The translations under genes and the position numbers were made by a program. DNA of 64,000 nucleotides from NCBI GenBank assembly GCA_021806045.1, contig JAJZDI010000001.1, positions 132,518 to 196,517 of the forward strand, written 5' to 3'. This DNA is from Actinomycetes bacterium. GTDB lineage: Bacteria; Actinomycetota; Acidimicrobiia; Acidimicrobiales; RAAP-2. The number at the start of each line of letters is the position of its first letter. Position 1 is the stretch's first letter. The notes below the pieces were generated by a model, which was not told where the DNA came from, ran no database searches, and saw nothing but the letters and a program-made list of their open reading frames with translations. Shown here piece by piece: positions 1 to 64,000 of the stretch.

Positions 1-50
1 GAAGATGGGCGGCGATACGACAGGCGGCGAGAGGCAAGGAGGTCGGGAAC

Positions 51-1136
51 GTGGTCATGGCCAAGCGCCCAGGGGTGGCGACAGCACCGGCGCCCATCGC
101 GGCGATCGACACCGCCGTCCTCGCCGGCCAGCTGGCCGCGGCGCTGGCCCGGGTCCCGTTCCGCCGGCCGTTCCACGGCCGCTCCTCACTCCCCGCCAAC
201 GTGGTGACCTCGGTCACCCGCGAGGTGCTCCGTTCGTTCATGGGCTATGTGTCGTCGCTGCCCGTGCCCGAGTTCCGTTCCGTCGAGCTGCTGCTCGACG
301 AGCTGTGCCGGGTGACCATGCCGCCGGTGGTGCGGTCGTTCGACGTGGAGCAGCGGAACGTGGTCCTCGGCGGTGTGCCCGGCATCCACTACCAACCCCG
401 CGGCCGGGAGCCGGCCGGCACCATCCTCTACCTGCACGGAGGCGGCTACATCGGGACCTCCCCGAACATGTACGCCTTCTTCACCGCCCGCCTGTGCCGG
501 GCCACCGGGTGCTCCGTCTTCGTCGCCGACTACCGCCTGGCGCCCGAGTTCCCCTACCCGGCCGCGGTGGAGGACGCCGCCTCCGCACTGGCCGCCCTCG
601 AGGAGGCGGGCACGCCGCCCGAGCGGCTGTTCGTGGCCGGTGACTCCGGCGGGGGCGGCGTGGCCCACAGCCTGATGGTCGACGTGGCCCACGGCCGGGG
701 CGCGTGCCGCCGGCCGGCCGGCCTCCTCCTGTTCTCCCCCGAGGTCGACCTGCGCATGGAGGACCCGTCGATCACCGCCAACGCGGAACGCGACATCCTC
801 CCCTGGAACATCCCCTCCGGTGCGTACCTCCGGGGGGTCGAGCCCGACGACGGGCGGGTCACGGCGGTCAACGCCGACCTGTCCTCCTACCCGCCGACGT
901 TCGTGTCGTGGGGGGGCGACGAGATGTTCCGGGATCCGATCCGCCGCTTCGCCGAGCGCCTCGGGGCCGAGGGCGTTCCCGTCCACGCCCACGAGGCCGA
1001 GGGCATGTTCCACGTGTTCCAGATCCTCATGCCGTGGGCCGACGACAGCCGCGACGTCTACCGGGAGGTCGCCCTGTTCACCCGCCGCCTGCTCGACGAC
1101 GCCCCCCCGGCCGGCCAGGTCGCCGAAGCGGGCTGA
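51..1136 (+). CDS. alpha/beta hydrolase, HSL (hormone-sensitive lipase) family esterase
   Basis: Predicted carboxylesterase of 361 aa with an alpha/beta-hydrolase fold. The oxyanion-hole motif HGGGY is at residues 129-133, the nucleophile motif GDSGG at 197-201 (Ser199), and the downstream GGDE and GMFHVF segments supply the expected Asp and His. The HGGG motif and the spacing of the triad are those of the HSL (family IV) group, which hydrolyses short acyl esters; the substrate cannot be read from sequence. No signal peptide is visible, so it is probably cytoplasmic. The GTG start at 51 is supported by AAGGAGG at 36-42, 8 nt upstream. It stands alone on the plus strand. A second HSL-type hydrolase is encoded at 29402-30667. 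Confidence 0.85.
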   Translation: MVMAKRPGVATAPAPIAAIDTAVLAGQLAAALARVPFRRPFHGRSSLPANVVTSVTREVLRSFMGYVSSLPVPEFRSVELLLDELCRVTMPPVVRSFDVEQRNVVLGGVPGIHYQPRGREPAGTILYLHGGGYIGTSPNMYAFFTARLCRATGCSVFVADYRLAPEFPYPAAVEDAASALAALEEAGTPPERLFVAGDSGGGGVAHSLMVDVAHGRGACRRPAGLLLFSPEVDLRMEDPSITANAERDILPWNIPSGAYLRGVEPDDGRVTAVNADLSSYPPTFVSWGGDEMFRDPIRRFAERLGAEGVPVHAHEAEGMFHVFQILMPWADDSRDVYREVALFTRRLLDDAPPAGQVAEAG

Positions 1137-1357
1137 TCCGGAACCTGCCGGCCCCTCGGTGGATCACCCCGGACCGGCTTGTGGCCTGGGTCGCCGCCAC
1201 CGCAGCCGCCACCCTGGAGAGGCGAACCGGGGAGGTCACGCACGGGGAGCGTCGGCCGGGTCCACGATCCGTGGGAGGGAGCGCGTCCGATGGATAGTAG
1301 CTCAATATGCTGATGAATCGTATCGTGTGGAGTCGATAGATAGTAGCGTAGAATGTG
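1137..1357. promoter_or_regulatory. AT-rich intergenic region with putative promoter and direct repeat
   Basis: About 220 bases between the esterase and the first DUF4143 ATPase. The first 150 bases are ordinary GC-rich sequence without a recognisable gene. Bases 1291-1357 are strikingly AT-rich for this genome and contain the octamer GATAGTAG twice (1293-1300 and 1339-1346). TAGCGT at 1344-1349 lies 8 nt before the ATG at 1358, the same spacing seen at other putative leaderless starts in the window. The repeat could be an operator overlapping the promoter; that is inference. Confidence 0.45.
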
Positions 1358-2650
1358 ATGTCGCCATCGGAGAGCCGCCTGCCTCACTACCGGACCCGGG
1401 TCGTCGACGCCGAGCTCGACGCCCTGCTCCCGTTCCTGCCGGCCCTCAGTCTGGAGGGGCCCAAGGGGGTCGGCAAGACTGCGACGGTCACCGAACGCGC
1501 CGGCACGGTGGTTCGCCTCGACGATCCGGCAGTGCTCGAGGTGATCGTTGCTCGACCGGCCCGGTTGGCCGACGGGGTGGCACCCATCGTCATCGACGAG
1601 TGGCAGCGCTTCCCGGTGTCGTGGGACGTCGTGCGCCGTGCGGTCGACGAGGATCCATCGCCCGGCCGATTCCTGCTCACCGGCTCCGCCACCCCGATCG
1701 ACAAGCCGACACATTCGGGCGCCGGTCGCATCGTCCCGATCCGCATGAGGCCGCTCACGCTGGCCGAACGCGGCGTGGCCACTCCGACAGTGTCGCTGGC
1801 CACGCTGCTGACCGGTGCCCGCCCCACGCTCGGTGGCACCTCCGACGTGACACTGGAGAAATACACGTCGGAGATCCTGGCGGGTGGGTTCCCGGGGATG
1901 CGCTTCGACGATCCCCGGTCCCGACGCGTCGCGCTCGATGGCTACATCGAGCGCATCGTCGACAGTGATCTACCCGAACTGGGCGTCACCGTACGCCGGC
2001 CGGCAACACTCCGCCGGTGGATGCGGGCCTACGCAGCAGCCACCGCCACGACCACCTCGTACGACAAGATCCGCAACGCGGCGACCGGTGGCGAGGACGA
2101 CAAGCCAGCGAAGACCACGACCATCGGTTACCGGGAAGCCCTCAGCCGCCTGTGGATCCTCGACGATCTCGATGCGTGGGCGCCGACTCGCAACCACCTC
2201 CGGCGGCTGGTTGGCGCGCCCAAGCACCACCTGGTCGATCCCGCACTCGCCGCTCGTCTTCTCGGGCTCGATGCCACCGCACTGCTCGCCGGCCAGGGAC
2301 CTGGCATCCTCCTCCGAGACGGAGCCTTCCTCGGGGCGCTCTTCGAGTCGCTTGCCACCCAGGCGGTGCGCGTCTTCGCTCAGGCGGCGGAGGCGAGCGT
2401 GGCACACCTGCGCACGATGGGCGGCGAGCGCGAGGTCGACCTGCTCTCCGTCCGCGGGGACCAGCGGGTCGTGGCCTTCGAGGTGAAGTTGACCGAGACG
2501 GTGTCCGACGGCGACATCCGTCATCTGCGGTGGCTGGCCGGCATGCTCGGCGAAGACCTCCTCGACGCGGTGGTCCTCACCACAGGGCGCCAGGCGTACC
2601 GTCGGACGGACGGAGTCGGTGTTGTTCCGCTGGCACTCCTCGGCCCGTGA
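1358..2650 (+). CDS. DUF4143-type AAA ATPase (first copy)
   Basis: P-loop ATPase of about 430 aa combining an N-terminal AAA_14 domain with a C-terminal DUF4143 domain. The Walker A motif GPKGVGKT is near residues 33-40, the Walker B segment is PIVIDEWQRFP, and a sensor-like LLTGSATP follows. The C-terminal EVDLLSV...VVAFEVKL segment resembles the E/D-x-K core of PD-(D/E)XK nuclease folds, as is usual in this family. The biological role of these proteins is unsettled; they are frequent in mobile or accessory regions. A GTG at 1355 directly precedes the ATG at 1358. I prefer ATG because TAGCGT then sits 8 nt upstream and there is no Shine-Dalgarno. It differs clearly from the second DUF4143 protein at 3812-5281. 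Confidence 0.8.
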   Translation: MSPSESRLPHYRTRVVDAELDALLPFLPALSLEGPKGVGKTATVTERAGTVVRLDDPAVLEVIVARPARLADGVAPIVIDEWQRFPVSWDVVRRAVDEDPSPGRFLLTGSATPIDKPTHSGAGRIVPIRMRPLTLAERGVATPTVSLATLLTGARPTLGGTSDVTLEKYTSEILAGGFPGMRFDDPRSRRVALDGYIERIVDSDLPELGVTVRRPATLRRWMRAYAAATATTTSYDKIRNAATGGEDDKPAKTTTIGYREALSRLWILDDLDAWAPTRNHLRRLVGAPKHHLVDPALAARLLGLDATALLAGQGPGILLRDGAFLGALFESLATQAVRVFAQAAEASVAHLRTMGGEREVDLLSVRGDQRVVAFEVKLTETVSDGDIRHLRWLAGMLGEDLLDAVVLTTGRQAYRRTDGVGVVPLALLGP

Positions 2651-2910
2651 CCAAGCGGTCACGTCTGCTTTCGGCACGCCAGCGAGCGACACCCGAGTGG
2701 CGCGGGCTGAGCGATCGCCGCCCGTCCGACCACGTCAGCCTCACTGGGCAGCCGGTCGCGCTGAGCGCGGGAATCGCGATCCCTCGCGACACGCACGTGA
2801 AGATCGTCGCAGGGCCGCCCGGCGCGCTGGCGCCGACGAGCGAATCGGCACCGGTCGGTGCGGCTCTCGACCTGCCCGCCCACTCGATCGCAGTTGCAGG
2901 GGTCGCGTAG
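2647..2910 (+). CDS. small hypothetical protein overlapping the ATPase stop
   Basis: Possible 87-aa protein whose GTG start (2647) overlaps the TGA of the preceding ATPase in a GTGA arrangement, suggesting translational coupling. Most of its codons end in G or C, consistent with coding sequence, but I recognise no domain and no homologue. It contains a short central stretch ending DTHVKIVAGPPGA. It ends just before the inverted repeat at 2911-2930. It may be a partner of the DUF4143 ATPase, or a chance reading frame in a GC-rich spacer. Confidence 0.3.
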   Translation: MTKRSRLLSARQRATPEWRGLSDRRPSDHVSLTGQPVALSAGIAIPRDTHVKIVAGPPGALAPTSESAPVGAALDLPAHSIAVAGVA

Positions 2911-2930
2911 TACTGACGCAATGGTCAGTA
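2911..2930. terminator. inverted repeat between convergent genes
   Basis: TACTGAC (2911-2917) and GTCAGTA (2924-2930) form a perfect 7-bp inverted repeat with a 6-base loop. It lies between plus-strand genes and the end of the minus-strand lipoprotein gene, overlapping that gene's stop codon at 2925-2927. There is no T-tract, so it is either a weak bidirectional terminator or a protein-binding palindrome. Confidence 0.4.
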
Positions 2931-3554
2931 CGCCGACGGCGCCCCCTCGAAGTCGTGGGTCGGTTGGGCTGCCACCACGCAGCGGACTGGCTGGTCGGCG
3001 TTCGAGAGTTGCGTGTCCAGCGGCACGGTCACCGACCATGGGCCCTTGCCGGCGACGCTCGGGGCGCTGGGGGTGAAGGGGCTGGCCAGTTGGATCCCTT
3101 CGGAGTAGCCGGACTGCGGCGCGCTGAAGACGTAGAGGTCGATGACGTCCCCGTAGCGCGCGTAGACCGCAGGAGCGAGACCACCGCTGAACGTTCCGGT
3201 CGCCGTGGCGTTCGAGGACGAGACCGTGCATGACGAGGGGACGAGGATCGACGACGACGGCCCGTGGTTACCCGCGGCGCGCATGGCCGTGTCGGATCGG
3301 ACCGTGACGGGAAGCGCGTGCCCTCCCGTGCCGGTCGTGGCCGCCGCCGGCGTGGCTCCGACTGCCCGGTCCGTAGCCGCCGTTGGCGGTCTCTGACCCG
3401 AGGCCGACGACGTCTGGGTGCCCGTCGTCGAAGGCGCGTGTGCACTCGTGGCCGAGCTCCCACATCCGGCAAGGAACCCGACGAGGACAATCCCAGCGAG
3501 CATCTGAACGACCCCTCGCCCCCTGCGTGTACCGCCATTCCCGCTACCGCTCAT
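2925..3554 (-). CDS. small secreted lipoprotein, function unknown
   Basis: Protein of 209 aa starting MSGSGNGGTRRGRG, followed by a hydrophobic signal segment and the lipobox LAGC near residues 27-30, so it is predicted to be a membrane-anchored exported lipoprotein. After the lipobox comes a Ser/Thr/Ala-rich linker, then a domain of about 110 aa containing CTVSSSN and a late Cys (VRCVVAA), which could form a disulfide. No enzyme motif is visible. ATG 3554 was chosen over an upstream frame extension because the signal peptide then begins at the N-terminus and a GGAG-containing purine stretch precedes it. It lies between the two DUF4143 ATPase genes, in the same direction as the second. Confidence 0.7.
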   Translation of the reverse strand: MSGSGNGGTRRGRGVVQMLAGIVLVGFLAGCGSSATSAHAPSTTGTQTSSASGQRPPTAATDRAVGATPAAATTGTGGHALPVTVRSDTAMRAAGNHGPSSSILVPSSCTVSSSNATATGTFSGGLAPAVYARYGDVIDLYVFSAPQSGYSEGIQLASPFTPSAPSVAGKGPWSVTVPLDTQLSNADQPVRCVVAAQPTHDFEGAPSAY

Positions 3555-3811
3555 CGTTCGGCCTCCGCTCCTGCTGGTCGGATCGCTCAACGTTCCCGAT
3601 TCCCCTTGAGGCTGAGCAGGACCTTGGTGGACCGCCATCTGGCGTGCAGCGCGACACTTCGAAACCAGCGGGGTGGTTACGAAACCGGAGAGGTCCAGGT
3701 AGATGGCCTAGGTGTCCGAGGGGCGCGGATTCCTCGCACGCGTTTCGGGTGTCTCCGTGCACGTTGTCCAACCGGGCGGTTGAGCTCCCGGGGCTCCGGG
3801 GAACGTTCGGG
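3555..3811. other. intergenic region, promoter side of lipoprotein gene
   Basis: Some 257 bases between the end of the second DUF4143 gene and the start of the lipoprotein gene, both on the minus strand. It presumably holds the lipoprotein promoter. I see no convincing gene, repeat or strong hairpin. Confidence 0.4.
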
Positions 3812-5281
3812 TTACTCGAGCATGAGTGCTACCAGCGGGGCGGGAATGGCCCAGCTGGGGTGGTCGAGGTCGAGCAGGCTTTTGGTGGCGAGAATCCCCC
3901 GATGGAACTTGTTCTCGATGACCTTTGCTTCGCTCCGCCACCCCTGGTCGACCCATTTCCCCTCGATCGGTACCGATTCCAGGGTGGTCCCGCCGGAGGG
4001 TACCGCCACGGGCACAAGATCGATCTCGTTGCCCGAACCGGTGCGGGTGTAGCCGAGGGTGTCACCGGCCACCCAGCGGCCCTCGTCGAGAAGGTCGATC
4101 CTGCGGGCTAGGGCCACTCCGAGGGCCTGTTCGGTGAGAGCTGACATCTGGGGTGGGCGCAGACCGGCGCGCAGCCGGCTGGGCATCCACCCGAGGATCG
4201 GGTCGACCAGGTACAGCTTGGGCTGGGAGCCGGTGACCGGGCGGCCGCTGTCGTCATGGTGGCGGCACCACAATGCTCCGAATCCCGAAACGAGACGGTT
4301 GAGACGCCCTGCCGTGACAGGTCGGGTCCACCCGAGCGCCTCGGCGGTGTGGGCCACGTTCAGCGGGCTGGTGGCGCGCTCAGCGAGCTGTTCGAGGAAC
4401 AGCGGCAGCGACTCGGGTGGGCCCTCGAGGTTGACGTCGCCGCGAAGCCACGCAGCCAGGTCGCGGACATAGTCGATGCTGACCGCCCCGCATCTGGTGT
4501 GCTCGGCGACAGCACGGGGGAACCCTCCGCAGCTGAGGTAGTCCTGCCAGGCCAGATCGTAGCCGTCCACCTCGAAACGCAGCCCGTCCAAGGTCGCGGC
4601 GACTTCGGGGCTCTGCAGCTCGGCGGGGTGGACAGCTTCGGGTAGCAGGAGCGCTGGGCGGGTGGCGGTGGCGAAGTCCCTGAAGGTCATCGGCAGCAGG
4701 TGACGGACCCGCCGCAGGCCTGCCGAACCTGCCCGCCCGGCGAGCAGGTTCCCGGCGATGTCTTCATCCTCTCGCCAGCGGCTTCCGGTTACCACCACGG
4801 TGTCGTCTCCGACAGCGGTCCCGTCGCGCGACGCCTTGACGATGGCGGTCCAACCCGCGATCGCGCTGACCTCGTCGAGCAGCCAGATCCGGGCGCGGGG
4901 GGCAACGAGATCGGCTGGGCGGGTGAGCTCCCGTCCGAGGGTGAATGCCCGTCGCAGATCTCGTGCGGCCATCCCGTCGCAGGGGACGTGGATCACCTGG
5001 AACGGCTGAACGTCTGTCCGGCCACAGAGCTCAGCTGCGAGGTCCAGCAGGGCGACGCTCTTGCCGACCCGGCGAGGGCCGGTCAGCACGATCAGGGAGT
5101 CCCCGACGGGACCCGTCGCCAGGTCGTTCAGGACCGAAGGGCGGTAGCCGAGGTCGTGGCGAGCCCGGTCACGAATCAGCCGGTGCGATCGTACAGCGTC
5201 GACCGGGTCGTGACCCGCCGCAGCGGCACGCCACCAGGGGTTCGCTTCGGTCAGTATCCTCCGGATCTCGTCGTCCCTCAC
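3812..5281 (-). CDS. DUF4143-type AAA ATPase (second copy)
   Basis: Predicted ATPase of 489 aa (506 if the upstream ATG at 5332 is used). It has Walker A GPRRVGKS, Walker B RIWLLDEVS, a VVVTGSRWRE sensor segment and a C-terminal GNEIDLVPV...IEGKW region typical of the DUF4143 nuclease-like domain. The GTG at 5281 (start VRDDEIRRIL) is preferred because the 17 residues before it are proline- and cysteine-rich and unlike the family. The function is unknown; family members are often called ATP-binding proteins and occur near mobile elements or toxin-antitoxin-like loci. A 33-bp tandem repeat lies about 60 bases upstream of the chosen start, where an operator would be expected. It is not a recent duplicate of the 1358-2650 gene, being longer and different in sequence. 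Confidence 0.78.
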   Translation of the reverse strand: MRDDEIRRILTEANPWWRAAAAGHDPVDAVRSHRLIRDRARHDLGYRPSVLNDLATGPVGDSLIVLTGPRRVGKSVALLDLAAELCGRTDVQPFQVIHVPCDGMAARDLRRAFTLGRELTRPADLVAPRARIWLLDEVSAIAGWTAIVKASRDGTAVGDDTVVVTGSRWREDEDIAGNLLAGRAGSAGLRRVRHLLPMTFRDFATATRPALLLPEAVHPAELQSPEVAATLDGLRFEVDGYDLAWQDYLSCGGFPRAVAEHTRCGAVSIDYVRDLAAWLRGDVNLEGPPESLPLFLEQLAERATSPLNVAHTAEALGWTRPVTAGRLNRLVSGFGALWCRHHDDSGRPVTGSQPKLYLVDPILGWMPSRLRAGLRPPQMSALTEQALGVALARRIDLLDEGRWVAGDTLGYTRTGSGNEIDLVPVAVPSGGTTLESVPIEGKWVDQGWRSEAKVIENKFHRGILATKSLLDLDHPSWAIPAPLVALMLE

Positions 5282-5713
5282 GGACCCCACTGTAGCGATA
5301 GGACAACAGGGGCGGGGGGGTTTGGGGCTCACTGGATAACAGAGATGTGGGGGTATACGAAGAGCGAGGTGACAGAGGGTGGGGGGTATCCACCCAGCGA
5401 GGTGACAGATGGGGCGGGGTCATGGTCTGGCAACTGCCACGGCCACGGTGAAGGGCCCACTGCCGCAGCCGGGAGGAGAGCGGCCACCCACGGTGGTGCT
5501 CAGTCGCGGGTGCCCGAGCGCCCTATCCGTCGATCTGTCGCGCGTGCGGCAAGAGCAACAGCCTCTTCAGGACCGTCCAGATGAGGAGTTCGGCAGCCCG
5601 GCTCGGGACCTCCGAGCCACCCTTCTCGCGGATGATGCCGCCGCCGATGCAAGAGAAGACCACCGTGCTGAAATGGGAAAGAGGTACAAGGCCACGTCTG
5701 CAAGGATCGGGAC
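5282..5713. other. 432-base region without a confident gene
   Basis: Between the start of the minus-strand DUF4143 gene and the plus-strand LOG gene. It holds the 33-bp tandem repeat (5339-5424) and, beyond that, about 290 bases in which several short frames are open on both strands without recognisable domains. Base composition becomes less GC-rich toward 5700. It could contain a decayed gene, but nothing I can name. Confidence 0.5.
5339..5424. repeat. 33-bp tandem direct repeat, about 2.6 copies
   Basis: Three consecutive units with a period of 33 bases begin at 5339, 5372 and 5405. The 14-mer AGCGAGGTGACAGA occurs at 5363-5376 and 5396-5409. GACAGAG or ACAGAG begins each unit and is followed by a G-run and GGTAT (GGTCAT in the third). 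There are no spacers of unrelated sequence, so this is not a CRISPR array. Its position directly upstream of the minus-strand ATPase suggests regulatory sites. Confidence 0.7.
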
Positions 5714-6328
5714 GTGGGTCAGTCATGGGGAACCAACAACACAGTAAAAGTCGGATCCGTGTGCGTCTTCTGTGGATCCTCTACGCCGTCTGACCCGCAG
5801 TATCGGCGCGCTACCGTCGACCTAGCCGAGACGATCGTGAATCGGGGCATCGACCTCATCTACGGCGGCGGCAGAGTGGGCCTCATGGGGGTCTTGGCCG
5901 ATGCGGCTCTAGGAAAGGGCGGCCGCGTCGTTGGCGTCATTCCCGCCGGACTGTTCAGCCGCGAGGTGGGACACACCGGCCTCACGGAACTGCACGAGGT
6001 GGGTTCCATGCACGAGCGTAAACAGCTCATGTACGAACTGGCTGACGGCTTTGTCGCCCTCCCTGGTGGTCTCGGCACGCTCGAAGAGCTGTCGGAAGTG
6101 GCGACATGGACACAACTCGGCCTGCACGCGAAACCAGTCGTGCTTCTTGACGTGGCCGACTACTGGGCGCCGCTCGTTGAGCAACTCGATCGCATGGTCG
6201 AGGTCGGTCTCATGAAGGAGGCGAATCGAGCCCTCATTCGCCACGCTCACTCCTCAGATGATGCGTTGGAGTTGCTCTCTTCGGTCCCTGCCTTCACCGA
6301 GAGGTGGATCGCCGAGGATGAGAGGTAG
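5714..6328 (+). CDS. LOG family protein (TIGR00730; putative cytokinin riboside 5'-monophosphate phosphoribohydrolase)
   Basis: Rossmann-like protein of up to 204 aa. The N-terminal SVCVFCGSS strand, the GGGRVGLMG segment and the PGGLGTLEE motif are diagnostic of the LOG / lysine decarboxylase-like family, whose characterised members cleave nucleoside 5'-monophosphates at the N-glycosidic bond; the Arg/Glu residues of the motif are present. The GTG at 5714 has AAGGAT 7 nt upstream. A GTG at 5759 would begin the protein directly at the first strand and is a reasonable alternative. Codon and base composition are noticeably less GC-rich than in neighbouring genes, which fits the accessory character of this end of the window. 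Confidence 0.85.
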   Translation: MGQSWGTNNTVKVGSVCVFCGSSTPSDPQYRRATVDLAETIVNRGIDLIYGGGRVGLMGVLADAALGKGGRVVGVIPAGLFSREVGHTGLTELHEVGSMHERKQLMYELADGFVALPGGLGTLEELSEVATWTQLGLHAKPVVLLDVADYWAPLVEQLDRMVEVGLMKEANRALIRHAHSSDDALELLSSVPAFTERWIAEDER

Positions 6329-6460
6329 AAGCCGACGGCCGATTCTCCAAGCGCACCCCTACGTGTCAGGCTGACGTGAGACGCCCGCAGCAGACCACCA
6401 CGGGCCTACAGCGAGGGGTTTCGTAACCTCGAGGCCCCCACTTTCGTAAGGACCCCCCAG

Positions 6461-6546
6461 CGGAGGAGGTGGGATTTGAACCCACGGTGGGTTGCCCCAC
6501 ACACGATTTCCAGTCGTGCCGATTCGGCCGCTCTCGCACTCCTCCG
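6461..6546 (-). tRNA. tRNA-Ser (anticodon GGA)
   Basis: The reverse strand from 6546 to 6461 folds as a long-variable-arm tRNA. The acceptor GGAGGAG pairs with CTCCTCC, discriminator G, anticodon loop CTGGAAA (GGA), and the T-arm contains GGTTCAAATCC. CCA is not encoded. Its length of 86 nt and the variable arm fit tRNA-Ser. Confidence 0.93.
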
Positions 6547-6750
6547 AGCCGGGCCGGCCACGGCCGCCCGTCCGTCGCCCGCCGGTCCGGACCTGGGCCG
6601 GCGGAGCGCCCCGTCAGGCTAGTCCGCGTCCGGGCGCCCGCTGACCGGCCGGCGCTCCCCGGGGCCGCCGAGGTGTGGCTGGTGCGGGTCCGGTGCTCAG
6701 TGCTGGCTCTCCCGGGGGCCGGCCGGCGGCCAGCCGCCTGGCACGGGCGC

Positions 6751-6756
6751 TAGGCT
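6751..6756 (+). promoter_or_regulatory. -10 element of the SRP RNA gene
   Basis: TAGGCT at 6751-6756 places the transcription start near 6763, exactly where the SRP RNA terminal helix begins. No clear -35 element is visible. Confidence 0.45.
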
Positions 6757-6762
6757 TGTCCT

Positions 6763-6894
6763 TCCGTCGCCGGGTGCGGTGGCCGGGTCCTGCGCGACGG
6801 CCTCCCGTGAACCGAGTCAGGGTCGGAAGGCAGCAGCTCTCAGCGGGCCCGGTCGGGTGCCGCAGACCGCCTGGCCACCGCACCGGGTGACGGG
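6763..6894 (+). ncRNA. ffs: signal recognition particle RNA (4.5S / small bacterial SRP RNA)
   Basis: The conserved SRP domain IV is clear: GTGAACC (6807-6813) is followed by GTCAGGGTCGGAAGGCAGCAG, spanning about 6816-6837, with the GGAA tetraloop. The flanks form a long hairpin: GGTGCGGTGGCC (6773-6784) pairs with GGCCACCGCACC (6873-6884), and CCGTC (6764-6768) pairs with GACGG (6889-6893). The RNA binds Ffh and targets membrane proteins. Its place just upstream of dnaX is usual in actinobacteria. End positions are inferred from helix boundaries. Confidence 0.92.
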
Positions 6895-6959
6895 CACCGG
6901 ACCGTCCCGCCGTCCCCACCGGGGCTCGTGCACCGGGCGCCGGCGTCCCCGAGGGCCGG

Positions 6960-6965
6960 TAGGCT
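6960..6965 (+). promoter_or_regulatory. -10 element for leaderless dnaX
   Basis: TAGGCT at 6960-6965 is followed by exactly 8 nt and then the GTG at 6974, with no Shine-Dalgarno. This matches the leaderless arrangement seen at many other starts in the window and supports the chosen dnaX start. Confidence 0.5.
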
Positions 6966-6973
6966 CACCCGAC

Positions 6974-9118
6974 GTGGACGGCGACACCCCAGTGCCGAGC
7001 GACGGTCCGGGGGACGTTCCCTACCAGTCCCTCTACCGCAGGTTCCGGCCCGGGACCTTCGCCGAGGTCAGGGGCCAGGACCACGTGGTGCTCGCCCTCC
7101 GCAACGCGGTGCGTGACGGCCGGGTTGCCCACGCCTACCTCTTCAGCGGACCCCGGGGGACGGGCAAGACGTCCACGGCCCGGATCCTGGCCAAGGCGCT
7201 CAACTGCGCGAATCCCCATGACGGCGAGCCGTGTGGCGAATGCGCCTCGTGCCTCGAGATCACCCGGGGGACCTCACTCGACGTCCACGAGCTCGACGCC
7301 GCGTCCAACAACGGGGTCGAGGCCATGCGGGACCTGGTGTCGCGGGCCGCGCTCGGTACGCCTGGCCGGCAGAAGGTGTACATCGTCGACGAGGTCCACA
7401 TGCTGTCGACGGCGGCCTCCAACGCGCTCCTGAAGACGCTCGAGGAACCGCCGGCGCACGTCGTGTTCGTGCTGGCCACGACCGATCCGCAGAAGGTCCT
7501 GCCCACCATCCGCAGCCGCACCCAGCACTTCGAGTTCCGCCTGCTCGGGGCGGAGACCCTGGTCTCGCTGCTGGAGGACGTCCGCACCGCGGCCGGTCTG
7601 GAGCTCGGTGACGAGGCCCTCGGCCTGGCCGTGCGCCGGGGCCGGGGGTCGGCCCGCGACACCCTCTCGGTCCTCGACCAGCTGGCCGCATCCGACCACC
7701 TCGACGACGACCTGCCCGAGCTCGGCACCGTGGCCGGCGCGCTGGCCGACCGCGACGCCTCGGCCGCGTTGGTGGCCGTCTCGCAGCTGGTCGAGGGCGG
7801 CTGGGGGCCGGCCCAGTTGGCGGCCGACCTGGTCGAGTACCTCCGCCAGGGCTTCCTGTCGCTCGTCGCACCGGACCTGGTGGCGCTGGCCGGCACCGAG
7901 CGCGACTCGGTGGCCGACGTCGCCACCCGGCTGGGCCTCGCCGGCGTGGTGCGGGCACTCGAGACGATCGGCGCGGCCCAGGTGCAGATGCGCGACGCGC
8001 CCGACCCCCGGGTCAACCTGGAGGTGTCGCTGGTCCGGTTGGCCCACCCCGAGGCGGACGAGGGGCTCGAGGCCGTCCTTGCCCGGCTGGAGCGCCTGGA
8101 GCGGACCGTGGCCGGGATGGGTGCCGGAGGCGCACCGGCTGCTCACCCGCCAGCCCGTTCCACCGGCGGCCTCCATGGGGTGCCCGCCGCAGAGGTCCCG
8201 GTACCGGCGCCGGGACCAGCCACCGAGGTTCCCTCGCCCGCCACCGAGGTCCCGGCCGAGAGCTCGTCCGAGCCGGCTCCACGGACGGCCGCTCCCGGTG
8301 GCCGGCCGACGCTCGGCGCCCTGCGGCGCCAGGCGGCACACGCGGCCGGGAACCCCCCGGCGGCCCCGGCAGCGAGCCCACCTCGTGGTCCGGTACCAGA
8401 CAGCCAGGTTCCAGCACCGGTCGCCGCCGCCGAACCTCCAGCCGCACCAGCCGAACCTCCGGCCGCACCGGCACCGGCGCCGGCACCGGACGGCGAGCCT
8501 GGAGGAGGCGCCCCCGCCGTCGGCGCTCCCCCCGCCAGCGGGCTCCCCAGCCGGGACCAGCTGACCGAGGCATGGGGCGATCACATCCTCACCCGGCTCC
8601 GGCCCAAGGCGAAGGCGCTCCTCGTGGCCGGCCGCTTCCTCGAGGTGGGGGACGCCGCCGTGTTCGCCCTGCCCAACCAGATCCACCGGGACCGGTGCGA
8701 GGAGGTCCGCCCCGACGTCGAGGCGGTGCTGGCCGCGCACTTCGGCCGCCCCGTCCCCGTCCGCATGGTGGTCGAGCCGGACGGGTCAGGTGGCCCTCCG
8801 TCGCCCGGCGCTCCCCGGCCGGCCCCTGTCGCGCCGGAACGATCCGGTGGGCCGGCTGCAGCCGATCGTTCCGGTGGGCCGGCGGGTGCGGGTTCGCCAT
8901 CGGCGCCCACGGAGCCGGCGACCACGGAGCCGTCAGTTGCAGCGCCGCCAGTCTCTGCGCCGGAGCGGGCTGCGATGCCGGCGACCGACCAGCCGCCCGA
9001 TCCCGAGGAGGACCTGGCCATCTTCGAGACGGCCCGGCAGGTCAGCGAGGCCGAGTACGACGGATCGGCCGAGGCGCGCCTGCTGCGGGCCTTCCCCGGT
9101 GCCGAGGAGGTCCGGTGA
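6974..9118 (+). CDS. dnaX: DNA polymerase III subunits gamma and tau
   Basis: AAA+ clamp-loader subunit of about 714 aa that assembles the beta sliding clamp on DNA. After a short N-terminus comes YQSLYRRFRPGTF, Walker A GPRGTGKTS, a four-Cys zinc module (CANPHDGEPCGECASC), Walker B VYIVDEVHML and the SRC motif (TIRSRTQHF). The C-terminal half is a long Pro/Ala-rich linker followed by a tau-like segment around GDHILTRLRPKAKALL. The frame is open further upstream through the SRP RNA, so that part is not coding. GTG 6974 is preferred, with GTG 6992 as alternative. A GTG at 9115 overlaps the stop. No slippery A-rich site for programmed frameshifting was seen. Confidence 0.93.
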   Translation: MDGDTPVPSDGPGDVPYQSLYRRFRPGTFAEVRGQDHVVLALRNAVRDGRVAHAYLFSGPRGTGKTSTARILAKALNCANPHDGEPCGECASCLEITRGTSLDVHELDAASNNGVEAMRDLVSRAALGTPGRQKVYIVDEVHMLSTAASNALLKTLEEPPAHVVFVLATTDPQKVLPTIRSRTQHFEFRLLGAETLVSLLEDVRTAAGLELGDEALGLAVRRGRGSARDTLSVLDQLAASDHLDDDLPELGTVAGALADRDASAALVAVSQLVEGGWGPAQLAADLVEYLRQGFLSLVAPDLVALAGTERDSVADVATRLGLAGVVRALETIGAAQVQMRDAPDPRVNLEVSLVRLAHPEADEGLEAVLARLERLERTVAGMGAGGAPAAHPPARSTGGLHGVPAAEVPVPAPGPATEVPSPATEVPAESSSEPAPRTAAPGGRPTLGALRRQAAHAAGNPPAAPAASPPRGPVPDSQVPAPVAAAEPPAAPAEPPAAPAPAPAPDGEPGGGAPAVGAPPASGLPSRDQLTEAWGDHILTRLRPKAKALLVAGRFLEVGDAAVFALPNQIHRDRCEEVRPDVEAVLAAHFGRPVPVRMVVEPDGSGGPPSPGAPRPAPVAPERSGGPAAADRSGGPAGAGSPSAPTEPATTEPSVAAPPVSAPERAAMPATDQPPDPEEDLAIFETARQVSEAEYDGSAEARLLRAFPGAEEVR

Positions 9119-9243
9119 CCGACGTGGCCCGACCCGCCACCGGGGACCCGCCGCCGTTCCCCGTTCGTGCCGGCACGAGCACCGCCCGCCGCGTGCGACG
9201 GGCACGTCCCGGCCGGCGGGCGCTCCCCGTGGAGGCGGGCTGA
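9115..9243 (+). CDS. 42-aa hypothetical protein between dnaX and recR
   Basis: Small frame overlapping the dnaX stop (GTGA) and ending immediately before the recR ATG. The product would be 42 aa, very rich in Arg and Pro, with no domain. It occupies the position where ybaB/ebfC normally lies in dnaX-ybaB-recR clusters but shows no resemblance to that family. It may be translated only to couple dnaX to recR, or it may simply be spacer. Confidence 0.3.
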   Translation: MTDVARPATGDPPPFPVRAGTSTARRVRRARPGRRALPVEAG

Positions 9244-9849
9244 ATGCCCGCCTTCTCCGGCCCCCTCCAGGCCCTCGTCGACGAGCTCGGGCGGCTCCCC
9301 GGCGTCGGCCCCAAGTCGGCCCAGCGCATCGCCTTCTACCTCCTCAAGGTGCCCGGCCCCGACGCCCTCCGCCTGGCCGACGCCATCACCGCGGTGAAGG
9401 AGCGGATGACCCTGTGCACGCGCTGCTTCAACGTGGCCGAGGGGGAGCTGTGCGCCATCTGCCTCGATGACCGGCGCGACAGCACCGTCGTATGCGTGGT
9501 GGAGGACCCCCGCGACATCGTGGCCGTGGAGAAGACGGGCGAGTTCGCCGGCCGCTACCACGTGCTCCAGGGCGCCCTCAACCCGATCGAGGGGGTGGGG
9601 CCGGACCAGCTGCGCGTCCGCGAGTTGCTGGCCCGGGTCGACGCCGAGGGCCTCACCGAGATCATCCTGTGCACCAACCCCAACCTCGAGGGTGAGGCGA
9701 CGGCCATGTACCTCGCCCGGCTGCTCAACCCGCTGGGGCTGACGGTGACCCGGATCGCCAGCGGCCTGCCGGTGGGTGGCGACCTCGAGTACGCCGACGA
9801 GCTGACCCTGGGGCGGGCCCTCGAGGGACGCCGTACCGTCGAAGCCTGA
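9244..9849 (+). CDS. recR: recombination mediator protein RecR
   Basis: RecR of 201 aa, which acts with RecF and RecO to load RecA at gaps. An N-terminal helix-hairpin-helix region ([17 protein letters not shown]), the four-Cys zinc finger [16 protein letters not shown] and the Toprim domain ([17 protein letters not shown]...) occur in the expected order, and the length is normal. The ATG immediately follows a TGA (9241-9243), and GGAGGCGG just upstream can serve as ribosome binding site. It is directly downstream of dnaX, the common arrangement. Confidence 0.96.
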
Positions 9850-9887
9850 GGCGGGCCCGGGGCTCCCGCCCACACGCCGGCGCCTCT

Positions 9888-10490
9888 GTGGGGCACCATG
9901 CACATGTGGCCCCCGAGACCGACGGCACCATCCCGCCCCCGCGCCGCTACCTGTGGATGCTGCGGCACGCCAAGGCGGCTACCGGCTCGCCGGGTGGTGA
10001 CCACGCCCGGCCGCTCACCGAGCGGGGCCGCCGGGACGCCGCCGCCCTCGCCTCCCGCCTGACCGCCGGTGCCGGGGCGCTGGCCATGGTCGGCCCGGAC
10101 GGTGAGGACATCCCCCCGCCCGAACTGGTGGTGTGCTCGACCGCAGTCCGGACGACGGAGACGGCCGCGCTCGCCCTGACCGCCCCCGGGGGCGTCGCAC
10201 CCGAAGTCCGCAGGGAGCGGGCCGTCTACGGCGCCTCCGTGCCGACCGCGCTCGGCGTCCTCCACGAGCTGGGCGACGCTCCTCCTTCGGTCGTGCTCGT
10301 CGGCCACAACCCGACCGCCTTCTCGCTCACCTGGGAGCTGCTCGACCCGACCGGCGGCGGCCGTGAGCGCCTCGAGGCCCACGGCTTCCCGACGTGCACG
10401 CTGGCCGTGGTGGCGCTCCCCGCCGCCTCGTGGGCCGAGGTGGAGCTGTCCACCGGCCGGCTCTGCGGTGTGGCGTCGCCCCCCTACTGA
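9888..10490 (+). CDS. histidine phosphatase family protein, SixA-like
   Basis: Protein of 200 aa (194 if GTG 9906 is used) of the phosphoglycerate-mutase-like histidine phosphatase superfamily. The catalytic motif is MLRHAKA near the N-terminus, a second active-site segment is VVCSTAVRTTET, and the distal VLVGHNPTA carries the second conserved His. The short size and RHAK form resemble SixA, which dephosphorylates phosphohistidine in HPt domains; the real substrate here is unknown. It follows recR with a 38-bp gap and may be cotranscribed. Confidence 0.8.
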   Translation: MGHHAHVAPETDGTIPPPRRYLWMLRHAKAATGSPGGDHARPLTERGRRDAAALASRLTAGAGALAMVGPDGEDIPPPELVVCSTAVRTTETAALALTAPGGVAPEVRRERAVYGASVPTALGVLHELGDAPPSVVLVGHNPTAFSLTWELLDPTGGGRERLEAHGFPTCTLAVVALPAASWAEVELSTGRLCGVASPPY

Positions 10491-10635
10491 GGCCGGGTTC
10501 CCGAGAGGCCCCGCTCCCGAGAGGCCCAGCACCGAGTCGACGGCACCTCGGACGCGACGGACGGCCGGCACGGATGCCGGCCGTCCTCGTAGCCCACGGG
10601 ACTGTGGCCGACCGCCCGGTCGGACCGCTGCCGGA

Positions 10636-11817
10636 TCAGATTGTGCGCAGCACGGCGGCGTCACCCTGGCCGCCGCCACCGCACAGGCTCACCGCAGCGG
10701 TGCCGCCGCCCCGGCGCTTGAGCTCGTAGAGGGCGGTCAGCGCCACCCGGGTCCCCGACATGCCGACGGGGTGGCCCAGCGCGATGGCGCCGCCGTTCAC
10801 GTTGACCTTGTCCTCGGGGATCCCCAGCTCGTCGGTCGACGTGAGGCCGACAGCGGCGAACGCCTCGTTGATCTCGAAGATGTCGATGTCGTCCACCGTC
10901 AGCTTGGCCTTGGCCAGTGCCTGGGCGGTGGCACGGGCCGGCTGGGACAGCAGCGACGGGTCGGGGCCGGCCACCTGGCCGTAGCTGACCAGCTCGCCCA
11001 GGGCGGACACCCCCAGCTCCTCCGCCTTCGCCTTCGACATCACGATGACAGCGGCGGCGCCGTCGGAGATCTGCGAGGCGTTGCCGGCGGTGATGGTGCC
11101 GTTCTTGTCGAAGGCGGGCCGCAGCTTGCCCAGCGACTCCACCGTCGTCTCGGGGCGGACGCCCTCGTCGGTGTCGACGGCGACCGGGTCGCCCTTGCGC
11201 TGGGGCACGAGCACCGGGACGATCTCCTCGGCGAACTTGCCCGACTTGATGGCAGCGGCCGCCTTTTCGTGGGAGGCGGCGCTGAAAGCGTCCTGGCGCT
11301 CGCGGGACACGCCGTCGGCACCGTTGTAGCGCTCGGTGCCGAGGCCCATGGCGCACTGGTCGAAGGCGCAGAAGAGGCCGTCGTACATCATCGAGTCGAC
11401 CAGGGTGCCGTCGCCCAGGCGGTAGCCGCCGCGGGCACCGGGGAGCAGGTAGGGGGCCTGGGTCATCGACTCCATGCCCCCCGCCACCACGATGTCGGCC
11501 TCGCCCGCGTTGATGAGCAGGTCGGCCAGGTAGATGGCGTTGAGGCCGGACAGGCACACCTTGTTGACGGTGGTCGCCGCCACCGACATGGGGATACCGG
11601 CCTTCACAGCGGCCTGGCGGGCGGTGATCTGGCCCGCACCGGCCTGGATCACCTGGCCCATGAACACGTAGTCGACCTGGTCGGGGCGGATGCCCGCCCG
11701 CTCCAGCGCGGCGGCGATGGCGAACCCGCCCAGCTCGGTGGCGGCGAACCCGCCGAGCCCACCGGACAGCTTGCCGATGGGGGTGCGGGCACCAGCGACG
11801 ATGACGGAACCGGGCAT
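10636..11817 (-). CDS. acetyl-CoA C-acetyltransferase (thiolase)
   Basis: Thiolase of 393 aa, condensing two acetyl-CoA to acetoacetyl-CoA or cleaving beta-ketoacyl-CoA. The nucleophilic Cys lies in [10 protein letters not shown], the [10 protein letters not shown] motif carries the catalytic His, and the second Cys is in [11 protein letters not shown]. The start [17 protein letters not shown] at 11817 has GGAGG 6-8 bases upstream; the frame upstream is not typical of the family. In this window it can supply acetoacetyl-CoA to the dehydrogenase at 28453-29310 and so feed the crotonyl-CoA carboxylase route. It is divergent from the flavin reductase gene. Confidence 0.93.
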
Positions 11818-12099
11818 GGGGGACCTCCGGGGCCAGTGCGGCCCAAGTGTGACGGCGACCCGATCTGGGGCCGCTCCAGCGTTGGCCACACTCTACGGGA
11901 CGGGCCCGCCAGGTGGAAACCCGTTGCACGGTCGGGACCGGCGGCCACGTCATGCCGACGGGGACGGTCGGCACCCGGCATGTCCACGGGACGTTCCGTA
12001 GCGGCGCCGGACCTCCTAGCGTGCCTGGTGACGCCGAACGCCGAACGCCGGCGAACCGGTGACGCCGACGTCCATGCCCGACCCCTACCGGAGGAACCC
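11818..12099. promoter_or_regulatory. divergent intergenic region, thiolase / flavin reductase
   Basis: About 280 bases between two divergent genes, expected to hold both promoters. A short tandem of CGCCGAACG is visible at about 12033-12047. I see no gene and no clear -35/-10 pair. Confidence 0.35.
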
Positions 12100-12699
12100 A
12101 TGCCCGACCAGTCCGGACGCCCCCAGCTCCACGTCGTCGTGACCAGCACCCGCCCCGGCCGGGTGGGCCTGCCGGTCGGCCAGTGGTTCGACGCCGTGGC
12201 CCGTGAGCACGGCGGCTTCGCCGTGCGCTTCGTCGACCTGGCCGAGATCGACCTGCCCCTGGTGGACGAGCCCAACCATCCCCGCCTGGCCCAGTACACC
12301 CACGCCCACACCCGGGCCTGGAGCGAGATCGTCTCGGCGGCCGACGCCTTCGCCTTCGTCACTCCCGAGTACAACTACGGCTTCAACGCCCCCTTCAAGA
12401 ACGCGGTGGACTACCTCTTCCACGAGTGGGCCTACAAGCCGGCCGGCTTCGTCAGCTACGGCGGCGTGTCCGGCGGCCTGCGGGGCGTGCAGATGGCCAA
12501 GCAGGTCCTCACCACCCTGAAGGTGATGCCGATCACCGAGGCCGTCTCCGTCCCCTTCGTCGCCCAGTTCATCGACGACGACGGCACCTTCCGTCCGAAC
12601 GACGTGATCGAGGCGTCGGCCACCGCCATGCTCGACGAGCTCCTGCGGTGGGCGGGGGCGCTGGCCGTGCTGCGGGAGCCCGCCGCCGGCGCCGGTTGA
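12100..12699 (+). CDS. NAD(P)H-dependent FMN reductase family protein
   Basis: Flavodoxin-like protein of 199 aa. TSTRPGRVGLPVG near the N-terminus is the phosphate-binding loop for FMN, and TPEYNYGFNAPFKNAVDYL is the second signature of the NADPH-dependent FMN reductase family (PF03358). The ATG at 12100 is preceded by GGAGGAACCC, a good ribosome binding site; the frame open upstream is antisense to the thiolase and not coding. Probable role: reduction of FMN or quinones. No partner oxygenase is adjacent. Confidence 0.88.
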   Translation: MPDQSGRPQLHVVVTSTRPGRVGLPVGQWFDAVAREHGGFAVRFVDLAEIDLPLVDEPNHPRLAQYTHAHTRAWSEIVSAADAFAFVTPEYNYGFNAPFKNAVDYLFHEWAYKPAGFVSYGGVSGGLRGVQMAKQVLTTLKVMPITEAVSVPFVAQFIDDDGTFRPNDVIEASATAMLDELLRWAGALAVLREPAAGAG

Positions 12700-12752
12700 G
12701 GCGTCGGCGGGACCGCGGAGGCGGACCAGGACCGGAACGGGCGGTGCGGCGC

Positions 12753-12758
12753 TAGTCT
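12753..12758 (+). promoter_or_regulatory. -10 element for leaderless ccr
   Basis: TAGTCT at 12753-12758 with exactly 8 nt to the ATG at 12767 and no Shine-Dalgarno. Interpreted as a -10 hexamer giving a leaderless transcript. Confidence 0.5.
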
Positions 12759-12766
12759 CCTGGCCC

Positions 12767-14107
12767 ATGCAGCAGATCCTCGACGCCATCCTCGCCGGGG
12801 CCACGGGCGACGACCTCGCCGCCGTGCCCCTCCCCGAGTCCTATCGTGCCGCCCTCGTCCGCCGGGAGGACGCCGACATGTTCGAGGGGGTGGCCTCCGA
12901 GGACAAGGACCCCCGCAAGTCGCTCCGGGTGGAGGAGGTGGCCGTCCCCGAGCTCGCTCCCGACGAGGCCTACATCGCGGTGATGGCCAGCGCCATCAAC
13001 TTCAACACGGTGTGGACGTCGATCTTCGAGCCCCTGTCAACCTTCGGGTTCCTCGACCGCCTGGGCAAGGAGGGGCGCTGGGGTGCCCGCCACGCCCTGC
13101 CCTACCACGTGGTCGGCTCCGACGCGGCGGCCGTGGTGCTGCGGGTGGGGTCGGCCGTGCGCAGCTGGAAGCCGGGCGACAAGGTCACCATCCACTGCAA
13201 CTACGTGGACGACCAGGACCCCTCGGCCCACGACGACTCCATGCTGGCGGCCAACCAGCGCATCTGGGGCTTCGAGACCAACTTCGGCGGTCTCGCGGAC
13301 CTGGCCGTGGTGAAGGCTAACCAGCTGATGCCCAAACCGGCCCACCTCTCCTGGGAGGAGGCGGCGGTGAACGCCCTGTGCAACTCCACCTCGTACCGCA
13401 TGGTGGTCTCGGCCAACGGGGCGGGGATGAAGCAGGGCGACAAGGTGCTCGTCTGGGGGGCGACGGGCGGGCTCGGGGCCTATGCCGTCCAGTACGTGCT
13501 GAACGGCGGGGGGATCCCCGTGGGCGTCGTCTCCTCGCCGGAGAAGGCCGAGCTCCTCCACCAGATGGGGGTGGAGGCCGTCATCGACCGCAAGGCGGCC
13601 GGCTACCGGTTCTGGAAGGACGCCCACACCCAGGACGAGTCCGAGTGGCGGCGTCTCGGCAAGGACATCCGGGCCCTGGTGGGAGACGACGTGGACATCG
13701 TCTTCGAGCACCCCGGCCGCCAGACCATGGGGGCGTCGGTGTTCGTGGCCAAGCGGGCCGGCACCATCGTCACCTGTGCGGCCACCTCGGGCTACATGAT
13801 CGAGTACGACAACCGCCACCTGTGGATGAAGCTGAAGACCATCAAGGGCTCCCACTTCGCCAACTACCGGGAGGCGTGGGACGCCAACCAACTGGTGTGC
13901 GACGGCAAGATCGTCCCGCCGCTGTCGGCCGTGTTCGACCTCGAGCACGCGGGCGAGGCCGCCTACCAGGTCCACCACAACCTCCACGAGGGCAAGATCG
14001 GCGTGCTGTGCCTGGCCCCCTCCGAGGGCATGGGCATCGACGACCCCGAGGCCAGAGCGCGTATCGGCGAGGACCGCATCACCCTGTTCCGGAGGGCCGA
14101 GGCGTGA
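12767..14107 (+). CDS. ccr: crotonyl-CoA carboxylase/reductase
   Basis: Medium-chain reductase of 446 aa that converts crotonyl-CoA, CO2 and NADPH to ethylmalonyl-CoA, the key step of the ethylmalonyl-CoA pathway. The N-terminus (DPRKSLRVEEVAVPELAPDE) and AINFNTVWTSIFEP are characteristic of Ccr rather than of ordinary enoyl reductases. Segments WGFETNFGG and GSHFANYREAW contain the Phe-Glu and His that I recall as CO2-binding residues in characterised Ccr, and the NADP-binding GATGGLGAYA is present. The next gene, an epimerase, overlaps by GTGA. The product could also serve as a polyketide extender, but no such cluster is here. Confidence 0.93.
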   Translation: MQQILDAILAGATGDDLAAVPLPESYRAALVRREDADMFEGVASEDKDPRKSLRVEEVAVPELAPDEAYIAVMASAINFNTVWTSIFEPLSTFGFLDRLGKEGRWGARHALPYHVVGSDAAAVVLRVGSAVRSWKPGDKVTIHCNYVDDQDPSAHDDSMLAANQRIWGFETNFGGLADLAVVKANQLMPKPAHLSWEEAAVNALCNSTSYRMVVSANGAGMKQGDKVLVWGATGGLGAYAVQYVLNGGGIPVGVVSSPEKAELLHQMGVEAVIDRKAAGYRFWKDAHTQDESEWRRLGKDIRALVGDDVDIVFEHPGRQTMGASVFVAKRAGTIVTCAATSGYMIEYDNRHLWMKLKTIKGSHFANYREAWDANQLVCDGKIVPPLSAVFDLEHAGEAAYQVHHNLHEGKIGVLCLAPSEGMGIDDPEARARIGEDRITLFRRAEA

Positions 14108-14514
14108 GCGGGCTGCTGCTGACCGAGATCGACCACGTGGCCATCGCCGTTTCCGACCTGGAGGCGGCCATCGCCTACTACCGCGACACCTTCGGTGCCG
14201 AGGTGGTCCACCGGGAGCGGGTCGACTCCGACGGCGTCGAGGAGGCGCTGATCAAGGTGGCCGACAGCTACATCCAGCTCCTCACGCCGACCACGGAGAC
14301 CTCGCCGGTGGCCAAGTACCTGGCCAACAAGGGCGAGGGGCTCCACCACGTCGGCTACCGGGTGGCCGACTGCGCCGCCGCCCTCCAGTCGGTGAAGGAC
14401 CATGGTGGACGCACCATCGACGAGGCCCCCCGGCCCGGGTCGCGGGGGACGACGGTCGCCTTCGTCCACCCGAAGGGTGCCTTCGGCACCCTCATCGAGC
14501 TGGTCCAGGAGTAG
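14104..14514 (+). CDS. mce: methylmalonyl-CoA / ethylmalonyl-CoA epimerase
   Basis: VOC-superfamily protein of 136 aa. IDHVAIAVSDLEAAIAYY at the N-terminus, LLTPTTETSPVAKYL in the middle, the GLHHVGYRV metal-ligand strand and the C-terminal GTLIELVQ are the family's conserved elements; His in DHVAIA and HHVGY and Glu in LIELV are the expected metal ligands. It interconverts (2R)- and (2S)-methylmalonyl-CoA and in this pathway probably ethylmalonyl-CoA too. The GTG start overlaps the ccr stop (GTGA), so the two are translationally coupled and functionally linked. Confidence 0.93.
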   Translation: MSGLLLTEIDHVAIAVSDLEAAIAYYRDTFGAEVVHRERVDSDGVEEALIKVADSYIQLLTPTTETSPVAKYLANKGEGLHHVGYRVADCAAALQSVKDHGGRTIDEAPRPGSRGTTVAFVHPKGAFGTLIELVQE

Positions 14515-14521
14515 GCGGGGC

Positions 14522-16444
14522 TCAGCCGGGAGGGGCGCCGTTCGGATCGGCCGAGACCGGTCCGAGCAGCGACGACATCAGCACCGAGAGGATCCCGGCC
14601 AGCGAGCGGTCCTTGGCCGGCGCCGACGGTGACCCCAGGGCGGTGAGGAACGAGTCGAGCTGGGCCCGGGCCTGGGGCTCGGGCAGCGGCGCCAGGGTGG
14701 GCGGCTGCTGGGTGGCGGCCGGTGGCGAGCCCGAACCGTCGAAGACGGGGTTCGAGGTGAGCAGGGCCAGGCGGGCCGTGTCGAGCGTCCCGTTCTGGGC
14801 CAGGGCACCCCCCTGGGCCGACGGTGGGCGGTAGACGCCCCAGCCGTTGGCGCACGGTCCCGACGCCGACCCGCAGTTCTCCTTCCACGTCCAGAAGACG
14901 GTCCCCACCTTGGCCTGGCGCTGGGCGGCGACCATGCCGGTGAGGATGGTGCCGTCGCTCGACGGCGAGTCGCCGAACTCGGTCACCAGCAGGGCGGCCC
15001 CGAGGGACGCCGCCTCGGCCTCGGCGGTGGCGTAGCCGAACGTGTACGACGGCGGGTACTGGGGCCCGGAGGCGGACACCCCGCCGAGCAGGGTGTCCAG
15101 GGTGAAGACGTGCGTGTAGATGTGGGGGGCGAAGACCAGGTCCGGGTACTGGCTGAAGGGATGGGCGGCAAGCGCCGCCCCGGTGGACAGCTGGGGGGAG
15201 AAGTCGGCCTGGTTCCGATAGCCGGTCGGTTCGAACAGGATCATCTGCCCGTGGACCAGCACCGGTCCGGCCGGGTAGGCGCACGGGTCGACCTCGGCGG
15301 GGACCTGGGGGAGCGACGCCCGGTGCAGGGCGGCCTCGGCCGCCGTGCCCGACGGGTCGTTGGCCGGGCAGGTGGGCTTGCCGTCCCGCACCCCGGTCAG
15401 GGCCTCGATGGCCCGCTCCGTGAACGGCAGGAGCTGCTGGTCGGAGAAGTCGTAGAGGTTGGCCAGGGGGAGGGCGGCCGAGCTGCCCGGCATGGGCTCG
15501 TTCATCACCTCGTAGCCGAGGACGGCCGGGTTGCCGGCGAAGCGGCGGGCCAGCGCCTCGAGGGCGCCGATGTAGTGGTCCTGGAGGCCGGTGCCGGGAG
15601 CCTGGCCCTGGGGGCCGGGCACCGTCCGGTTGTTCCAGAAGTTGAGGAACGCCTCGGCGGCGGCCAGGTTCAGCTGGCTCTGGCCGTCGGCACCGCAGCT
15701 GGGCTTCCCGTCGGTGAAGACGGCCCACGCCGGTGCCCCGTCCTGGCCGTCGGCCGGGGTGCAGCCGGGCGGGGGCGCCTGCTGGGGGACCGACGCGTCG
15801 GCCGGTGAGGTGAGGAAGCGGGAGTAGCCGTCCTGGTGCATGTCGAGGATGACGCGGATGCCCTGCTGGCGGGCCCACCCCACCACCTGGGCGATCCGGT
15901 CGAGGAACGTCGTCGAGTACGTCCCCGGTGTCGGCTCCAGCTCGCTCCAGTTGATGGTCAGGCGTACGAGGTCGAAGCCGGCCGCCCGCATCTGGGCGAA
16001 GTCGTCCTGCGACCCGGGGGCGCTCGACTGCTGGGCCGCGGGCTTCGCCGCCTGGACCTCGCAGAGGGGCGGGTCGGGGGCGCGGCCGTCGTTCACCGGG
16101 CACGTCCCGTCGTAGGCGGCGGGGTCGACCGGGTAGTGGGGCGCGGTACCGGAGGCGCCGGTATAGGCCTGGTCCTCGAACCCGCTGGCTGCCACCCCCC
16201 GCAGGATCACCCGCTGCCCGGCTGCGTTCGCCAGGTAGGGGACGGCGGCGGCCGAGCCGGGGGCGGCACCGGTCGGGTGGACGACGTGGAGGGGAGCGAA
16301 CGCTCCGGTGGCGGCGGGCCCCGGCGGCGCGCCGGAGCTCCCCGAGCTGCCACACCCGGCCAGCAGCCCTGCCGCCACCACCGTGGCCGCGGCGGCCGCC
16401 CCCAGACGCGTTCCCCTCGACGCTGCCCTCGACGCTCTACGCAC
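14522..16444 (-). CDS. secreted lipoprotein glycoside hydrolase, family GH5
   Basis: Predicted exported glycosidase of about 640 aa. A signal segment ends in the lipobox LLAGC, then comes a linker and a TIM-barrel: [24 protein letters not shown] (acid/base Glu in the NEP motif) and [13 protein letters not shown] (nucleophile Glu) are the signatures of GH5. The overall layout resembles endoglycoceramidase / cellulase-like GH5 enzymes acting on extracellular glycans. GTG 16444 is preferred because the protein then begins [11 protein letters not shown] directly before the signal peptide; CAGGAT lies 6 nt upstream. It lies between mce and the carboxylase on the opposite strand, suggesting independent transcription. 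Confidence 0.85.
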
Positions 16445-16518
16445 GGGGCGATCCTGCCACGGGCATGCGTCCCGGAGCGGCGATGCCGGCCCCGACGGAG
16501 TGCCCGCCGGTGGTCCGG

Positions 16519-16524
16519 TAGCCT
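16519..16524 (+). promoter_or_regulatory. -10 element for leaderless carboxylase beta gene
   Basis: TAGCCT at 16519-16524 with 8 nt to the ATG at 16533, in the recurrent leaderless arrangement. Confidence 0.5.
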
Positions 16525-16532
16525 CAGGGGCC

Positions 16533-18085
<1,553 letters not shown>

Positions 18086-18089
<4 letters not shown>

Positions 18090-18313
18090 GCGGCGCTCCC
18101 GGGGACGGCGCTCCCCGGTCCGGCCAGCTCGGCCTGCGGCCCCGGCCAGTGCCGGACCCGGCGGTACTGGCCGCAATCGCCGCGTCCGCCGAGGCGGTGC
18201 TCCAACCGGTCGTGGTCGTCGCCGACTCCCGACCGGTCCGGCCGGCGTGGCGCTTCAGCGGCCGGTGGTGGGCGAAGCCGGTGGTGGTTCGCCGCGACCG
18301 GCCGTGGGCCTGA
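18086..18313 (+). CDS. accE: acyl-CoA carboxylase epsilon subunit-like protein
   Basis: Small protein of 75 aa whose GTG overlaps the TGA of the carboxylase beta gene. Its C-terminal [11 protein letters not shown] resembles the short Trp/Arg-rich end of AccE (epsilon) subunits that stabilise actinobacterial acyl-CoA carboxylase complexes, and the mid-helix [14 protein letters not shown] fits the same family. The call rests on this weak similarity and on position, which is the usual one. It ends 4 bases from the convergent ACP gene. Confidence 0.7.
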
Positions 18314-18317
18314 CGCC

Positions 18318-18578
18318 TCAGCTGGTAGCGGGGCCGCCGGTGGCCGCCACCAGGTAGGCGACGCAGCCCTCGACGGTGGTCAGCTGGGGGTAGTCCCGCT
18401 CGGGGATGTCGACACCGGTGGCGTCGTGGAGGCCGACCACCAGGTTGAGCACGTCGATGGAGTCGAGGTCGAGCGCCTCCTGGAGGGTTTCGTCGGGCCC
18501 GACGTCGTCGAGGTCGGCCTCGGGTGCGATCTGGTGGAGCGTGGTGCGTAGCAGGGTGCGGGCGTCGTCGGCGTTCAC
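18318..18578 (-). CDS. acyl carrier protein
   Basis: Free-standing carrier protein of 86 aa. The phosphopantetheine attachment motif LDLDSIDVLNLV places the modified Ser at residue 40 within the typical four-helix ACP pattern. Its GTG start overlaps the stop of the E2 gene by GTGA, so it is the last cistron of the acyl-CoA synthetase / 2-oxoacid dehydrogenase operon. A carrier protein is not a known component of that complex. It may accept the acyl group made by the complex, or it may belong to a fatty-acid or secondary-metabolite route. No ketosynthase is nearby. Confidence 0.85.
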   Translation of the reverse strand: MNADDARTLLRTTLHQIAPEADLDDVGPDETLQEALDLDSIDVLNLVVGLHDATGVDIPERDYPQLTTVEGCVAYLVAATGGPATS

Positions 18579-20101
18579 AGGTCCTCCGGTCGTTGGAGCA
18601 GTCGGTCGATCTCGGCCAGGTAGCGGCCGCCCCGGTGCCCGTCGCTCACCCGGTGGTCGGCGGCCAGCGTGACAGTGACGGCGGTCCGGGCGACGACCTG
18701 CCCGCCGGCGACCATGGGCCGCTCGCTGACCCGGCCGTAGCCCACCAGGGCCACCTGCGGCGGGAAGATCACGCCCTGGACCTCGTCGACGCCCAGGTCG
18801 CCGAGGTTGGTGACGGTCAGGGTGGCGTCGGCCAGCTCCGTGCCTCGGAGCACGCCGCCGCGGGCCCGCTTCACCAGGTCAGACAGGGCAGCCATCAGCT
18901 CGTCGACGCTCTTGGTGTCGGCATCGTGGATGGCGGGGGCGAGCACCCCACCGGTGCGCAGGGAGATGGCCACCCCCAGGTGGACCGACGGGCTGGGCGT
19001 GAAGACGCCGTCCTGGTAGGAGCCGTTGACCTCGGGCACCGCTGCCACCGCCCGGGCCGCCGCCGCCAGCAGCAGGGTGCCCATGACCAGGCGATCGGTG
19101 ACGGGCCGGGACGCATTGACCTCGTCGAGCCAGGTCCGGGCGCTCGACAGGTCCACCGTGGTGGCCAGGTAGTAGTGGGGGATCTCGCGCTTGGAGCGGG
19201 ACATGAGGTTGCCGATGGCCCGGCGCAGGCGGGCGGCACGGTCCTCCCGGGATGTGGACTCGGTGGACGGGGCCGCCGGGGCCACCGGGGCCGCCGGCCC
19301 AGCGGGGGGTGCCGCCGGCCCAGCGGGGGAGGCAGGCGCCTGGGGTGCCGCCCCGCCGGAGGCCAGTGCCGCGATCACGTCCTCGGCGACGACGGCACCG
19401 CCAGGTCCGCTGCCCACCAGCGCGCCCACGTGCACCCCCGCCCCAGCGGCGAGGCGGCGGGCGTACGGGGAGGAGCGGGCTCTCGCTGGCCCGGCGTGCG
19501 GGGCGGGGGCCACGGGCACCGGTGCTCTGGCCGGCACCGGGGGGGAAGCGGGCGCCGGCGGCGCCGGTGGCGCTGAGGTCGCCGGTGGCGCCAGCCGGGC
19601 CGCTGCCTCGACGTCGGACCGGGTGACCGTCCCTCCCGGCCCGGTCCCGGCGACGGACCCGAGGTCCACCCCGAGGTCGGCGGCCAGCCTGCGGACGACG
19701 GGCGAGTGGACCCGGTCGGCGCCCTCGCCAGCGCCGATAGCGGCACCTGCAGTGACGCCTGGTACGCCCGGCCCGGGCGGTGGGGGAGCCGAGGTCGGTG
19801 GGGGTGGGGCCGGGACAGCTGCCGTCTCGGGCGCCGGAGTCCCACCGCCGCCGCTCTCGTCACGACGACCGGCGGCGATGGTGGCGAGCACGGTGCCCAC
19901 GGGCACCTCCACGCCCTCGGGCACCACCAGCTCCTCGACCACCCCGTCCTCGAACACCTCCACCTCGATCTCCGACTTCTCGGTGTCGACCACCGCCACC
20001 ACGTCGCCCCGGTGCACGGCGTCGCCCGGGGCCACCAGCCACCGGGTCACCGTGCCGGCGTCCATGTCGGCGCCGAGCGACGGCATGGTGAAGGCGCCCA
20101 T
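18575..20101 (-). CDS. dihydrolipoamide acyltransferase (E2) of a 2-oxoacid dehydrogenase complex
   Basis: E2 core of 508 aa. Residues 1-78 are a lipoyl domain with the lipoylated Lys42 in VDTEKSEIE. Pro/Ala linkers follow, with two peripheral-subunit-binding domains: HSPVVRRLAADLGVDL...GPGG...TRSDV (about 131-167) and SPYARRLAAGAGVHV...GPGG...AEDV (about 210-247). The C-terminal catalytic domain (about 285-508) includes IPHYYLATTVD and the active-site DHRVSDG. It transfers the acyl group to CoA. Two subunit-binding domains are unusual; one is the rule. Its start overlaps the E1 beta stop (ATGA) and its stop overlaps the ACP start. No E3 gene is present. Confidence 0.92.
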   Translation of the reverse strand: MGAFTMPSLGADMDAGTVTRWLVAPGDAVHRGDVVAVVDTEKSEIEVEVFEDGVVEELVVPEGVEVPVGTVLATIAAGRRDESGGGGTPAPETAAVPAPPPPTSAPPPPGPGVPGVTAGAAIGAGEGADRVHSPVVRRLAADLGVDLGSVAGTGPGGTVTRSDVEAAARLAPPATSAPPAPPAPASPPVPARAPVPVAPAPHAGPARARSSPYARRLAAGAGVHVGALVGSGPGGAVVAEDVIAALASGGAAPQAPASPAGPAAPPAGPAAPVAPAAPSTESTSREDRAARLRRAIGNLMSRSKREIPHYYLATTVDLSSARTWLDEVNASRPVTDRLVMGTLLLAAAARAVAAVPEVNGSYQDGVFTPSPSVHLGVAISLRTGGVLAPAIHDADTKSVDELMAALSDLVKRARGGVLRGTELADATLTVTNLGDLGVDEVQGVIFPPQVALVGYGRVSERPMVAGGQVVARTAVTVTLAADHRVSDGHRGGRYLAEIDRLLQRPEDL

Positions 20102-21075
20102 CACGCCCCCAGCGACCGGGCGGCGGTCACCACGTCGTCGGCGCCGGGCAGCACCGCGTCCTCCAGGTGCTTCGCGTAGGGCATCGGCACCTCGGCGCTG
20201 CACACCCGGGCCACCGGCGCGTCCAGGTCGTAGAAGGCGTCCTCGGTGATCCGGGCGCTGACTTCGGCAGACAGGCTGCCCGACCGCCATCCCTCGTCCA
20301 CCACCACGGCCCGGTGGGTGCGCCCCACCGATGCCAGCACGGCCGGCATGTCGAGGGGCCGGAGCGAGCGCAGGTCGATCACCTCGGCACCGATCCCCTC
20401 GCCGGCCAGCCGCTCGGCAGCGTCGAGGGCGGTCCCGAGCGTCCCGCCGTAGGTGACGATGGTCAGATCGTCGCCGGTTCGCCGCACGGCGGCCGACGTG
20501 AGGTCGACGGGGTCGGGGTCGTCGGGCAGGTCGCCCTTCATCCCGTAGAGGGCGCCGTGCTCGAAGATGAGCACCGGGTCGGGGTCGTCGAGGGCGGGAG
20601 CGAGCATGCCGTAGGCGTCGCCGATCGTCGCCGGGGCGAGGATGCGCAGTCCGGGCACGTGCGCGTACCACCCCTCCAGGCTGTGGGAGTGCTGGGAGGC
20701 CAGCTGCCGGCCGGCGCCGGTGGTCATGCGGATCACCAGCGGCACGTGGAACTGCCCGCCCGACATGTAGCGCAGGGCGGCCGCGTTGTTCACGATCTGG
20801 TCCAGGGCCAGCAGGCTGAAGTTGACCGTCATGATCTCGACGACGGGTCGCATGCCGGCCAGTGCCGCGCCGATGCCGGCGCCGACGAACGCCGACTCCG
20901 ACAGGGGGGTGTCGCGTACCCGGTCGGGACCGAACTCCTCGAGGAGCCCGAGGCTCACCGCGTAGCACCCGCCGTAGGCGCCGACGTCCTCACCCATGAG
21001 GAAGACCCGCTCGTCGCCGGCCAGCGCCTCACGCAGCGCCCGGCGCATCGCCTCGCGGTAGGTGGTCGTCGTCAT
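20101..21075 (-). CDS. 2-oxoacid (probably pyruvate) dehydrogenase E1 component, beta subunit
   Basis: Transketolase-like subunit of 324 aa. [45 protein letters not shown] and [17 protein letters not shown] are hallmark segments of the beta subunit of pyruvate / acetoin / branched-chain E1. The C-terminal half ([26 protein letters not shown]) completes the domain. It pairs with the alpha subunit encoded immediately upstream (overlap of 4 bases at 21072-21075) to bind thiamine diphosphate and decarboxylate the 2-oxoacid. The start ATG 21075 was chosen because the extended frame is antisense-like overlap with E1 alpha. Confidence 0.93.
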
Positions 21076-22070
21076 GGCAGCCCCCCGTCCGCCTGCGGGG
21101 TCGCCGTCACGTGGCTCCCCACGTCGCTGACGGGCTCGAGCGTGCCCGCCTCGGCGAAGGCGACGGCGTCGTCGACCTCGGCGGCGACCTCGGCCTCGAT
21201 CCGGGCCAGCGTGTCGTCGTCGAGGGCGCCGTCCGCCACCAGCACGGCCTCGAGGGCGGGGATGGGGTCGCGCTCCTTCCACGCCTCGATCTCGCTCTTC
21301 TCCCGGTAGCGATCGGGGTCGTACATGGAATGAGCCCGGAACCGGTACGTGCGCAGCTCGAGGAAGTGGGGCCCGCCCCTGCGCACGGCCTCGACCGCCC
21401 GGGTGGCCGCCTCCTCCACGGCGAGGACGTCCATGCCGTCCACCGCCCACGACGGCACCCGGTAGGCGGCCGCCTTCACGGCCAGGTCCGGCTCGGACTG
21501 GGCCCGGGCGAGGGCTGTGCCCATGGCGTAGAGGTTGTTCTCGCACACGAACAGGACGGGCAGGTCCCACAGGGCGGCGAGGTTCATCGACTCGTGGAAC
21601 TCGCCTTCGGCGACGGCACCGTCGCCGAAGAAGCACGCCGTCACCCGGGGCAGTCCCTGGAGCTTGTCGGCGAGCGCCAGGCCGACGGCGACGGGCAGGC
21701 CGCCCCCCACGATGGCATAGCCGCCGTAGAAGCGGGTGGCCGCGTCGAACAGGTGCATGGAGCCGCCCCGGCCCCGGCTCACCCCTTCCACCTTTCCCTC
21801 GAGCTCGGCCATCACGGCCCGCATGGTCATGCCCCGGGCCAGCGCGTGACCGTGCTCCCGGTAGGTGGCCACCACGGCGTCGTCCGGGGCCAGCGCCCCG
21901 GTGACCCCGACGGCGCACGCCTCCTCGCCGATGTCGAGGTGGAGGAAGCCCCGGATGGCCGTGGCGCTGTAGAGCTCGACGGTCCGTTCCTCGAACCGGC
22001 GGATGCGAAGCATCTGGCGGAGGAGGTGGAGGCGGTGGTCGCCCCCGGCGGGGCCGTCACCGCCGGTCAC
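21072..22070 (-). CDS. 2-oxoacid (probably pyruvate) dehydrogenase E1 component, alpha subunit
   Basis: Thiamine-diphosphate-binding subunit of 332 aa. [15 protein letters not shown] near the N-terminus, [11 protein letters not shown], the ThDP motif [17 protein letters not shown]...CENN and the phosphorylation-loop-like [15 protein letters not shown] are typical of the PdhA/AcoA group, which makes pyruvate or acetoin more likely than branched-chain oxoacids. The GTG start overlaps the stop of the acyl-CoA synthetase gene (22067-22070) and its own stop overlaps the E1 beta ATG, so the whole operon is translationally coupled. Confidence 0.92.
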
Positions 22071-23806
22071 GACGACGGCTCCAGGGTGGAGGTGTCCCCC
22101 TCGGGGAGGCCGAGTGCCCGGGCCTTCAACACCCGCCGCATGATCTTGCCGCTGCCGGTGTGGGGCAGGTGGGCGTCGAAGGTGATGGTCCGCGGCGCCA
22201 CCGCGGCGCCGAGGCGTCTGCGGGCGAAGCCGAGGAGGTCGAGACGGAGCTCGTCGGAGGGCTCGAAGCCGGACCGGAGGGTGACGGCCGCCTCGACCAC
22301 CTCGCCGGCCACCGGGTCGGGGACGCCGATCACCCCGGCCTCGGCCACGGCCGGGTGCTCGAGCAGCGTCGACTCCACCTCGAAGGGGCCGATCAGGTGA
22401 CCGGCCGACTTGATGACGTCGTCGCCTCGGCCGACGAACCAGAAGTAGCCGTCCCCGTCCCGCCGCACCAGGTCACCGCTCAGGTACCACACGCCGGCGA
22501 AGCACGCCCGGTAGCGCTCGTCCTCGCCCAGGTAGCCGCGGAACATCGACGGCCACCCCGGGCGGAGGGCCAGCTCCCCCTCGGTGCCGGGGGGCGCCTC
22601 GACGGCCGTGCCGTCCCCGCCGATGACGACGGCGCCGTCGTCGTCGCGCAGCAGCACCGTCGCCTCGATCCCGGGAAGGGGGCGCCCCATCGAGCCGGGG
22701 CGGATGTCCATGCACGCGTAGTTGGCGATCATGATCCCGCCCGTCTCCGTCTGCCACCAGTTGTCGTGGACGGGGACGCCGAGGACCTCCTGCCCCCACA
22801 CCACCACCTCCGGGTTGAGGGGCTCGCCCACGCTGGCCACGAACCGCAGGCGGGACAGGTCGTGGGCCCTGGCCACCTCGGGTCCGGCCCGCATGAGCAT
22901 CCGCAGGGCGGTGGGCGACGTGTACCAGACCGTCACCCCTTCGGACTCGAGGATCCCGTACCAGCGCTCGGCGTCGAACTCCGCCTCGTCCACCACGCTC
23001 GTCACCCCCAGCACCAGCGGCGCCACCACCCCGTAGGAGATCCCGGTCACCCAGCCCGGGTCGGCCGTGCACCAGAAGACGTCGTCGGGGTGGAGGTCGA
23101 GTGCCATGCGGCCGGTGGCGCGGTGGGAGACGACGGCGCCGTGCACGTGGACGGCGCCCTTGGGCGTGCCGGTGGTGCCGCTGGTGAAGTGGAGGAGGGC
23201 CATGTCCTCGGGGTCGGTCGGCCCGATCTCGTAGGTGGGGGCGGCACCGGCCGTCAGGGCGGCAAGGTCGAGCGTCCCCTCGGGCAGGTCACGAACGGCC
23301 TCGCCCTCACCCCGTGCCACCAGCACGTGGGCCAGGCCCGGGAGCCGGTCGCGGATCGGCGCCACCTTGTGGCGTACCAGGAAGGGCGTGGTGACGAGGG
23401 CCGTGCCCGAACCGAGCTCGAGGCGTTGCCGGATCGGCTCGGGCCCGAAGGCGGAGAAGAGGGGGCAGAGCACGCTGCGGTGCTTCAGGGTGCCGAGGGC
23501 CACCGCGAACAGCTCGGGGCTGCGGGGCATGAGCACGAACACCCGATCGCCCACGCCCACACCCAGGTCGTCGAGGGTGTTGGCGAAGCGGCTCGACGCC
23601 TCGGCCAGCTCCCCGTAGGTGACGTCGGTGCGGGTGCCGTCCCGTCGGAGGCAGCGCAGGGCGACCTTGTCGCGCCGGGAGGAGGCCGCGTGGCGATCGA
23701 CCGCCTCGTGGGCCATGTTCAGTCCGGCGCCGCCGGGCAGGCCGTCGAGCTCGGCCCGGGCCGCTTCCCACGTGAAGGTGGCCCGTGCCTCGTCGTAGTC
23801 GGCCAT
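22067..23806 (-). CDS. acyl-CoA synthetase, acetyl-CoA synthetase-like (AMP-forming)
   Basis: Adenylate-forming ligase of 579 aa that activates a short carboxylic acid, likely acetate, with ATP and Co[15 protein letters not shown] is the phosphate-binding loop, [10 protein letters not shown] the A5 motif, [21 protein letters not shown] the A7/A8 region, and GSGKIMRR carries the catalytic, acetylation-sensitive Lys. Its length is closer to Bacillus AcsA than to the 650-aa Acs. It is the first gene of the operon with E1 alpha, E1 beta, E2 and ACP, so both acetate and a 2-oxoacid could supply the same acyl-CoA pool. ATG 23806 is preferred. A short upstream extension with a GGGAGGAG sequence is possible. 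Confidence 0.88.
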
Positions 23807-24054
23807 CACCGGGAGGGCGTCGCCGGTCCGGGGTGCGTGGTGGATCTCCTCCCGATGCACGGCGGACCTCCTCGCTCGCCGCTGCCGGGCCGCCTGGCGG
23901 CAGCAATTCGACGCTACGGCGCGCTCGGATGGCCTCCCAGGGCCGAACGTCCCGTTCACGCCGCGCCGCCGACCGCCTGGCCACCGGTCCGTGCACCGGG
24001 ACCGGGGGACCTCCGGCCCTGGCCGCACCGGGCGCTCGGCGCGATGGTCACTCC
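23807..24054. promoter_or_regulatory. divergent promoter region, acyl-CoA synthetase operon / universal stress protein
   Basis: About 250 bases separating divergently transcribed genes. It should contain promoters for both. GATGGT at 24043-24048, 6 nt before the usp ATG, is a weak match to the leaderless pattern. No gene is evident. Confidence 0.35.
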
Positions 24055-24540
24055 ATGGGACGGATCGTCGTGGGAGTGGACGGATCGGAGCCATCGCGCC
24101 GGGCGTTGGCGTGGGCGGCCGCCTACGCCGAGCACATGGGCGCCGATCTCCAGGTGCTGATGGTGTGGGACGACCCAGGACGGGACATGTGGATCCCGCA
24201 CGTGCCCCCGCAGGCCGACCCACTCGCCCTCACCCGCCAGGCCGTGCGGCGGACGGTCGATGCCGTGCTGGGCGAGGAGCCGGCCGTCCGCGTCGAGCCG
24301 ATGGCCGTCGAGGGCGCCCCCGCCCGGACGCTGGTGGAGGCGGCCCATGGAGCGGACCTGCTGGTGGTGGGCAACCGGGGGAAGGGCGGGTTCGCCGGCG
24401 TCCACCTCGGTTCCGTCAGCACCCAGTGCGTGAGCCACGCGCCGTGCCCCGTCGTGGTGGTCCGGGGCGAGGTCCACGGCATCGGCCCCGTCGCCCGGGA
24501 GGACGAACCGGGCGACCAGCTCCCCGACAGACAGGACTGA
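24055..24540 (+). CDS. universal stress protein, UspA family
   Basis: Single-domain Usp of 161 aa. It begins [18 protein letters not shown] and has the ATP-binding signature G-x2-G-x9-G-S as [17 protein letters not shown] near the C-terminus, followed by HAPCPVVVV; this is the ATP-binding subclass. Its role is in stress or dormancy physiology, not specified by sequence. It ends 14 bases from the convergent GNAT gene. In mycobacteria a Usp and acetyl-CoA synthetase are both reported targets of a GNAT enzyme, which makes this neighbourhood suggestive. Confidence 0.92.
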
Positions 24541-24554
24541 CGGCCAGCCGCAGG

Positions 24555-25553
24555 TCACCGATCGGCGGCACCTTCCCCGGTTCCGCCGTGGGCCACACGC
24601 TGGACGACGCCGACGACGGCGACATCCCCCTTCCCCCTCGGCAGCGCGGTCGTGCCCGGCTGGCCGGGCTCTGTGCCGACGGGGAGCTCCACGCACACCG
24701 GCACCGTCGGCTGCAGCCGGTGGTGGGCGTCGAGGACGATCTCCCCCGTCCGTCCGGGCAGGGCGTCGACCACCACATCCGCCCCGGCCACGAGGGGGCA
24801 GGGCTCCCCCCGCAGGGCGGGGCACCCCGACCACCGGCCTCCGGGGCCGGGGCACACCAGCACGTCGTAGCCGGCGGCCCGGGCTGCATCGTCCGCGTGC
24901 CACTCCGCGGCGGGGTGCTCGACCAGCAGCCGCCGCCGGCCGGCGCGACGTCCCCACGGCCAGGGTGGCACTCGCCCGCCGGTGCTGATGACGACCCGCA
25001 CGGTGGCCGGGCGCTCGCTGTGGGCCATGCCGGCCAGGCCCCTGCGCCGCAGGAGCGCCAGCATGGGGCGGTTGGCCATCAGCACGTCGGCCTCGACGGC
25101 CGGGATCCCCTGGCGGGCAGCGGCCGAGACCAGCGCGTCGAGAATGAACGGGCCGAGCCAGCCACGCAGCTGGGGGGAGACGGTGATGCCGAGCTCTCCG
25201 TTGCCGTCCGGGAGCAGCTCGCAGGCGGCCTCGGCGACGACGGTCCCGTCCACGCCCGGACCGTCCAGTACGGCCACCAGGCCGATCCCGCCCCGATCGG
25301 CCACCCGTGCCATCCGCTCGACGAACTGGTCGGGCGGGGGGCGGCCGCTGAAGAACCGGCGGACCAGATCGTCCTCGCCCATCGACGCGAACAGGTCACG
25401 CAACCCGGAGGCATCCGAGGGTCGCATGGCCCGCAGCGTCACCGTCCTCGAGCCCGGGAGCTCGATCACCTGTTCTCCGGCGGGCCGGTGCCGGCGGCGC
25501 ACGGTCGTCACCCTCTGATCGTCGGCGCTCGCGACGCCCGATGCCAGGGCCAC
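24555..25553 (-). CDS. GNAT acetyltransferase with an additional C-terminal domain
   Basis: Protein of 332 aa. Residues about 35-185 form a GNAT N-acetyltransferase (VTLRAMRPSDASGLRDLF at the start, GELGITVSPQLRGWLG as the acetyl-CoA-binding motif A, and a late strand AVEADVLMANRPMLALLRRRG). This resembles the Pat-type protein acetyltransferases. The remaining 140 residues (GYDVLVCPGPGG, EPCPLVAGADVVVDALPG) look like a small alpha/beta domain that I cannot name. The chosen start gives an N-terminal extension of about 30 aa; a GTG further in is possible. It is convergent with usp, with the acyl-CoA synthetase one gene further away, so these proteins are candidate substrates. Confidence 0.8.
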   Translation of the reverse strand: MALASGVASADDQRVTTVRRRHRPAGEQVIELPGSRTVTLRAMRPSDASGLRDLFASMGEDDLVRRFFSGRPPPDQFVERMARVADRGGIGLVAVLDGPGVDGTVVAEAACELLPDGNGELGITVSPQLRGWLGPFILDALVSAAARQGIPAVEADVLMANRPMLALLRRRGLAGMAHSERPATVRVVISTGGRVPPWPWGRRAGRRRLLVEHPAAEWHADDAARAAGYDVLVCPGPGGRWSGCPALRGEPCPLVAGADVVVDALPGRTGEIVLDAHHRLQPTVPVCVELPVGTEPGQPGTTALPRGKGDVAVVGVVQRVAHGGTGEGAADR

Positions 25554-25591
25554 CCGGCCCTGTCAGCGGGGCCCACCAACGGGGCCCGAGG

Positions 25592-26224
25592 TCAGCCGGC
25601 GGTCGTGGTAGTGGTGGTGCTGGCCGGTGGCTGCACCGCCACCAGGTCGACCACGAAGATGAGGGTGTCGTTGGGGACGATGGTGGGGGGCTGGCCGTTG
25701 GGTCCGTAGGCGAGGGACGGGGGGATGATGAGCTCCCGGCGCCCGCCGACCTTCATGCCGACGATGCCGTGGTCCCACCCGGGGATGACCTGGCCAGCGC
25801 CCAGGGTGAAGGTGAACGTGCCTGTGGGCGTGGCGTGGTCGGTCCACGAGGCGTCAAAGATGAACTTGCAGGTCCACGACACGCCGACGTACTTGACGGT
25901 CACCGAGTCGCCTGCCTGGGCGACGGCTCCGGAGCCGACCGTCAGATCACTGATTCTCAGGTGGGCCGGGGGAGGTCCGGAGGGCACGGTGACCGTCGGC
26001 TCGCCGGGCGCCGGCACGGTGGCCTGGGTGGACGAGGTGGCCTGCGGGCAGTCGGACGAGGCACCCAGCGTGCCGGTCCCCGAAGCCGTCGTCGTCGGGC
26101 CGGACCCGCCGCCGGCAGTCCCGGCGGACGATGTCGAGGGCGACGACGCGCAGGCGGCCAGGGCGAGGCCGGCTGTCACCACGAGTGCGACCATGGTCAG
26201 CGGGCGGGTGGAACGGGTGCGCAT
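25592..26224 (-). CDS. FKBP-type peptidyl-prolyl isomerase, lipoprotein
   Basis: Exported foldase of 210 aa. The N-terminus MRTRSTRPL leads into a hydrophobic signal segment and lipobox LAAC, then a Ser/Thr/Gly linker. The C-terminal FKBP domain has GDSVTVKYVG, GQVIPGWDHGIVGMKVGGRR and ELIIPPSLAYG, including the conserved active-site Trp, Tyr and Ile positions. It probably catalyses proline isomerisation in secreted proteins. ATG 26224 was chosen because it places the signal peptide at the N-terminus; GGAG precedes it. The two other isomerases in the window (31428-32898) are cyclophilins. Confidence 0.9.
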   Translation of the reverse strand: MRTRSTRPLTMVALVVTAGLALAACASSPSTSSAGTAGGGSGPTTTASGTGTLGASSDCPQATSSTQATVPAPGEPTVTVPSGPPPAHLRISDLTVGSGAVAQAGDSVTVKYVGVSWTCKFIFDASWTDHATPTGTFTFTLGAGQVIPGWDHGIVGMKVGGRRELIIPPSLAYGPNGQPPTIVPNDTLIFVVDLVAVQPPASTTTTTTAG

Positions 26225-26352
26225 GGTTGGGGGTCTCCGTGGTTCGGGTCGTTCGGGGGCTGGTCGGCCCCGGCGGGCGGTTCGGTCCGGCGGGCTGGCC
26301 AACCGGGCGGTGGTCGGGGAGTGGGGCCGGGCCGTTCGGTCCGGCTTCGGGG

Positions 26353-28350
26353 TCAGGCGCTGGCCATCCGGTGGGAGGCGGCCAGGTCGGCCAGGTCGGC
26401 CACGATCTCCTCCATGCGGAAGTCCTTGGGGGTGTACACCTGCGCCACGCCGTGGGCCCGCAGGATGTCGGCGTCCTCGGGCGGGATGATCCCCCCGACG
26501 ACCACCGGCACGTCGACCCCGGCCTGGCGGAGCTCGTCCACTACCGCCGGCACCAGCTCGAGGTGGCTGCCGGACAGGATCGAGATGCCGACGACGTCGA
26601 CGTCCTCGTCACGGGCCGCCGCTGCGATCTGGGCGGGCGTCAGGCGGATCCCCTGGTACACGACCTCGAAGCCGGCGTCGCGAGCTGCCACCGCGATCTG
26701 CTCGGCCCCGTTGGAGTGACCGTCGAGGCCGGGCTTGGCAACCAGGAGCCGGGGCGGTCCCCCCGTGCGCTCGGCCAGGTCGCGGACCTTGGTGACCACT
26801 GGTGCCAGCTCGGCACCTCGGTGGCCGATGCCGCCGCCCACCCCCGTCGGGGCTCGGTACTCGCCGAACACCTCGCGGAGCGCGGCGGCCCACTCGCCGG
26901 TCGTCCCGCCGGCGTGGGCCAGGGCGATGGTGGCCGGCATGATGTTCTCGCTGCCCTCGGCCGCCCGCCGCAGGTCGTCGAGGCATCGCTGTACGGCGGC
27001 CCCGTCCCGGGCGGCACGCCAGGTGGCGATCTCGTCCCGCAGCTGGGCCTCGACCGCCGGGTCCACCTTGAGGATGGCACCCCCCTCGTCGGCGGACGCG
27101 GTGAGCGGCGAGTCGGCCGTCTCGGTGTAGCAGTTGACCCCCACGACCTGGAGCTCACCCGTCTCGATGCGGCGCACCCGATCGGCCTGGCTCCCGACCA
27201 GCCTGGACTTCAGCTCGTCGATGGCCTCGAAGGCGCCGCCGAGGGCTAGGACGTCCTCGAGCTCGGCCCACGCCGCGTCGGCCAGTTCGGACGTCTTCGC
27301 CTCGATGACGTGCGAGCCGTCGAAGATGTCCCCGTACTCGAGGAGGTCGGACTCGAAGGCCAGCACCTGCTGGATCCGCAGGCTCCACTGCTGGTCCCAC
27401 GGCCGGGGCAGCCCGAGGGCCTCGTTCCATGCCGGGAGCTGGATGGCCCGGGCCCGGGCCCGCTTGGACAGCGTCACCCCGAGGGCCTCGAGCACGATGC
27501 GCTGGATGTTGTTCTCCGGCTGCGCCTCGGTCAGGCCGAGCGAGTTCACCTGGACGCCGTAGCGGAAGCGGCGGAGCTTCTCGTCGCCCACCCCGTAGCG
27601 GTCGGCGCAGATGCGGTCCCACAGGGCGGTGAACGCCCGCAACTTGCACGTCTCCTCGACGAAGCGGACGCCGGCGTTCACGAAGAAGGAGATCCGTCCG
27701 ACCACCGACGGGAGCTCGTCGTCGGTCACCTGCCCCGACGCCCGCACGGCGTCGAGGATCCCGATGGCGGTGGCGAGGGCGAAGGCCACCTCCTGGACGG
27801 GGGTCGCCCCCGCCTCCTGGAGGTGGTAGCTGCAGACGTTGATCGGGTTCCACTTGGGGACGTGGCGGACGGTGTGGGTGATGGTGTCCACCGTGAGCCG
27901 CAGGCTGGGCTGGGGCGGGAAGATGAACGTCCCCCTGGACAGGTACTCCTTCACGATGTCGTTCTGGGTGGTGCCCGAGAGCACGGCCGGGTCGACGCCA
28001 CGCTCCTCTGCGTTGGCCACGTACAGGCCGAGCAGCCACGCCGCGGTGGCGTTGATGGTCATCGACGTGTTCATCGTCTCGACGGGGATCCCGTCGAGCA
28101 GCTCGCGCATGTGGCCGAGGTGCGCGACGGGCACGCCGACCTTGCCGACCTCGCCGGCCGCCTCGGGGGCATCCGGGTCGTAGCCGATCTGCGTGGGCAG
28201 GTCGAAGGCGATCGACAGCCCCGTCTGGCCCTTGGCCAGGTTGGTCCGGTAGAGCTCGTTCGACGCCTTGGCCGTCGAGTGCCCGGAGTAGGTCCGCATG
28301 ACCCACGGCTTGTCGCGTGGCGTGCGCTGGTCCGGCTCCACGTTTGTCAT
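26353..28350 (-). CDS. ecm: ethylmalonyl-CoA mutase (adenosylcobalamin-dependent)
   Basis: Single-chain B12 mutase of 665 aa. The N-terminal barrel begins KPWVMRTYSGHSTAKASNELY, followed by KGQTGLSIAFDLPTQIGYD, which is more like ethylmalonyl-CoA mutase than methylmalonyl-CoA mutase from memory of the families. MNTSMTINATAAWLL and TFIFPPQPSLRLTVD follow. The C-terminal cobalamin domain has the His-on motif GLDGHSNGAEQ and ISILSGSHLELVP. It converts (2R)-ethylmalonyl-CoA to methylsuccinyl-CoA, the step after Ccr and epimerase in this same window. GACAAT (28357-28362) lies 6 nt before the ATG, a possible leaderless promoter. Confidence 0.88.
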   Translation of the reverse strand: MTNVEPDQRTPRDKPWVMRTYSGHSTAKASNELYRTNLAKGQTGLSIAFDLPTQIGYDPDAPEAAGEVGKVGVPVAHLGHMRELLDGIPVETMNTSMTINATAAWLLGLYVANAEERGVDPAVLSGTTQNDIVKEYLSRGTFIFPPQPSLRLTVDTITHTVRHVPKWNPINVCSYHLQEAGATPVQEVAFALATAIGILDAVRASGQVTDDELPSVVGRISFFVNAGVRFVEETCKLRAFTALWDRICADRYGVGDEKLRRFRYGVQVNSLGLTEAQPENNIQRIVLEALGVTLSKRARARAIQLPAWNEALGLPRPWDQQWSLRIQQVLAFESDLLEYGDIFDGSHVIEAKTSELADAAWAELEDVLALGGAFEAIDELKSRLVGSQADRVRRIETGELQVVGVNCYTETADSPLTASADEGGAILKVDPAVEAQLRDEIATWRAARDGAAVQRCLDDLRRAAEGSENIMPATIALAHAGGTTGEWAAALREVFGEYRAPTGVGGGIGHRGAELAPVVTKVRDLAERTGGPPRLLVAKPGLDGHSNGAEQIAVAARDAGFEVVYQGIRLTPAQIAAAARDEDVDVVGISILSGSHLELVPAVVDELRQAGVDVPVVVGGIIPPEDADILRAHGVAQVYTPKDFRMEEIVADLADLAASHRMASA

Positions 28351-28452
28351 CTCCCCATTGTCCCTCGGGTCGCCCCCGGTCGTGGCGGGCGACGGTGCAC
28401 TGCCGTGACCCGGGCCGTGACCCGCCTCAGGGCCGCCGGGCCCCGCTCCGGG

Positions 28453-29310
28453 TCACTTGGCCGCGTAGTCGAAGAACCCCTTGCCCGACTTGCGACCGAA
28501 GAGCTCGGCGGCGACCATGCGCCGCAGCAGTGGGACGGCAGCGTAGTTCGGGTCCCGGAACTCGTCGTAGAGGGCGTCGAGGATGGCCAGCGAGGTGTCC
28601 AGGCCGACCAGGTCGAGGAGGGCGAAGGGCCCCATGGGGAACCCGCACCCGCCCTTCATGGCCGTGTCGATGTCCTCGAGGGAGGCCACGCCCTGCTCGT
28701 AGAGGCGCACGGCATTGTTCAGGTAGGGGAACAGGAGGGCGTTCACGATGAAGCCGGCCTGGTCCTTCACCTCGACCGGTGTCTTTCCGCACGCCTCGGC
28801 GAAGGCACGGGCCGCGTCGATCGTCTCCTCGGAGGCGGTGATGGGGCGGACCACCTCGACCAGGCTCATGACCGGGGCCGGGTTGAAGAAGTGGATGCCG
28901 CACACCTTCTCCGGCCGGCCCGTCTGCATGGCCAGCTCCACCACCGGCAGCGTGGACGTGTTGGTGGCCAGGATGGCCCCGTCCTCCGTGATCCGGTCCA
29001 GCTCGTTGAAGAGCTCCTTCTTCACGGCCAGGTCCTCGACGACCGACTCGATGACCAGGTCCATCTTCGCCAGGGCGTGCAGGTCCGAGGTGGCGGTCAC
29101 CCGGGCCAGGGCCGCATCGCGCTCCTCGGCCGTCCGCTTCCCCTTGTCCACCTGGCGGTTGAGCGACTTCTCCAGCGCGGCGACGGTGGCGTCCGCCGTG
29201 TTCTGGCTCCGTGAGCGGAGGACGACCTCGAACCCGCTCACCGCGGCCGTCTCGGCGATCCCCGACCCCATGATCCCCGACCCGATGATTCCCACGCGTG
29301 TGATCGACAT
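28453..29310 (-). CDS. 3-hydroxybutyryl-CoA dehydrogenase
   Basis: 3-hydroxyacyl-CoA dehydrogenase of 285 aa. The NAD-binding motif is VGIIGSGIMGSGIAE, the catalytic His is in GIHFFNPAPVM, and VKDQAGFIVNALLFPYLN and GCGFPMGPFALLDLVG are family signatures; length is that of single-domain short-chain enzymes. It interconverts acetoacetyl-CoA and 3-hydroxybutyryl-CoA, linking the thiolase at 10636 with crotonyl-CoA formation. TAACAT (29319-29324 on the reverse strand) lies 8 nt before the ATG. The gene is 100 bases upstream of ecm on the same strand. Confidence 0.94.
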   Translation of the reverse strand: MSITRVGIIGSGIMGSGIAETAAVSGFEVVLRSRSQNTADATVAALEKSLNRQVDKGKRTAEERDAALARVTATSDLHALAKMDLVIESVVEDLAVKKELFNELDRITEDGAILATNTSTLPVVELAMQTGRPEKVCGIHFFNPAPVMSLVEVVRPITASEETIDAARAFAEACGKTPVEVKDQAGFIVNALLFPYLNNAVRLYEQGVASLEDIDTAMKGGCGFPMGPFALLDLVGLDTSLAILDALYDEFRDPNYAAVPLLRRMVAAELFGRKSGKGFFDYAAK

Positions 29311-29401
29311 GGGGGGGCATGTTACCGGGGGTCAGCACCACCGGGTAGACCCGGGCCCGGGCACTGTTGCCGGGCCCGTCCGCACCCGGCACGATGGTCG
29401 G

Positions 29402-30667
29402 ATGGCCGACCTCGCCGATGCCCTGTCCGACGACGATCCGGGAGCGGAGAGCGGCACCGGCGCCGGGCCCCGACGGGGTGGTCCGTGGGCTGGAGGGTGG
29501 GCCGGCGGGTGGGGTGGCCCACCCCGGCGCCGGGCCCTCTACGACCGGCAGCTGCGACGGCGCGCCGAGCATGCCTCGCTGCGCCACCGTGCCATGCGCG
29601 CGGCCATGGCCGTTCCCGAGCCCCTCGTCCGGGCGGTGACCCGTTCGCCGATCGAGATCGACGGCAGGGTCCTCGACCGCCGGGTCCAGTACATGCTGGC
29701 CGTCCAGCGGCTCCTGCCCAGCCCCCTCGAGGCGGCCACGCTGGACCCCGCCGCCCAGCGGCGCCAGCTGCGGATGGTGGCCATCCCAGCCATGCCCACC
29801 CGCCGGGACGTCTACTCGGCCGACCGGGTGGTGAGCCGGGCGGAGGCGGACGGCGGGCCCGTTCCCGTGCGTGTCCACCGGCCCTACGGGGCAGGACCGC
29901 TCGGGCGCGCGTCGGGCTCCCGGCGCCACCGGGGTGCCATCGTCTACGTGCACGGCGGCGGCTGGGTCACCGGCGACCTCGACACCCACCACGGGTCGTG
30001 CCAGACGCTCGCCGCGGTGACCGGTTGCGTGGTGGTCGCCGTCGACTACCGGCTGGCACCCGAGCACCCGTTCCCCGCCGCCCTCGACGACACGCTGGCC
30101 GCCTGGGCATGGGTGGCCGAGCGGCCCGACGAGCTCGGGTTCGAACCCGGTCGGGTGGGGATCATGGGAGACAGCGCGGGTGGCAACCTGGCCGCGGCAC
30201 TGGCACTGGTCGTGCGGGACCGGGACGATCCCGCCCTTCCGCTCCCGGTCGCCCAGGGTCTCGTCTACCCGGGGGTCGACCTCCGGCTCGACACCGGCTC
30301 GATCCGCACCCTGGCCGACGGCTTCATGCTGACGGCGGAGGGAATGTGGGCCTTCCGCGATGCCTACGTGCCCGATCCGGCCGACTGGGAGCGCCCGGAG
30401 GTCTCACCCCTGCTGGCGTCCGACCACGCCGGGCTGCCGCCGGCCCTCATCGTGACGGCCGGCTTCGATCCTCTGCGCGACGACGGGTTCGCCTACGCCT
30501 CCGCGTTGCGTGCCGCCGGCGTCGAGGTCCACGAGCGTTGCTACGACGGCCAGATCCACGGGTTCTTCGGGATGGGCCTCCTCCCCGGTGGGATGGAGAT
30601 CATCACCGAGGTGTGCGAGGCCATGGGCCGCCTGATGGCGCGCCCGCTGGGCCGCCCGCGTGCCTAG
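29402..30667 (+). CDS. alpha/beta hydrolase, HSL family esterase/lipase
   Basis: Hydrolase of 421 aa. IVYVHGGGWVTGD is the oxyanion-hole motif, GIMGDSAGGNLAAALAL contains the catalytic Ser, and the Asp and His come from GFDPLRDDG and QIHGFFGMG. An N-terminal region of about 190 aa (ALYDRQLRRRAEHASLRHR and a cap-like segment) precedes the catalytic core, making it longer than typical bacterial HSL enzymes. The first 40 residues are Gly/Asp-rich and probably disordered. ATG 29402 is the only reasonable start after the divergent dehydrogenase gene. The next gene's start lies just beyond the stop. Confidence 0.85.
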   Translation: MADLADALSDDDPGAESGTGAGPRRGGPWAGGWAGGWGGPPRRRALYDRQLRRRAEHASLRHRAMRAAMAVPEPLVRAVTRSPIEIDGRVLDRRVQYMLAVQRLLPSPLEAATLDPAAQRRQLRMVAIPAMPTRRDVYSADRVVSRAEADGGPVPVRVHRPYGAGPLGRASGSRRHRGAIVYVHGGGWVTGDLDTHHGSCQTLAAVTGCVVVAVDYRLAPEHPFPAALDDTLAAWAWVAERPDELGFEPGRVGIMGDSAGGNLAAALALVVRDRDDPALPLPVAQGLVYPGVDLRLDTGSIRTLADGFMLTAEGMWAFRDAYVPDPADWERPEVSPLLASDHAGLPPALIVTAGFDPLRDDGFAYASALRAAGVEVHERCYDGQIHGFFGMGLLPGGMEIITEVCEAMGRLMARPLGRPRA

Positions 30668-30677
30668 GGTTAGCGCC

Positions 30678-31403
30678 ATGGCCGACATCGATGCCGTAGA
30701 GGGAGCCACCGGCACCCTCGCCCTGGTGGGCGGGGGAGAGTGGCGTGACGGGTGCACGTTCGACGCGGGGCTGCTCGAGGCGTCGGGGGGCGGGCGTGTG
30801 GTCGTCCTGCCGACGGCCGCCGCCTACGAGCACCCCGAGCGGCTCGTCGTCCGGGCGGCCGAGTGGTTCGCCCCGCTCGGCGCCGAGGTGGAGGGGGTCA
30901 TGGTCCTCACCCGGGCGGACGCCGCCGACCCGGGGACGGCCGAGGTGATCCGGGGCGCCCGCTTCCTCTACCTGGCCGGCAGCTCGCCCATGCACCTCCG
31001 CTCCGTGCTGAAAGGCTCCGTCGCCTGGGACGCGCTGGTCGCCGCCTGGCACGGGGGCGCGGTGGTGGCCGGCTCCTCGGCCGCGGCGATGGTGCTGACC
31101 GACCCCATGGTCGACGCCCGTGGCGGCGGGCTGACGGTGGGGCTGGGACTGGTCACCGGGGTGGCCGTCGTCCCCCACTTCGGCGACGCGCACGAGGACG
31201 TCCACGGGGAGAAGCTCCACCGCTCGGTGCTCCTGGCACCGCCAGGCATCCCGGTGGCGGGCATCCCCGAGCGCACCGCGCTCATCAGGGCCGGCGACGG
31301 CACGTGGTCGGCCGGCGGGGCGGGGGAGGTGCGGGTGTTCCTCGACGGCGCACCGGCCGCCGACGGGCTGGGCGCGCTGCCCGGCCGTGTCCACGCCGGC
31401 TGA
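30678..31403 (+). CDS. peptidase S51 / cyanophycinase-like (class I amidotransferase-fold) protein
   Basis: Protein of 241 aa resembling peptidase family S51. TLALVGGGEW at the N-terminus, FLYLAGSSPMHLRSVL in the middle and GGAVVAGSSAAAMVLTDPM with the nucleophilic Ser correspond to the G-x-S-A-x motif of cyanophycinase and dipeptidase E. His in VVPHFGDAH may complete the active site. Substrate unknown. ATG 30678 lies 7 nt after TAGGGT (30665-30670), which fits the leaderless pattern; a GTG at 30660 overlapping the previous stop is the alternative. Confidence 0.72.
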   Translation: MADIDAVEGATGTLALVGGGEWRDGCTFDAGLLEASGGGRVVVLPTAAAYEHPERLVVRAAEWFAPLGAEVEGVMVLTRADAADPGTAEVIRGARFLYLAGSSPMHLRSVLKGSVAWDALVAAWHGGAVVAGSSAAAMVLTDPMVDARGGGLTVGLGLVTGVAVVPHFGDAHEDVHGEKLHRSVLLAPPGIPVAGIPERTALIRAGDGTWSAGGAGEVRVFLDGAPAADGLGALPGRVHAG

Positions 31404-31427
31404 CTGGACCGGCTGACCCAGCGTGGG

Positions 31428-31982
31428 TCAGTCCGCTTCGGTGATGGTCACCGACTCGATCACGACCCGTTCGGTGGGCGAGCCGGAACGGGTCCCCACC
31501 GCGTCGATGGCCGCCACCACGTCGAGCCCGGCCACCACCTTGCCGAACAGCGAGTAGCTGGGCGGCAGAGCAGCGCCGTCGGGGCCGCTGATCACGAAGA
31601 ACTGGCTGCCGTTGGTGTCGGGTCCGGCGTTGGCCATGGCCAGCGACCCGATCTCGTAGCGCCCAGGGGCCGGGAGCTCGTCGGCGAACCGGTAGCCGGG
31701 GCCGCCCCGGCCGGTGCCCTCGGGGTCGCCGCCCTGGAGGACGAAGCCGGGGATGATCCGGTGGAAGACGATGCCGTCGAAGTAGTGGTAGCGGGCCAGG
31801 AAGACGAAGTTGTTCACCGTCTTCGGAGCGGCGATCGGGTCCAGCGCGATGGTCATGGTCCCTTTCGAGGTGACCATCTGGGCCGTGTAGCGCTTGGCCG
31901 GGTCGATGACCATGGGGGGCGGGCCGTCGAACCGCTGGGTCTTGGGGCTCGATCCGTCCGGTGCCGGTGCGTCGGGGCTCAT
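31428..31982 (-). CDS. peptidyl-prolyl cis-trans isomerase, cyclophilin type (cytoplasmic)
   Basis: Cyclophilin of 184 aa without signal peptide. NFVFLARYHYFDGIVFHRIIPG, the FVLQGGDPEGTG loop and MANAGPDTNGSQFFV carry the conserved catalytic Arg (FHR) and Gln/Phe residues. It accelerates folding at X-Pro bonds. Immediately upstream on the same strand is a membrane-anchored paralogue (32062-32898) with the same core, so the pair probably arose by duplication. Confidence 0.93.
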   Translation of the reverse strand: MSPDAPAPDGSSPKTQRFDGPPPMVIDPAKRYTAQMVTSKGTMTIALDPIAAPKTVNNFVFLARYHYFDGIVFHRIIPGFVLQGGDPEGTGRGGPGYRFADELPAPGRYEIGSLAMANAGPDTNGSQFFVISGPDGAALPPSYSLFGKVVAGLDVVAAIDAVGTRSGSPTERVVIESVTITEAD

Positions 31983-32061
31983 GGGTGGCTCGCTTTCTGT
32001 GGCTGTCAGTGGCGTGGCGCTCGGCCCGGTACCCGCCCGGGCGCCGGCGACGGCCGGGCGG

Positions 32062-32898
32062 TCAGGACTCGCTGATGGTCACCGAGATGATCCGGTGCTC
32101 GACCTTGGGCGTGCCGCCGGTGGTCCCGTCGGTGTTGATCTTCTGGATGACGTTCATCCCCGAGGTCACCTGGCCGAACAGGGAGTAGCTCGGAGGCAGC
32201 GACTCGCCCTGCTGCCCGGCGACGATGAAGAACTGGCTGCCGTTGGTGTTGGGCCCCGAGTTGGCCATGGCCACCGACCCGAGCGGGTACTGGGGGTTCG
32301 CCTTCGGCGGCAGCTCGTCGGCGAACGAGTAGCCGGGTCCGCCGGTGCCCGTGCCGGTGGGGTCACCCGTCTGGTCGACGAAGCCGGGGATCACCCGGTG
32401 GAAGACGACGCAGTCGAAGAAGTGCTGGCGGGCGAGGAAGACGAAGGAGTTCACGGCCAGCGGCGCCGCTTTCGGCGCCAGGGTGATGGTGAAGGAGCCG
32501 ACGTCGGTCTTGACCGCGGCCGTGTAGGTCTTCGAGGTGTTGATGTGGGTGCCGGTGGGGCCGTTCGGGTAGGAGGGCTTGTTCAACGTGGCCTTCAGGT
32601 TCGACGGGCAGTCGGCCGAGGTGGTGATGGCCGACGGGCTCTTGTCGCCGGACCCGCCAGGTGACGACGACGGCGTGTAGGTGAAGGCGGGAACCGTTGT
32701 CGTGGTGGAGGAGGCGGCCTTCGTCGCCGGCTTCGACGAGCCGCTGGTCAGCCACAGGGACAGCGCCACGATCAGGGCCAGGATGACCACGCCGATCCCG
32801 CTCCGCCGCATGGTCTGCTTGCGCTTGCGGGCCTTTGCCTCGGCTTCCAGGCGAGCACGCCTGGCGGCCTTCTGACGTTGACGCTTCTCGGTGGGCAC
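32062..32898 (-). CDS. membrane-anchored peptidyl-prolyl isomerase, cyclophilin type
   Basis: Cyclophilin of 278 aa. The N-terminus is very basic ([21 protein letters not shown]), followed by one transmembrane segment at about residues 33-51 ([16 protein letters not shown]), a Ser/Thr-rich linker and a C-terminal cyclophilin domain with [23 protein letters not shown] and [15 protein letters not shown]. Predicted to face outside the membrane. The GTG start at 32898 has TACCCT (32907-32912, reverse strand) 8 nt upstream and no Shine-Dalgarno. Confidence 0.92.
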
Positions 32899-32978
32899 GG
32901 GGGATCAGGGTAGTGCGTCGCCGGCAGTGCCACGCTCCGCCCCGGCCGCCGCCCTCCGATGTCCGGCGGATGGGGCGC

Positions 32979-32984
32979 TACCCT
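32979..32984 (+). promoter_or_regulatory. -10 element for leaderless aspartate kinase gene
   Basis: TACCCT at 32979-32984 with 8 nt to the ATG at 32993. The divergent cyclophilin gene has a matching element on the other strand, so the 94-base spacer carries two back-to-back leaderless promoters. Confidence 0.5.
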
Positions 32985-32992
32985 GGCGGGCC

Positions 32993-35285
<2,293 letters not shown>

Positions 35286-35364
35286 CGGCCGGCATCCGTC
35301 CCGTCGGCATGGGCTGACCGCCGGCATCCGGCTGGTCGCCGCGCAGGAGCAGCTCAGCAGTCGG

Positions 35365-36030
35365 TCAGTCGCCGTCTCCGCAGGGAGGCGTGGCCGCCCC
35401 CTCACCCCCGGCCAGGGTGGCGACCCGCTTGGCCAGGTTGACGGCGTGGTCGCCGAAGCGCTCGTAGAAGCGGGCGATCATGGCCAGCTCCACGGCGACC
35501 GGCAGCGGCATCGTCCCGGCCACCACCTCGACGGTCAGGCTGACGTGGAGATCGTCCATCTCGTCGTCGAGGTCGTCCACCAGCTCGACCGCGCCGGGCA
35601 GGCGCGCCCGGTAGGCGTCGGCCGTCGACCGCCACATGTGGATGGCCACCTCGCCCATCCGCTCGATCAGTCCCCGGCTCCGCGCCGACAGCTCCACGCC
35701 CAGGCCCCTGGCGGCACGGCGGGCGACGTGCTGGGCCAGGTGACCGTTGCGCTCGATGTCGGGGAGCATGCGCAGCACGGCGACGAGGAAGCGGAGGTCG
35801 TCGGGGCTGACGTCCGGGTTGCCGAGCATCTCCAGCGTGCACGCCTCGATCTCGTCCTCGATGGCGTCCACCGTCTCGTCCTCGTCGGCCAGTCGCTTGG
35901 CCGCCTCGCGGTCGCCAGCCAGCAGGGCATGGGTGGCGCCGGCGATGTCCTCGCCGATGAGCGCGAACAGGTGGACTACCTGCCGGTCAATCTGGACCAG
36001 GCGCTCGTGCGGCGTCGCCTCCGGCTCCAT
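35365..36030 (-). CDS. phoU: phosphate signalling complex protein PhoU
   Basis: Protein of 221 aa made of two three-helix PhoU repeats. IEDEIEACTLEMLGNPDVSPDDLRFL and MIARFYERFGDHAVNLAKRV contain the E-x3-D metal-binding pattern of each half, here as IERNGHLA and ERFGDHAVN. It normally mediates negative regulation of the phosphate regulon through the Pst transporter and the PhoR kinase; no pst or phoR gene is in the window. TACGGT (36037-36042, reverse strand) lies 6 nt before the ATG, with no Shine-Dalgarno. Confidence 0.93.
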   Translation of the reverse strand: MEPEATPHERLVQIDRQVVHLFALIGEDIAGATHALLAGDREAAKRLADEDETVDAIEDEIEACTLEMLGNPDVSPDDLRFLVAVLRMLPDIERNGHLAQHVARRAARGLGVELSARSRGLIERMGEVAIHMWRSTADAYRARLPGAVELVDDLDDEMDDLHVSLTVEVVAGTMPLPVAVELAMIARFYERFGDHAVNLAKRVATLAGGEGAATPPCGDGD

Positions 36031-36180
36031 ACCTGCACCGTACCCGTCGGAGCGCCCCGGGGCGTCGACGCGGTTCCGGCGGTGTCGCACCCTCCCGGTA
36101 CCGTCGCAGGCGTGCCGGGCGAGGTGCCGGGCGCGCCGATGGCGGGGCCGGCACCGCCCCGCCCGGAGGGAGCGTGTGCC

Positions 36181-37473
36181 GTGGCCGTGGGGATCGTCGT
36201 AGGTGTGCTGGTCGGTCTGGTCGTCGGGGTGGCGGCGGGAATGGTGGCCCGGTCGGGCGCCGTGGAGCGGGCGAGGTCGGAGGCGGCCCACCTGTCGGCC
36301 CAGCTGGACGCCGAACGCCGGATCGGCGCCGAACGGGTCGCCACCGTCGAGGCGGCCCGCGCCCAGCTGGCGGGAGAATTCGAGCGCCTGTCGGGCGAGG
36401 CCCTCGATCGCGCCAGCGCCCGGTTCCTCGAGCTGGCCGGCACCCGGCTCGACCAGGTCCGCCACGCGGCGGACGGCGACCTGGCCGCCCGGGAGCGCGC
36501 CATCGAGCACCTCCTGCGGCCGGTGCGCGACGAGCTCGCCCGCTACCAGGCGGGGATCGCCGAACTCGAGCGTCAACGCCACGAGGCCTATGCCGCCCTC
36601 CGTGAGCAGGTCCGCCAGCTGGCCGCCTCCGAGGGCGAGCTGCGGGCCGAAACGGGCCGCCTGGTCACGGCCCTCCGAGCCCCCCAGGTCCGCGGCCGGT
36701 GGGGCGAGCTCCAGCTGCGCAGGGTGGTCGAGCTCGCCGGAATGGTCGAGCACTGCGACTTCGAGGAGCAGGTGACGACGCCCGACGACGGGGACGGGCG
36801 GTTCCGACCCGACCTGGTCGTCCGCCTGCCCGGCGGTGGCAACGTCGTGGTCGACGCGAAAGTGCCGATGCAGGCCTACCTCGACGCCAACGACGCCTCC
36901 GACGACGCATCCCGCCGCGCCCACCTGGCCGCCCACGCCCGCCAGCTCCGGTCCCACGTCGACGCCCTCGCCGGCAAGGCCTACTGGCGCCGGCTGGAGC
37001 CGTCTCCCGAGTTCGTGGTGGCCTTCGTACCCGGCGACCCGCTGCTCACCGCAGCCATGGAGCACGACCCGGGGCTGATGGAGCATGCGGTGGCCAACCA
37101 CGTGCTCCTGGCCACGCCCATCACCCTCGTCGCCCTGCTGCGCTCGGTGGCCTACGGGTGGCGCCAGGACTCGCTGGCCGAGCACGCCCGCGAGGTCCAG
37201 CGTCTGGGCGCCGAGCTCTACGGACGGCTGGCCACCCTGGGCGAGCACGTCGGCGGTGTCGGGCGGTCGTTGACCGCCGCGGTGACCGCCTACAACAAGG
37301 CGGTGGGATCTCTCGAGGGCCGGGTGCTCGTCACCGCCCGGCGCTTCGCCGACCTCGGCGTGGCCGGGGCGACCGCCTCCGCCATCCCCGACCTTCCTCC
37401 GGTGGAGGCCATCCCCCGCCAGCTCCATGCCCCGGAGGTGGCCACCGACGGAGGGCCCTCGCACACGACCTGA
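36181..37473 (+). CDS. rmuC: DNA recombination protein RmuC homologue
   Basis: Protein of about 430 aa. One N-terminal transmembrane segment (VGIVVGVLVGLVVGVAAGMVA) is followed by a coiled-coil region rich in Ala, Arg and Glu, and then the RmuC domain with RGRWGELQLRRVVELAGMV, VVVDAKVPMQAYLDA and EFVVAFVPGD, which belongs to a nuclease-like fold. It is thought to limit DNA rearrangements. GTG 36181 follows GGAGGG by 10 nt and starts right at the membrane segment. A GTG at 36112, 7 nt after TACCGT (36099-36104), would be a leaderless alternative. Confidence 0.88.
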   Translation: MAVGIVVGVLVGLVVGVAAGMVARSGAVERARSEAAHLSAQLDAERRIGAERVATVEAARAQLAGEFERLSGEALDRASARFLELAGTRLDQVRHAADGDLAARERAIEHLLRPVRDELARYQAGIAELERQRHEAYAALREQVRQLAASEGELRAETGRLVTALRAPQVRGRWGELQLRRVVELAGMVEHCDFEEQVTTPDDGDGRFRPDLVVRLPGGGNVVVDAKVPMQAYLDANDASDDASRRAHLAAHARQLRSHVDALAGKAYWRRLEPSPEFVVAFVPGDPLLTAAMEHDPGLMEHAVANHVLLATPITLVALLRSVAYGWRQDSLAEHAREVQRLGAELYGRLATLGEHVGGVGRSLTAAVTAYNKAVGSLEGRVLVTARRFADLGVAGATASAIPDLPPVEAIPRQLHAPEVATDGGPSHTT

Positions 37474-37475
37474 GC

Positions 37476-37558
37476 CGGCGCGTCCGAGGTCTCGTCCAGG
37501 CCCATCCGGGGCCCATCGGTCGGCGCGTCCGAGGTCTCGTCCAGGCCCATCCGGGGCC
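37476..37558. repeat. 38-bp perfect direct repeat, period 45
   Basis: Identical 38-base copies at 37476-37513 and 37521-37558, separated by 7 bases, starting 3 bases after the rmuC stop. Each contains CGAGGTCTCG and ends GGCCCATCCGGGGCC, able to form short hairpins. A third degenerate fragment (GGCCCATCGG) follows. It could be a tandem terminator or a simple slippage duplication. Confidence 0.75.
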
Positions 37559-37634
37559 ATCCGCGGCCCATCGGCAGGCCACCCGGGGCTCGAAGCGGCG
37601 CCCAGGTGACCTGCAACTTTCCGGATCCTTACCG

Positions 37635-37650
37635 GGTATTTACGAATACC
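37635..37650. promoter_or_regulatory. perfect inverted repeat in AT-rich promoter region
   Basis: GGTATT (37635-37640) and AATACC (37645-37650) flank TACG, a perfect 6-bp palindrome in the most AT-rich stretch between rmuC and the UDP-sulfoquinovose synthase gene. Likely an operator or the promoter itself; inference from position only. Confidence 0.4.
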
Positions 37651-37674
37651 TCACATTTTCGTGGTGGAATCTAA

Positions 37675-39018
<1,344 letters not shown>

Positions 39019-39067
39019 CCCGAGCCACGCCCACGTGCCGGCGGTAGCCGGCACTATCGTCACCGCG

Positions 39068-40222
39068 ATGCCCAGACGACGACGGCGGTCGCGCTCACGC
39101 GTCCGGCCGACCGCGCCCGTCGTGACCCTGGTGGTCGTGGTGGCCGTCGTGGTCGGGTTGGCGGTCGGCTCGGTGGCGGCCATCTCGTCCGCCTCCGGCC
39201 CCTACCGGCGCCTGGTCGGGCACGGGTACGTGGACCTCGCCCTCCCGGTGGTCGACGCCTCCAACGCTACGGGCAAGGCGCTGGCCACGCTGATGGGGGC
39301 GGTCTCCGCACCAGCCACGACCCGGCTGCTGCTGCAGCAGGGGCTCGACCAGGCCGTCGCCGACTCGGCGCAAGAGGCGTCCCAGGCGGCGGCCATCGTG
39401 CCGCCCGGGCCGGCCGGCTCGGTGCCCGACCGGTTCGCCGCGGTGTTCGAGCAGCGTGCATCGGCGGTGTCCGCCATCCGGACCGCCGTCGACGGGTTGC
39501 TCGGCATGGCGCCGCTGCCGGTTGCCGGTGCGCCGGGGTCGGGTGGCCCGTCGGTGCCGTCCACCATCCTGCCGACCGGCACGGCATCCTCCCAGCTGGC
39601 GGCGGCGGGAACGCAGATCGCGCAGTCGGATGCCGCCTACGCCGCGGTGGCGCGGGCGATCCGCACCATGCCGGGCGGCGGCCGCCTGCCCCCCTCCGCG
39701 TGGGTGCCCGCCGGTGCCGGCGCCACCGCGCCGCTCGGCGCTGCCGTACTCGGCTCCACGGCGGACGCCCTGGTGGCGGCGCCCGGCCTGGCCACCGTCC
39801 ACCGGATGATCGTCTCCGCCCTGGGCGTGTCCCCTCCCGCCGCCGGGGGCGGGAGCGGAGCCATGGGCCAGGGCTGTAGGGCCAGCTCCCCCCCGCCCAC
39901 TCCCTCGAGTGCGGCCGTCCTGCCGCCCACGACGGACGTCACCGTGGCCGCCACCGTCACCAACTGCGGCAACGTGGTCGAGACGGGCGTCGTGGTGACC
40001 GCTTCGGTCGCTCCTGCCGGGGGCGGGGGGAGGACCGTCACCGCCGAGGCACCGGTGGGGATGGTCGAGGCGGGCGGATCGGTGGCCGTGACCGTGCCCC
40101 GGCTTGCCGTCTCCCACGGCAGCCAGTACGTCCTGTCCGTCGCCGTCACCACGGCCAGCACCCCCTCGGCCGCCTCGGTGGCGGGTGCCTCGTGGACGGT
40201 GCCGCTCCAGATCGCCAGCTGA
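39068..40222 (+). CDS. membrane-anchored hypothetical protein
   Basis: Protein of 384 aa. It begins with an Arg-rich cytoplasmic tail ([13 protein letters not shown]) and a single transmembrane segment (VVTLVVVVAVVVGLAVGSVAAI); the rest is Ala/Ser/Pro-rich and predicted extracellular. Residues about 290-380 (VTVAATVTNCGNVVETGVVV...GGSVAVTVPRL) look like a beta-sandwich with a conserved Cys pair. No enzyme motif is seen. TATCGT (39055-39060) lies 7 nt before the ATG, supporting this start. It follows the UDP-sulfoquinovose synthase gene by 49 bases, but a shared function is unproven. Confidence 0.65.
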   Translation: MPRRRRRSRSRVRPTAPVVTLVVVVAVVVGLAVGSVAAISSASGPYRRLVGHGYVDLALPVVDASNATGKALATLMGAVSAPATTRLLLQQGLDQAVADSAQEASQAAAIVPPGPAGSVPDRFAAVFEQRASAVSAIRTAVDGLLGMAPLPVAGAPGSGGPSVPSTILPTGTASSQLAAAGTQIAQSDAAYAAVARAIRTMPGGGRLPPSAWVPAGAGATAPLGAAVLGSTADALVAAPGLATVHRMIVSALGVSPPAAGGGSGAMGQGCRASSPPPTPSSAAVLPPTTDVTVAATVTNCGNVVETGVVVTASVAPAGGGGRTVTAEAPVGMVEAGGSVAVTVPRLAVSHGSQYVLSVAVTTASTPSAASVAGASWTVPLQIAS

Positions 40223-40259
40223 CCGGGGCGCCGATGCGGGCAGGGCCGCCCGCTCGCTC

Positions 40260-40265
40260 TAGGAT
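40260..40265 (+). promoter_or_regulatory. putative -10 element of citrate synthase gene
   Basis: TAGGAT at 40260-40265 would give a transcript with an untranslated leader of about 70 bases and a purine-rich AGAAGGAACGG ahead of the GTG at 40345. Unlike the leaderless genes, this one appears to use a Shine-Dalgarno. Confidence 0.35.
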
Positions 40266-40344
40266 CGGGACCGGCATCAGAAGACGACGGCAGGAGCCGG
40301 CGCCGCCATCCGTGTACGGCGAGCGAGCAGAAGGAACGGACCTC

Positions 40345-41619
40345 GTGACCGAGAGCATCACGATCACCGACAACCGGACGGGGGAGACCCTCGAGATCCC
40401 CATCGAGAACGGCGGGATCTCCGCCACCGCGTGGCAGAAGCTCCTGCCCGGCATCTGGTTCTACGACCCGGGCTTCGTCTCCACCGCGGCCTGCGAGAGC
40501 GCCATCACCTACCTCGACGGCGAGGCGGGCATCCTCCGGTACCGGGGGTACGCGATCGAGGACCTGGCCGAGAACTCCAGCTACCTCGAGGTCGCCTACC
40601 TGCTCCTGAACGGCGAGCTGCCCACGCCGGCCCAGTTCGACGACTGGCGCCACGAGATCACCCACCACACGTTCATCCACGAGAACGTGCGCAAGCGCTT
40701 CCTCGAGGGCTTCCACTACGACGCCCACCCCATGGGCATGCTCGTGTCCGCGGTGGCCGCCCTCTCCACCTTCTATCTCGACGCCAAGCAGATCTTCGAC
40801 GTCGAGTCCCGCCACAAGCAGATCATCCGCCTCATCGCCAAGATGCCCACCCTGGCCGCCGCCGCCCACCGCTTCAGCGTGGGCATGCCGTTCGTCTACC
40901 CCGACAACTCCCTCGAGTTCACGTCGAACTTCCTGTCGATGATGTGGAAGACGGCCGAGCCCCGGTTCGACGCCAATCCCGCCCTGGCCCGCGCCCTCGA
41001 CATCCTCTTCATCCTCCACGCCGACCACGAGCAGAACTGCTCGACGACGGCCATGCGGACGGTGGGCTCCTCGCACGCCGATCCCTACTCGGCGTGCGCC
41101 GCCGCCTGCGCCGCCCTGTACGGCCCACGGCACGGCGGTGCCAACGAGGCCGTCATCCGCATGCTCACCGAGATCGGGTCGATCGACAACGTCGAGCCGT
41201 TCGTCGCCTCGGTGAAGGCGGGCACCGGCGGCCGCCTGCAGGGCTTCGGCCACCGCGTCTACAAGAGCTACGACCCCCGGGCCAAGATCATCAAGCGCAC
41301 GGCGGACGAGGTGTTCGAGATCACGGGGAAGAACCCCCTCCTCGACATCGCCCTCAAGCTGGAGGAGATCGCCCTCCAGGACGAGTACTTCACCTCCCGC
41401 AAGCTCTACCCGAACGTGGACTTCTACTCCGGCCTCATCTACCAGGCCATGGGCTTCCCGCTCGAGATGTTCCCCGTGCTCTTCGCCATCCCCCGGACCG
41501 CCGGCTGGCTGGCCCACTGGCAGGAGATGCTCGACCAGGACTCGAAGATCGCCCGGCCCCGCCAGCTCTACATCGGGGCGGAGCAGCGCCAGTACGTTCC
41601 GATGGGCGAGCGCGGCTGA
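40345..41619 (+). CDS. gltA: citrate synthase
   Basis: Citrate synthase of 424 aa, condensing acetyl-CoA and oxaloacetate. The three catalytic positions are visible: His in HADHEQNCST, His in GFGHRVYKSYDPRA and Asp in YPNVDFYSGLIYQAMG. The length and the long N-terminal domain indicate the type II (GltA-like) form. GTG 40345, giving MTESITITDNRTGETLEI, has a purine-rich Shine-Dalgarno; the upstream frame is not typical. Confidence 0.96.
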   Translation: MTESITITDNRTGETLEIPIENGGISATAWQKLLPGIWFYDPGFVSTAACESAITYLDGEAGILRYRGYAIEDLAENSSYLEVAYLLLNGELPTPAQFDDWRHEITHHTFIHENVRKRFLEGFHYDAHPMGMLVSAVAALSTFYLDAKQIFDVESRHKQIIRLIAKMPTLAAAAHRFSVGMPFVYPDNSLEFTSNFLSMMWKTAEPRFDANPALARALDILFILHADHEQNCSTTAMRTVGSSHADPYSACAAACAALYGPRHGGANEAVIRMLTEIGSIDNVEPFVASVKAGTGGRLQGFGHRVYKSYDPRAKIIKRTADEVFEITGKNPLLDIALKLEEIALQDEYFTSRKLYPNVDFYSGLIYQAMGFPLEMFPVLFAIPRTAGWLAHWQEMLDQDSKIARPRQLYIGAEQRQYVPMGERG

Positions 41620-41661
41620 GCCCAGCCCGCTGGGGTGCCGGGCGGGTGCGCCCGGTGCGCC

Positions 41662-42537
41662 CTAGGCGTGGGTGCCGGCTCCGGTCAGGCGCATGAGGCC
41701 CTCCTGGGCCATCGACACCACCAGCTCACCCTGGCGGGTGAACATGAACCCCCTGGCCAGGCCTCGTGCGCCGAAGGCTGACGGGCTGTCCATGTCGTAG
41801 AGGAGCCACTCGTCGACCCGGAAGGGCCGGTGGAACCACATGCAGTGGTCCAGGCTGGCCCCCATGAACTCGGGGTCGTCCCAGCGCACGTCGTGGGGGG
41901 CGAGCATGGTGTCGAAGAGCGACATGTCGGACGCGTAGGCGGCGATGCACGCGTGCAGCAGGTTGTCGGTCTCGGCCGGGAGGGTCCCGTCGGCGCGGAT
42001 CCACAGGCGCTGGAGTGGCTCCTTGCCCTCGTGGTGCATGAACGGGAGCTCGCCGATGTGGCGCTGCTCGATGGGGTGGGGGCGGCGGAACCAGTCCTCC
42101 AGCGCGTCGCGGTAGGGCTCCAGGCGCTCGCTGAGGGGTTGGAGGTCCTCGGGCGGCGGGACCGAGGGCATGGGGAACTGGTGCGACAGCCCGGGCTCGT
42201 CGACGTGGAACGACGTCTGCATGTTGAAGATGGCCCGGCCGTGCTGGATGGCCACCACCCGCCGAGTGGTGAACGAGCGCCCGTCGCGGATCCGGTCCAC
42301 GTCGTAGAGGATGGGGACGGTCGGGTCGCCGGGGCGCAGGAAGTAGGAGTGGAGCGAGTGGGGGCGCCCGGCGGCGACCGTCCGCCCGGCGGCCATGAGC
42401 GCCTGGGCGGCCACCTGGCCACCGAAGACCCGCTGGCGGTCCTCGTTCGGGCTCCGCCCCCGGAAGATGTTCACCTCGATCGCCTCGAGATCGAGCAGGT
42501 CCACGAGGAAGTCCAGTGCGTCGCTCACGGCGACCAT
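41662..42537 (-). CDS. tesB: acyl-CoA thioesterase II
   Basis: Double-hotdog thioesterase of 291 aa hydrolysing medium- and long-chain acyl-CoA. IFRGRSPNEDRQRVFGGQVAAQAL at the N-terminus, SLHSYFLRPGDP, and in the second half MGASLDHCMWFHRPFRVDEWLLYDMDSPSA with the catalytic Asp (SLDH) are typical TesB segments. ATG 42537 was chosen; the upstream extension is unlike the family. Divergent from the GH1 gene. Confidence 0.94.
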   Translation of the reverse strand: MVAVSDALDFLVDLLDLEAIEVNIFRGRSPNEDRQRVFGGQVAAQALMAAGRTVAAGRPHSLHSYFLRPGDPTVPILYDVDRIRDGRSFTTRRVVAIQHGRAIFNMQTSFHVDEPGLSHQFPMPSVPPPEDLQPLSERLEPYRDALEDWFRRPHPIEQRHIGELPFMHHEGKEPLQRLWIRADGTLPAETDNLLHACIAAYASDMSLFDTMLAPHDVRWDDPEFMGASLDHCMWFHRPFRVDEWLLYDMDSPSAFGARGLARGFMFTRQGELVVSMAQEGLMRLTGAGTHA

Positions 42538-42612
42538 CGTTCCAGGTGGGCCGTGGCTGCGTCCACGCCGCACGGCCGGGCGATGTGCCGGGCTCGGGCG
42601 GGCCGGCGGCGC

Positions 42613-42618
42613 TACGGT
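42613..42618 (+). promoter_or_regulatory. -10 element for leaderless GH1 gene
   Basis: TACGGT at 42613-42618 with 8 nt to the ATG at 42627, in the recurrent leaderless spacing. Confidence 0.45.
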
Positions 42619-42626
42619 GTCGGGCC

Positions 42627-43799
42627 ATGCCGGAGCGCACCTTTCCCGACGGGTTCCTGTGGGGGACCGCCACCGCCGCCCACCAGATCGAGGGTGGCAA
42701 CGTGAACAACGACTGGTGGGCGTTCGAGCACGACCCGTCGTCCGGCTGCGTCGACCTGAGCGGTGACGCGTGCGACTCCTACCACCGCTACGGCGAGGAC
42801 GTCGCCCTGGTGGCCGACCTGGGTCTCGACGTCTACCGGTTCTCGCTGGAGTGGAGCCGGATCGAGCCGGCCGAGGGCCAGTACTCCCGGGCCGCGCTGG
42901 AGCACTACCGCCGGGTGGCCGGTGCGTGCCGGGAGCGGGGTGTCGTGCCCATGGTCACCTTCCACCACTTCACCCACCCGCGTTGGCTGGCCGACATGGG
43001 GACGTGGGAGGCACCCGGGGCGGCCGAGCGCTTCGCCCGCTTCTGCGAGGTGGCCATCGGCCAGTTGGGGGACGTGATCGGCTTCGCCTGCACCCTGAAC
43101 GAGCCCAACGTGGTGGCGACCATGGGGTGGCGCCACGGGCTGTTCCCGCCCCGCGTGCGCGACCGGGACCGCCGGGCCCGGGTGAACGACGTGCTCGTCG
43201 ACGCCCACCGCCGGGCCGTGGAGGCCATCCGGTCCGGACCGGGCGACGTGCCCGTCGGCCTCACCCTGTCGATGACCGACTGGCAGCTGGAGCCGGGGGG
43301 CGAGGACTGGCTGGAACGGCTGCGGCACCCGTCGGAGGACGTCTTCCTCGACGCCACCGGAGGCGACGACTTCGTGGGCGTGCAGACCTACACGCGGGCC
43401 CGTGTCGGGCCCGAGGGGACGCTCCGGCCGGCCGAGGGGGTGGGTGTCACCCAGATGGGGTACGAGTTCTGGCCCGCCGCCCTGGAGGGGACGGTGAGGC
43501 GGGCGTGGGAGCGCACCGGCGGCGTCCCTGTGTTCGTCACCGAGAACGGCGTGGGGATCGACGACGACACCCGCCGCATCGAGTACGTGTCGGGGGCCCT
43601 CGCCGGCCTGCACCGGTGCATCGCGGACGGGATCGACGTGCGCGGGTACGTCTACTGGAGCCTGCTGGACAACTTCGAGTGGGTGCTCGGCTACGGGCCC
43701 ACGTTCGGGCTGGTGGAGGTGGACCGGACCACCTTCGAGCGCCGGCCGAAGCCCAGCGCCACCTGGTTCGGCCAGGTGGCCAGGGACAACGGCTGCTGA
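42627..43799 (+). CDS. glycoside hydrolase family 1 (beta-glucosidase-like)
   Basis: TIM-barrel glycosidase of 390 aa. The N-terminal FPDGFLWGTATAAHQIEGG is the GH1 signature, TLNEPNVVA carries the acid/base Glu and VFVTENGVG the nucleophile Glu; YWSLLDNFEWVLGYGPTFGL completes the aglycone site. No signal peptide is present, so it acts on imported or endogenous beta-glycosides. It is somewhat shorter than the usual 440-470 aa. The gene is monocistronic. Confidence 0.93.
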   Translation: MPERTFPDGFLWGTATAAHQIEGGNVNNDWWAFEHDPSSGCVDLSGDACDSYHRYGEDVALVADLGLDVYRFSLEWSRIEPAEGQYSRAALEHYRRVAGACRERGVVPMVTFHHFTHPRWLADMGTWEAPGAAERFARFCEVAIGQLGDVIGFACTLNEPNVVATMGWRHGLFPPRVRDRDRRARVNDVLVDAHRRAVEAIRSGPGDVPVGLTLSMTDWQLEPGGEDWLERLRHPSEDVFLDATGGDDFVGVQTYTRARVGPEGTLRPAEGVGVTQMGYEFWPAALEGTVRRAWERTGGVPVFVTENGVGIDDDTRRIEYVSGALAGLHRCIADGIDVRGYVYWSLLDNFEWVLGYGPTFGLVEVDRTTFERRPKPSATWFGQVARDNGC

Positions 43800-43880
43800 C
43801 CCCTTGGGAGGGGCGCACCGCCGGCGGGCGTACCGACATGGGTGCCCGCCGCGGACTCCTTCCGTGGGCGCCTGTCGTCT

Positions 43881-43902
43881 GACGTTACGGTTCTGTGACG
43901 AC
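43881..43902 (+). promoter_or_regulatory. GTTAC/GTGAC direct repeat upstream of gtrA-like gene
   Basis: GTTAC at 43884-43888 and GTGAC at 43895-43899 form a direct repeat with 11-base period, just before TAGAGT (43903-43908), which itself lies 6 nt before the GTG start. The 11-mer TGACGTTACGG (43880-43890) recurs at 53265-53275 upstream of a mannosyltransferase gene. Confidence 0.45.
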
Positions 43903-43914
43903 TAGAGTGAGGCC

Positions 43915-44415
43915 GTGCGCGCACTGATCGTCCGGGCCGTCCACCTGTGGGAGAAGCGCCACACCCCCGAGGCACAGAAGCTCATCAAGTACACGATGGT
44001 CTCCGTCATCTCGACGGCGGTGTCCTTCGGCGTCCTGGCCATCTCCTACGGGGTCCTGCGGGCCGGCACCGAGGTGCAGTGCACCGTCTTCGCCAACGTG
44101 GTCGCCACCGTTCCGTCGTACTACCTCAACCGGAACTGGGCGTGGGGCAAGGGCGGGAAGTCGCACCTGACGAGGGAGGTCATCCCGTTCTGGGCGATGT
44201 CGGTCGCCGGCATCGTGGTGTCCGTGGGCGGCGCGTCCGTCGCCCACCAGATCGGCGTCCACAACCACCTCAGCCACCTGGTCCAGACGGGCGTCGTGCT
44301 GGTGGCCAACGTGCTGTCGTTCGGGATCTTCTGGGTCTTGAAGTACCTGCTCTTCAACCGCCTGTTCCGCGTCCATCCCCTCGAGGAGCTGGACGACCTG
44401 GTCGAGGCGGCCTGA
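43915..44415 (+). CDS. GtrA family membrane protein
   Basis: Integral membrane protein of 166 aa with four predicted helices (YTMVSVISTAVSFGVLAISYG, VFANVVATVPSYYLNRNWAW, FWAMSVAGIVVSVGGASV, VVLVANVLSFGIFWVLKYLLF). KYTMVSVIST near the N-terminus and YYLNRNWAW are characteristic of GtrA, a family implicated in moving undecaprenyl- or polyprenyl-linked sugars across the membrane or assisting envelope glycosyltransferases. GTG 43915 follows TAGAGT by 6 nt. It is convergent with yajQ. Confidence 0.9.
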   Translation: MRALIVRAVHLWEKRHTPEAQKLIKYTMVSVISTAVSFGVLAISYGVLRAGTEVQCTVFANVVATVPSYYLNRNWAWGKGGKSHLTREVIPFWAMSVAGIVVSVGGASVAHQIGVHNHLSHLVQTGVVLVANVLSFGIFWVLKYLLFNRLFRVHPLEELDDLVEAA

Positions 44416-44526
44416 GCGCTCCGACGGCGCACCGTGGGGCCGTCCGGCGAAGGTGCCGACGGGTGAGGCGGCGGTTCCAGGCGTGGCACCCGGCGCTGCC
44501 GGTGCCCGGGAGGCGGCGGGCGGCGA

Positions 44527-45015
44527 TCAGTCCCGGAAGTTGTTGAACTGCAGCGGGATGCCGAAGTCCTCTTCCTTGCAGGCGGTGATGACGGCCTGGA
44601 GGTCGTCCCGCTTCTTTCCGGTCACGCGGAGCTGATCGCCCTGGGTCTGGGACGAGACGCCCTTCAGGCCGAGGTCCTTGATGAACTTGTTGAGCCGCTT
44701 GGCGTGCTCCTGCGAGATCCCGGCCCGGATGGCGATGTGCTGGCGGGCGGTGCCCTTCGACGCCTCCTCGATCTTGCCGGCGTCGAACGCCTTGAGGGAG
44801 ACGGACCGCTTGACCAGCTTCTCATCGAGGACCTGGCGGAGAGCGCGCAGGCGGTCCTCGGTGGCGGAATGGAGCACCAGTGCGTCGTCGGAGATGTCGA
44901 TGCTCGAGTCCGTGTTCTTGAAGTCGAATCGGGTGGCGGCCTCGCGGTTCGCCTGGTCGACCGCGTTGCGGACCTCCTGCATGTCGACCTCGGAGACGAT
45001 GTCGAAGCTGGGCAT
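44527..45015 (-). CDS. YajQ family protein (DUF520), putative cyclic di-GMP-binding
   Basis: Protein of 162 aa. FDIVSEVDMQEVRNAVDQA at the N-terminus, RFDFKNTDSSID in the first domain, KGTARQHIAIRAGISQEHAKR at the junction and QGDQLRVTGKKRDDLQAVI in the second are the family signatures; two ferredoxin-like domains are expected. Members bind cyclic di-GMP or nucleic acid. Full length. TACTGT (45022-45027, reverse strand) lies 6 nt before the ATG, and the region is shared with the divergent tRNA-Tyr promoter. Confidence 0.95.
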   Translation of the reverse strand: MPSFDIVSEVDMQEVRNAVDQANREAATRFDFKNTDSSIDISDDALVLHSATEDRLRALRQVLDEKLVKRSVSLKAFDAGKIEEASKGTARQHIAIRAGISQEHAKRLNKFIKDLGLKGVSSQTQGDQLRVTGKKRDDLQAVITACKEEDFGIPLQFNNFRD

Positions 45016-45043
45016 GGCGCGACAGTAGCGCCTCGCCACGCTG

Positions 45044-45049
45044 TATCCT
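45044..45049 (+). promoter_or_regulatory. -10 element of the tRNA-Tyr gene
   Basis: TATCCT at 45044-45049, 11 bases before the first base of tRNA-Tyr, places the transcription start at about 45056. Confidence 0.4.
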
Positions 45050-45060
45050 GTCCCGCCTGA

Positions 45061-45145
<85 letters not shown>

Positions 45146-45292
45146 ACGAAACGCCCAGGTCGGGTCGGTGTGTACCTGCGTCCGGATGTGACGGACCGTG
45201 CAAGGCCGGCGTCCCCGTGAGCTCGCCCCCGGATGCCTCCCGACCGGGCGGGCTGTGTGCCGCCTGCCGACACGGTCGCTCGCGGGGAGCCG

Positions 45293-45697
45293 TCAGCCCG
45301 TGAACCGCGGTGCGCCGAGAGACGCGGCTGCGATGGCGGACACCACCGTCCCCACCAGACCCATGAGGGCGAGCCATTGGCGTCGCGACAAGGACGTGTG
45401 CCGTAATGCGAGCCCGACGCCGGTCATGGTTGCGGGGCCGATGAGTGCCGCGATGAGGCCGTAGGCCATGCCGAACTCACGACGCGAGGTGGAAATGCCG
45501 TCGGCGAATTGGGGATAGGCGCGCTGATGCGCGGTCAAGGTGCACAGGTCGATCCCCAGTTTGAAGGCGATGATCGAGCCCATCACCGCGAGTACGACGA
45601 GCACGACGTCGGTGCGCACCGTTCCCAGTGCCACGAGAGCGCGCCGACCGGCATGCAGGAGCGCGCCACCTTCGATCCCGCTCGAGTTGTCCGCCAC
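45293..45697 (-). CDS. small membrane protein, function unknown
   Basis: Protein of 134 aa with three predicted transmembrane segments (VVLVVLAVMGSIIAFKLG, MAYGLIAALIGPATMTGVGLAL, WLALMGLVGTVVSAIAAASLG). I recognise no family. Codon use is somewhat less GC-rich than its neighbours. It stands alone between tRNA-Tyr and the secreted lipase, which together with its composition suggests accessory DNA. Confidence 0.6.
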   Translation of the reverse strand: MADNSSGIEGGALLHAGRRALVALGTVRTDVVLVVLAVMGSIIAFKLGIDLCTLTAHQRAYPQFADGISTSRREFGMAYGLIAALIGPATMTGVGLALRHTSLSRRQWLALMGLVGTVVSAIAAASLGAPRFTG

Positions 45698-45986
45698 GGT
45701 CGGATCGTAGCTCGGAAGCTACCGGGCCGGCGGTGAAGGCCTCCGCCCACGAGGACGGCCGTGATGGCGGGCCACCCCGACCGCGTCCGATCCGGGACGC
45801 GGCCGCGGTCGTTCCAGGACGCTGTGGCTTCCATGGCCTCGTTGTCGCCGGCCGCCACCTGCGTGCCGCTCGTCGAGTGCACCTGCACCGTGGTGCCGTC
45901 GCTGCCAGGATGGGCGTGCGCCAGCGACGTTGCGGCGTCGGGGAGGGCCGCGGGGTGCAGACTCAGCGGTGACGGGAGGGGCGTCG
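45698..45986. other. intergenic region upstream of secreted lipase gene
   Basis: About 290 bases between divergent genes. Only short unremarkable frames; no RNA or repeat recognised. GGGAGGGGCG at 45975-45984 is the ribosome binding site of the lipase gene. Confidence 0.4.
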
Positions 45987-47273
45987 ATGGCAGGCACCAC
46001 GGCACGGCAGCGGGCGGGTGGTCGGTCGACGGCGGGGATGGTGTCGGCCGTTCTCCTGGCGGTGGCGTCGATGTGCGCCGCCTGCGGCTCGTCCGCCGCC
46101 GGCACGCCGGTGCCGCACCACGGCGCCGGCCCTGGGGGGACGACCCTTCCCGACTTCCCCGCCTCGCAGGACTTCTACCTGCTGCCCGCGCACGTCCGAC
46201 CCGAGCCCCCCGGAACTCTTGTGCGGATCCAGACGATCTCCGACGCGGGTGGGGTGGTGACCCTGCGGGTGATGTACCACTCGAAGGATGCCGCCGGACA
46301 CGATGCCCTGGTGACCGGGCTCGTCACCTATCCCACCGCACCGGCACCGGCCGGCGGGTGGCCGGTCATCTCCTGGGATCACGGCACGAACGGCATGGGG
46401 GCGCGCTGCGCGCCCAGCCGCACCGGCGGGGCGCAGTCGGTGGTCACCTTTGGCGCCCGCGGCGTGGGTGTCGCCACCGACTACCAGGGTGAGGGGCCCG
46501 ACGGCGAGATCGCGCCCTATCTCGACCGGGCCACCGAGGGCGAGTCGACGATCGACATCGTGCGGGCCGCCCGGCAGATCCCCGACGCCCACGCCAGCTC
46601 CACCTGGGTCAACGTGGGCGACTCCCAGGGCGGGCATGCCTCCCTCGCCGCAGCCGAGCTTGCACCCACGTACGCGCCCGAGCTCCACCTGGCAGGCACG
46701 GTGGCCATCGCCCCCGGCGCCATGCTGGCCCACCTCTACCCGGGGGACTCCCAGGCCGTCTACGACATCATCTCCACCATGGCCCTCTACGGCGCCCAGG
46801 CTGCCGACCCCATCATCAACCCCGATCAGATCGTGGCCCCGGCCATGCGGGGCGTGGGTTCGGTGATCCGGTCGGGGTGCGTGAACGCCATCGAGAAGGC
46901 GGTCCTCGACGCCTACACCAAGACCGGCGGGCACGTCTTCACCACGCCCCCGCTCGACCTGCCCCAGGGCCAGGCGTGGGTGAAGGCCAACGACGTGCCC
47001 CAGGTGAAGACGCCGAGCCCGCTGCTCGTCATCGCCGGCGGCAAGGACGCCATCGTCGTGCCCGCTCGCATCAACGCCATGATGTCCCGCATGTGCTCGA
47101 TGGGGGACCGGGTCTCGGTCCAGTGGTACCCGACGGGCACCCACGACACCGAACCCACGCTGGCGGCGGCGCAGATCGGCCAGTGGATCGAGGCGCGGCT
47201 CCGGGGGGCGCCGGCCCCGACCAGCTGCCCGTACCGGCCGCCCGCCTTCACCGTGAGTCCCGCCGCCTCCTGA
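45987..47273 (+). CDS. secretory lipase / alpha-beta hydrolase, lipoprotein
   Basis: Exported hydrolase of 428 aa, similar to the secretory lipase family (PF03583). A signal segment (MVSAVLLAVASM) ends in the lipobox CAAC. The catalytic core has YHSKDAAGHDALVTGLVTYP, WDHGTNGMGARCAPS, the nucleophile motif NVGDSQGGHAS and later GGKDAIVVPARIN with the acid and GTHDTEPT with the His. Probable substrates are extracellular acylglycerols or esters. ATG 45987 is preceded by GGGAGGGG. It is convergent with the mannosyltransferase gene. Confidence 0.87.
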   Translation: MAGTTARQRAGGRSTAGMVSAVLLAVASMCAACGSSAAGTPVPHHGAGPGGTTLPDFPASQDFYLLPAHVRPEPPGTLVRIQTISDAGGVVTLRVMYHSKDAAGHDALVTGLVTYPTAPAPAGGWPVISWDHGTNGMGARCAPSRTGGAQSVVTFGARGVGVATDYQGEGPDGEIAPYLDRATEGESTIDIVRAARQIPDAHASSTWVNVGDSQGGHASLAAAELAPTYAPELHLAGTVAIAPGAMLAHLYPGDSQAVYDIISTMALYGAQAADPIINPDQIVAPAMRGVGSVIRSGCVNAIEKAVLDAYTKTGGHVFTTPPLDLPQGQAWVKANDVPQVKTPSPLLVIAGGKDAIVVPARINAMMSRMCSMGDRVSVQWYPTGTHDTEPTLAAAQIGQWIEARLRGAPAPTSCPYRPPAFTVSPAAS

Positions 47274-47324
47274 CCCCGATCGGTACCGGGCCGCCCTCGA
47301 TGGGAGGGCGAACCCGCCCGCCCT

Positions 47325-48911
47325 TCACCCCGACGGCACCGCGCGGCGCGCGCGGCGCGTGCGGCGGGGGACGACACGGGTGGCGACGAACAGCGCGACC
47401 GACGCGGCGAAGGCAGCCCACGCCACTCCCACCACCACGGGATCGCCGGCGACGAGGAAGCCGGGGTGGGGCACGTCGGCGAAGCACGCCACCGCTGACA
47501 GGATCAGCACCAGGCGCAGGGTCCGGCCCTCCGCCACGATGCCCAGCACGACCAGGGGCCACGTCTCGTACCACGGCCAGATCACCGGGCCGAGGACGAC
47601 GAACGCCAGCAGGCTCCAGCCGAGGGCGTCGACGGCGCCGATGCGCCGGTTCCGGAACAACAGGTGCAGGGTGACGAGGGCCGCGGACCCGAGCGCGACG
47701 GCACGGACGGCCCGTACGATCCCCAGTTGGTGCCCCCCGAGGCCGGCTGCCGACGCCGCATGGGCGATCGCCAGTCCGACCGCCGTCGCCGGGTCGAGCC
47801 ACGACACCACGGTGCCCCCGGTGACCAGCGACCCGATCCACCCCCACCCGAGGGACGAGGCGGCACCGATGACCGCCATCAGCAGCCAGGACAGGACGGT
47901 GGCGCCGGCGATGCCCGCCAGGCGCCGGCGGGTGCCGGCACGGTCACCCGCCCACCACCAGCCGATGAACACGGCGCCGATCAGCGCCGGGGCTTTCACC
48001 TGGCCGGCGAGCGAGCACAGGACGAGGCCCGCCACGTAGTGATGGCGGCGGGCCAGCGCGCAGGCGCCGACCAGCAGCCCCAGCATCAGTGCGTCGTTGT
48101 GGGCGCCCCCCAGGAGGACCAGCAGGACGAGGGGGTTCAGCACCGCCACCGCCAACGCCGTCCCCGGGTCCCTCCCGATCGTCCGGGCCAGCGCCGCCAC
48201 CCCCCAGGCCAGGACGGCGACGCCGACCGCGGCCACCAGCCGGAACCCGACGACGGCCGCCAACAGGTCGTGCCCGGAGGCGTGGACGACCCACCCCGAG
48301 AGGCGCAGCCACGCCGGCCCGTACGGGGTGGTGGCGTGCTGCCAGAGGGGATCCACCAGCCGTGCCAGCGGGTCCGAGCCGAGCGCGGCCGTCCCGTGGG
48401 CGTACGGGTTGATGCCCCGGTCGACCAGGGCACCCTGACCGACGTAGGCGTAGATGTCCCTGCTGAAGAGCGGAGGTGCGAAAAGGACCGGCGCCGCCCA
48501 CGAGACGAGGACGGCCGAGACGGGGAGGACGCCGCCGCCCGGGCGGCGCCGGAGGGTGCGCACGATCTCGAACCACGCGCCCAGCATGAGTGCCATGCCC
48601 GCGTAGACGAGCATGATCCCGAGGAAGCGCGCCGTCGTCGAGCCCGGTGCCGGCGATCCGGTACCGAAGTACCAGGCGCCTGCCGCCTTCAGGGCGAACG
48701 GCGACGCGCCCTGCGAGCTGCCGAGCAGCACGCACAGCGAGCCGACCGTCCCGGCCACCGCCGCCAGGAGTAGGGACACCGGCCGATGCCGGGGGTCCCC
48801 GGCGCTCCCCCCAGTGGCTCTCGACGCCGCCATCACGTGCTGTTCGATGTGGAGCTCCCGGTCACGGGTGGTGGAGGACGTCGGAAGATCCGGCTCCCCG
48901 TCCGCCGGCAT
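47325..48911 (-). CDS. polyprenol-phosphate-mannose-dependent alpha-(1->6) mannosyltransferase-like GT-C protein (MptB-like)
   Basis: Multi-pass membrane glycosyltransferase of about 528 aa. The first extracytoplasmic loop LFSRDIYAYVGQGALVDRG carries the Asp of the GT-C fold; GINPYAHG and GGAHNDALMLGLL are typical of the MptA/MptB group, which extends the mannan backbone of lipomannan and lipoarabinomannan. At least ten hydrophobic segments follow. Two starts are possible, ATG 48911 or ATG 48833 right before the first membrane region; neither has a clear Shine-Dalgarno. A paralogue is encoded at 53383-55071 on the other strand. Confidence 0.82.
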   Translation of the reverse strand: MPADGEPDLPTSSTTRDRELHIEQHVMAASRATGGSAGDPRHRPVSLLLAAVAGTVGSLCVLLGSSQGASPFALKAAGAWYFGTGSPAPGSTTARFLGIMLVYAGMALMLGAWFEIVRTLRRRPGGGVLPVSAVLVSWAAPVLFAPPLFSRDIYAYVGQGALVDRGINPYAHGTAALGSDPLARLVDPLWQHATTPYGPAWLRLSGWVVHASGHDLLAAVVGFRLVAAVGVAVLAWGVAALARTIGRDPGTALAVAVLNPLVLLVLLGGAHNDALMLGLLVGACALARRHHYVAGLVLCSLAGQVKAPALIGAVFIGWWWAGDRAGTRRRLAGIAGATVLSWLLMAVIGAASSLGWGWIGSLVTGGTVVSWLDPATAVGLAIAHAASAAGLGGHQLGIVRAVRAVALGSAALVTLHLLFRNRRIGAVDALGWSLLAFVVLGPVIWPWYETWPLVVLGIVAEGRTLRLVLILSAVACFADVPHPGFLVAGDPVVVGVAWAAFAASVALFVATRVVPRRTRRARRAVPSG

Positions 48912-49005
48912 CGTACGTGATCCCCGCACCGGGCCGGCGTCCGTGGCGCCACGTAGCTGCTCCCGCAGGTCGTGCCGGCGGTGACCGGAAGCTCCGGCCG
49001 GAGCG

Positions 49006-50052
49006 TCAGGCGCCGGTGCAGATGTTCTCGGCCCGGGCGGGATCGAAGCGCTGCCCGTGCTGGGGGAAGAACCAGTCGACCTGTTGGTACATGTACTGGC
49101 CGCCGCACGTCCCGACGTCGAACGCCACGATGGTCGCGGGCTCCTGGGTGCCCTGCGCGAACGCCTGCCCGGGGGCGACGTACTCGCCGATCCCCGTCCC
49201 GGTCGCGGTGGGCCCGCCCCACGAGGTCCAGGCGATGGAGCCGACCGCTCCGGTCGCGTCGCCGCCGTTGGAGAAGGCCGGTGGCCGGACCTGGCCGAAC
49301 CCGGAACCGTGGGCGAGGGCTCCGGCCAGGTGCCCCAGCGTCGGCACGGGCTGCGTCGATGACGGCGGCGGGGTGGAGGAGGTGGCCGTCTCCTGGCGAC
49401 CGGTCGAGCCGGGGACGACCGGGTGGACGTCGAAGGCGGCGCAGTTCCACAACCCCCCGGACGGGTTGGGGCCGTGGGCGTCGACGCGGGTCGACGCCGT
49501 CGTGTTCGGCGGGGTGACCAGCAGCGCCGGATAGACGGGGCACGAGGATGCACCGTTCTGGGGATTGTCGACCGCCTCGACCAGCGCTGAAGCGATCGCG
49601 CCGGGCTGCAGCGGCACCGGCACCGGCGCGGAGGCGCTGTTGGCCAGCCCCCCCAGGTAACCGGAGGCGGTACGTGCCGCCTGGGCCACCTGGTTGCCGG
49701 ACGCATCCAGCCCGGCCACGCCGGGATAGCCGTCGAGCCGGCACGCCGTCCGTCCCGTGTTGGTGAAGAGGATGGTGATGGCGTTGTGCCCGCCGGCAGC
49801 GCCTGACGACCCTGCGGTGACCGCCAGCTCCGAGGCGCTGCAGGGTGGCACCGATCCCGCCGACCCGCTTCCGGCCGACCCGCTTCCCGGTGATCGACCC
49901 ACCGTCGTGGTGGTCGTCGGAGCGGCGCCGGTCGAGGACCCGCCTCGTGGCGTCGCCGATCGCGACGATGCCCCCGTCGTGCACGCCGCCGCCAGGAGGC
50001 CGACCACCGCCAGTACCAGGACCGTCCGCATCCGCCGGTGCACGCTCACCAT
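49006..50052 (-). CDS. DUF4232-containing lipoprotein
   Basis: Exported protein of 348 aa. MVSVHRRMRTVLVLAVVGLLAAAC is a signal peptide with lipobox ending in Cys, followed by a Ser/Thr/Gly-rich linker. The domain starting PPCSASELAVTAG, with ITILFTNTGRTACRLDGYPGV, matches DUF4232, an actinobacterial immunoglobulin-like domain with a disulfide. A C-terminal domain of 150 aa (WNCAAFDVHPVVP, VGTCGGQYMYQQVDWFFPQHG) is not recognised. ATG 50052 has GGGGAGGA upstream. Divergent from the VC0807-like gene. Function unknown. Confidence 0.82.
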   Translation of the reverse strand: MVSVHRRMRTVLVLAVVGLLAAACTTGASSRSATPRGGSSTGAAPTTTTTVGRSPGSGSAGSGSAGSVPPCSASELAVTAGSSGAAGGHNAITILFTNTGRTACRLDGYPGVAGLDASGNQVAQAARTASGYLGGLANSASAPVPVPLQPGAIASALVEAVDNPQNGASSCPVYPALLVTPPNTTASTRVDAHGPNPSGGLWNCAAFDVHPVVPGSTGRQETATSSTPPPSSTQPVPTLGHLAGALAHGSGFGQVRPPAFSNGGDATGAVGSIAWTSWGGPTATGTGIGEYVAPGQAFAQGTQEPATIVAFDVGTCGGQYMYQQVDWFFPQHGQRFDPARAENICTGA

Positions 50053-50236
50053 CGTCGACGTCCTCCCCAAGGTCGTCTCATCCCGCTCGGTGTCCCCAGA
50101 ACCCGAGCAGTCGCCGGTTGCCGGCACACCCATCCTCGCGTACCGCCGGCTATGGGGACCGGAGCCGGGCCGGATGAAGGCGTGCGGCCCGCACCCGATC
50201 CGCCGTACCGTGTGCAGTCGGGGAGGGGAGGACCTG
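50053..50236. promoter_or_regulatory. divergent intergenic region, DUF4232 lipoprotein / VC0807-like gene
   Basis: 184 bases expected to hold both promoters. It ends in a very strong ribosome binding site, GGGAGGGGAGGACCTG, before the GTG at 50237. No clear -10/-35 pair is visible. Confidence 0.35.
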
Positions 50237-51010
50237 GTGGACGAGACCGGTGTCGACGTGACCGTTTCCGGCGGGGGTTCGCCCCGGGTCACCTCACGTG
50301 CACGGGCGGTGATGCCGACGGTCCTGTTCGACATCGTCGGCCCACTGGTCGTGTACTACGTTCTGAAGGGCGCCGGCCTCTCGAATGTCACCGCCCTCGT
50401 GGTGAGCGGGGTGCTGCCCGCCTTCCGGGTGGTGGGCGGGGTGGTGACGCACCGCCGCATCGACGCCATCGGCGTGCTGGTGGTGGCGGGGATCGCGGTG
50501 GGGACGGCCGTCGGCCTGGTGAGCCACAGCGCCCGTCTCGTGCTGCTCGAAGGGGTGGTGCCGACGGCGGTGTTCGCCGTCGTGTGCCTGGGCTCGCTCG
50601 CCACCTCGAGGCCGATGATGTACCGGATCGCGCTCAGCTTCGTCGGTCCCGACACGCCGAGGGGTCGCGAGTTCGTCGACCTCTGGCGCTACGAGGGCTT
50701 CCGGCACGCGTTCCGGGTCGTCACCGTCGTGTGGGGGCTCGCCTACCTGGTCGAAGCGGCAGCGAAGGCGGTGATCGTCTCGTCGATGTCCATCTCGTCG
50801 GCCAAGGCGGTGACCCAGGTCCTCCCCTACGGTGTGGGCGGGGTCGTGGCCCTCTGGAACGTCTGGTACGCCAGGCGTCGCCGGGCCGAGGGTGAACGTC
50901 TCCGGGCCGAGGGTGAACGCCTTCGCGCTGGTGCCGGCACCGGCGCTGGCTCCGGCACCGGCGCTGACTCCGGTGCGTACGCCGAGGAGCCGCCGGTACT
51001 GCCGGCTTGA
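50237..51010 (+). CDS. VC0807-like membrane protein
   Basis: Membrane protein of 257 aa with about six hydrophobic segments, starting FDIVGPLVVYYVLKGAGLSNV and containing VSGVLPAFRVVGGVVTHRRID and GPDTPRGREFVDLWRY. This pattern fits the VC0807 family, of unknown function and distantly related to septation protein A-like proteins. The C-terminal tail carries a duplicated RAEGERL heptad-like repeat and a Gly/Ser/Ala stretch encoded by short DNA repeats (50880-50975). GTG 50237 follows a strong Shine-Dalgarno. Frames open further upstream overlap the divergent gene and are not used. Confidence 0.78.
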   Translation: MDETGVDVTVSGGGSPRVTSRARAVMPTVLFDIVGPLVVYYVLKGAGLSNVTALVVSGVLPAFRVVGGVVTHRRIDAIGVLVVAGIAVGTAVGLVSHSARLVLLEGVVPTAVFAVVCLGSLATSRPMMYRIALSFVGPDTPRGREFVDLWRYEGFRHAFRVVTVVWGLAYLVEAAAKAVIVSSMSISSAKAVTQVLPYGVGGVVALWNVWYARRRRAEGERLRAEGERLRAGAGTGAGSGTGADSGAYAEEPPVLPA

Positions 51011-51083
51011 GTGTCGACGATCCGGCGACCGGCGATCACGGCCGGACCGATCAACCGTGGGACCAGCGACGAAGGAGGCGGTC

Positions 51084-51944
51084 ATGACACAGGCCATCCG
51101 CATCGAGGACGACGGCGGGGTCCGCCACCTCGTGCTCTGCCGGGGCGACCAGTACAACACCATCACCCCCCAGCTCCGGGACGAGCTCGCCGAGTCCCTC
51201 GACGCCGCCGACCGCGACGACCGGGTTCGGGTGATTCTGCTCCGGGCGGAAGGACCGGCCTTCTGCGCCGGCTTCGGGCTCGACTGGTCGACCGCCGGCC
51301 AGGCAGTGATCGACCAGGCGCCGGAGCGGGCGTGGGACTCGGTGGCCGACGTGCGGATGATCTCCACGTTCGGCTCCACCTTCGCCAAGCTGCACACGAT
51401 CTCCAAGCCCACCGTCGCCGCCGTCCAGGGGTGGTGCGTGGCCGGTGGCACCGACATGGTGCTGAACGCCGACATCATCGTCGCCGGTGCGTCGGCCGTC
51501 TTCGGGTACCCACCGGCGCGGGTGTGGGGCATCCCCGAGGCGCCCTGGGTGTGGGTCGCCCGGCTCGGCCTGGAGCGGGCCAAGCGCTACCTGTTCACCG
51601 GCGACGAGATCCCGGCTCCGGTGGCCGCCGAGGTGGGGATGATCCTCGAATGCGTGCCCGACGACGAGCTCGAGGGCCGGGCACGGGAGCTGGCCGGCCG
51701 CATGGCCCTCCTCCCCCTGAACCAGCTGCAGATGCTCAAGTGGTCGCTGAACGAGGTGGCGCGCCACCAGTACGAGCCCGATGCCAGCCGGCTGCTGGGC
51801 TTCATCTTCGACGGCGTGGCACGGCACACCCAGGAGGGGCTGGACTTCGTGGCCCGGGCGGGCGACGTCGGCTGGCGAGAGGCCATCCGCGAGCGTGACC
51901 GCCCCTTCGGCGACTATGGCGAGCGGGGGCGATCCCGGCGCTGA
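51084..51944 (+). CDS. enoyl-CoA hydratase/isomerase (crotonase family)
   Basis: Crotonase-fold protein of 286 aa. GPAFCAGFGLDWST supplies the first oxyanion-hole loop, PTVAAVQGWCVAGGTDMVLNADI the second, and GIPEAPWVWVARLG the second catalytic region with a Glu. The residue equivalent to the first catalytic Glu appears to be Asp (GGTDM), so the reaction may not be simple hydration. It could supply or consume crotonyl-CoA in the C4 route. ATG 51084 follows AAGGAGG (51072-51078). Confidence 0.88.
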   Translation: MTQAIRIEDDGGVRHLVLCRGDQYNTITPQLRDELAESLDAADRDDRVRVILLRAEGPAFCAGFGLDWSTAGQAVIDQAPERAWDSVADVRMISTFGSTFAKLHTISKPTVAAVQGWCVAGGTDMVLNADIIVAGASAVFGYPPARVWGIPEAPWVWVARLGLERAKRYLFTGDEIPAPVAAEVGMILECVPDDELEGRARELAGRMALLPLNQLQMLKWSLNEVARHQYEPDASRLLGFIFDGVARHTQEGLDFVARAGDVGWREAIRERDRPFGDYGERGRSRR

Positions 51945-52185
51945 CGGCACTGCCGGCTCGGCCACAGGACCGTTCCCGCCTCCCACCCCGGTGCGTTGGT
52001 GGGGCGGCGAGCAGCCCCGACCGGAGGCCCCCGGCCGTCCTTCTCCGTCATTCCGGAGACGCCGCTGCGTGATCGATGCTCCGCCCACGGCGCCGGCCAC
52101 CCTCCGGCCGCGACGTGGAGCAGATGGTCGGCGGCAACGCCGCCACGACCGGCCCGGTTCCGGCCGCCGCGTCAGGAGAGGCGGG
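51945..52185. other. convergent intergenic region
   Basis: About 240 bases between the ends of the crotonase gene and the SDR gene. No gene, RNA or strong terminator hairpin was recognised. Confidence 0.4.
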
Positions 52186-53175
52186 TCACCGCCCTGCCAG
52201 GTACCCGTGGTCGCCGAACCACGCCACCGCCCGCTCGATGCTCTCCCGGACCGGTGTCTGGGGGAGCCCCAGCTCGTGTACGGCCTTCGAGCAGTCGTAC
52301 GTCTCTCCCAGGCGGCCGATCTTCACCTCGGAGGCGGTGACGACCGGGTGCTTCTTGGTGAAACGTGACGCCCACTCGTAGACGTGGGCCAGCGACAGGG
52401 CGGCCGCGTAAGGTGCCTTCAGCCTGGGAGCATCGATGCCGGCGGCCTCGGCGATCAGCGTGAAGTACTGGCGGACGGTCAGGTTCTCGTTCCCGAGGAG
52501 GTAGCGCTCGCCGACCGTGCCCCGCGATGCAGCGAGGATGTGGCCGCGGGCGACGTCCTCCACGTCGATCACGTTGACCCACCCCTCCGTGTAGGCCGGC
52601 ATCTTCCCGGACGCGACGTCGATGACCATCTGCCCCGACGAGGTCGGCCTGCGGTCATTGGTGCCGATGACCAGTGTCGGGTTGACGACGACGACGGGCA
52701 GGCCACGAGCTCCCATCTTGAACGCCTCGATCTCGGCCAGGAACTTGGAGATGGAGTAGTGGTCGCCCGTGCTCCAGTAGTTGAAGATGGCTTCCTCGTC
52801 GGACGGCGTGGCTCCGTAGGCTCCCACCGCGTTGTTCGTGCTGGTGTAGACGACCCGGGAGACGTCCGAGCCGAGCGCGGCTCGAAGCGCCGTCCTCGTC
52901 CCCACGACGTTGACCTCGTAGAACTGCGACGGGTCGGGTGCCCAGTGCGAGAAGTGGGCCGCCGCCAGGTACATGGTGTCGCACCCGTCGAGGGCGGTCC
53001 GGATCGACGCCTCGTCCCGGATGTCCCCCGGCACGCGCTCGACGTCGAGGCCGTCGAGATTCCGGGTGTCGCTCGACTGGCGCACGGTGGCCCGCACCTC
53101 GACACCGTCGTCGAGCAGCTGGCGAACGATCGCCGACCCGATGAAACCCGTCGCGCCGATCACCAGTGTCGTCAC
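52186..53175 (-). CDS. NAD-dependent epimerase/dehydratase, dihydroflavonol-reductase-like extended SDR
   Basis: Extended short-chain dehydrogenase of 329 aa. The NAD(P)-binding motif is VIGATGFIGSAIVRQLL, the VPGDIRDEASIRTAL and YEVNVVGTRTAL segments follow, and the active site is YTSTNNAVG...YSISKFLAE with the Y-x3-K pair. It resembles dihydroflavonol 4-reductase / HpnA-like enzymes acting on sugars or steroids; substrate unknown. The GTG start lies 7 nt after TACGAT (53183-53188, reverse strand). Divergent from the mannosyltransferase gene. Confidence 0.85.
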   Translation of the reverse strand: MTTLVIGATGFIGSAIVRQLLDDGVEVRATVRQSSDTRNLDGLDVERVPGDIRDEASIRTALDGCDTMYLAAAHFSHWAPDPSQFYEVNVVGTRTALRAALGSDVSRVVYTSTNNAVGAYGATPSDEEAIFNYWSTGDHYSISKFLAEIEAFKMGARGLPVVVVNPTLVIGTNDRRPTSSGQMVIDVASGKMPAYTEGWVNVIDVEDVARGHILAASRGTVGERYLLGNENLTVRQYFTLIAEAAGIDAPRLKAPYAAALSLAHVYEWASRFTKKHPVVTASEVKIGRLGETYDCSKAVHELGLPQTPVRESIERAVAWFGDHGYLAGR

Positions 53176-53254
53176 CGTGACGATCGTAGGTCGGGTGCCC
53201 GGTCACCTGCCGCCGGCCCCGCCCACCGGGGGCGATGGCGCCCGAGCCCCGGTC

Positions 53255-53275
53255 GACGTTACAATGACGTTACGG
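53255..53275 (+). promoter_or_regulatory. GACGTTAC direct repeat with embedded -10
   Basis: GACGTTAC occurs at 53255-53262 and 53266-53273 (11-base period), with TACAAT at 53260-53265 as a candidate -10 box between the copies. TGACGTTACGG (53265-53275) is identical to 43880-43890 upstream of the gtrA-like gene. The downstream gene starts about 110 bases later. Confidence 0.5.
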
Positions 53276-53382
53276 AAATGTCGTGGGCGTGACCCGGGTC
53301 GGCGGGCCGCCGGAGCAGCGTCGATCGTGCGGGCCGAGTCCGGGCGATCTGCACCCCGAGTTCGAGGAGACCTGTCGTCCCG

Positions 53383-55071
53383 ATGGCCGTCGACCCCCTG
53401 GGCAACGAGCTTGACCCCGCTCCCGTTCTGGTCCGTGACCGGAACGCGGGCGCACCCCGTGGCCGACTGATCGACGCGGTGCGGCTGGTTGTCGAGCAGG
53501 TGCTGGCGTTGGTCGGGTTCGCCCGAGCCCGAGTCGGTCAGCGCATCCTTCCCGATCCGGCACCCGCCGTCGGCGGATCGGGCGGCGCCATCCCGCGAGG
53601 CCTGGTACTACGGCCGGCACTGCTCGGGTTCGCCGCGCTGGTGGCCATCGTGGTGGGCGACTCGTTGCCGAGCTCGCCGTTCAAGTTCGAGATGCCGGGG
53701 GCGTGGTTCTTCGGGACGCCGTCCTCGGGAGGTGCGAGCGGTTGGGGCGTCTACTTCGTGCTCGTCGCCGTCTACGGGGGGCTCCTCCTGCTGATGCGGG
53801 TGTGGTGGGGCATGGTCCGCCTCTACACCCGCTGCCCCGGCGCCTCCATGCGTTCGATGTGGTGGACGTTCGCCCTGTGGGCCCTCCCCATGCTGGTGGT
53901 CGCCCCCCTCTTCAGCCGGGACGTCTACTCCTACGCTGCCCAGGGGGAGATGGTCAGCCGGCACCTGAACCCCTATCTGAACGGCCCGTTCCAGCTCGGG
54001 AACAACTCGTACACGGCGCCGGTCGATCCCCTCTGGGGCAACGCCCCCGCCCCCTACGGACCGCTGTTCCTGCAGATGGCCGGGTTCTTCGCCCAGATCA
54101 GCTTCCACCACGAGCTGGTGACGGTGGTGCTGCTCCGGCTGTCGGCACTTGCCGGGGTCGTCCTCATCGCGGTGTGCGTACCCCGCCTGGCCCGGCACTA
54201 CAAGCGGGACAGCGCGCAGCTCTTCACGCTCATGGTCCTGAACCCGGTGGTCATCCTCCATCTGATCGGCGGTGCCCACAACGACGCCCTGATGCTGGGT
54301 CTCCTCGTGGCGGGGATCACCTTCGCAAAGGAGAAGCGGCCGGTGGTCGCGGTGCTCCTCTGCACGCTGGCCACGGCCATCAAGGCGCCGGCTGCCCTGG
54401 GCGTGGTCTACGTGGGGTGGACGTGGCTCGGCGCCCAGGCGTCGTTCCGGGAACGGATCCGGCCCATGGTGACGGCCGGCCTGATGAGCCTGGGGCTGCT
54501 CGGGTTCCTGTCCATCGAGAGCGGGCTCGGGTGGGGGTGGGTCTTCAACCTGGGCACACCGGGGGTGGTCAAGTCCTGGTTGGCGCCGACGACCGAGCTC
54601 GGCTTCATCGGCACGGACGTGGCCCACTTCTTCCACGTCGCCATCTCGATGAACACGATGGTCTCGGCCACCCGTGCCGTGGGCCTGCTCGGCGCGGTGG
54701 TCGTGGGTGCCTGGCTTCTGTGGAACAGCGATCGCGTGGGGACGTTGAAGGCCATCGGCGTGACCCTCCTCGCCGTGGTGCTCCTCGGACCCGTCGATCA
54801 GCCCTGGTACCTGTCGTGGGGGCTGGTGCTCCTGGCCCCGGTGGCGGTGGGCCGGCTCCGGAGCGTCGTCATCGGGCTGTCCATCTTCACCGCCTTCCTC
54901 GAGTTGCCAGGTGCCACCCAGCTCCTGGCGGACCTGGTGCACGGCGACCCGCTGTCGATCGCCCTCACCCTGCTGTGGCTGCTCGTCATCCTCACCGTGC
55001 CCCTGGCCGCGTGGGAGCACCGAAGCGACATCGCCCGCCTGGGCCATCCCGTGCCCGCTGACGCCTCCTGA
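53383..55071 (+). CDS. polyprenol-phosphate-mannose-dependent mannosyltransferase-like GT-C protein (MptB-like)
   Basis: Multi-pass membrane glycosyltransferase of 562 aa. LFSRDVYSYAAQGEMVSRHLNPYLNG is the catalytic first loop with Asp, DPLWGNAPAPYGPLFLQMAG follows, and LIGGAHNDALMLGLLVAG is the second signature of MptA/MptB. An N-terminal cytoplasmic stretch of about 75 aa precedes the first helix. Likely role: polymerising mannose from a polyprenyl carrier in the envelope. GAGGAG is about 15 bases before the ATG. It shares a direct-repeat motif with the gtrA-like gene, hinting at common control. Confidence 0.85.
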   Translation: MAVDPLGNELDPAPVLVRDRNAGAPRGRLIDAVRLVVEQVLALVGFARARVGQRILPDPAPAVGGSGGAIPRGLVLRPALLGFAALVAIVVGDSLPSSPFKFEMPGAWFFGTPSSGGASGWGVYFVLVAVYGGLLLLMRVWWGMVRLYTRCPGASMRSMWWTFALWALPMLVVAPLFSRDVYSYAAQGEMVSRHLNPYLNGPFQLGNNSYTAPVDPLWGNAPAPYGPLFLQMAGFFAQISFHHELVTVVLLRLSALAGVVLIAVCVPRLARHYKRDSAQLFTLMVLNPVVILHLIGGAHNDALMLGLLVAGITFAKEKRPVVAVLLCTLATAIKAPAALGVVYVGWTWLGAQASFRERIRPMVTAGLMSLGLLGFLSIESGLGWGWVFNLGTPGVVKSWLAPTTELGFIGTDVAHFFHVAISMNTMVSATRAVGLLGAVVVGAWLLWNSDRVGTLKAIGVTLLAVVLLGPVDQPWYLSWGLVLLAPVAVGRLRSVVIGLSIFTAFLELPGATQLLADLVHGDPLSIALTLLWLLVILTVPLAAWEHRSDIARLGHPVPADAS

Positions 55072-55119
55072 CCAGCCCGCTCCCGCTCCGACCCCCGGTC
55101 CGGGGGCAAGCCGTGCCGA

Positions 55120-55608
55120 TCAGAGCATCCGCTGGAGGACGGTGACGTCGAGCCACCGGCCGAACTTCCGCCCCACCTCCCGCTCGGTCCCGACCAGTTC
55201 GAACCCGCAGGTGCGGTGGAGCCCGATGGACGCGTCGTTGGTCTCGCCGATCCGCGCGATCACCGAATGGAAGCCGTGTGCCGTGGCCCTGGCCAGCAGC
55301 TCCTCCAGCAGGGCCCGCCCGACTCCGGTCCGCCGGGAGGACGCGTCCACGTAGACGGAGTCCTCGACGGTGGTCCGGTAGGCGGCTCGGTCCCGGTAGG
55401 GGGAGATCGAAGCGAACCCGGTGACCGTGCCGTCGTCGTCCACGGCCACCACCGCCGTGTAGGCCCCCTGGTGTGCGTCCATCCACGCCTCCTGGTCGCC
55501 GGCTGACCGCGTGACCAGGTCGAACGTGGCCGTGGAGGTGGTGACCGCCGCGTTGTAGATGGCGCGGATGGCCTCGGCGTCGGGACCCGTGGCCGGACGG
55601 ACGTGCAT
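55120..55608 (-). CDS. GNAT acetyltransferase, phosphinothricin acetyltransferase-like
   Basis: GNAT enzyme of 162 aa. VRPATGPDAEAIRAIYNAAVTTSTATFD at the start, EDSVYVDASSRRTGVGRALLEELL as the acetyl-CoA-binding motif A, and IGLHRTCGFELVGTEREVGRKFGRWLDV at the end match the phosphinothricin / methionine sulfoximine N-acetyltransferase group. It may detoxify amino-acid analogues; other amine substrates are possible. ATG 55608 lies 6 nt after TACGAT (55615-55620, reverse strand). Confidence 0.88.
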   Translation of the reverse strand: MHVRPATGPDAEAIRAIYNAAVTTSTATFDLVTRSAGDQEAWMDAHQGAYTAVVAVDDDGTVTGFASISPYRDRAAYRTTVEDSVYVDASSRRTGVGRALLEELLARATAHGFHSVIARIGETNDASIGLHRTCGFELVGTEREVGRKFGRWLDVTVLQRML

Positions 55609-55698
55609 CGCACGATCGTACCGACCGGACCGGCCGGCTCCGGGGAGGGCGCATGTGCCCGGCCGTGCTCCGACGTGCCGGCCGTCCCTGGTCCGGGC

Positions 55699-55704
55699 TA
55701 TGAT
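55699..55704 (+). promoter_or_regulatory. -10 element for tRNA-Thr / tRNA-Met / rpmG
   Basis: TATGAT at 55699-55704 would start transcription near 55711, 24 bases before tRNA-Thr. No convincing -35 sequence. Confidence 0.4.
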
Positions 55705-55734
55705 CATCAGTCCGCGCCCCGACAGGGGTGCTGG

Positions 55735-55807
55735 GCCCCCTTAGCTCAGTCGGCAGAGCACAGCCATGGTAAGGCTGGTGTCGTCGGTTCGATTCCGACA
55801 GGGGGCT
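55735..55807 (+). tRNA. tRNA-Thr (anticodon GGT)
   Basis: Acceptor GCCCCCT pairs with AGGGGGC, D-arm AGCTCAGTCGGCAGAGC, anticodon stem CAGCC/GGCTG with loop ATGGTAA (GGT), T-arm TCGGTTCGATTCCGA. 73 nt; CCA not encoded. Confidence 0.95.
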
Positions 55808-55814
55808 CGCCCGT

Positions 55815-55891
55815 GGCGGCGTAGCTCAGTTGGTCAGAGCACACGGCTCATAATCGTGGGGTCGCCGGTTCGAGTCCGGCCGCCGCTACCA
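55815..55891 (+). tRNA. tRNA-Met (anticodon CAT)
   Basis: Acceptor GGCGGCG pairs with CGCCGCT (G-U at the terminal pair), anticodon loop CTCATAA (CAT), T-arm CCGGTTCGAGTCCGG, and encoded CCA (55889-55891). The paired 1-72 position argues for an elongator rather than an initiator tRNA. Confidence 0.93.
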
Positions 55892-55984
55892 CCCTCGGGA
55901 GATCGGGTTCCGGGCCGGCACGGCCAGGTTCCCAGGGATCGGACCGGTCGCCGACCGGCCGGCGAACGTAGGAAGGAGGCCATC

Positions 55985-56149
55985 GTGGCCAAGAACGAGA
56001 AGCGAGTGCAGGTCACCCTGGCCTGCGAAGAGTGCAAGCGGCGGAACTACATCACCACCAAGAACAAGCTGAACGACCGCGAGCGGATCGAGATGCAGAA
56101 GTTCTGCCGGTGGGACCGCCGCCACACGCTCCACAAGGAGACCCGCTAG
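55985..56149 (+). CDS. rpmG: 50S ribosomal protein L33
   Basis: Ribosomal protein of 54 aa. [23 protein letters not shown] and [18 protein letters not shown] fit L33 along its length. The first zinc pair (CEEC) and one further Cys (FCRWD) are present, but the fourth Cys of the usual C-x2-C is Asp, so zinc binding may be incomplete. GTG 55985 is preceded by GGAAGGAGGCC. It sits between tRNA-Met and tRNA-Trp as in many actinobacteria. Confidence 0.95.
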
Positions 56150-56225
56150 GTCCAGGGCGGGTGCCCTCCGTTCCAGCCACCGGGCTGGGGACGGGCCGGC
56201 CCCGGAGCGCCCGACCACCGGGTGC

Positions 56226-56231
56226 TACTAT
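56226..56231 (+). promoter_or_regulatory. -10 element for tRNA-Trp / secE-nusG
   Basis: TACTAT at 56226-56231, about 50 bases before tRNA-Trp, is the best -10 candidate in this spacer. Confidence 0.35.
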
Positions 56232-56282
56232 TTCCACCCGCCCCTGCGATCGGTCAGCCGTTCGCGGCTCGGCGATCGTCAG

Positions 56283-56355
56283 AGGGCAGTAGCTCAACTG
56301 GTAGAGCACCGGTCTCCAAAACCGGCGGTTGGGGGTTCGAGTCCCTCCTGCCCTG
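56283..56355 (+). tRNA. tRNA-Trp (anticodon CCA)
   Basis: Acceptor AGGGCAG pairs with CTGCCCT, anticodon stem CCGGT/ACCGG with loop CTCCAAA (CCA), T-arm GGGGGTTCGAGTCCCTC, discriminator G. 73 nt; CCA end not encoded. Confidence 0.95.
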
Positions 56356-56391
56356 CTCACCAACCGCGCCACCGGCCAGAGGGAACGGCAC

Positions 56392-56685
56392 GTGAATCGA
56401 GAGACGAAGCGCATGATGCAGCGCCAGGGCCAGGACCCTGAGGGTGAGGCTCCGCCCCGGCGCGCCCAGCAACCGGCCCGCCGCCCGGCGAAGCGGGAGC
56501 CGTTCAGCCCGCGCCGCTTCTCACACGAGGTCCGCCAGGAGCTCCGCCAGGTCGCATGGCCCAGCCGGGCCGAGGTCATCAACTACACGACGGTGACGCT
56601 CGCCACCCTGGTCCTCCTCATCGTGCTCATCTTCCTGCTCAACTTCGGCTTTTCGAAGGCGATCTTCTGGCTCTTCGCCTCGTGA
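56392..56685 (+). CDS. secE: preprotein translocase subunit SecE
   Basis: Single-span subunit of the SecYEG channel, 97 aa. The basic N-terminal tail is Gln/Arg/Pro-rich, then the conserved amphipathic [20 protein letters not shown] and one transmembrane helix ([20 protein letters not shown]). GTG 56392 follows AGAGGGAAC. The nusG start overlaps its stop codon, so the two are coupled. Confidence 0.96.
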
Positions 56686-57464
56686 TCGGTGAGACGGTGA
56701 CCCCAGACGACACGAGCGCCACCGGCGCCATGGCAGACGAGACAGTGGCAGAAGAGACCGCGACAGACGAGACCGTCGTAACCGACGCGCCCGAGGAGAC
56801 CGTCCCCGCCGGCACCGACGGCGGTGACGCAGTCGACGTCGAGTCCGACGAGCTCGACGTGGAGGAGGGCGAGGACGAGGACGAGGAGGGCGAGGAGCCC
56901 TACGTCGTCAGCCCCTACGACCTTCCCGGTCGGTGGTACGTCGTCCACACCTACGCCGGCTATGAGAACAAGGTGAAGTCGAACCTCCACAGCCGGGCGG
57001 CGTCGATGAACATGGAGGACCGGATCTACGAGGTGGTGATCCCCCTCGAGGACGTCGTCGAGTTCAAGAACGGCAAGAAGGTCGTCGTCCAGAAGAAGGT
57101 CTTCCCCGGCTACCTGCTGTGCCGCTGCGAGCTCGACGACGACAGCTGGGCCGTGATCCGCAACACCCCCGGCGTGACGGGCTTCGTCGGCCCCGGCACG
57201 AAGCCCACCCCGCTCTCACGCCGTGAGGTCGAGGGCATCCTCCAGGTCAAGGTCGAAGGCGAGCAGGCCCCGTCGAAGCGCAGCCGTCCCCGGCTCGAGC
57301 ACGAGGTGGGCGAGACCGTGCGGGTCAAGGAAGGTCCCTTCGCCGACTTCTCGGGCCAGATCGCCGAGATCAACGAGGACCAGCTCAAGCTCAAGGTGCT
57401 GGTCAACATCTTCGGCCGGGAGACGCCGGTCGAGCTCGAATTCAGCCAGGTCTCGAAGCTCTAG
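56682..57464 (+). CDS. nusG: transcription termination/antitermination protein NusG
   Basis: NusG of up to 260 aa. The NGN domain begins [19 protein letters not shown] and includes [11 protein letters not shown]; the C-terminal KOW domain is [17 protein letters not shown]. It couples RNA polymerase to Rho or the ribosome. About 85 residues before the NGN domain are extremely acidic (Glu, Asp, Thr, Ala), longer than in most bacteria. GTG 56682 overlaps the secE TGA. GTG 56697 and ATG 56730 are alternative starts that shorten only the acidic tail. Confidence 0.95.
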
Positions 57465-57508
57465 GCGTCGGGCCCCGGACACGAACACGCAGGCAAGGAG
57501 TTACGGTA

Positions 57509-57940
57509 ATGGCACCGAAGAAGCGCGTCCTGGCGGTGGTGAAGATCCAGCTGCCCGCGGGTGGCGCCACCCCCGCCCCGCCGGTCGGCACGGCCCTGGG
57601 GCCCCACGGGGTCCAGACGATGGACTTCTGCAAGCAGTACAACGACGCGACCGAGAGCCAGCGCGGCTCGATCATCCCGGTCGAGATCACCATCTACGAG
57701 GACCGGACGTTCTCGTTCGTCCTGAAGACGCCCCCCACCCCGGCACTCCTGCGCCAGGCCGCCGGTCTGGCCAAGGGGGCGGCTGCCAGCGGTCGCGAGC
57801 AGGTGGGCACCGTCACCGACGCCCAGGTGACCGAGATCGCCACCATCAAGCTGCCGGACCTCAACACCGACGACATCGAGGCGGCGAAGCGCCAGGTGGC
57901 CGGCACGGCCCGCTCCATGGGCATCGCGGTCGCAGGTTGA
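57509..57940 (+). CDS. rplK: 50S ribosomal protein L11
   Basis: Ribosomal protein of 143 aa, full length. [26 protein letters not shown] is the thiostrepton-site N-terminal domain; the C-terminal domain ([20 protein letters not shown]) binds 23S rRNA in the GTPase-associated centre. AAGGAG lies upstream of the ATG. It is 44 bases after nusG in the standard order. Confidence 0.98.
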
Positions 57941-57985
57941 CCTGCGGCACGCCAGCGAACGACGTACCGAACGGAGAGCGACACC

Positions 57986-58705
57986 ATGGCTAGGGGAAAG
58001 AAGTACGACGCGGCGACGGCCCGGTTCGACCGGCAGGCGCTCCACGCGCCCGGCGAGGCCGTCGACCTGGTGAAGGCGATGGCGTCGGCGACGTTCGACG
58101 AGACCGTCGAGCTGGCCGTGCGCCTCGGGGTCGACCCCCGCAAGGCCGATCAGATCGTGCGAGGCACCCTCTCCCTCCCCGCCGGGACGGGCAAGACGGC
58201 ACGGGTGGTGGTCTTCGCCGCCGGCGACCAGGCCGCTGCGGCCCGTGCCGCCGGTGCCGACGAGGTGGGCGCCGACGACCTGGTGGCCAGGGTGACCGGC
58301 GGGTTCCTCGACTTCGACGTGGCCATCGCCACCCCGGACCTGATGGGACAGGTCGGCACCCTGGGACGGGTCCTCGGCCCCCGGGGCCTCATGCCCAACC
58401 CGAAGACGGGCACGGTCACCGACGACGTCGAGCGGGCCGTGATCGAGTTCAAGGGCGGCCGCGTCGAGTACCGGACCGACAAGGTCGGCAACATCCACCT
58501 GGGGATCGGCAAGGTCAGCTTCGATCGGGCCAAGCTGCTGGAGAACCTCCACGCAGTGGTCGAGGAGCTGGTCCGGGTCAAGCCGGCGTCGGCCAAGGGC
58601 CGGTACCTGCGGGCCGTGACCCTGTCGTCCACCATGGGCCCCGGCGTCCACATCGACCCGGCCCGGGCACGCGAGCTCGAAGAGGAGCTGGCGGCAACGG
58701 CCTGA
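57986..58705 (+). CDS. rplA: 50S ribosomal protein L1
   Basis: Ribosomal protein of 239 aa forming the L1 stalk. [10 protein letters not shown] at the N-terminus, [23 protein letters not shown], the hinge [28 protein letters not shown] and [14 protein letters not shown] are conserved. In many bacteria L1 represses its own operon. Follows rplK after 45 bases. Confidence 0.98.
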
Positions 58706-58726
58706 CCCCGGTCGACACCGGTCCGG

Positions 58727-58756
58727 TTGGCTGCCGTTCCGCCGGTCGGCTACAGT
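58727..58756 (+). promoter_or_regulatory. promoter for rplJ-rplL
   Basis: TTGGCT (58727-58732) and TACAGT (58751-58756) with an 18-base spacer make a plausible housekeeping promoter just after rplA, separate from the rplK-rplA transcript. Confidence 0.55.
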
Positions 58757-58759
58757 TTT

Positions 58760-58952
58760 CCCTCACGCCTGACGGCGACGTCAGGCAACCAGTCGAACAT
58801 CGAACTGCCGCAGACCTCCGGTGCACCGGTCACCCGGTGCCGAAGGGACCCCAGGGTCCGCCTGACGAGGCGTTCCGCTCCGAGCCCGAGGCTCGTTGCG
58901 CCGTCCAGAGGTTCCTGCGGCCCGATGCCGGGCGTGCCCCGGTGGAGGAACC
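58760..58952 (+). promoter_or_regulatory. ribosomal protein L10 leader (autoregulatory region)
   Basis: About 190 bases of non-coding, structured sequence between rplA and rplJ. Inverted pairs such as CCTGACG/CGTCAGG (58768-58785) and CACCGGTCACCCGGTG are visible. Position and size match the L10 leader known in many bacteria, where the L10(L12)4 complex binds to limit its own synthesis. The exact fold was not computed. Confidence 0.6.
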
Positions 58953-59642
58953 ATGGACAACCCGAGGCCGGAGAAGGTCGCAGTCGTCGAAGAGGTGCGG
59001 GCTCGCCTGTCCGACGCGGAGGGCGCACTCCTGACCGAGTACCGGGGCCTGACCGTCGCTGAGCTGGCTGAGCTGCGGACCGCCCTGGCGAAGGCCGGCG
59101 GCGAGTACAAGGTCTACAAGAACACCCTGGTGAAGCTGGCCATCGCCGGTGGCCCTCACGAGACGATGGCCGAGCTCCTCACCGGTCCGACCGCCATCGC
59201 CTTCGTCGACGGTGACGTCAGCGCGGTGGCCAAGGCCCTGCGGGACTTCTCCCGCACCAACGCCCACCTGGTGATCAAGGGTGGCGTGGTGGGGGAGGGC
59301 ACCGTCTCCGCCGCCGAGATCACCGCCCTGGCCGACCTGCCGTCGCGCGATGTCCTGCTCGCCCAGCTGGCTGGCGCGTTGGCCGCACCGCTCCGGCAGC
59401 TCGCCGGCCTCTTCGAGGCGCTGCCCCGCAACCTGGCCTACGGCCTGGCCGCACTGGTCGACGAGCGGCGGGCCGGTGGCGAGGCCCCGACCGAAGCCGA
59501 CGCTGCACCTGAGGCCGAAACCACGGCAGAGGCTGCACCCCAGGCCGGCGGCACCGCCGAGACCGAGGCCGACGCCGAGACCGACACTCCACCTGAGGCC
59601 AGCGACACGGCCGAGGCCGACGCCGCACCCGAAGCCGACTGA
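58953..59642 (+). CDS. rplJ: 50S ribosomal protein L10
   Basis: Ribosomal protein of 229 aa; the usual length is about 170-180. The normal core is present: PRPEKVAVVEEVRARL, LLTEYRGLTVAELAELRTAL, YKVYKNTLVKLA and the helix that binds L7/L12 (LFEALPRNLAYGLAALVDERR). After it comes a tail of about 50 residues made almost entirely of Ala, Glu, Thr, Pro and Asp with repeated EAD/EAE units. GGTGGAGGAACC precedes the ATG at 58953. Confidence 0.96.
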   Translation: MDNPRPEKVAVVEEVRARLSDAEGALLTEYRGLTVAELAELRTALAKAGGEYKVYKNTLVKLAIAGGPHETMAELLTGPTAIAFVDGDVSAVAKALRDFSRTNAHLVIKGGVVGEGTVSAAEITALADLPSRDVLLAQLAGALAAPLRQLAGLFEALPRNLAYGLAALVDERRAGGEAPTEADAAPEAETTAEAAPQAGGTAETEADAETDTPPEASDTAEADAAPEAD

Positions 59643-59693
59643 CCGGCACCCACCAGACCGAGACCGCAACCCACTCATCAAGGAGCACCGACA

Positions 59694-60086
59694 ATGGCAG
59701 GAACCCTGACCAAGGACCAGATCCTCGACGGCATCGCCGAGCTCTCCGTCCTCGAGCTGAGCGAGCTGCTCAAGGAGTTCGAGGAGCGCTTCGGCGTGAC
59801 CGCAGCCGCCCCCGTGGCCGTGGCCGCGGTCGCCCCTGCCGGTGGCGGCGGCGAGGCGGCAGCCGAGGAGGAGAAGGATGAGTTCGACGTCATCCTCACC
59901 TCGGCCGGCGACAAGAAGATCCAGGTCATCAAGGAGGTGCGCGCGCTCACCAGCCTGGGCCTGAAGGAGGCCAAGGACCTGGTCGACGGCGCCCCCAAGC
60001 CCGTCCTCGAGCGGGTCAAGAAGGACGACGCCGAGAAGGCGAAGGCGCAGCTCGAGGGAGCCGGCGCCACCGTCGAACTGAAGTAG
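59694..60086 (+). CDS. rplL: 50S ribosomal protein L7/L12
   Basis: Stalk protein of 130 aa that recruits translation factors. The N-terminal dimerisation domain ([25 protein letters not shown]), the Ala/Gly-rich hinge ([14 protein letters not shown]) and the C-terminal domain ([35 protein letters not shown]) are complete. AAGGAG lies upstream of the ATG. A strong hairpin follows directly. Confidence 0.98.
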
Positions 60087-60092
60087 CGGGGA

Positions 60093-60123
60093 GGTCCCCC
60101 GGCGCCGCAGGCGCCGGGGGACC
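60093..60123 (+). terminator. strong hairpin after rplL, likely attenuator/terminator
   Basis: GGTCCCCCGGCGCC (60093-60106) and GGCGCCGGGGGACC (60110-60123) form a perfect 14-bp stem with a GCA loop, 7 bases after the rplL stop. Only a weak T-run follows, so it probably attenuates rather than fully stops transcription into rpoB. Confidence 0.8.
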
Positions 60124-60445
60124 GTTCCCGTGGCGGTGGCGCGGGCCGGCGCGCGGCGGTGGACGACCGGGAACCTGGGGGAAATCTGCCCCCGAATCCT
60201 TGACGCCGACGGGTTCGACCCGTACCCTGTCGGTGCCTACTCTGGGGCGCGTGCGCCCCGGTGTTGTCATCTCGTGCACGCCCGTCTAGGATGTACGGTT
60301 GCCGTGCCTGCTCCTGTCGCCCTCCCCGTCTTCACCCCCTGAATGGCGCGCGCCCTGGTGACCCCCCGGCCCCTCGTGCCGGACCCCGAACGTCGCTGTA
60401 CCCCGCTGTCGTCCCGTCCACCCCGAACCTGGGAGGAGTAGGCCG
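60124..60445 (+). promoter_or_regulatory. rpoB leader and promoter region
   Basis: 322 bases between the rplL hairpin and rpoB. The best promoter is TTGACG (60200-60205), 17 bases, TACCCT (60223-60228). A second -10-like TAGGAT at 60297-60302 has no matching -35. This leaves a long untranslated leader of about 210 bases before the rpoB TTG. No gene is evident inside. Confidence 0.6.
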
Positions 60446-63400
60446 TTGCCCGCACGGTCCAAGAGCCCGGAGCGTTTTTCCTTCGCCAACATCGATGAGG
60501 CCCTGCCCCTGCCGGACCTCATCGCCATCCAGCGCGACTCCTTCACCTGGTTCCTCGACCGGGGCCTGGCCGAGGCGTTCAACGACATCAGCCCCATCGA
60601 GGACTTCACCGGCCAGCTGAGCCTGGAGCTGGAGTTCGACCCGGACGATCCCGACCTGCGCCCGCCGCCCAAGTTCTCGGTGGAGGAGTGCAAGGAGAAG
60701 GACATGACCTACGCCGCGCCGGTGTTCGTGCGGGCGCGGTTCATGAACGCCCAGACGGGTGAGATCAAGGAGCAGACGGTCTTCATGGGCGACTTCCCCG
60801 TGATGACCGACAAGGGCACCTTCATCGTCAACGGCACGGAGCGGGTCGTCGTCAGCCAGCTGGTGCGGTCCCCGGGCGTCATCTTCCAGCCCGGCCGCGA
60901 CGCGAAGACCATCTTCACCGGCACCGTCCACCCCTACCGGGGCGAGTGGATCGAGTTCGACGTCGAGGCCAAGCCGTCGAAGGACGTCACCGCCGGCGCC
61001 CGGGTCGCCCGCAAGCGCCGCCTGTCCCTGTTCGTGCTGCTCCGGGCGCTCGGCTACGACGACCAGGCCTTCCTCGAGCGCTTCGTCCGCCACTTCGACT
61101 TCCTCGAGGGCCAGTGGGAGAAGGAGCAGAACCTCGCCCCCACCCGCGAGGAGGCCCTCCTCGAGATCTACAAGCGTGCCCGCCCGGGCGAGCCCCTGTC
61201 GGTCGAGGCCGCCCGCCAGTACTTCGAGAACGCCTTCTTCAACCCGAAGCGCTACGACCTCACCCGGGTCGGCCGCTACAAGCTCAACCGGAAGTTGGGC
61301 CCGGAGATCGAGCGGATCTCGGACCTGTTCGGCATCGACCTGGAGCGCCCGGCCCCCGGCCAGGGCGTGCTCTCCCCGTCGGAGATCCTGGCCACCGCCA
61401 CCTACATGCTCCACCTGGCCCTCCACATGGCGGACGGGGAGTCCGGCTACCGGATCGACGACCAGGACCACTTCGCCAACCGGCGCATCCGCTCCGTGGG
61501 CGAGCTCATCCAGAACCAGGTCCGGGTGGGCCTGTCGCGCATGGAGCGGGTGGTGCGCGAGCGGATGACCACCCAGGACGTGGAGGCCATCACCCCCCAG
61601 ACCCTGATCAACATCCGGCCCGTGGTCGCCGCGGTGAAGGAGTTCTTCGGCACCAGCCAGCTCAGCCAGTTCATGGACCAGAACAACCCGTTGTCGGGTC
61701 TGGCCCACAAGCGCCGCCTGTCGGCCCTGGGCCCGGGCGGCCTGTCCCGTGAGCGTGCCGGGTTCGAGGTCCGTGACGTCCACACCTCCCACTACGGCCG
61801 GATGTGCCCCATCGAGACGCCCGAGGGCCCGAACATCGGCCTCATCGGCTCGCTGGCCACCTACGCCCGGGTCAACGAGTACGGCTTCATCGAAACCCCC
61901 TACCGCAAGGTGGTCGACGGTCGCGTCACCGACGAGATCCTCTACCTGGCCGCCGACGAGGAGGAGGAGCACGTCATCGCCCAGGCGTCGGCCGCCCTCG
62001 ACGAGGACGGTAGGTTCTCCGAGGAGAAGGTCCTCGTCCGCCGGGGCCCGCAGGGCACCGGTGTGCGGGTCGGCGCCACCACCACGTCGTACGGCACCAC
62101 CTCCGAGATCGACTTCGTGCCGCCGGCCGAGGTCGACCTGATGGACGTCTCGCCGAAGCAGATCGTGTCGGTGTCCACCGCCCTCATCCCCTTCGTCGAG
62201 CACGACGACGCCAACCGGGCCCTGATGGGGGCCAACATGCAGAAGCAGGCCGTGCCCCTCGTGGTGCCCGAGGCCCCCTACATCGGGACCGGGGTCGAGG
62301 CCCGCGCCGCCCGCGACGCCGGTGACGTCGTCCTCGCCGAGGCCGACGGCACGGTGGTCGACGTGTCGGGTGACCAGATCGTCGTCGAGTACAAGGCCGG
62401 TGCGAAGGACCGCCTCGGTCACGTGCTCGGCCGCAAGGTCTACCGGCTGGCCAAGTTCCGCCGCTCCAACCAGAACACCTCGATCAACCAGAAGGTCGTG
62501 GTGGCCGAGGGCGACAAGGTGAGCGCCGGTGACGTCCTGGCCGACGGGCCGGCCACCCACAACGGCGAGCTGGCCCTGGGGAAGAACCTCCTCGTGGCCT
62601 TCATGCCGTGGGAGGGCTACAACTACGAGGACGCCATCATCCTGTCCGAGCGCCTGGTGCGCGACGACGTCCTCACCTCGATCCACATCGAGGAGCACGA
62701 GGTCGACGCCCGCGACACCAAGCTGGGCGCCGAGGAGATCACCCGGGACATCCCCAACCTGTCCGAGGAGATCCTGGCCGACCTGGACGAACGGGGCATC
62801 ATCCGCATCGGCGCCGAAGTCGAGGCGGGCGACGTCCTGGTCGGGAAGGTGACCCCGAAGGGCGAGACCGAGCAGACCCCCGAGGAGCGCCTCCTGCGGG
62901 CCATCTTCGGTGAGAAGGCCCGTGAGGTCCGCGACACCTCCCTCAAGGTCCCCCACGGCGAGTCGGGCACCGTCATCGACGTGCGCGTCTTCTCCCGTGA
63001 GGACTCCCACGAGCTCCCCCCCGGCGTCAACCAGCTGGTGCGGGTGTACGTGGCCCAGAAGCGCAAGATCTCCGAGGGCGACAAGCTGGCCGGACGGCAC
63101 GGCAACAAGGGCGTCATCTCGAAGATCCTGCCGGTCGAGGACATGCCGTTCCTGGCCGACGGGACCCCGGTCGACATCATCCTGAACCCGCTCGGCGTCC
63201 CCAGCCGGATGAACGTCGGCCAGGTCCTCGAGTCGCACCTCGGGTACGCGGCCCGGTGGGGCTGGAACAGCGCCGGCGAGGTGGCCCGCACCCCGGTCCG
63301 TGGCACCGAGACGAAGACCCGGGCCCGCACCGAGCCCGCCGTGTGGGTCTCCACACCGGTCTTCGACGGCGCCCACTGGGACGAGGAGGCCGACGCCGGC

Positions 63401-64000
63401 CGGCACCTGACGATCAAGCAGATCTTCGACACCCTGAACCCCGACGGCATCGACGGCGACGTCCAGGTGGCCAACGACGGCAAGGCCACCCTCTACAACG
63501 GTCGCACCGGCGAGGCCTACGACAACCCGATCTCGGTCGGCTACGTCTACATCCTGAAGCTCCACCACCTGGTGGACGACAAGATCCACGCCCGCTCCAC
63601 CGGCCCGTACTCGATGATCACCCAGCAGCCGCTGGGTGGGAAGGCCCAGTTCGGCGGCCAGCGCTTCGGTGAGATGGAGGTGTGGGCGCTCGAGGCGTTC
63701 GGCGCCGCCTACGCCCTCCAGGAGCTGCTCACCATCAAGTCGGACGACGTGCTCGGCCGGGTGAAGGTGTACGAGGCCATCGTGAAGGGCGAGAACATCC
63801 CCGAACCGGGCATCCCCGAGAGCTTCAAGGTTCTCATCAAGGAGATGCAGTCCCTCTGCCTCGACGTCGAGGTCCTGTCGACGACCGGCGAGGAGATCGA
63901 GATGCGGGAGCTGGACGAGGACGTGTTCCGGACGGCCGAGGAGCTCGGGATCGACATCAGCCGGCCCGAGCGCGGCTCGGACGAGGACGACGAACGGCGC
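60446..64000 (+). CDS. rpoB: DNA-directed RNA polymerase subunit beta (5' part, runs off the window)
   Basis: First 1185 codons of the beta subunit; no stop before the right edge. Start TTG 60446 ([19 protein letters not shown]) with GGGAGGAG at 60431-60438 upstream; no in-frame ATG or GTG fits as well. The rifampicin region ([17 protein letters not shown] and [12 protein letters not shown], about 61645-61740) carries the usual wild-type residues at the main resistance positions, and [32 protein letters not shown] and [12 protein letters not shown] are conserved active-centre segments. A long open frame on the opposite strand (60332-63589) is its shadow. Confidence 0.97.

Follow-up and report, generated by a model that had tools for sequence, protein, structure and literature searches.

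A short array of direct repeats placed immediately before an ATPase gene raises the question of what the repeats are for and which protein reads them. We address this question for a minus-strand gene in a 64,000-nucleotide stretch of an Actinomycetes bacterium contig (JAJZDI010000001.1), referred to here as the window. A preliminary description of this DNA had reported about 2.6 units of a 33-bp tandem repeat some 60 bases before a DUF4143 ATPase, and had likened them to an operator array. The repeat itself is real. Tandem Repeats Finder returned 5349-5420 with a period of 33, 2.2 copies and a score of 88, and AGCGAGGTGACAGA occurs in exact copies at 5363-5376 and 5396-5409. The 150 bp upstream of the gene (L007) have a repeat score of 23.2 at period 33, which was reached by 0/200 dinucleotide shuffles and by 0/28 other segments of the same locus. 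The array is longer than had been described, as minus-strand positions 5423-5292 divide into four 33-mers in exact register without indels, the promoter-proximal one of which had been missed. Each unit carries a C run followed by TCTGTCACC or TCTGTTATC, and the last unit has CCTGTTGTC. The features at this locus are as follows.

5391-5423, minus strand: array unit 1 (distal), 33 bp, placed by register, Tandem Repeats Finder and the exact AGCGAGGTGACAGA copies
5358-5390, minus strand: array unit 2, 33 bp, placed by the same three lines of evidence
5325-5357, minus strand: array unit 3, 33 bp, more degenerate, placed by register
5292-5324, minus strand: array unit 4 (promoter-proximal), 33 bp, sharing 3 bases with the -10 element, placed by register
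5289-5294, minus strand: probable -10 element TACAGT, 7 nt before the start codon, supported by TANNNT in orthologues
3812-5281, minus strand: AAA_14 ATPase with a DUF4143-like C-terminal part, 489 aa from GTG 5281, supported by Pfam, PADLOC and alignment

The start codon was placed at GTG 5281-5279, where all 15 aligned sequences have RDD and then E or Q; the mechanical list of open reading frames begins this frame earlier, at 5332. Our placement agrees with the start implied by the 60-base gap reported earlier, but most of that gap is filled by unit 4. Because unit 4 ends at 5292, inside TACAGT (5294-5289), the array lies on and just upstream of the promoter, which is probably leaderless.

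The earlier label of DUF4143 ATPase holds for the ATPase part, an AAA_14 domain (PF13173) scoring 50.5 bits against a gathering cut-off of 27, whereas the DUF4143-like part (PF13635) stays below the Pfam cut-off at 15.0 versus 28.1 bits. A PF13635 match at E 0.1 is reached by 7 of the 15 aligned sequences. The Walker A core and Walker B residues D136/E137 are invariant in the alignment, as are E419, D421, E440 and K442, a pattern (E-x-D...E-x-K) that we read as a PD-(D/E)XK nuclease motif. PF25213 (HVO_A0261_N), which we take to be a winged helix, was matched by 4/15 sequences (best E 0.0018); the presumed winged-helix segment matched no DNA-binding family when searched alone, and the AlphaFold model has a mean pLDDT of 51 beyond the ATPase part and below 50 in the presumed winged helix. 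No sequence relative was found among solved structures, and none in phage records, plasmids or viral contigs, the last scanned for both ATPases of the window with a few short peptide patterns. Each of the 15 aligned proteins has a match to PADLOC profiles of PDC-S01 (window ATPase 4.2e-15, a partial match over residues 46-273), membership being judged here by profile match without PADLOC's own cut-offs. In the accessible part of its report, PDC-S01 is a phage-defence candidate in which an ATPase is fused to the PD-(D/E)XK superfamily, ranks fourth by frequency among the defences of prokaryotes, with 39,480 genes counted, and belongs to a set of candidates for most of which validation is still pending (PMC12988326). 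By analogy with this label, the window ATPase may have a defence role.

The gene was present in 16/172 genomes of its family, its own genome counted, in a family-level search, and a scan of named genomes gave 22 loci that include Nocardioides, Millisia and the cyanobacteria Vulcanococcus and Cyanobium. The best period was 32-34 bp in 29 of the 31 scored orthologue upstream regions. The score was reached by at most 2/200 shuffles in 24/31 regions, the most distant of which precedes a 36% identical protein. The other seven were reached more often (L011, 160; L021, 41; L034, 16; L020, 13; L042, 6; L016, 3; L035, 3 of 200), that is, by at least 13 shuffles in 4/31. The array scored above every other segment of its own locus in 21 orthologues and was matched or beaten in 10. 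Rows left unscored were L014 (start unassigned, with G-run repeats seen by eye), L044 (start likewise unassigned) and the fragments L022, L040, L041 and L043; L028 is the same locus as L008.

While the period is kept, the unit sequence varies by lineage: CCCCCTTTTGGCAGG is found in L039, CCCCCCTAGTCTGTGG in L032 and a TTTGTCAGGT-like sequence in L035 and L036, and the units of L015 and L016 have a G-run in place of the C-run. Copies within L026, L032 and L039 are almost the same over the full unit, and L039, from Nocardioides sp. Iso805N, has three near-perfect units. A TANNNT hexamer lies 5-8 nt before the start in 22/29 orthologues (L020 and L021, with uncertain starts, being left out), compared with 4.7% at control offsets; it is absent from L017, L031, L034, L035, L038, L039 and L042. 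The idea that the 33-bp unit itself would recur next to other DUF4143 genes fails when taken literally, because the core is private to this locus and units differ between lineages; the array layout recurs instead. The preliminary description had also staked its reading on the repeat being present upstream of orthologues, and there the layout is kept and the unit sequence is not. Repeated sites that lie on or next to the promoter of their own gene and persist in orthologues are what an operator array consists of, and that interpretation gains support from a constant-period array before most scored orthologues and before many other DUF4143 genes. By separate observation, L017, L025, L033 and L042 have in-frame stops or truncated frames, yet their upstream period is 33-34 bp.

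The wider DUF4143 family was surveyed across the phylum, in which PF13635 matches occur in 41/119 genomes at 114 listed places. The survey took 89 of the 114 (those left out were mostly short or fragmentary frames, with a few long ones), and 86/89 genes could be scored upstream, L085, L087 and L095 being the exceptions; at least L066 was anchored on the P-loop of a neighbouring gene by the motif rule. Under a strict rule (upstream repeat score reached by no more than 2/200 shuffles), 38/86 genes have an upstream array and 48/86 have no significant one, and at the looser threshold of 10/200 shuffles the count is 50/86. Control segments inside the same DUF4143 genes gave 2/87 under the strict rule and 5/87 at the looser one, and TetR genes of the same phylum gave 2/30 and 4/30, respectively. 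A rerun allowing shorter periods gave 39/86 upstream, 2/86 inside genes and 2/30 for TetR; taking one gene per 60%-identity cluster left 30/65 upstream arrays versus 2 in the control, and an earlier run under a narrower rule had given 23/47. Chance or low complexity is ruled out as an explanation by the shuffles together with the two kinds of control. Significant periods were 22-24 bp in 19/38 arrays and 32-33 bp in 10/38, with a few at 39-40 bp and elsewhere. That 29/38 fall within 21-24 or 31-34 bp, which are 8/56 of the tested periods (binomial 1.3e-17, with the bins chosen post hoc), is as expected for sites on one helix face.

Arrays of this kind also occur on plasmids. Twelve plasmid loci were chosen by hand for taxonomic spread from 228 matching records (L172 was scored from the start of the match and not from the annotated start), and 7/12 have strict arrays, all with a period of 22-23 bp. 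They come from two Bacteroides plasmids and from Prosthecochloris, Novosphingobium, Pseudosulfitobacter, Pseudomonas and Skermanella, and span Bacteroidota, Chlorobiota and Pseudomonadota. In the Bacteroides plasmid loci L165 and L167, what is presumably the core promoter, as judged by motif, lies downstream of the array, an arrangement that fits activation as well as repression. Upstream repeats were likewise scored in the DUF234 sister architecture (L194-L223; 4/30 loci could not be scored and L211 was dropped for a wrongly cut region), where they occur in 8/25 upstream regions versus 1/25 inside genes. Four of these eight arrays have periods of 15-16 bp and several are built of dyads such as TAACAT...ATGTTA; we treat the DUF234 promoter repeats as a lead only.

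The window holds a second, clearer member of the family, with repeats of its own.

1289-1301, plus strand: GATGGATAGTAGC, the more distal of two repeat copies before the second ATPase, period 46
1335-1347, plus strand: GATAGATAGTAGC, repeat copy nearer the gene, spaced 46 bp (2 x 23) from GATGGATAGTAGC, period 46
1355-2650, plus strand: second ATPase with a clear DUF4143 domain (PDC-S01 1.7e-74; PF13635 82.9 bits, above the cut-off)

The repeats of this second gene (L133) were reached by 3/200 shuffles, just outside the strict rule, and they differ from those of the 33-bp array. Its unit is most similar to that of L103, which precedes a 58% identical protein in another genome. A scan of viral contigs with a few short peptide patterns found no relative of the second ATPase.

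Which protein reads the array was approached through the specificity of the units. The 14-base core occurs exactly twice in its own genome, each time within the array, and once more elsewhere with one mismatch; a shared regulon is not supported for exact core units. In the informative genomes G572 and G574 the core pattern matches only at the array; G573 (the genome of L026) gave no match, because the L026 unit departs from that pattern. A looser pattern gave 17 matches in the window's own genome, of which the array accounts for 3 and a repeat cluster on contig C11 for 7. Set against 7 control matches, it does not separate signal from noise. The cluster, at 31834-33673 of C11 (G000), contains CCCCCACCTCTGCCACC or a one-base variant seven times at steps of 137-558 bp and is perhaps repetitive coding sequence.

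Unit similarity was compared over 54 loci (at most 10/200 shuffles, periods up to 50 bp), including 7 plasmid loci. Between genomes, its median was 0.611 for the 5 pairs with at least 70% protein identity, 0.519 for the 49 at 50-70%, 0.490 for the 30 at 40-50% and 0.451 for the 1100 below 30%, with pairs at 30-40% not above background (0.445). Unrelated pairs within one genome had a value of 0.472 (19 pairs), which is exceeded by cross-genome pairs of 40-70% identity (p 0.0045); it is itself above the 0.451 of unrelated pairs from different genomes (p 0.023), a minor effect of host or composition. Paralogues within G512, G472 and G491 have mostly different units, and L106 or L110 shares its unit with plasmid locus L164 from a different phylum. 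In the flanks of 28 orthologue loci no neighbouring ORF cluster occurs in more than 5, so that no partner regulator is evident; the most widespread clusters resemble, by eye, translations of tRNA flanks. The units were also compared with the proteins of the 33-bp family (21 proteins). Covariation is strongest with the ATPase part (residues 1-230; partial 0.52, 0/500 permutations), in particular, over exploratory segments, with residues 1-40 and 181-240. It is lower for the nuclease part (0.27, 5/500) and does not support the presumed winged helix (residues 291-360) as the array reader (0.10, 103/500). The covariation thus does not single out a DNA-reading domain.

Taking together the computed array, its position, a period kept while the sequence diverges, its occurrence across the family and a unit similarity that rises with relatedness, we judge it reasonably probable that this is a self-cognate operator array acting on the promoter of its own gene, with the encoded ATPase as its likely binder. 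There is strong support for interpreting the repeats as putative protein-binding sites on one helix face, because the period is constant while the sequence diverges; 33 bp corresponds to about three helical turns. Action at the gene's own promoter is supported by position. That the reader would be the encoded ATPase is somewhat better than an even prospect, as argued by the different units of paralogues together with the shared units of related proteins, by core copies at the array only and by the lack of a recurrent ORF cluster in the flanks. In the proposed mechanism, four binding sites at 33-bp steps would lie on and just upstream of a leaderless promoter, and the PDC-S01-family (AAA_14/DUF4143) ATPase would assemble cooperatively along them and set its own expression, probably as an autorepressor. 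Autoregulation of type Ia par operons by ParA takes the form of repression. By analogy with that system (PMC8465637), and because the last unit overlaps the -10 region, binding may well repress here, with activation as the alternative.

Iterated operators and self-regulating ATPases are already known kinds. In the accessible part of its report, ParA of the F plasmid (type Ia par) is a winged-helix P-loop ATPase that binds cooperatively to promoter repeats and autoregulates (PMC8465637). The window locus resembles it in combining a P-loop ATPase with repeats over its own promoter, binding by the window ATPase being a prediction. It differs in that ParA, encoded in a par operon, binds inverted-repeat motifs that overlap, with hexamers at a 28-bp spacing (PMC8465637), whereas the window ATPase is a single gene of a different ATPase class with a nuclease-like domain and 33-bp direct repeats. 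Two further systems, as described in the accessible parts of their reports, are similar in one respect each. BldC of Streptomyces forms cooperative multimers on DNA direct repeats, but this small protein is MerR-like, not an ATPase (PMC5859096). In Deinococcus a direct-repeat array lies upstream of a parAB operon with a P-loop ATPase; that array is linked to maintenance of secondary genome elements (PMC7671480), and no such role is indicated for the window array. The accessible part of the PDC-S01 report does not mention a cis array, and "direct repeat" has 0 occurrences in it (PMC12988326). We found no description in the open-access library searched of a recurrent, clade-specific and helically quantised array before this ATPase-nuclease family.

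The array could instead serve a host regulator whose gene lies elsewhere, as an operator or as an activator site, with no binding by the ATPase. Such a regulator would suit the promoter position, DNA binding by the ATPase is a prediction, covariation does not indicate the presumed winged helix, and unrelated units of one genome are slightly more alike than those of different genomes. We nevertheless regard it as unlikely, since a regulator of the host would not be expected to leave paralogues of one genome (G512, G472 and G491) with mostly different units while related ATPases share units across genomes and even phyla (L106 or L110 with L164), nor to leave exact core copies in the array only. 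In another alternative the repeats belong to a small mobile gene and are the working site of its ATPase, for partition or recombination or as an iteron, with any promoter role secondary. It draws on the sporadic distribution of the gene (16/172 family genomes) and its presence in cyanobacteria and several actinobacterial groups, which imply horizontal transfer, and on the resemblance of direct repeats beside an ATPase gene to iterons and parS-like sites. The array is tied to the start codon, however, and no replication or partition gene recurs in the flanks, which makes this distinctly improbable. IS21-like terminal repeats of a transposon end were likewise considered and dropped, as the array tracks the ATPase start codon in orthologues.

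Two remaining explanations do without protein sites at the promoter. Neutral minisatellites generated by slippage might change in copy number, as between L009 (three units) and the near-identical L011 (one), where either real contraction or assembly collapse is possible. They would not be expected to hold a period of 32-34 bp despite sequence divergence, to stay in a fixed position or to cluster across the family at helical periods with no such excess in controls, and we consider this origin very improbable. Repeats acting as RNA in a CRISPR-like manner, as transcribed guides or a leader structure, are suggested by the repeat-plus-spacer look of the more degenerate units, but are scarcely credible. 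The -10-like hexamer 5-8 nt before the start in 22/29 orthologues puts the array upstream of the probable transcript, and in L026, L032 and L039 it is the whole unit that is nearly identical between copies.

The self-cognate operator array allows a wider extension, which we offer tentatively and hold to be rather doubtful, in which PDC-S01 ATPase-nucleases would be self-addressed immune switches. Each ATPase would recognise a direct-repeat address private to it, which moves together with the gene and diverges in sequence with the protein clade, its helical period being kept. The array-bound enzyme would be silent and low in number until infection titrated, modified or competed for the address or the nucleotide state, leading to release and induction. 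If so, numerous copies, kept apart by their private addresses, could share a genome without interfering with one another; 14 DUF4143 matches, fragments among them, were counted in one genome. The DUF234 sister architecture may then follow the same principle with its periods of 15-16 bp. For the operator array itself, a clade-specific cis-element of quantised period across phyla provides a defined candidate ligand for a protein without a known substrate. Binding assays, the expression switch and the specificity code become directly testable, and array and ATPase together could serve to divide the family into groups of like specificity.

Some related loci merit separate mention. Thermus TT_P0211 (AAA_14, DUF4143) had RNA 6.6-fold up with plasmid DNA in an Argonaute-positive strain, according to the accessible part of the report (PMC4406477). 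The presumed plasmid gene has one dyad, TGAATGACTATCATTCA, before its start and no clear array, so we do not count it as support. A DUF4143 subfamily from five genera (L070, L073, L099, L100 and L102) has a common 22-bp dyad unit like TACTCAA...TTGAGTA, two of these five loci being outside the strict rule, and a relative from Thermus oshimai (L193) has a dyad that is related to it but different. Near the window ATPase there is a tRNA-Ser gene at 6460-6545; several orthologue loci show tRNA-flank translations by eye, and the flanks of L009 and L011 an integrase-like ORF, also by eye, as in genomic islands.
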